This document shows, in pieces, positions 1 through 19,319 of a DNA stretch of 19,319 nt. How positions within the stretch are numbered: position 1 is the first letter of the stretch; every line of letters begins with the position of its first letter. The translations under genes and the position numbers were made by a program. Where the stretch lies: the NCBI GenBank assembly GCA_031255975.1, contig JAIRRM010000074.1, positions 1-19,319 on the forward strand. The letters are read 5' to 3'. Below the pieces are notes generated by a model that worked only from the letters and a program-made list of their open reading frames with translations, was not told the DNA's origin and made no database searches. The DNA comes from Propionibacteriaceae bacterium (lineage in GTDB: Bacteria; Actinomycetota; Actinomycetes; Propionibacteriales; Propionibacteriaceae).

Positions 1-1
1 A

Positions 2-553
2 CCGCCCAGCAAACACACGCAACAACCATCCATCCGCCCCGACTTCGCCATTCTCAAAGAAATCGACGACCAAATCGACGAATGGACACCAGCCGCATTC
101 CTGACAGAAAACCCCGACACCCCCACCACAAACCCAGACTTCATACCCACCGAACCATCCACCGCGCCTGGAGAATCTGAGCCTACAAGGCTGAGACGTA
201 AACCACCCAAATGCCCGGAGCAAGACAACCCCGGCTCGGCGGAGCCACCCTCAGACTGGAACAATAGCTGCCTGGGGTTGCTCACGCGCTGGACGGCAAT
301 TCTCGGCTGGGGTTTTACAATTCTGATGTGCGTCGCCTTCGTAATAGGTGACCACTACGATGACCTGGGAGCTTGGGTGACTATAACCATTACCGGCGCG
401 CTGACCGTCGGGGCCTCCTGGCTGAGTTGGCGTGGTTCGCATGGCCGTCTTCCCCCTACCCCGCCGCGGATCCAACAGATATTGGAAGCTATCTCCGCTG
501 TTGCGACGCTGGCCATCGCGGCCGCCGTTATCATCGGCTACATCTTCGCCTGA
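2..553 (+). CDS. C-terminal part of an unknown membrane protein (5' end outside window)
   Basis: The frame starting at base 2 is open from the window edge to the TGA at 551-553, so about 183 residues of a longer protein are visible. The first ~80 residues are hydrophilic and rich in Pro, Thr, Asp and Glu. Three hydrophobic stretches follow: around AILGWGFTILMCVAFVIG, around WVTITITGALTVGASW, and the last 20 residues (ISAVATLAIAAAVIIGYIFA), which end the protein. A Pro-rich, Arg-containing loop separates the second and third. This suggests a cytosolic N-terminal domain with a small C-terminal membrane bundle. I do not recognise a family. An internal ATG at 278 would start just before the first helix, but the acidic upstream frame is continuous and reads like protein, so I take the ORF as a truncated longer gene. 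The downstream neighbours are remnants of other genes. Confidence 0.6.
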   Translation, partial: PPSKHTQQPSIRPDFAILKEIDDQIDEWTPAAFLTENPDTPTTNPDFIPTEPSTAPGESEPTRLRRKPPKCPEQDNPGSAEPPSDWNNSCLGLLTRWTAILGWGFTILMCVAFVIGDHYDDLGAWVTITITGALTVGASWLSWRGSHGRLPPTPPRIQQILEAISAVATLAIAAAVIIGYIFA

Positions 554-704
554 CATGGCCCAACGTTGCACCAGATCGGGATTACATCTCCCCAGCGAAC
601 GCAGCCCTGGATCAGGCATAGCCCTGATTCCGGTAGCGGAAACGACAAATGCTAGGTTTCGACGAGGTTCAGCCAGCGCGCATCCAGGCGGCCACGGATG
701 CAGT
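554..704. other. Unassigned spacer
   Basis: These 151 bases lie between the end of the partial membrane-protein gene and the XRE fragment. I see no convincing ORF, hairpin with a T-run, or similarity to the region downstream of the second full-length paralogue. It is probably residue of the rearrangements that produced the neighbouring fragments. Confidence 0.4.
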
Positions 705-770
705 TTAAGAGTTGGGTGTAGCGGGACTCTCCGGTGCCGTGAAAACCAGGATGTCTCCGGGTTGCACGGC
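705..770 (-). pseudogene. Fragment of an XRE/HTH_26-type repressor C-terminus (copy 1)
   Basis: On the minus strand 21 codons followed by TAA read AVQPGDILVFTAPESPATPN and a final S. The QPGDILVF motif is characteristic of the end of small Cro/C1-type (HTH_26, YozG-like) regulators. It matches the longer fragment at 5488-5625 (AVQPGGILVFTAPE, similar tail), including about 40 nearly identical bases. Upstream on the minus strand the match stops abruptly at 770, where the plus-strand sequence becomes the C-terminal part of the paralogous surface-protein family. No start codon or DNA-binding helix is left, so this cannot be a functional regulator. Confidence 0.6.
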
Positions 771-1037
771 ACCGGATGCGCGTCCCCTACGGAAGCCGGG
801 TTCTCCCATCAAAATGGCGAAGCCGCCGTGGCGAACTGCATCACTGGGGCCACCTTGCTGTACGCCGATCTTCCCTCGAACACCACCGGGCCAGCCCTGT
901 TGGCGCTTGATATCAATGGACTATCGTCTTGCGGTGTCTTCCGCTACACCGCCGTCGATTTCGCGCTACGCGCCATGGACCCCTTCTCCGAGGAAGTGCT
1001 GTTCGACACTCCGTTACTCACTTATGACGTGCCTTGA
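768..1037 (+). pseudogene. Truncated third member of the tandem paralogous membrane/surface protein family
   Basis: The plus-strand frame ending at TGA 1035-1037 encodes about 89 residues that align with the last ~90 residues of the full-length paralogue at 1142-3214. Shared landmarks are GTGCAxPT, xxCxxxATLLY, LSSCGxxxYTxVDFAxRAxDP and EVLFxTPLLxYxV. This is only the last part of ectodomain 3; the cytosolic, membrane and first two ectodomain parts (about 600 residues) are missing. The homology begins at the GGC at 768-770, exactly where the minus-strand XRE fragment ends. The frame stays open upstream to about 432 but shows no family similarity there. The 104 bases after the stop closely match those after the first full-length copy. 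I read it as a deletion remnant of a former tandem array. Confidence 0.75.
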
Positions 1038-1131
1038 TGCTAATGATCCCCAGACACCCTATGCTGAGATCCCCTCGGAATACTCTGCCACAGCTACGGA
1101 CATGGCTCGGCGGTTGGGTACAGCCAGTTAG
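1024..1131 (+). CDS. Possible 35-codon ORF overlapping the truncated paralogue (copy 1)
   Basis: ATG at 1024 lies 12 bases before the TGA of the upstream family member, in the +1 frame relative to it. The frame runs 35 codons to TAG at 1129-1131, ten bases before the next family gene. The product would begin MTCLDANDPQTP and end DMARRLGTAS. The same ORF recurs in the second spacer (3201-3308) with identical length, start, stop and overlap. The 11 base differences are 4 synonymous and 7 non-synonymous, so there is no clear sign of purifying selection. The overlap would suit translational coupling. The DANDPQTP opening faintly recalls variant leucine-rich-repeat proteins, so it may instead be a decayed gene start. 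It could also be an accident of the duplicated spacer. Confidence 0.25.
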   Translation: MTCLDANDPQTPYAEIPSEYSATATDMARRLGTAS

Positions 1132-1141
1132 GTAGAAACTT
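1038..1141 (+). repeat. Spacer repeat, copy 1 (104 bp) between family members
   Basis: This spacer separates the truncated family member from the first full-length one. It aligns without gaps to 3215-3318, which is also 104 bp, with roughly 87% identity by eye. It contains most of the 35-codon ORF and ends in a weak Shine-Dalgarno-like GGTAG before the ATG at 1142. Together with the matching sequence on either side it shows that the unit of duplication was gene plus spacer. Confidence 0.85.
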
Positions 1142-3214
1142 ATGAGTCTCGACGGTGTTTATCCGACAGTCGACGTACGGTTCTGCGCCCCTCCGGGCTG
1201 GGAATGGCCCCACACTGCGCAGTTGCCACGCCCGCTCTGGGCACCCGACCCCGCCTGGCCATCGGCTCCTCCAGGATGGGTGTTCTACCGAGACACCACC
1301 GGCAACCCGGTGCCGACCCCTTCGGGTGCCTGGCTACCGCCCGGTGGGTACGTTCAACAATCGCCAACCCCATCTGGCTCCATTTTTGCTGTCCAGAGCG
1401 CTGCTTGGCCACCGCCCACATCCCCACCATTGGCACCACCTCCACCCACCATCGGCACCGCTTCCACACCCACCGGACCGCCCATCGTGCCCCAAACCCC
1501 ACGAACCGTGCCACCGTCAAGGCCAGATGCAAGAGTCACTCGACACCGACGCCGGGGCGCGGCCCAGTCCAGCGGTGGGGTAGCAACTGTACCGGGCCCC
1601 CAGTATCCACCTCCCAGCCTTGCCTCCCGGATCGGCTCTGGCCCCCTCGCGCTGTTCTTGGGGACGACGGGACTGCTGCTCATATGCTTGAGCCGCTACA
1701 CCTCGACCCCGTTTTATTACGTCCAAGGTCAAATCCCATTGGTTTCGCTGAGGCTCAGTGCACTGGGGGTGCTGCTGGTCTTCGGAGGTTTATATGCCTT
1801 CAACGCAACGCTGCGAAATCAGGGGGGCAAGTCGCTCAATCCCGTTATCTTCGTAGTGACACTGGGTCTGGGGGTGGCTTTCATGGTCGCCAGCATCACC
1901 GGGTTTATCGTAAGTCGGCGTACCCCAGATTACTCATCTCTCCCCTCGCCGGTACAGGCTAAGAACCCGGTTAAGGAGTGCGGCGACGGCCCAATATGGC
2001 ACCAAGAGGATGGGCTGACCATCCGATACCAGCGGCTTGATGTCCAATACTTCGGTCCCGCGCTAGCGACTTCTGAATACCCGGCGACAATCTCCGTCAC
2101 TCTCTGCATCGATAACTCATCTTCCAGTTTCATAGAGTTGCGGGGAAACACCGCCACTTCGTCCATCATCACGTATGGGGAAAACTATGGCGCGTATTCG
2201 TTTCCTGCCATGTCGCGCGGCCTGGCGGCGTACAAATTGCAATTCTCCGGCCTGCCCGCCGAACCGCTACAGTTCGACTGGTTGTCTTTGACCCTCCACC
2301 TCCACAATGAGACATTGGGCACAAAACGCATTCTGGGGCCGTTCGATGTGCCGCTATCCACCCCGTTATTGATCTCCCCACCGCGTTATGACCCACCCAG
2401 CGTCACTCCACAGGTCATCCTGGACACCCCAGAGCTGACTCTCACCGTCATCGGCTTGACGATCCAGGAGTACAGCGTAGAACTGAAAGTGCGGGTGGAA
2501 AACCGCACCGGCGAGCCGGGTGACATCCTCCCGAGCATTTTTGAGGAGGGCTCTATCAGCGGACTTAGCGCGATGCTGGGACACACGGAAATCACCGCAG
2601 CGCCCGAATCTCAGGTCGTACTGTCCGTTACGCCGCGTTACTCGGCTGACCCTTGGGTCACCCCAACGCTGGAACGCATCACCGATATCGCTTTCACATT
2701 CGACGCGATGTTTGGGATCAGGAGTTCCGGGTTGAGCCTGTCGCATAATCAGGTATATATACAAACCTCGCATTTTGGCCAAACGGAGACGCACTACACG
2801 GTGTCGGGCGACGAACTTTTCCGAAACGAATCCTTCAGCGTCACCGGTACCGGAGCGAGCATCCATGTCGGTGGCGAACTGGACGTGTATCTAATGTTCG
2901 AGAACCGCAGCAGCAACTTCATATGGTTCACCCTCTGTACCTGGGATGGCACCGGGTGCGCGCCTCCCACCGACTTCATTAGGAGTGAATCAGGGATAGC
3001 TATCGTGAATGGCTGTGCCGTCGAAGCCACACTGCTGTACAACGCGCTTTCCCCGAATACTATCGGATTTGACGATGTGCTGTTCAACCCAGACGCGCTG
3101 TCATCCTGCGGTATCTCCCACTACACCACGGTAGATTTCGCGGTGCGTGCCATAGACCCCATATCTGGCGAGGTGCTGTTTGAAACTCCGTTACTCAGTT
3201 ATGGCGTGTCTTGA
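1142..3214 (+). CDS. Three-helix membrane protein with Trp/Pro-rich cytosolic N-terminus and large ectodomain (paralogue A)
   Basis: This 690-residue protein has an unknown function. Residues 15-50 hold a Trp/Pro motif region with PPGW at 17-20, PDPAWP at 35-40 and PPGW at 43-46. I recall similar PDPSWP/PPGW segments near the N-termini of other actinobacterial membrane proteins. A Pro/Ser/Thr-rich linker (~55-160) follows, then three transmembrane segments at about 168-184, 200-220 and 234-257, which would put the C-terminus outside. The exterior part appears to hold three beta-rich modules (~278-405, 418-545, 550-690). Each contains a strand with the pattern V-x-V-x-V/C-x-(D/E)-N, for example VTLCIDNSS, VRVENRT and YLMFENRSS. 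Cysteines 280/322 and 599/606/625/656 could form disulfides. ATG 1142 is chosen because its first ~50 residues match paralogue B. A tandem duplicate follows at 3319. A role as envelope sensor, adhesin or binding protein is only a guess. Confidence 0.85.
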   Translation: MSLDGVYPTVDVRFCAPPGWEWPHTAQLPRPLWAPDPAWPSAPPGWVFYRDTTGNPVPTPSGAWLPPGGYVQQSPTPSGSIFAVQSAAWPPPTSPPLAPPPPTIGTASTPTGPPIVPQTPRTVPPSRPDARVTRHRRRGAAQSSGGVATVPGPQYPPPSLASRIGSGPLALFLGTTGLLLICLSRYTSTPFYYVQGQIPLVSLRLSALGVLLVFGGLYAFNATLRNQGGKSLNPVIFVVTLGLGVAFMVASITGFIVSRRTPDYSSLPSPVQAKNPVKECGDGPIWHQEDGLTIRYQRLDVQYFGPALATSEYPATISVTLCIDNSSSSFIELRGNTATSSIITYGENYGAYSFPAMSRGLAAYKLQFSGLPAEPLQFDWLSLTLHLHNETLGTKRILGPFDVPLSTPLLISPPRYDPPSVTPQVILDTPELTLTVIGLTIQEYSVELKVRVENRTGEPGDILPSIFEEGSISGLSAMLGHTEITAAPESQVVLSVTPRYSADPWVTPTLERITDIAFTFDAMFGIRSSGLSLSHNQVYIQTSHFGQTETHYTVSGDELFRNESFSVTGTGASIHVGGELDVYLMFENRSSNFIWFTLCTWDGTGCAPPTDFIRSESGIAIVNGCAVEATLLYNALSPNTIGFDDVLFNPDALSSCGISHYTTVDFAVRAIDPISGEVLFETPLLSYGVS

Positions 3215-3308
3215 TGCTAATGACCCCCAGACACCCAATGCTGAAATCCCCTCGGAACACCCTGCGGCAGCTACGGACATGGCTCAGCGGTTGGGTATAG
3301 CCAGTTAG
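3201..3308 (+). CDS. Possible 35-codon ORF overlapping the end of paralogue A (copy 2)
   Basis: ATG at 3201 is 12 bases upstream of the stop of paralogue A and opens a 35-codon frame ending at TAG 3306-3308, ten bases before paralogue B. The predicted peptide begins MACLDANDPQTP and ends DMAQRLGIAS. It is hydrophilic, has one Cys, and shows no signal peptide or membrane segment. Length and overlap are the same as in the copy at 1024-1131. At the end of paralogue B the equivalent ATG (5391 region) runs into TAG after two codons, so the ORF is absent there. No Shine-Dalgarno is evident; expression would have to be coupled to the upstream gene. It may be non-functional. Confidence 0.25.
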   Translation: MACLDANDPQTPNAEIPSEHPAAATDMAQRLGIAS

Positions 3309-3318
3309 GTAGGAAATC
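3215..3318 (+). repeat. Spacer repeat, copy 2 (104 bp) between paralogues A and B
   Basis: This is a gap-free counterpart of 1038-1141. It ends with GGTAGGA, a slightly better Shine-Dalgarno than in copy 1, about six bases before the ATG of paralogue B. No terminator hairpin is visible in either copy, so the family genes are probably co-transcribed. Confidence 0.85.
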
Positions 3319-5409
3319 ATGAGTCTCGACGGTGTTTATCCGACAGCCGACGTACGGTTCTGCAGCCCTCCGGGCTGGGAATGGCCCTACACTGCGCAGT
3401 TGCCACGCCCGCTCTGGGCACCCGACCCCGCTTGGCCATCAGCCCCTCCGGGATGGGTTTTCTACCGAGACTCTGCTGGCGTCCCGGTGCCGCCCCCCTC
3501 GGGTGCCTGGCTACCGTCCAACAGATCCACCCAACAGCCACCACCCCGAACCGGTTCCGCTTTTGACATCCAGCGCGCCGCTTGGGCGCCACCCACGTCC
3601 CCGCCGCAAGTGCCCCATTCACACACCACTGATCCCATTTCTGTATTCGCCGAGTCGCCTACCGTGCCCCAAGGGGCCGTACCAGTTGCGCTTCGGGTAG
3701 TGCCACCGCCAGAGGTGGATGCAAGCACCACCTGGGATCAAAACGCGGCACAACCCAGCGACATGATAATGGCTACGCGAAGAGCCCAAGAACGCTTCGC
3801 CTCCCAAGTCGGCTCCGGCTGCGCCGTGATGCTGCTGCTGCCGCTGGGGCTTCTGTGCGTATGGGCAGCTTTGCAACTCCCATTTGAGTTCCACGCCGAT
3901 GAAACCGGGCGAAACCCCCTGTTTCCGCTGTTTCTCGGCGCGCTAGGGGTATCGATGGTTATAGGGGGGCTATCTGTCCTCAAAGGAATACTGCGAAACC
4001 CGGCTGCCAACTTCCCGACTCTCGCTATCCCCACGGTGGCACTGGTTCTTATAGCAGCCATCGTTGTCGCCAACATCATCGGGTTTACCGTGGGCGGTCG
4101 TGCCCCACACGCCCCGGTTTCCTATCCCCCATGGGTACAAGCCCGGTACCCGGTCAAGGGCTGCGGCGACAGCCCGGCGCTACATCAAGAAGATGGCCTG
4201 ACCATTAGATATCAACGCCTTGACGTGCGATACTTCGGAGTAGGGACGCTATTCGGAAGAATGCGAAACCAATATCAAGCGCTGATCACCATCGTTCTCT
4301 GTGTGGATAACTCATCCTCCACGCCGGTGGAATTGCATGTAGACAACGTCACAGCACCTTTTATCGCGTCGGGGACGGTCTTCGAAGCCCACTCATTCCC
4401 CGCCATGTCGCGTGGTCTGGCGGCGTATGGCTGGCGGTTCTCCGGCCCGCCCGCCGAACCGTTATCGCTGGACTGGCTGTCTTTGACCCTCAGCCTCACC
4501 GACGAGACACTGAAAACGACCCGCACCCTGGGGACGTTTGATGTGACCCTACCCGACCCGCTACTGCTCTCCCCACCACACTACAACCCACCCAGCATCA
4601 CCCCACAGGTTATCCTGGACACCCCGGCACTGACCCTCACCGCCACCGGCCTGACGCTCCAAGACGACAGCGTAGATCTGAACGTGCAGGTGGAAAACCG
4701 CACTGGCAGGACGTGCACTATTAGTTCTGCCTATCTGCACGAAGCCAGCATCAGCGGGCTTAACGCAGAACTGCAAGACGCACAGATCACCGCAGCGCCT
4801 GAATCTCAGATTACGTTGAGCGTTACGCCGTCTTCGCTTTGGAACCTGTACTCCCCCGCGCTGGAACATATCACCGATATTGCCTTCACGTTCCATGTGA
4901 TGGATGCATCCGGGACGCTTGAGTCAGTGCCGGAGTATAACCGGGCACATGTACAGACTTCGCACTTTGGCCAGGTGGAAACGAGCTATACAGTGCCCGG
5001 TGATGAGCTTTTCGCAAATGAATCCCTCACCGTTTTCAGTGCCGGAGCGGACATCGGTGTCGGCGTCTTGGACGTGTACCTGGTGTTGGAGAACCACAGC
5101 GATTACACCTTGGAGTTCACTCCCTGTGCCTGGAACGGCATCAAATGCATGCCTCCCACGCGCTACCCCAACTATGACCCGGGGATAGTCATGCTGGATG
5201 GCTGTGTCATCGAAATGGACACGTTCCACTCTGCCTCCAGGCTTTACCTGAATAGCGTTGGGCTCATCACGTTGCACCTGAATCGGGAGGCACTATCGTC
5301 TTGCGGTGCCTCCCACTACACCAAGATAGATTTCGCCTTACGCGCCACAGATACCTTTTCCGGCGCGACGATAGCCGAGACCCCACTGCTCAGCTATGAC
5401 ATAGCTTAA
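3319..5409 (+). CDS. Three-helix membrane protein with Trp/Pro-rich cytosolic N-terminus and large ectodomain (paralogue B)
   Basis: This 696-residue tandem duplicate of paralogue A has an unknown function. The first ~50 residues are almost identical to A (PPGW at 17-20, PDPAWP, PPGW at 43-46), with about 94% DNA identity over the first 150 bases. The Pro-rich linker (~55-160) and the three transmembrane segments (~165-185, 201-221, 232-258) have diverged strongly. The ectodomain regains similarity: CGD near 282, EDGLTIRYQRLDV, FPAMSRGLAAY, DTPxLTLT, ITAAPESQ, QTSHFGQ, LSSCG and TPLLSYDI. The middle module has an extra Cys (RTCTISS) absent from A. The gene ends in TAA and is followed by a minus-strand XRE fragment rather than another copy. 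The pattern of conserved cytosolic motif with variable linker and helices suggests a shared intracellular partner, which is inference. Confidence 0.85.
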   Translation: MSLDGVYPTADVRFCSPPGWEWPYTAQLPRPLWAPDPAWPSAPPGWVFYRDSAGVPVPPPSGAWLPSNRSTQQPPPRTGSAFDIQRAAWAPPTSPPQVPHSHTTDPISVFAESPTVPQGAVPVALRVVPPPEVDASTTWDQNAAQPSDMIMATRRAQERFASQVGSGCAVMLLLPLGLLCVWAALQLPFEFHADETGRNPLFPLFLGALGVSMVIGGLSVLKGILRNPAANFPTLAIPTVALVLIAAIVVANIIGFTVGGRAPHAPVSYPPWVQARYPVKGCGDSPALHQEDGLTIRYQRLDVRYFGVGTLFGRMRNQYQALITIVLCVDNSSSTPVELHVDNVTAPFIASGTVFEAHSFPAMSRGLAAYGWRFSGPPAEPLSLDWLSLTLSLTDETLKTTRTLGTFDVTLPDPLLLSPPHYNPPSITPQVILDTPALTLTATGLTLQDDSVDLNVQVENRTGRTCTISSAYLHEASISGLNAELQDAQITAAPESQITLSVTPSSLWNLYSPALEHITDIAFTFHVMDASGTLESVPEYNRAHVQTSHFGQVETSYTVPGDELFANESLTVFSAGADIGVGVLDVYLVLENHSDYTLEFTPCAWNGIKCMPPTRYPNYDPGIVMLDGCVIEMDTFHSASRLYLNSVGLITLHLNREALSSCGASHYTKIDFALRATDTFSGATIAETPLLSYDIA

Positions 5410-5487
5410 GGCTGGCAACGCCCCGCCACCCCTGAGACCAGACGCTGAAAGCGCTCGTGAAATATCCTGAGGCAACCCGTCGGTGGT

Positions 5488-5625
5488 TCAAGAGGTGGGC
5501 GTAGCCGAACGCTCCGGTGCCGTGAAAACCAGGATGCCTCCGGGTTGCACGGCGAGTTCGCGGCAGATGGCCTCCAAGGTGGAGAACCGTAGCGCTTTGG
5601 CGCGGTTGTTTTTACGATATGCCGC
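5488..5625 (-). pseudogene. Fragment of an XRE/HTH_26-type repressor (copy 2)
   Basis: On the minus strand 45 codons are open from just after a TGA (5626-5628) to the TGA at 5488-5490. They read RKNNRAKALRFSTLEAIC, then RELAVQPGGILVFTAPE. This is the second half of a small Cro/C1-type regulator: the end of the recognition helix, the STLEAIC helix and the QPGxILVF C-terminus (HTH_26/YozG-like). The first half of the domain is missing, and a stop lies just upstream with no nearby start, so it is a remnant. Its last 20 or so residues match the shorter fragment at 705-770. The two fragments therefore bracket the paralogue array, and an intact regulator probably once sat opposite the end of a family gene. 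Confidence 0.7.
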
Positions 5626-5628
5626 TCA

Positions 5629-5648
5629 GGGGAAACCCTTGCCGGTCG
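5629..5648 (+). repeat. Short repeat GGGGAAACCCTTGCCGGTCG, copy 1
   Basis: This 20-base sequence lies about 60 bases past the end of rplA. It recurs with one extra base and one substitution at 6772-6792, just past the end of rplK. Its meaning is unknown; it could be part of a dispersed repeat or a processing or termination signal. Confidence 0.45.
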
Positions 5649-5704
5649 AGCTTTCCAAAAGCCCAGGCAGGCCCCCAAAACCGATGCTTGGTGGGTGGCC
5701 GAGA

Positions 5705-6400
5705 CTACGAGGAGCGCGCCGCCAGCGGGTCAAGGCCGACGCTTGGCCCCATGGTGGTGGAGATGGAGATCTTACGAACGTAGCGGCCCTTCGCGGTGGA
5801 GGGCTTTAGCCGTAACACCTCATCCAGTGCGGCCTGATAGTTCTCCACCAACTGCTCGTCGCTAAATGAGACCTTGCCGATAATGAACTGGAGGTTCGAC
5901 TGCCGATCCACCCGGAACTCGATCTTGCCACCTTTGATGTCGGAGACGGCCTTCGCCACATCCATGGTAACGGTGCCGGTCTTCGGGTTCGGCATCAAAC
6001 CACGCGGACCGAGCACGCGGCCCAACTTACCCACCTTGCCCATCAGATCGGGGGTGGCGACGGCGGCATCGAAGTCGAGATAGCCACCGGCCACCTTTTC
6101 GATCAACTCATCGCCGCCGACCTCGTCGGCTCCGGCGTCCAGCGCCTCCTGGGCCTTCGGGCCCTGAGCAAACACCAGCACACGGGCGGTCTTGCCGGTG
6201 CCGTGCGGTAGGTTGACGGTACCCCGCACCATCTGATCGGCCTTACGGGGATCGACGCCGAGACGCATCACCACGTCGACGGTTTCGTCGAACTTGGCCT
6301 TGGGGAAGGTGCGGATGGTGGCGATGGCCTCCGCCGGAGTGTAGAACTGCGAGCCCTCGCGCAGTGCGATGGCGGCGTTATAGCGCTTAGAGTGCTTCAT
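5705..6400 (-). CDS. rplA: 50S ribosomal protein L1
   Basis: This protein binds 23S rRNA in the L1 stalk near the ribosomal E site and in many bacteria represses translation of its own operon. The 231-residue length is normal for L1. Diagnostic stretches are SKRYNAA near the N-terminus, [20 protein letters not shown], the [13 protein letters not shown] segment, [20 protein letters not shown] and [14 protein letters not shown] at the end. The start ATG at 6400 has a good AAGGA Shine-Dalgarno eight bases upstream. It follows rplK in the usual order, but the 409-bp gap is far longer than normal and full of repeats. rplJ/rplL do not follow on the downstream side; remnants and accessory genes do. 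Confidence 0.97.
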
Positions 6401-6510
6401 TAGCTGGTTCCTTATCTTGTAGTAGCAGCCTCGTAGGCTGTTTCACCAGTCCTTGTATGGGCGGATTACCCTGCCAGGCGATATTCGATTGTGTTGCTGC
6501 TTTCCATCCC

Positions 6511-6550
6511 CCTGGGGCTTGCGCCCTCTGCCTGGGGCTTGCGCCCCCTG
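6511..6550 (+). repeat. Tandem 20-bp repeat, two units, in the rplK-rplA gap
   Basis: Two adjacent 20-base units (6511-6530 and 6531-6550) of CCTGGGGCTTGCGCCCTCTG differ at one position. On the transcribed minus strand each unit can form a small GGCGCAAGCCCC hairpin-like structure. Confidence 0.7.
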
Positions 6551-6564
6551 TCCCCTCTTCGGGG

Positions 6565-6636
6565 CTCGCGTCCTTCGTCACCCCGCAGTTCGCATCCTTC
6601 GTCACCCCGGGGTTCGCATCCTTCGTCACCCCGGGG
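6565..6636 (+). repeat. Tandem 24-bp repeat, three units, in the rplK-rplA gap
   Basis: Three head-to-tail 24-base units sit at 6565-6588, 6589-6612 and 6613-6636. The second and third are identical and the first differs at a few positions. The core is CATCCTTCGTCACCCCGG. Because the unit is a multiple of three, the minus strand reads NPGVTKDA repeats, but this is a by-product of the DNA repeat. Confidence 0.85.
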
Positions 6637-6677
6637 TTGATCCGGGGTCTGAGATCCCGGGTCAAGCCCGGGATGAC
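6625..6677. repeat. Large imperfect inverted repeat (stem about 24 bp) in the rplK-rplA gap
   Basis: Bases 6625-6650 are complementary to 6652-6677 at 22 of 26 positions, and two of the mismatches would be G-U in one RNA strand. Opening the innermost bases gives a stem of about 24 bp and a loop of about 5. The left arm starts inside the last 24-bp tandem unit; the right arm is the first of the AAGCCCGGGATGAC copies. No T-run follows, so it does not look like a simple terminator. It resembles dispersed palindromic repeats of bacterial genomes and would sit in the rplK-rplA transcript. Confidence 0.8.
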
Positions 6678-6742
6678 AGACTACCCAAGCCCGGGATGAC
6701 GACTCCCAAGGCCGGGATGACGCTACCTGGGGCCGGGGTGAC
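6664..6742 (+). repeat. Four spaced copies of AAGCCCGGGATGAC
   Basis: The 14-base motif occurs at 6664-6677, 6687-6700, 6708-6721 (AAGGCCGGGATGAC) and 6729-6742 (GGGGCCGGGGTGAC), spaced 21-23 bases apart and becoming more diverged toward rplK. It is the inverted counterpart of the GTCACCCCGG core in the 24-bp units. Confidence 0.75.
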
Positions 6743-6771
6743 GGTTACCCGAACCTGGGATGGCAGTGGCT

Positions 6772-6792
6772 GGGGAAAGCCTTTGCCGGTCG
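6772..6792 (+). repeat. Short repeat GGGGAAAGCCTTTGCCGGTCG, copy 2
   Basis: This sequence lies 17 bases beyond the rplK stop codon. It matches the 20-base element past the end of rplA (5629-5648) except for one insertion and one substitution. Confidence 0.45.
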
Positions 6793-6809
6793 GGGTTGCC
6801 GGAGCCTCG

Positions 6810-7241
6810 CTAGCCCTCCACCACTACGCCCATGGAGCGCGCCGTACCGGCGATGATCTTGGCGGCCTGTTCTACGTCGTTGGCGTTGAGATCTGGCATC
6901 TTGATACCGGCGATCTCGCGTATCTGATCCATCGTCAGTTTGCCAACCTTGTCCTTGTTCGGCTTGGCGGAACCCTTGGACAGGCCAGCGTACTTTTTGA
7001 TGAGTTCGGCGGCTGGCGGCGTCTTGGTAATGAACGAGAACGTACGATCTTCGTAAATCGTGATCTCAGCCGGGATGACCGTGCCGCGCTGGGACTCGGT
7101 GGCAGCGTTGTACTGCTTCACGAAATCCATGATGTTGACACCGTGCGGGCCTAGGGCCGTGCCCACCGGAGGGGCTGGAGTGGCTGCACCGGCCTGGATC
7201 GCAATCTTGACGACCGCAGCCACCTTCTTCTTGGGAGGCAT
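6810..7241 (-). CDS. rplK: 50S ribosomal protein L11
   Basis: This protein binds the GTPase-associated region of 23S rRNA and contacts elongation factors and the stringent-response machinery. The 143-residue length is typical. The N-terminal domain carries [18 protein letters not shown], and the C-terminal RNA-binding domain carries [20 protein letters not shown] and [10 protein letters not shown]. The ATG at 7241 is preceded by GGAAAGGA. nusG ends 16 bases upstream, so the two genes are co-transcribed. The 3' side opens into the repeat-rich gap before rplA. Confidence 0.97.
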
Positions 7242-7257
7242 CTTTTGCCGTCCTTTC

Positions 7258-8076
7258 CTAATCGTTCTTCTGAATCTGCGTGAAGTCGAGGTCTACCGGG
7301 GTCTCACGGCCCAGGATCTCGACGTTCGCCTTCACGCGCTGGTTGTTCGCGTTGATCTCGGTGATCGTCGCATGTACGCCGCTGAACGGCCCATCGACCA
7401 CCATCACCGAATCGCCGACCGCGTAATCGACGACCTCCACCTTCTTGCGACCCCGTTTCGGGGTGCCGCCACGGCTGGCGTTCACCTTGGCGACCACGCT
7501 TGGGGTGAGCATCCGCTCCACCTCTTCGAGGCGCAACGGCACCGGCTTGTTGCCCTGGCCCACGAAACCGGTCACGTTCGGAGTGTGACGCACCGCCGAC
7601 CACGAATCGTCGGTGAGTTCCATACGTACCAAAACATAACCGGGGAGCACCGTACGGGTGATCGTCTTACGGGCACCATTGCGAATCTCAACGGCATCCT
7701 CGGTGGGCACCACCGCCTCGAAGATGAAATCTTCCATGTTCATGGTGTTCACGCGGAAGTCGATATTCTGCTTCACGCGGTTCTCCATACCGGAGTAGGT
7801 ATGCACCACGTACCAGTCGCCCGGCTTCCAGCCCAACTCATCATGCAGGGCCGCGAGGGCCGCCGCGATCTCGGGGTCTTCCTCATCGTCGGCGGTGGTG
7901 ACGGTGCTGGAGACAACCGGCGCATCTTCGGGCGCGCTGAGATCGATAATCACGTCATCGACGCTCGGGCTGTCATCAATGGCGAAGTCCGCAAAATTGA
8001 GGTTCACCTCGGCGATTTCGGACGCATCATCGGCGTCCACATCAAGCATCGGAATGTCGTTTAGCTCTTCACTCAT
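7258..8076 (-). CDS. nusG: Transcription termination/antitermination factor NusG
   Basis: NusG binds RNA polymerase through its NGN domain and links it to Rho or ribosomes through its KOW domain. The protein has 272 residues. About 85 N-terminal residues form an acidic extension (many Asp/Glu, [10 protein letters not shown]), a common actinobacterial feature. The NGN domain starts near [18 protein letters not shown], and the C-terminal KOW domain has [20 protein letters not shown] chose ATG 8076 (MSEEL) over the in-frame GTG at 8082: AGGAGAG ends eight bases before the ATG but only about two bases before the GTG. secE ends 13 bases upstream and rplK follows 16 bases downstream. Confidence 0.96.
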
Positions 8077-8089
8077 GCGCACTTCTCTC

Positions 8090-8590
8090 CTAGCCGAGCC
8101 ACTTCAACAGGCCCCAGCCGAACAGGTAATCGAACCCGGCGACCACAACCATCATGAACAGCACGAACACCAGCACCACGACGAAGTACTGCTTCACATC
8201 GTCGCCGCTCGGCCACACCGTCTTCCTGAGTTCCTCCACCGACTGCTTCACAAAGGTGATGGGGCCGGTGCCCCCCTCGTCTTCCGGTTTCACGTCGCGC
8301 TTACGGGTGGGGGTGCCCTTCTTGACGGGCGCGTTGGCCCGCTCGCGTTTCGCCGGACGGGTAGACACCGCCTGACGAGCCAACTCGGTGGCCTCGTCCA
8401 GTTGCTCCTCGTCCGCCACCGGTTCGGTGTCATCTTCCGAGGTGTCGGCCAATTCCTCGGCCTCAACCGCCAGTTCCTCCTCGGGTATCTCGAAGGATTC
8501 AGGGTCGATAAGCTCCTCGCCCAGCTCGTCACCGCTGGGCTCGGTCACCGCATCTTCGGGCTCAACAGGCCCGTTCGGTTCGTCCGCCAC
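8090..8590 (-). CDS. secE: Preprotein translocase subunit SecE
   Basis: SecE is the small clamp subunit of the SecYEG channel in the cytoplasmic membrane. The GTG at 8590 gives 166 residues. An acidic N-terminal tail (~1-75) and a basic stretch (RPAKRERAN..KKGTPTRKR) precede the conserved amphipathic segment FVKQSVEELRKTVWPSG (113-129) and one transmembrane helix (~135-155). The tail makes it much longer than the ~60-80 residues of a minimal SecE, as is common in actinobacteria. The reading frame extends further upstream but would run into the tRNA-Trp gene; GAAGGA six bases before the GTG supports this start. The order tRNA-Trp, secE, nusG is conserved in actinobacteria. Confidence 0.95.
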   Translation of the reverse strand: MADEPNGPVEPEDAVTEPSGDELGEELIDPESFEIPEEELAVEAEELADTSEDDTEPVADEEQLDEATELARQAVSTRPAKRERANAPVKKGTPTRKRDVKPEDEGGTGPITFVKQSVEELRKTVWPSGDDVKQYFVVVLVFVLFMMVVVAGFDYLFGWGLLKWLG

Positions 8591-8641
8591 GCTTCGTCCT
8601 TCATTATCGAGGGGGCTGCTACGGTCGCTCCCGCGACCTAG

Positions 8642-8714
<73 letters not shown>

Positions 8715-8757
8715 AGGTTTATGTTGTGCTAACAGACTCCACCGGAGCCGCCGTGGC

Positions 8758-8835
8758 GTTTTCGGGCGCACGACGACTATGGTTTTGTCCACCAGAAGTG
8801 CAAGTGTAGTCCGTGGCAGGCCGTGGTACCAATCG
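8758..8835 (+). repeat. Imperfect direct repeat flanking the ABC exporter operon, copy 1
   Basis: This 78-bp stretch aligns to 11836-11912 with about two-thirds identity and one gap. Conserved blocks are GTTTTCGG at the start, TCCACCAG in the middle and TGGTACCAATCG at the end. On the minus strand both copies can be read as similar peptide text (DWYH at one end; LLVDK..V.V..PKT at the other, with a frame shift between them in the second copy). They may therefore derive from an old coding sequence or a dispersed repeat family. Confidence 0.55.
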
Positions 8836-8903
8836 CCCACCGTTCGCCTATTCCTGCCATCCCGAACCCCCAGTGCGGCAACACCTAGGAACGCCGTAAA
8901 ACC

Positions 8904-9995
8904 TCAACGCTGCTTGAAATAGCGGAAAAGGTGCTGCTCCTGCGTCAGCAACACCGCAGTGCCTGCTCCTAAAAGCACGGCTATTCCGGCGCAACTCGCG
9001 GTTCGCAACCCTGGGTACCAAGAAACCCAAAACGGGTCAGGGTTCCCGATACTCGCGGCCATTCCCAGCGCCGGGGCCAGCGACAACCATGCCAAAGCCA
9101 CCCACACGCATGTCTCCAACCCCACCTGTGCCAGCAGCGAAGCCTTATCCATCCCGGCGTGTAACGCCGCAGCCAACTCCAACCGCCGCACCCGCACCAT
9201 CGCGAAACCCAGTACAGCACCCACCCCAATGCCCGCAAAGGTGAGCGGCCATACCGGTTCGGCGGCAAGCCTGCGCTCGGCGTCAAAACTGATGCCAAGG
9301 GTGGTGTTCAGTTGTTGCGGGCGCGGCATATCGCTGGCGTCACGGAATCCAGCGGCCTGCCACGGCAGCGTAAGCAAGGCGAACGCGCCATCATTTTCCG
9401 GCCAAACACGCACCCAGCAAGCGTCGAACATCCCCAGCGCTGGAACTGGGGAGATCAGGGTGTACGAAAGCACCGGCAGCCGCCCGTCCGATGGGTACGC
9501 GAACACCCCAGTGGTGTTGAGGCTGACACCGGCGACAAGTGGCAGCAGGGCGGGTTCGTCATCCACGCCGAGCACCTCGGCCAACTCCTCAGCGAGCCAA
9601 ACCCCCCAAGCGGTTGTTTCGGCGGTAGTGGCGACGGAAAGCACCTCGCCCAATCCGGGGGTGGCTTCGAAGGTATGCAGCGCGGTGGTAGGCAGCGCGG
9701 CCAACCGCACGTCCGGCCCCTGCCGAACGGCTCCAGCGGCAGCAATACCGGGGTACGTGGCCAGCGCATCGCACTGGGCACCGTTGATGCGCCCGGTCGC
9801 AGCGAGCACCTGAACACTCGCTCCCGAATTGTCGAAACGCACCGCCTGTTGCGCCACCGCGACCAAAACACGCACCTGCAACAGCCCGATACCACCGACC
9901 AGCGTCATGAAAACCCCCAGGGCAACGAACGCCCTAGTCGTACCGGAACTGATATTGCGCCAGGCCTCAACAGCCACATCGCGGATACCAATCAT
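8904..9995 (-). CDS. ABC transporter permease, MacB/FtsX type
   Basis: This 363-residue membrane component belongs to a MacAB-like exporter. An N-terminal helix (~20-42, AFVALGVFMTLVGGIGLLQV) is followed by a large extracytoplasmic domain of about 200 residues in the MacB_PCD position. Three C-terminal helices follow (around WPLTFAGIGVGAVLGFAMV, CVWVALAWLSLAPALGMA, and CAGIAVLLGAGTAVLL), ending in a short basic tail. This is the usual FtsX-like layout. The ATG at 9995 overlaps the TGA of the ATPase gene as ATGA, so I prefer it to the longer frame from 10043, which would run back into the ATPase. It is the last gene of the three-gene operon. The substrate cannot be inferred; macrolides, lipids and peptides are all known for this class. 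Confidence 0.88.
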   Translation of the reverse strand: MIGIRDVAVEAWRNISSGTTRAFVALGVFMTLVGGIGLLQVRVLVAVAQQAVRFDNSGASVQVLAATGRINGAQCDALATYPGIAAAGAVRQGPDVRLAALPTTALHTFEATPGLGEVLSVATTAETTAWGVWLAEELAEVLGVDDEPALLPLVAGVSLNTTGVFAYPSDGRLPVLSYTLISPVPALGMFDACWVRVWPENDGAFALLTLPWQAAGFRDASDMPRPQQLNTTLGISFDAERRLAAEPVWPLTFAGIGVGAVLGFAMVRVRRLELAAALHAGMDKASLLAQVGLETCVWVALAWLSLAPALGMAASIGNPDPFWVSWYPGLRTASCAGIAVLLGAGTAVLLTQEQHLFRYFKQR

Positions 9996-10609
9996 GCCGA
10001 CTCGTTCAGCGCATAAGTGGCGAGGTCGTATTCGATGGGGCAAGCGACACGGGTGTCGGCGTCATGGGTGGCCACCACCACGATGGCATCGGCCAACGCA
10101 AGTTCGCCAAGCACACTGTTCACCGTATGGGCGGCGCTACGATCAAGTTGCGCCGTGGGCTCGTCCACCAACAACAGCGATGGGGCTTTCGCCACGGCGC
10201 GCGCCAGCATCAACCGCTGCGCCTCTCCGCCAGAAAGCGCCGCAAACGGACGATCAGCAACCGTCCCCAGCGCGAAGCGCTCCATGATGGCGTATGCCTC
10301 GTCTTCGGCGACGCTACGAGGAGCACCTTTGGCAAGCAGCGGCAACGTCACATGATCCAACGCGGTACGCCCAGGGGTGCCATGCGGATTCTGGAACACC
10401 CAGCCGACCGACTCGATACCGTGCCACTCTACGGTGCCGCTAACCGGCACCTCCCACTTCGCCAGCAGCGAGAGCAGGGTCGATTTTCCGGAGCCGGACG
10501 GCCCGGTGATCGCCACCAAATCCCCGGCGTTCAAGGTGAAGCCGAGGCTGGTGAAAAGCACCCCGGTTCCGGGGAATGAATGTGACAGGTCACTAACTAT
10601 TACCTGCAT
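9992..10609 (-). CDS. ABC transporter ATP-binding protein, MacB/LolD-like
   Basis: This 205-residue ATPase drives the exporter. Walker A is GPSGSGKST (36-44), the Q-loop is near FQNP (72-75), the signature is LSGGEAQ (125-131), Walker B is LLLVDEP (145-151) and the switch histidine is in THD (181-183). All key residues are present. It is slightly shorter than the ~220-230 usual for LolD/MacB ATPases, with a brief stretch between Walker A and the Q-loop. The start overlaps the end of the adaptor gene by 10 bases and the stop overlaps the permease start by four, so all three are translationally coupled. Confidence 0.95.
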   Translation of the reverse strand: MQVIVSDLSHSFPGTGVLFTSLGFTLNAGDLVAITGPSGSGKSTLLSLLAKWEVPVSGTVEWHGIESVGWVFQNPHGTPGRTALDHVTLPLLAKGAPRSVAEDEAYAIMERFALGTVADRPFAALSGGEAQRLMLARAVAKAPSLLLVDEPTAQLDRSAAHTVNSVLGELALADAIVVVATHDADTRVACPIEYDLATYALNESA

Positions 10610-11652
10610 GGCGCGGCATCCCTCGGCCTGACCAACACCGATTTAGGCAGCGGATCAGCACGTATCAGCGTCTGTCCAAACTGAGAGGCAACCACTTGCA
10701 CCAAGGAGGGTTCCCCATCCGCCAGCACGCAGCCCTCGGCACCGGTCAGGTCATACAACGCCGATGCCGGTACGGAGACCACACTCACCGGTTCTACGAG
10801 CCGCACCGTCACGTTGAGCTGACTGGTAGCACCGGACTGGTATTCGGTGAAACTGCGAGTTCGGACAAGCATCGCTAAAAACTCCGCATCGGTGATAACG
10901 CCGGAATCCGGCACCGGGGTGGTGGTGTCAACGCCGACGACAGCCTCTCGCGCACCAGGTAACGCGGCAGGGGGAAGCTGTAAGGTGATGGCGTCCAACC
11001 CCACTCCAGCCCGAAACAGCATCTGACCAGGCAGGGCCTGATCCCCGAGCGCAGCGGAACACGACGACACCACCGCCTCTGGGGTGGGCAACCAGATCAG
11101 TGACGAAATGGGGACGCTACGGCGATTTGCCACCCCCAAACCAGCCCACAACGCCCGCAACGCATTACCGGTGGCGTTATTGAAATAGCCGTCTGCGCTC
11201 ACATCGGTGTAGCCAAGACGTACCAGTTCGGTTTCCAACGAGGCCACATCATCACCACGCGCACCCACCTCCAGGTCACGCCATAACGGCACGTCAGTGT
11301 GTAACAACAAAATCGGTTCGTTGTTGATAACGAATGGGGCTTGACCAGAGGCCACGATGTCACCGGGGGCGCAATCGGCGCGGCGAACCACGCCGTAAGT
11401 GGGAGAGAACGCGTCGTATTCGCCGGAAAGCTCCGGAGCGGTGGCCACCTGCCGTTCATCTGCATAACTGGTTGTGACGACCGATACGGTGGCGTCCGGG
11501 TCGGCCTGGTTCATCCACGCCGGTTTCGGAGTCGGGATGAGCAACAACGTCGCCAGTGACCCAAGAGCCAACCCGGCCAACCCAACCAGCGCCACAACAC
11601 GGCGACCGGCGGGGAACTTCGCCGACAGCTCGGTGCTGTTTACGGAAACCAT
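10600..11652 (-). CDS. Membrane-anchored adaptor protein with peptidoglycan-binding domain (MacA-like partner of the ABC exporter)
   Basis: This 350-residue protein has an N-terminal anchor or signal helix (~18-40, RRVVALVGLAGLALGSLA then LLLIP). A short beta-rich hairpin region carries PTYGVVRRADCAPGDIVASG, as in membrane-fusion-protein families. A peptidoglycan_binding_1-like domain follows (~125-175: VGARGDDVASLETELVRLGY, then DGYFNNATGNALRALW). Adaptor-like beta domains make up the rest. I chose ATG 11652 (MVSVN) over the frame opening at 11787 because it is just before the anchor and has GGATGAGG upstream. The PG-binding domain suggests the exporter is fixed to the wall, a variant common in Gram-positive MacAB-like systems. 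Confidence 0.85.
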   Translation of the reverse strand: MVSVNSTELSAKFPAGRRVVALVGLAGLALGSLATLLLIPTPKPAWMNQADPDATVSVVTTSYADERQVATAPELSGEYDAFSPTYGVVRRADCAPGDIVASGQAPFVINNEPILLLHTDVPLWRDLEVGARGDDVASLETELVRLGYTDVSADGYFNNATGNALRALWAGLGVANRRSVPISSLIWLPTPEAVVSSCSAALGDQALPGQMLFRAGVGLDAITLQLPPAALPGAREAVVGVDTTTPVPDSGVITDAEFLAMLVRTRSFTEYQSGATSQLNVTVRLVEPVSVVSVPASALYDLTGAEGCVLADGEPSLVQVVASQFGQTLIRADPLPKSVLVRPRDAAPCR

Positions 11653-11835
11653 GCACCTCATCCTAAGCGCTACCGGCAACAGATCATGAAGCAGCTGCAA
11701 CCGAACGACACTGGCAAGGTAACAGCTACGTTTAACGCTTGGCTTATTTGGCGGATTCACTATTCGCATCTTTGCCATCAGCGCCATCTTTACTGAACGA
11801 AACCCCCACCCGTCACGGTATGGGGCTCGCCGGAT

Positions 11836-11912
11836 GTTTTCGGATGCGCGACCGCCACGTCTTTATCCACCAGCAGCCTAAAGGTGCCTGCGGCGGACTG
11901 TGGTACCAATCG
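11836..11912 (+). repeat. Imperfect direct repeat flanking the ABC exporter operon, copy 2
   Basis: This is the counterpart of 8758-8835, in the same orientation, and lies between the start of the adaptor gene and the next gene on the plus strand. The ends GTTTTCGG and TGGTACCAATCG are perfectly conserved. The alternative GTG start of the following gene (11900) lies inside this repeat, one reason to reject that start. Confidence 0.55.
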
Positions 11913-11929
11913 TCGGTAGGCTGGGGCAC

Positions 11930-12628
11930 GTGAATGGCGACACCACGAGCTTTTTGGTATCTCTGGAGCCCTTCCTTTTCATCGCAGCCATAGTCGCAGT
12001 TATCGTATTTTTCGTCGTGCGGAACCACAGGCACCGCGAAAAGCTCCGGGCCTTCGCCGCCGCCAACGGCTGGACCTATACCGAACGCGATAACTCACTG
12101 ACACGACGCTGGCGCGGGCAACCCTTCAGAAGCGACGGTAGCAACACGGCCTCTGATGCCTTTCGGGGGTATTTCGGGCCGCAGCAGTTCCCCTTTGTGG
12201 CGTTCACCTACAGCTACACCCCGCAGAACTCCAAAGGCAATAGCACCTCCACCACCCACCATTACGAGGTGTGCGTGTTACGCATCGGATGGGCGTTGCC
12301 GTACCTGCATGTCGGCCGCGAGGGCCTGCTGACGAGGGTGCTGCGATTCCTAGGCGAGCAGGACATCGACTTCGAATCAGATGACTTCAACCGCGCCTTC
12401 CTGGTTCAGAGCACCGATCCGCGATTCGCGTACGGCGTCATCCATCCGCAGTTGATGGAGTGGTTGCTGGGGCCGGGGCGCATTCTGGCACCGTGGCGCA
12501 TCGACGGTGCCGACCTCATCACGTACGGGGTCGGGCGGTTGGACATACAGAGCTTCCCAAATAAGCTGCAAGCCATGACCGCGTTGGTGAACCAGATTCC
12601 ACAGCACGTCTGGGACGATTATGCATAG
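11930..12628 (+). CDS. Uncharacterised membrane protein with one N-terminal helix, paired with LemA
   Basis: This 232-residue protein has one transmembrane helix (~12-30, LFIAAIVAVIVFFVVR) after a short extracellular N-terminus. A basic NHRHREKLRAFAA boundary and a large cytosolic domain follow. Conserved-looking stretches are AANGWTYTERDNSLTRRW, FPFVAFTYSYTP, HHYEVCVLRIGWALPYLHV, DFNRAFLVQSTDPRFAYG, HPQLMEWLL and VNQIPQHVWDDYA. I recognise this as a family common in actinobacteria beside lemA, resembling DUF3137-type proteins, with no known function. GTG 11930 is chosen over GTG 11900, which lies in the flanking repeat; neither has a strong Shine-Dalgarno. lemA follows 193 bp downstream. Confidence 0.8.
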   Translation: MNGDTTSFLVSLEPFLFIAAIVAVIVFFVVRNHRHREKLRAFAAANGWTYTERDNSLTRRWRGQPFRSDGSNTASDAFRGYFGPQQFPFVAFTYSYTPQNSKGNSTSTTHHYEVCVLRIGWALPYLHVGREGLLTRVLRFLGEQDIDFESDDFNRAFLVQSTDPRFAYGVIHPQLMEWLLGPGRILAPWRIDGADLITYGVGRLDIQSFPNKLQAMTALVNQIPQHVWDDYA

Positions 12629-12634
12629 TGGACA

Positions 12635-12757
12635 CCGCACGAACACCGCGCTCACAACGCCGAGCAGCTCTCCGCCCCGTCACTCCGGCCTCCGAGCCGG
12701 AATCCCCGCACGAACACCGCGCTCACAACGCCGCGCAGCTCTCCGCCCCGTCACTCC
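12635..12757 (+). repeat. Two copies of a 52-nt element upstream of lemA
   Basis: Bases 12635-12686 and 12706-12757 are identical except for one position, with a 71-base period. The element begins CCGCACGAACACCGCGCTCA and ends TCTCCGCCCCGTCACTCC. The 19 bases between them contain GGCCTCCGAGCC. The repeat fills most of the gap between the one-helix protein and lemA. Its role is unknown; it could be part of a dispersed repeat family. Confidence 0.85.
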
Positions 12758-12821
12758 CCGGCGACAGGCGTGAGGCGGGTTCGCAGTAGCCCAGGTGTTT
12801 AACGCATAAGGAGGTCGCGTC

Positions 12822-13382
12822 GTGTTTCTCAAGATATTGCTCATCGTTTTAGTCGTCGGTAGCGTCACCGGCTGGGTCGTGATAATCCATAATCGTTTCG
12901 CCGCGCTCTCCAATTTGATCGCCGAATCCTGGCGGCAGGTGGACGTAGAGTTGCAGCGACGCCACGATCTGATCCCCAACCTGGTGCAGGTGGTGTCAGG
13001 ATATGCCGCACATGAACGGGCATTGTTCGAGGGGCTGATCGCGGCACGGACGCAGGCGCTGGCGGTACACACCCCGGCGCAGTTGACCGGCCCCGAAACC
13101 GCTTTGGAGTACGGGGTTGGGCAGGCGCTGGCAGTTGCCGAGGCGTACCCGGAGTTGAACTCCTCCACCCACTTCTTGCGCTTGCAGCACGAGCTACGCA
13201 ACTGCGAAGACCGTATCGCCGCAGGGCGGCGCTTCTACAACGGAAACGTACGGGCGCTCAACACCCTGAAAGACTCGTTCCCCGCCGGACTGCTGGGTGG
13301 CGGCACCAAGCGCGGCGAATACTTCATGCTGGATTCTCCAGCGGCCCGGCTGCCGCTACAGTTGCAGTTCCCACAGAGATGA
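12822..13382 (+). CDS. lemA: LemA family protein
   Basis: LemA proteins are widespread membrane proteins of unclear function with a helical-bundle domain. The 186 residues have one N-terminal helix (~3-22, LKILLIVLVVGSVTGWVVII) and then the family signature NLIAESWRQVDVELQRRHDL, followed by IPNLVQVVSGYAAHE. The family's C-terminal features are present as CEDRIAAGRRFYNGNVRALN and NTLKDSFPAGLL. The GTG at 12822 has a strong AAGGAGG seven bases upstream. The gene is convergent with murB, separated by 88 bp in which I see no clear terminator. Confidence 0.93.
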   Translation: MFLKILLIVLVVGSVTGWVVIIHNRFAALSNLIAESWRQVDVELQRRHDLIPNLVQVVSGYAAHERALFEGLIAARTQALAVHTPAQLTGPETALEYGVGQALAVAEAYPELNSSTHFLRLQHELRNCEDRIAAGRRFYNGNVRALNTLKDSFPAGLLGGGTKRGEYFMLDSPAARLPLQLQFPQR

Positions 13383-13470
13383 CTGGCGAGCCGTAGCGCC
13401 GATCTCCGCCCCAAGGCCCCGCCGCTTGAGCGCGCCGAAACGACGGACGACTGGGCAAACCCGGTAGCGC

Positions 13471-14520
13471 CTAGAGGCTCAACCCCACCAGTAGTGGCTC
13501 GGGAACCAGTGTGATGCCGTAGGTGTCGCGTACCCCGTCGCGGATGGTTCTCGCCAGGGCGAGCACGTCGGCGGCCGTGGCATCGCCCCGATTGGTCAGC
13601 GCCAGCACATGTCTGGACGAAAGGGTCGCGGGCGAACCAGGCAGACCGAAACCTTTAGCGAAACCGGCGTGGTCGATGAGCCAAGCGGCGGAGGTTTTGA
13701 TCGCGCCGTCCGGTTGTGGAAACCTCGGCGCGTCAACCGGGAGCATGGCGGCGGCTTCAGGCGGAATCACCGGGTTGGTGAAAAACGAGCCGGCGCTCCA
13801 TGAATCATGGTCGTCCCGGCTGGTCGTCATACCCTTAGCCGTACGCAGCTCCAGTACCGTTTCGCGTACCTTGGCAGCGTCCACCTGAGCGCCAACCGCG
13901 ACGCCGAGCGCGGTTGCCAGTTCGGCGTAACGAATCGGCATCCCCAATGTGCCCCGCCTGAACTGGAACTGCACCGCAAGCACCACGTAGCGTCCGCTTA
14001 CTTGTCCCGGCATCACCGCACGCTTGAACATCGAATCGCGGTAGCCAAAGGCGCACTCGGTGACGCTGAAAGTACGGACGGAGCGCGCCTCACGATCATA
14101 CGTACGCACCTGCGCGATGCTGCCCGCCACATCCTGCCCGTAGGCACCGATGTTCTGCACCGGAGCGGCACCGACGAGGCCGGGGATGCCCGACAGAGCC
14201 TCCACTCCGACCCAACCTTTGGCGAGCGCGAACGCGACGAACTCGTCCCAAACCTCACCGGCTTGTACGCTCACGATGGCCCCGGCACAAGGCGACATGT
14301 CCGCGTCGATGCCTTTGGATGCGATGCGCACCACGACCCCGGCGAACCCCGTATCGGCGATCAGCATGTTGGAACCGCCGGAGAGGATCAGTAGCGGTTC
14401 GCCGCGCTCATCCGCCGCGCTCACCGCGGCGATGATTTCCGCCTCGGTGGTGGCAGTGACGAAATCGCGCGCCGGGCCGCCGATGCGGAATGTGGTGTGG
14501 TTCGCCAGCAGTTCGCTCAC
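13471..14520 (-). CDS. murB: UDP-N-acetylenolpyruvoylglucosamine reductase
   Basis: MurB reduces UDP-GlcNAc-enolpyruvate to UDP-MurNAc with NADPH and FAD, the second committed step of cytosolic peptidoglycan precursor synthesis. The FAD-binding part carries NHTTFRIGGPARDF (8-20), LILSGGSNMLIAD (44-56) and GIPGLVGAAPVQNIGAYGQ (111-129). The catalytic residues appear as Arg161 in GYRDS, Ser245 in SAGSFFTNP and Glu341 in VPEPLLVG. The length of 349 is normal for the actinobacterial form. The GTG at 14520 overlaps the TGA of the upstream MaoC gene (GTGA), which argues against the longer frame from 14571 and indicates translational coupling. Confidence 0.96.
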   Translation of the reverse strand: MSELLANHTTFRIGGPARDFVTATTEAEIIAAVSAADERGEPLLILSGGSNMLIADTGFAGVVVRIASKGIDADMSPCAGAIVSVQAGEVWDEFVAFALAKGWVGVEALSGIPGLVGAAPVQNIGAYGQDVAGSIAQVRTYDREARSVRTFSVTECAFGYRDSMFKRAVMPGQVSGRYVVLAVQFQFRRGTLGMPIRYAELATALGVAVGAQVDAAKVRETVLELRTAKGMTTSRDDHDSWSAGSFFTNPVIPPEAAAMLPVDAPRFPQPDGAIKTSAAWLIDHAGFAKGFGLPGSPATLSSRHVLALTNRGDATAADVLALARTIRDGVRDTYGITLVPEPLLVGLSL

Positions 14521-14918
14521 ACGGATACCTCCACTTTCGCGCCGCCAAGAAGCTGTAAATCCCCGCAGCACACCTGCAACGTTATGGTGGCCGTAGTGGC
14601 GGTGAGCGCGCTCACCGTGGCGGCGACCTCCACGGTGGTGCCTGTCTCGGGGACATACAGCGGGGCGGCGAAACGCACCTTATATGACTTGATTCGGGCC
14701 GCGTCACCGTCCAGCCACTCCAGCACCACTTGGACGGCGGCCCCCATCGTCCACATGCCGTGGGCAAGCACCCCGTCCAGGCCGATAGCGCGCGCCGCCG
14801 CGTCGCTCAGATGGATCGGATTGGAATCCCCAGAGGCCGCCGCGTAGCGCCGTAGCAGTTCCCTGGTGACGGCGATGGTCTTGCCGGGCAACTTCAGGCC
14901 AACGTTGAGATCACTCAT
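14517..14918 (-). CDS. MaoC-type (R)-specific hydratase/dehydratase, catalytic subunit (HadB-like)
   Basis: This 133-residue single hot-dog-fold protein carries the hydratase-2 motif YAAASGDSNPIHLSDAAARA at about 25-44, with the catalytic Asp31 and His36, then GVLAHGMWTMG. By analogy with mycobacterial HadA/HadB it should form a heterodimer with the product of the upstream gene and dehydrate or hydrate (R)-3-hydroxyacyl thioesters. The exact substrate is unknown in an organism not shown to make mycolates. The ATG at 14918 overlaps the TGA of the upstream gene, and its own stop overlaps murB. This MaoC-MaoC-murB order near secE is common in actinobacteria. Confidence 0.92.
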   Translation of the reverse strand: MSDLNVGLKLPGKTIAVTRELLRRYAAASGDSNPIHLSDAAARAIGLDGVLAHGMWTMGAAVQVVLEWLDGDAARIKSYKVRFAAPLYVPETGTTVEVAATVSALTATTATITLQVCCGDLQLLGGAKVEVSV

Positions 14919-15388
14919 GGCGTCACCTCCCTGGTCGAACCTTCGAGATGGCCCGCCGCCGAAGCCGCCCCGCCAACCGGGTTACGGTGCAGCAGCGTGG
15001 TACTGAACGTAGCGACAATCGCCCCAGCGACCGTATCCACCACCTCGCCCAGCACCGTGATGAACTCGGCTTCGCCACGCACCCGCACTTTGCCGATAGT
15101 GAGGCTCACATCCAACACATCGCCCACGACCACCGGACGGACGTACTCGAAACTCTGGTCTACGTGGATGATGCGGCTGAGATCCAAGCCCAGCCTGGGG
15201 TCGGTGAACAGCGCCTCGAAAGCCGGTTCGGCCAGCACGAACAGATACGTCGGCGGCGCTTGAACCGCCGGAATCGGTTGCCCCAAAGCCGCGGCCAGCG
15301 CATCCAAACGCTGCCGCGTCACCACCACGGGCTCGGGCAGCCGGAAAACGCTTCCCGCCGCCAACTCGCCCGACATCCCACTGCTCAT
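14915..15388 (-). CDS. MaoC-type dehydratase N-terminal-domain protein (HadA-like)
   Basis: This is the likely structural partner of the HadB-like subunit. The 157 residues contain the FAS1/MaoC_N-type features PPTYLFVLAEPAFEALF, DLSRIIHVDQSFEYVRPVVV and GDVLDVSLTIGKVRVRG. It lacks the D-x-N-P-x-H catalytic motif, as expected for the non-catalytic half. The open frame runs back to 15925, but that would overlap the opposing mqo gene, so I take ATG 15388 (MSSGMSG); ATG 15376 (MSGEL) is an equally good alternative, and neither has a strong ribosome site. It heads the coupled MaoC-MaoC-murB operon and is divergent from mqo. Confidence 0.88.
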   Translation of the reverse strand: MSSGMSGELAAGSVFRLPEPVVVTRQRLDALAAALGQPIPAVQAPPTYLFVLAEPAFEALFTDPRLGLDLSRIIHVDQSFEYVRPVVVGDVLDVSLTIGKVRVRGEAEFITVLGEVVDTVAGAIVATFSTTLLHRNPVGGAASAAGHLEGSTREVTP

Positions 15389-15526
15389 GACATAAACGCT
15401 AGCCGATGGGCCACACGAATCCGGGGCGGTGCCTACCGGTTTTGCCAGCAAGGCTTGTAGAGTCGGTACCAGGCAGACGGCCCTGGCCGTCCCGATTTTG
15501 CCAAATACCCGGACAAGGAGAGAACA
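15389..15526. promoter_or_regulatory. Divergent intergenic region between the HadA-like gene and mqo
   Basis: These 138 bases must hold the starts of transcription for both directions. A TAGAGT hexamer at 15458-15463 could serve as the -10 for mqo, but I find no matching -35 at the right spacing. The mqo ribosome site AAGGAGAG lies just before the ATG at 15527. No convincing operator is visible. Confidence 0.35.
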
Positions 15527-17041
15527 ATGGCGTTGACCCTTCCCAGCCGTCAAGGCGCGCACTATATTGAGACCGACGTAGTGCTCGTCGGTGCCGGCAT
15601 TATGAGCGCAACACTGGCGCTGCTGCTCTCCGAACTCGATCCCAGCCTGAGAACTCTGGTGATCGAACGCCGCCCTGGCCCTGCCGAGGAGTCGTCGAAC
15701 CCCTGGAACAACGCGGGCACCGGCCACGCCGGGCTGTGCGAGTTGAACTACTCCGTGGAGCAGCCGGACGGCACGGTAGACGTGAGTAAGGCCGTCAAGA
15801 TCAATGAGCAGTTCCAGCTCACGCGGCAACTCTGGACGTACCTCATCGAGCAGGGCACCCTGAAGGACCCCAAATCCTTCATCAACTCCACTGCGCACCT
15901 GACGTTCGTCACCGGTGACGACCATGTGGCCTACATGCGTTCACGCTGGGCGGCGATGCAGGGCAACGTGCTGTTCGACTCCATGCGCTACTCGGAATCC
16001 CAAACCGAGATCGCCGAATGGTCGCCGTTGCTAATCGCGGGCCGCGACCCCGCCACCCCGGTGGGATGCTCGTACGATCCAACCGGCACCGATGTGGATT
16101 TTGGTGTGCTCACCAAGGAATACCTCCGTATCGTGCAGGCACGCGGCGGCGAGGTGACGTACAACTTTGACGTAAACGACATCAAACCGGCGGGTAAGGC
16201 GTGGCTCATCAAAGCCAACCACACCGGCGGCGGCCATGGGCTCGTGGTGAAGGCCAAGAAGGTGTTCATCGGCGCGGGCGGCTACGCGCTACAGCTACTG
16301 CAACGCGCCGGGTTGCCAGAGGCCAACGGTTATGGGCTGTTCCCAATCTCGGGGCAGTTCCTCACCACATCGCGCCGCTCCATCACCGAGGCACATCACA
16401 CCAAGGTGTACGGCAAGGCATCCGTTGGCGCACCGCCGATGAGCGTGCCGCACCTGGACGCCCGTGTTATCAACGGCGACAAATACGTGCTGTTTGGGCC
16501 GTTCGCCGGATCGAGCCCGAAGTTCTTGAAGTCAGGTTCCATCCTCGACCTGCCGCTGTCGCTCAGAACACATAACATCTGGCCGATGCTGGAAGTCGCC
16601 AAAGACAACCTGCCGTTAGTGAAATACCTGGTGAGTCAGATTTTGCTGCCACCGTCGCAGCAGTTGGAGGCGCTACGGCAGTTCTATCCCAACGCCGACC
16701 TCGCCGATTGGGTGATGGTGACCGCCGGGCAGCGCGCGCAGATCATCAAGAAGGACGAACATGGCCACGGCACATTGCAGTTCGGAACCGAACTGGTGGT
16801 CGGTGGCGGTGGGTCGATCTCCGGCCTGCTGGGTGCCTCGCCGGGTGCCTCGACCGCCGCGCCCATCATGCTGGGGCTGCTGGAGCAGTGCTTCGCCGAA
16901 AGGCTGGACGATTGGAGGCCAACGCTCGCCAAGATCGTGCCCACCTGGGGCAAGAATCTGGCAGACGACCCCACCCTGGCACAACACACCATGGCGCGCA
17001 CTGCCGAAGCGTTGGGGATCACCCCGCCACAACCACGCTGA
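15527..17041 (+). CDS. mqo: Malate:quinone oxidoreductase
   Basis: Mqo is a membrane-associated FAD enzyme that oxidises L-malate to oxaloacetate and passes electrons to quinone, replacing or supplementing NAD-dependent malate dehydrogenase in the TCA cycle. The 504-residue length is typical. The FAD dinucleotide fold is VVLVGAGIMSATLALLL (18-34), followed by LVIERR. The family signatures NPWNNAGTGHAGLCELNY, GCSYDPTGTDVDFGVLTKEY and FPISGQFL are present, and the C-terminal FAD loop is GGGGSISGLLGASPGASTAAP. The start has AAGGAGAG upstream. The gene is single, ends at a strong hairpin and is convergent with the LRR protein gene. Confidence 0.97.
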   Translation: MALTLPSRQGAHYIETDVVLVGAGIMSATLALLLSELDPSLRTLVIERRPGPAEESSNPWNNAGTGHAGLCELNYSVEQPDGTVDVSKAVKINEQFQLTRQLWTYLIEQGTLKDPKSFINSTAHLTFVTGDDHVAYMRSRWAAMQGNVLFDSMRYSESQTEIAEWSPLLIAGRDPATPVGCSYDPTGTDVDFGVLTKEYLRIVQARGGEVTYNFDVNDIKPAGKAWLIKANHTGGGHGLVVKAKKVFIGAGGYALQLLQRAGLPEANGYGLFPISGQFLTTSRRSITEAHHTKVYGKASVGAPPMSVPHLDARVINGDKYVLFGPFAGSSPKFLKSGSILDLPLSLRTHNIWPMLEVAKDNLPLVKYLVSQILLPPSQQLEALRQFYPNADLADWVMVTAGQRAQIIKKDEHGHGTLQFGTELVVGGGGSISGLLGASPGASTAAPIMLGLLEQCFAERLDDWRPTLAKIVPTWGKNLADDPTLAQHTMARTAEALGITPPQPR

Positions 17042-17046
17042 AAACC

Positions 17047-17081
17047 TTCGGCCCCCGACTGAGGTTCAGTCGGGGGCCGAA
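17047..17081. terminator. Bidirectional hairpin between mqo and the LRR protein gene
   Basis: A perfect 16-bp stem (17047-17062 with 17066-17081, TTCGGCCCCCGACTGA) with a GGT loop starts five bases after the mqo stop codon. On the minus strand it is followed by GGTTTT, a short U-run; on the plus strand it is followed by AACTATTA with no T-run. It probably terminates both convergent transcripts. Confidence 0.85.
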
Positions 17082-17108
17082 AACTATTACGGGTATCTCA
17101 AGAATCAA

Positions 17109-19313
17109 TCACCACAGGCGACGAGTACGGACGGCGAGGCAGCCCCCGGCAAGAGCGAACAGCAGCAAGATTGCCGGAACCGCGCCCATCCCCGTGGCCA
17201 GCGAACCGCCAGTGGGCACCGCCGGGATGTCGTCACCACCGGTTTCGTTATCGTTGGCCGGGGCTGAAACCACTACGGTGTGCGAAATCGTCACCACTCG
17301 CTCGTCGTCGAACACATAGACCACATCGAACGAATAGTCACCCTCGTCCAAACCGGTGGCGTCGAACACCACCTCCGAGCCGACAACAGTTGCCGATCCT
17401 TGCGACGGCGGGACGCTCACTTCACGCGACACCACGCTAGCCCCGGAACCAATGCGGGGATCGTTAAACACTGCGGAGCCATTTTCGGCACTCACGCTGT
17501 CTGAAGACGAGGCGTTCCAATGCGCGACCAACACCGACCTACCCGGTGTAGGCACAAACCCCGTTCCGGCAGACAACAGATCATCCCCAGGCACACCCAT
17601 GACGCTCCAGCCAGAGAACCCCCAGTCGAAACCATCCCCCATGGCATCCACCGGGCCTGGCAATGTCATCGGCCCAAACGACCACGTGGTGAAATCCAAA
17701 TTGTCGTATCCGCTCCAAATCGGGGGCACTCGCTTCGTCACCGATTCGCCCGCGTTCGCGCCCGGCAACTCGCCACCGTTCGGGTTAAACACCACCTGGG
17801 CATTCCCCACCAACTGATACGACTCGCCATCCGCACCCCACGCGGTCGCCGTGTCGGAGTCGGCACCCGACCACAACCATGGCAATACGCCGCTCTCATC
17901 ACCCACTTCCAGCAGCGTGATATCGGCCCCCAGCGGTGCCGTCACCGTCAGCGGCTGATCTGTGGAAAACATGAACTGCCGCAATGCCACGGTGCCAGTA
18001 CCGGAAACACCCTGGTAGAAAGCCTGGGTACCGATCCGCAGTTTCTGCAAACCAGCGGGAAACACCACCGACTCCAATGACGTGGAACCGCCGCCTAAAG
18101 CGACCTGGGCGAATGCGATATCTCCGATAGTCAACTCCTGCAAGCTATTCGGAAACACCACCGAACTCAGTAGCGCGTCACCATTACCGGAAATGGTCTG
18201 AGCGAACGCGCCACTTCCGATAGTCAACTCCTGCAAGCCATCCAAAAACACCACCGAACTCAGTAGCGCGTCACCACCATCGCGAACATCCTGCTCGAAC
18301 GCACCCTCACCGATCTTCAACTCCGGCAAGCCGGCGGGAAACACCACCGACTCCAATGATGCGGAACCACCGCCAAGAACCAACTGAGCAAACGCATACC
18401 TGCCAATCTCAACCGTCTGCAAACCGGCGGGAAACTCCACCGACTTCAACAACGCGGAACCACCACCGTGAACCACCTGAGCGAACGCGGTACGATCAAT
18501 TCTTAACGTCTGCAAACCGGCGGGAAACTCCACCGACTTCAACGGCGCGTCACCACCATCGTAGACGCTCATGCCGAACCCGTCAGCTTCGATAGTCAAC
18601 GTCTGCAAACCGGCGGGAAACTCCACCGACTCTAACCGCACAACACTACCGCTGGTGGCGTATCGCTGGAACGCTCCGCTGCCGATAGTCAACGTCTGCA
18701 AACCGGCGGGAAACTTCACCTCAGCCAGCGCAGCGACACCACCATCGACTTCCTGTACAAACGCTTTGGCGCCAATGGTCAGCGTCTGTAAACCATCTGG
18801 AAACTTGATCGAACTCAGCAGCGTATCACCGGCACCGATGGCTTCCTGAGCGAACGCACGGTCTTCGATGGTCAGCGTCTGTAAACCGGCGGGAAACACC
18901 ACCGACTCCAGCGGTGCGGAGTCATCCCCGGAAAGAAGACCCTGGCGAAACGCTCCTTCGTTGACGGTCAGTGCCTTCACCCTGGATTCGGTCTGCCGGA
19001 ACTCCACCGAAACCAGTTGGACGGCACAAGACGAAGCCGAATTGCTGCCGACGATCACCTCGGTGATCTCCTCGTCCAGTTTGTCCAAATCGATCACCAG
19101 TCGGGTTTTGCCGGGGTCTTCATAAGCCACACTTGGCTCGGTGGCGGCGCATAACGCATTGTTTCCGTACGTGTGTGACGCAGCCGCCGATGCCGTCGGC
19201 AACCCCACAACCCCCACTACCGCCAGCGACAACGCCAGCAAACCCAACAACACGCGACCCACAAAACCCGCTCTAGAAGAACCAGCTTCAACAGCCCCAT
19301 ACCAAACCTTCAT
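17109..19313 (-). CDS. Secreted BspA-like leucine-rich-repeat surface protein
   Basis: A 734-residue predicted surface protein. The signal peptide has a long n-region, a hydrophobic core (~18-38) and a likely cut after ASA near 43-45. Residues 135-443 are ten 31-residue LRR_5-type repeats with consensus L-x-S-V-x-F-P-A-G-L-Q-x-L-x-I-G-x-x-A-F-x-Q, with divergent half-units at both ends. Residues ~506-600 match an InlB-B/Listeria-Bacteroides repeat (VVFNPNGGELPG ... FSGWSV ... LVAHWN). An Ig-like stretch (~612-683) follows, then a Gly/Pro/Asp linker, a hydrophobic helix (~711-727) and an RTRRLW tail. There is no true LPxTG; PTGGSLATG precedes the helix, so anchoring is by an unusual sorting signal or by the membrane. 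The ATG at 19313 is near the window edge, so the real start could lie upstream. Adhesion is a plausible but unproven role. Confidence 0.85.
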   Translation of the reverse strand: MKVWYGAVEAGSSRAGFVGRVLLGLLALSLAVVGVVGLPTASAAASHTYGNNALCAATEPSVAYEDPGKTRLVIDLDKLDEEITEVIVGSNSASSCAVQLVSVEFRQTESRVKALTVNEGAFRQGLLSGDDSAPLESVVFPAGLQTLTIEDRAFAQEAIGAGDTLLSSIKFPDGLQTLTIGAKAFVQEVDGGVAALAEVKFPAGLQTLTIGSGAFQRYATSGSVVRLESVEFPAGLQTLTIEADGFGMSVYDGGDAPLKSVEFPAGLQTLRIDRTAFAQVVHGGGSALLKSVEFPAGLQTVEIGRYAFAQLVLGGGSASLESVVFPAGLPELKIGEGAFEQDVRDGGDALLSSVVFLDGLQELTIGSGAFAQTISGNGDALLSSVVFPNSLQELTIGDIAFAQVALGGGSTSLESVVFPAGLQKLRIGTQAFYQGVSGTGTVALRQFMFSTDQPLTVTAPLGADITLLEVGDESGVLPWLWSGADSDTATAWGADGESYQLVGNAQVVFNPNGGELPGANAGESVTKRVPPIWSGYDNLDFTTWSFGPMTLPGPVDAMGDGFDWGFSGWSVMGVPGDDLLSAGTGFVPTPGRSVLVAHWNASSSDSVSAENGSAVFNDPRIGSGASVVSREVSVPPSQGSATVVGSEVVFDATGLDEGDYSFDVVYVFDDERVVTISHTVVVSAPANDNETGGDDIPAVPTGGSLATGMGAVPAILLLFALAGGCLAVRTRRLW

Positions 19314-19319
19314 CTGCTC

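Follow-up and report, generated by a model that had tools for sequence, protein, structure and literature searches.

The window analysed here, a stretch of 19,319 nucleotides numbered from its first letter, carries two complete members and one truncated member of a protein family, lying head to tail on the forward strand. Genes A (1142–3214) and B (3319–5409) are open reading frames of 690 and 696 residues, which are 52% identical over 705 aligned columns and 89% identical over their first 65 residues. Upstream lies the C-terminal remnant of a third member (765–1037, approx. 90 codons plus a stop at 1035–1037), of which positions 765–1031 match residues 602–689 of A with 52% identity (E = 2.6e-20). 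This arrangement, recognised in an earlier sequence-only reading, is borne out by the reading frames and alignments. The same reading had confined the array to 768–5409; the ends of A and B stand, while the remnant starts near 765 and related features lie outside that range (2–553, 703–770 and 5486–5625).

The leftmost of these, a forward-strand frame at 2–553 whose 5′ end is lost at the contig edge, encodes a Pro-rich, acidic linker followed by hydrophobic segments, with no exterior domain, and is possibly a fourth relative. It matches B with a composition-corrected BLASTP E-value of 7e-5 (only 0.15 for A), in an alignment that starts at B residue 66, directly past the head described below. 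The score of its linker was reached by none of 500 shuffles against B and by three of 500 against A; its transmembrane (TM) part gave no alignment with B, and 81 of 500 shuffles reached its score. The other two features are reverse-strand fragments of a Cro/C1-type regulator gene. One (703–770) is fused to the remnant and is 90% identical over 68 nt to 5486–5553; the second (5486–5625) matches Pfam HTH_26 (E = 1.4e-6 on 5491–5625) over profile positions 31–62 of 63, the first half of the domain being absent. No family copy beyond A, B and the remnant was found in the 88.6%-complete genome, although its missing portion and the contig edge next to the array could hold others. Tandem duplication followed by decay of one copy could account for its origin.

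The topology of A and B was predicted from hydropathy and charge alone. The layout that we propose is a cytosolic Trp/Pro-rich head and Pro-rich linker, three membrane helices and an outside part of approximately 413 residues. In A, the head is terminal (residues 14–52, 1181–1297) and is followed by a predicted cytosolic linker (residues 66–160, 1337–1621) that is 40% identical to that of B; the head of B lies at 3358–3471. The three helices claimed earlier are predicted in both proteins as Kyte–Doolittle segments near the linker, at residues 164–182, 198–223 and 235–253 of A (1631–1900) and 167–185, 203–221 and 240–258 of B (3817–4092). B has one more hydrophobic window within its exterior (residues 572–590, mean 1.74 for a threshold of 1.6), with no counterpart in A, and the net charge of its N-terminal part is not positive (10 K+R, 13 D+E). 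The exterior of A spans residues 278–690 (1973–3211) and its counterpart in B lies at 4150–5406. B has counterparts for all six exterior cysteines of A and one extra, in keeping with the conserved cysteines noted earlier. The previously proposed division into three β-rich modules is not confirmed at the sequence level, where no internal repeat was found in the exterior (hhalign Prob ≤ 0.1; six pairwise scores reached by 75 to 415 of 500 shuffles). A Tetraspanin-like identity (PF00335) was considered for A only and rejected, the score of 14.1 bits falling below the Pfam cut-off of 32.1.

The PPGW head and its carriers

Judged by sequence conservation, the Trp/Pro motif is a terminal module of approximately 38 residues that is widespread in actinobacteria, which we name the PPGW head. 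It is not specific to the A/B family and caps many unrelated proteins. A hidden Markov model built from 32 heads, with A and B excluded, scored A at 30.6 and B at 28.8 bits, compared with 13.1 bits for the best of 10 000 shuffles. The consensus has six spaced Trp residues with Pro, and nine Pro/Trp positions are conserved at 98–100% in 123 distinct heads; A and B keep all nine. At the other 12 positions conserved at 80% or more they keep four and depart at eight, including P8 (96%), W14 (91%) and W36 (89%, replaced by Tyr). Since these departures affect 8 of 21 conserved positions, the heads of A and B are atypical.

The head was detected in at least 43 of 296 genomes of the class and at least 42 of 198 of the family, the genome of the window being included in both; these counts, made with a seven-row model (A5) that includes A and B, are lower bounds, with up to 25 and up to 38 candidates scored per genome, respectively. 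The closest sister genomes (G005 and G006) gave no head at E ≤ 0.001. An earlier search of the phylum, with an older model and a stricter limit (E ≤ 1e-4), had found the head in 3 of 296 genomes, while a DNA pattern for PDPxWxxxPxGW matched 6 of 296, three of them (G186, G112 and G341) apparently by chance, judged by frame. A head search of a protein collection yielded one match among 18 candidates. A single scan of named genomes yielded 288 head loci, of which the best 80 were examined. The module is thus common, yet no Pfam model matched it in the carriers scanned, nor did an NCBIfam model in the ten carriers checked, and the literature matches listed for ‘PPGW’ appear unrelated.

Among the best 80 of the 288 loci, 34 encode SNIPE-type nucleases without a TM segment. 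The remaining 46 carriers are predominantly TM proteins: 36 have a hydrophobic segment, compared with 45 of 211 neighbouring frames (Fisher p = 5e-13), and some of the 10 that have none end at contig ends. In a set of 32 carriers (29 loci from 55 class match rows, plus L026, L016 and L017), the head is N-terminal in 26 and C-terminal in six, all six following TM segments; throughout, N-terminal heads were assigned the nearest preceding ATG or GTG as start, and TM segments were sought only in the sequence after that start. The family search added 28 loci, with the core motif readable in 23 and not in five, and Pfam was run on 21 of the 23, leaving out one repeat locus and one short frame. The exteriors of head-bearing TM proteins vary. 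Closest in plan to A and B are single-TM exported proteins of the family (L026, L016/L140, L141, L157, L161 and L162), which share with them an extended head in which GWxFY is followed by a second stretch of Gly, Pro and Trp, a Pro-rich linker, a TM segment and an exported C-terminus. They differ in having one TM segment rather than three and a shorter, different exterior; the A/B exterior matches none of them.

A proposed docking role at the membrane

The head bears comparison with DUF2510 (PF10708): both are short terminal modules rich in Trp and built around a GWxPDP core, and DUF2510 is present in 34 of 37 related genomes. DUF2510 ends in RYWDGxxW; the head, with its four Pro/Gly-Trp repeats, ends in GWxFW. 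The two profiles are weakly similar (hhalign P = 0.0042, Prob 3%; best of 10 column shuffles P = 0.062). DUF2510 was not matched by Pfam in any head-bearing protein scanned, nor by A or B at E ≤ 10, and the literature searched makes no mention of it by name.

Both modules occur on homologues of SNIPE (PD-Lambda-1), which combine DUF4041 with a GIY-YIG nuclease. Among 22 actinomycete SNIPE-type nucleases sampled, 11 carry an A/B-type head, five have DUF2510 at a terminus, one has a TM pair and one TerD, with four others. Two to four of the 22 have none of head, DUF2510 and TM segment, and none was seen to combine two of them; the search for TM segments covered the sequence preceding DUF4041, and Pfam was run on 12 loci, the other 10 genes having been scanned under other locus numbers. 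According to PMC13190303, SNIPE without its TM helix leaves the membrane in E. coli and is toxic, and 34% of homologues lack the helix. This pattern of exchange on the 22 nucleases suggests a membrane-side docking module, and on anti-phage nucleases the head may serve as a membrane address label. A and B themselves lack DUF4041 and the GIY-YIG (T5orf172/MUG113) domain.

We consider it about an even bet that carriers are held at the cytosolic side of the membrane by their head, which would bind a membrane-associated protein partner or the lipid interface, and that the exterior of A and B senses or binds something outside. Two observations favour docking: TM proteins make up most of the non-nuclease carriers examined, and the head of SNIPE-type nucleases occupies the place that a TM helix has in other homologues. 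TM carriers have no need of a membrane address, so for them docking to a partner is assumed. In A and B, the state of the exterior would be passed to the docked head, or the head would set the position of the exterior. More tentatively, the head could be a mobile module that confers a membrane address and can be swapped for DUF2510. It would then replace the SNIPE TM anchor in actinobacteria, and in other phyla by transfer with the nuclease, and gather exterior sensors like A and B and an entry-blocking nuclease at one inner-membrane site. The genome of the window gave no DUF4041 match, so the partner of the head there would differ. If true, this would offer a way to approach DUF2510 and the question of how TM-less SNIPE homologues avoid the host chromosome.

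Two other readings of the head seem unlikely, though each deserves weight. The head could have no membrane role and bind a soluble cytosolic partner, as a WW/SH3-like or chaperone-type Pro-rich ligand, with the excess of TM carriers reflecting actinobacterial fusion habits. The 10 of 46 non-SNIPE carriers without a TM segment fit this, as do three carriers that also match SHOCT and one that is an MzaB-like ATPase. However, TM carriers remain in excess over neighbouring genes, and among the 22 proteins of the SNIPE type, which needs the membrane in E. coli according to PMC13190303, none was seen to carry more than one of the three elements (head, DUF2510, TM segment). A reading that we hold to be no more probable makes the head a direct anchor in the lipid interface, with Trp at the bilayer interface and no protein partner. 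The spaced Trp and Pro residues of the consensus would suit such a role, and in the best 80 of 288 loci all nine carriers not named as Actinomycetota are SNIPE-type proteins, from genomes named Gammaproteobacteria, Alphaproteobacteria, Planctomycetes, Verrucomicrobiales and Gemmatimonas; with heads in non-actinobacterial genomes, no common actinobacterial partner is needed. Against this, TM carriers would gain little from such an anchor.

Orphan exterior and homogenised termini

The claim that A and B belong to no named family is upheld: no Pfam or other model covers either protein, and searches of 5.8 billion proteins with exterior and full-length queries (up to 8000 candidates per search) returned only A and B themselves. 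No exterior relative was found in 95 other related genomes, in plasmids or phages, or, by scans with two short peptide patterns, in named genomes and viral contigs; the best match among PDB sequences (E = 0.73) was disregarded. A check of six other genomes of the genus gave no match even at E ≤ 10. The suggestion that the exterior modules resemble DUF4352 (PF11611) was rejected, as neither a Pfam scan nor a profile of 16 DUF4352 domains matched the exterior (best P = 0.086); one of the 21 family head carriers scanned does match DUF4352, and another carrier (P0005) has the name in its source but no DUF4352 match at E ≤ 1.

Conservation along A and B is uneven, as the sequence-only reading had noted, with amino acid identities of 0.94 over codons 1–51, 0.40 in the linker, 0.41 in the helices and 0.56 in the exterior. 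Comparing the one available pair (Nei–Gojobori), dN/dS is 0.52 overall, 0.87 in the TM segments and 0.46 over the exterior (residues 278–690), where there is no excess of amino acid change. The exterior appears to be under constraint, with its six cysteines kept, and A and B are best described as predicted lineage-specific tandem envelope proteins with an orphan, disulfide-capable exterior. That they are instead decaying or young, functionally marginal frames in a reduced genome we regard as improbable. The failure to find relatives, the remnant and HTH fragments as signs of decay nearby, and the TM dN/dS would fit, but frames of 690 and 696 codons have stayed intact at a dS of approximately 0.7, with dN/dS overall and in the exterior as given above and the cysteines conserved.

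The near-identity of the N-termini has another explanation. It belongs to a homogenised DNA tract present at 1011–1330 (end of the preceding gene, spacer 1038–1141 and head-coding start of A) and at 3188–3507 (end of A, spacer 3215–3318 and head-coding start of B), both on the forward strand. Identity in ungapped 50-nt windows is 82–98% within the tract versus 18–80% outside. The spacers are identical at 92 of 104 nt, codons 1–28 are free of synonymous changes, and within codons 1–26 each of the four bases that differ falls in a codon for a differing amino acid. Because synonymous and non-coding sites are equally frozen across approximately 320 bp, near-identical N-termini are by themselves no evidence for selection on the protein, and the earlier argument from them to a fixed intracellular partner fails. 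A shared, predicted cytosolic N-terminal element still seems likely, though on other grounds than those first given.

It is very doubtful that the family has a fixed intracellular partner of its own and an exterior diversifying in the manner of antigenic variation: the uneven conservation, the truncated extra copy and the recombination tract would suit a recombining array, but the N-terminal identity reaches silent and spacer sites, the exterior is constrained, the head is common to unrelated proteins, and only three copies were found in the genome. Apart from A, B and the remnant of 90 codons, the 88.6%-complete assembly showed no cassette, silent or alternative, for the variable part, and the six other genomes of the genus gave no relative. 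Recombination between the copies would have homogenised the spacer and head-coding start. Near-identical termini of tandem paralogues may, as in this case, reflect DNA homogenisation without protein constraint.

The tandem array and its flanks

The array lies on contig C89 of a 1.61 Mb genome assembled in 212 contigs and comprises two intact reading frames on the forward strand, A (1142–3214) and B (3319–5409), encoding proteins of 690 and 696 aa with 52% identity, preceded by the last approximately 90 codons of a third copy (the remnant; 765–1037, forward strand). These three were the only matches in this genome, which is 88.6% complete. The gene calls for A and B in the protein collection (P0003 and P0004, 491 and 546 aa) start within the transmembrane (TM) and linker regions, and the N-terminal head is left out of both predictions.

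On the right, the array adjoins genes that, from their translations, we take to be rplA, rplK, nusG and secE. It is bracketed by two fragments of a Cro/C1-type helix-turn-helix gene on the reverse strand, sharing a 68-nt repeat (703–770 and 5486–5553, 90% identical). The right fragment (5486–5625) matches Pfam HTH_26, with the repeat copy in the second half of the domain (profile positions 31–62 of 63), while the left copy (703–770) is fused to the remnant. As we read the sequence, the left copy passes directly into the remnant near 765, where both have a short stretch in common, a junction of the kind that a deletion would leave. In G005 and G006, the nearest sister genomes (rplA 92 and 91% identical), the position beside rplA is occupied by a different gene of 538 and 531 codons, presumably related to protein mannosyltransferases, and A/B are absent there. 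The array is therefore lineage-specific as sampled, the six other genomes of the genus being 76–95% complete.

A further open reading frame at the left edge (2–553, forward strand), cut by the end of the contig, has a B-like linker and hydrophobic segments, with no exterior domain. Its alignment starts at B residue 66, directly past the head; its linker scores above all 500 shuffles against that of B, which its TM part fails to do. It may be a fourth A/B relative that has no exterior and whose head lies past the end of the contig; we conjecture that an assembly break at the repeated head would fit this truncation.

Divergence of A and B and the orphan exterior

The sequence-only reading had argued for a fixed intracellular partner from the near-identical N-termini of A and B. 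That argument falls away, as synonymous sites and the spacer are equally frozen along a tract from approximately 1011 to 1330. By Nei–Gojobori counts on this one gene pair, codons 1–28 show 0 differences on 19.8 synonymous sites and codons 1–51 a pS of 0.13, compared with a pS of 0.48 (dS 0.77, dN/dS 0.46) for the exterior; dN/dS is 0.53 for the linker and 0.87 for the helices. At a pS of 0.48, we calculate the chance of zero change on 19.8 independent sites as approximately 2e-6. The four base differences in codons 1–26 each fall in a codon with a changed amino acid. The 104-bp spacers are identical at 92 positions, and ungapped 50-nt windows are 0.82–0.98 identical throughout the tract, dropping on either side. 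Since the tract runs across gene end, spacer and gene start regardless of boundaries, it indicates recent duplication or gene conversion. Constraint close to translation starts could contribute, although it would leave the spacer and the last part of the upstream gene unexplained.

For the exterior (residues 278–690 of A), no relatives were found in 95 other related genomes, in the remaining six genomes of the genus (E ≤ 10), among the candidates examined in the protein collection, in named genomes or viral contigs scanned by short peptide patterns, or among PDB sequences (best E 0.73). Plasmid and phage searches with full-length A/B yielded no relative, and neither protein matched Pfam, NCBIfam or PADLOC above a cut-off. 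The cysteines described earlier as conserved are indeed so, all six exterior ones of A being present in B. With regard to the three proposed beta-rich modules, sequence and profile comparisons detected neither internal repeats nor a relation to DUF4352.

The PPGW head and its carriers

A profile of the N-terminal 65 residues, containing the Trp/Pro-rich module of approximately 38 residues that we call the PPGW head, found the head once more in the same genome (L026, G000:C132), where it caps an unrelated single-TM protein of 420 aa, and also in two sister genomes. Extended with these and two class-level hits, the model matched at least 43 of 296 class genomes, drawn from 33 of 115 genera, and at least 42 of 198 genomes of the family, the window's own genome included in each case; a scan of named genomes gave 288 head loci, the best 80 of which were analysed. 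Over the stretch compared, the class-level loci L052 and L066 encode the same proteins as L168 (Sporichthyaceae) and L184 (Frankiaceae) from the named genomes, which identifies the class as that of actinomycetes. The consensus from 135 rows (133 carriers plus A and B; 123 distinct heads) reads F-N-P-P-P-G-W-P-x-P-P-x-G-W-x-P-P-x-G-W-x-P-D-P-S/A-W-P-x-x-P-x-G-W-x-F/L-W. Nine positions are conserved at 98–100% and all nine are present in A and B, which differ at eight of the 21 positions conserved at ≥80%, including the second GW. A profile of 32 heads built without A/B scored 30.6 bits for A and 28.8 bits for B, whereas none of 10 000 shuffles of residues 1–65 of the two proteins exceeded 13.1 bits. 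No NCBIfam model covered the head in ten carriers checked. DUF2510, another short Trp-rich module, was not among the Pfam families listed for head carriers in any scan (32, 80 and 21 loci); the two showed a weak profile likeness (P = 0.0042, Prob 3%; best of 10 shuffles P = 0.062).

The head was N-terminal in 26 and C-terminal in 6 of 32 loci read. Pfam matches on these were DUF4041 with MUG113/T5orf172 (10), DUF4328 (4) and Rce1-like, HATPase, GmrSD_C and Excalibur (1 each). Among the best 80 of 288 named loci they were DUF4041 (34), Lipoprotein_Ltp (4), bacterial PH (3), SHOCT (3), Excalibur (2) and single cases of PrsW, Rce1-like, DUF4328, Septum_form and others; 21 family loci gave PrsW (5) and DUF4352, DUF4041, Excalibur, Septum_form and others (1 each). 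In the same best 80, a hydrophobic segment was found in 36 of 46 carriers that are not SNIPE-type nucleases, versus 45 of 211 neighbouring ORFs, and in 0 of 34 SNIPE-type carriers, with start codons chosen by us. All nine carriers in this set not named as Actinomycetota were SNIPE-type (Verrucomicrobiales, twice, Aliidiomarina maris, Pseudohongiella, Robiginitomaculum, Loktanella, Gemmatimonas, Planctomycetes Pla163 and one ‘bacterium’); apart from Aliidiomarina, which was looked up, we assume these lineages from the names. Three are apparently isolates, so binning error is an unlikely source for those three.

L063 carries a head on an MzaB-like ATPase of the MZA anti-phage system (PADLOC E = 1.7e-27; NCBIfam below cut-off), a second defence-related kind of carrier. 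L026, L140, L141, L157 and L161 are exported proteins with one TM segment and an extended head; by eye, they may have in common an exported domain without a family assignment.

SNIPE-type nucleases and a proposed role for the head

DUF4041, taken here to mark SNIPE-type anti-phage nucleases, was found in 22 of the 296 class genomes, and the window's own genome has no match. Eleven of these 22 proteins carry an in-frame head. L267 has only its first part, and at L266 (genome G599) the head (L079) lies upstream in another frame, so that this gene looks broken. DUF2510 scored above the Pfam cut-off on five (four N-terminal, one C-terminal), two hydrophobic segments were present on one, and L256 has a TerD domain ahead of the nuclease (E = 2.1e-36), a candidate further adapter; L258 and L268 have none of these features. 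In E. coli, SNIPE lacking the TM helix relocates to the cytoplasm and becomes toxic through cleavage of the host genome; the helix is missing in 34% of homologues, for which other membrane-targeting N-termini were proposed (PMC13190303). The main text of that paper does not contain the words tryptophan, proline or DUF2510. Given that paper and the distribution over the 22 proteins, it is reasonable to suppose that head and DUF2510 may substitute for the membrane anchor on SNIPE-type nucleases.

For A and B, the comparisons establish membership, layout and carriers; the further steps are a proposal. Both are most likely membrane proteins, the predicted topology placing the head in the cytosol and the orphan part on the exterior, and the head would most likely hold them to a membrane-side partner or surface common to other head carriers.

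Elsewhere in the window, 8904–11787 (reverse strand) encodes an ABC transporter set of a permease-like protein with no Pfam match, an ATPase (ABC_tran) and a protein with a peptidoglycan-binding domain. At 11900–13382 (forward strand), a DUF3137-like protein (below cut-off) adjoins a LemA protein (Pfam). A 734-aa protein at 17109–19313 (reverse strand), with Pfam matches all below cut-off, has a signal-like start, a C-terminal hydrophobic segment and many LESVEFPAGLQTLTI-type repeats, which we take to be BspA-like leucine-rich.
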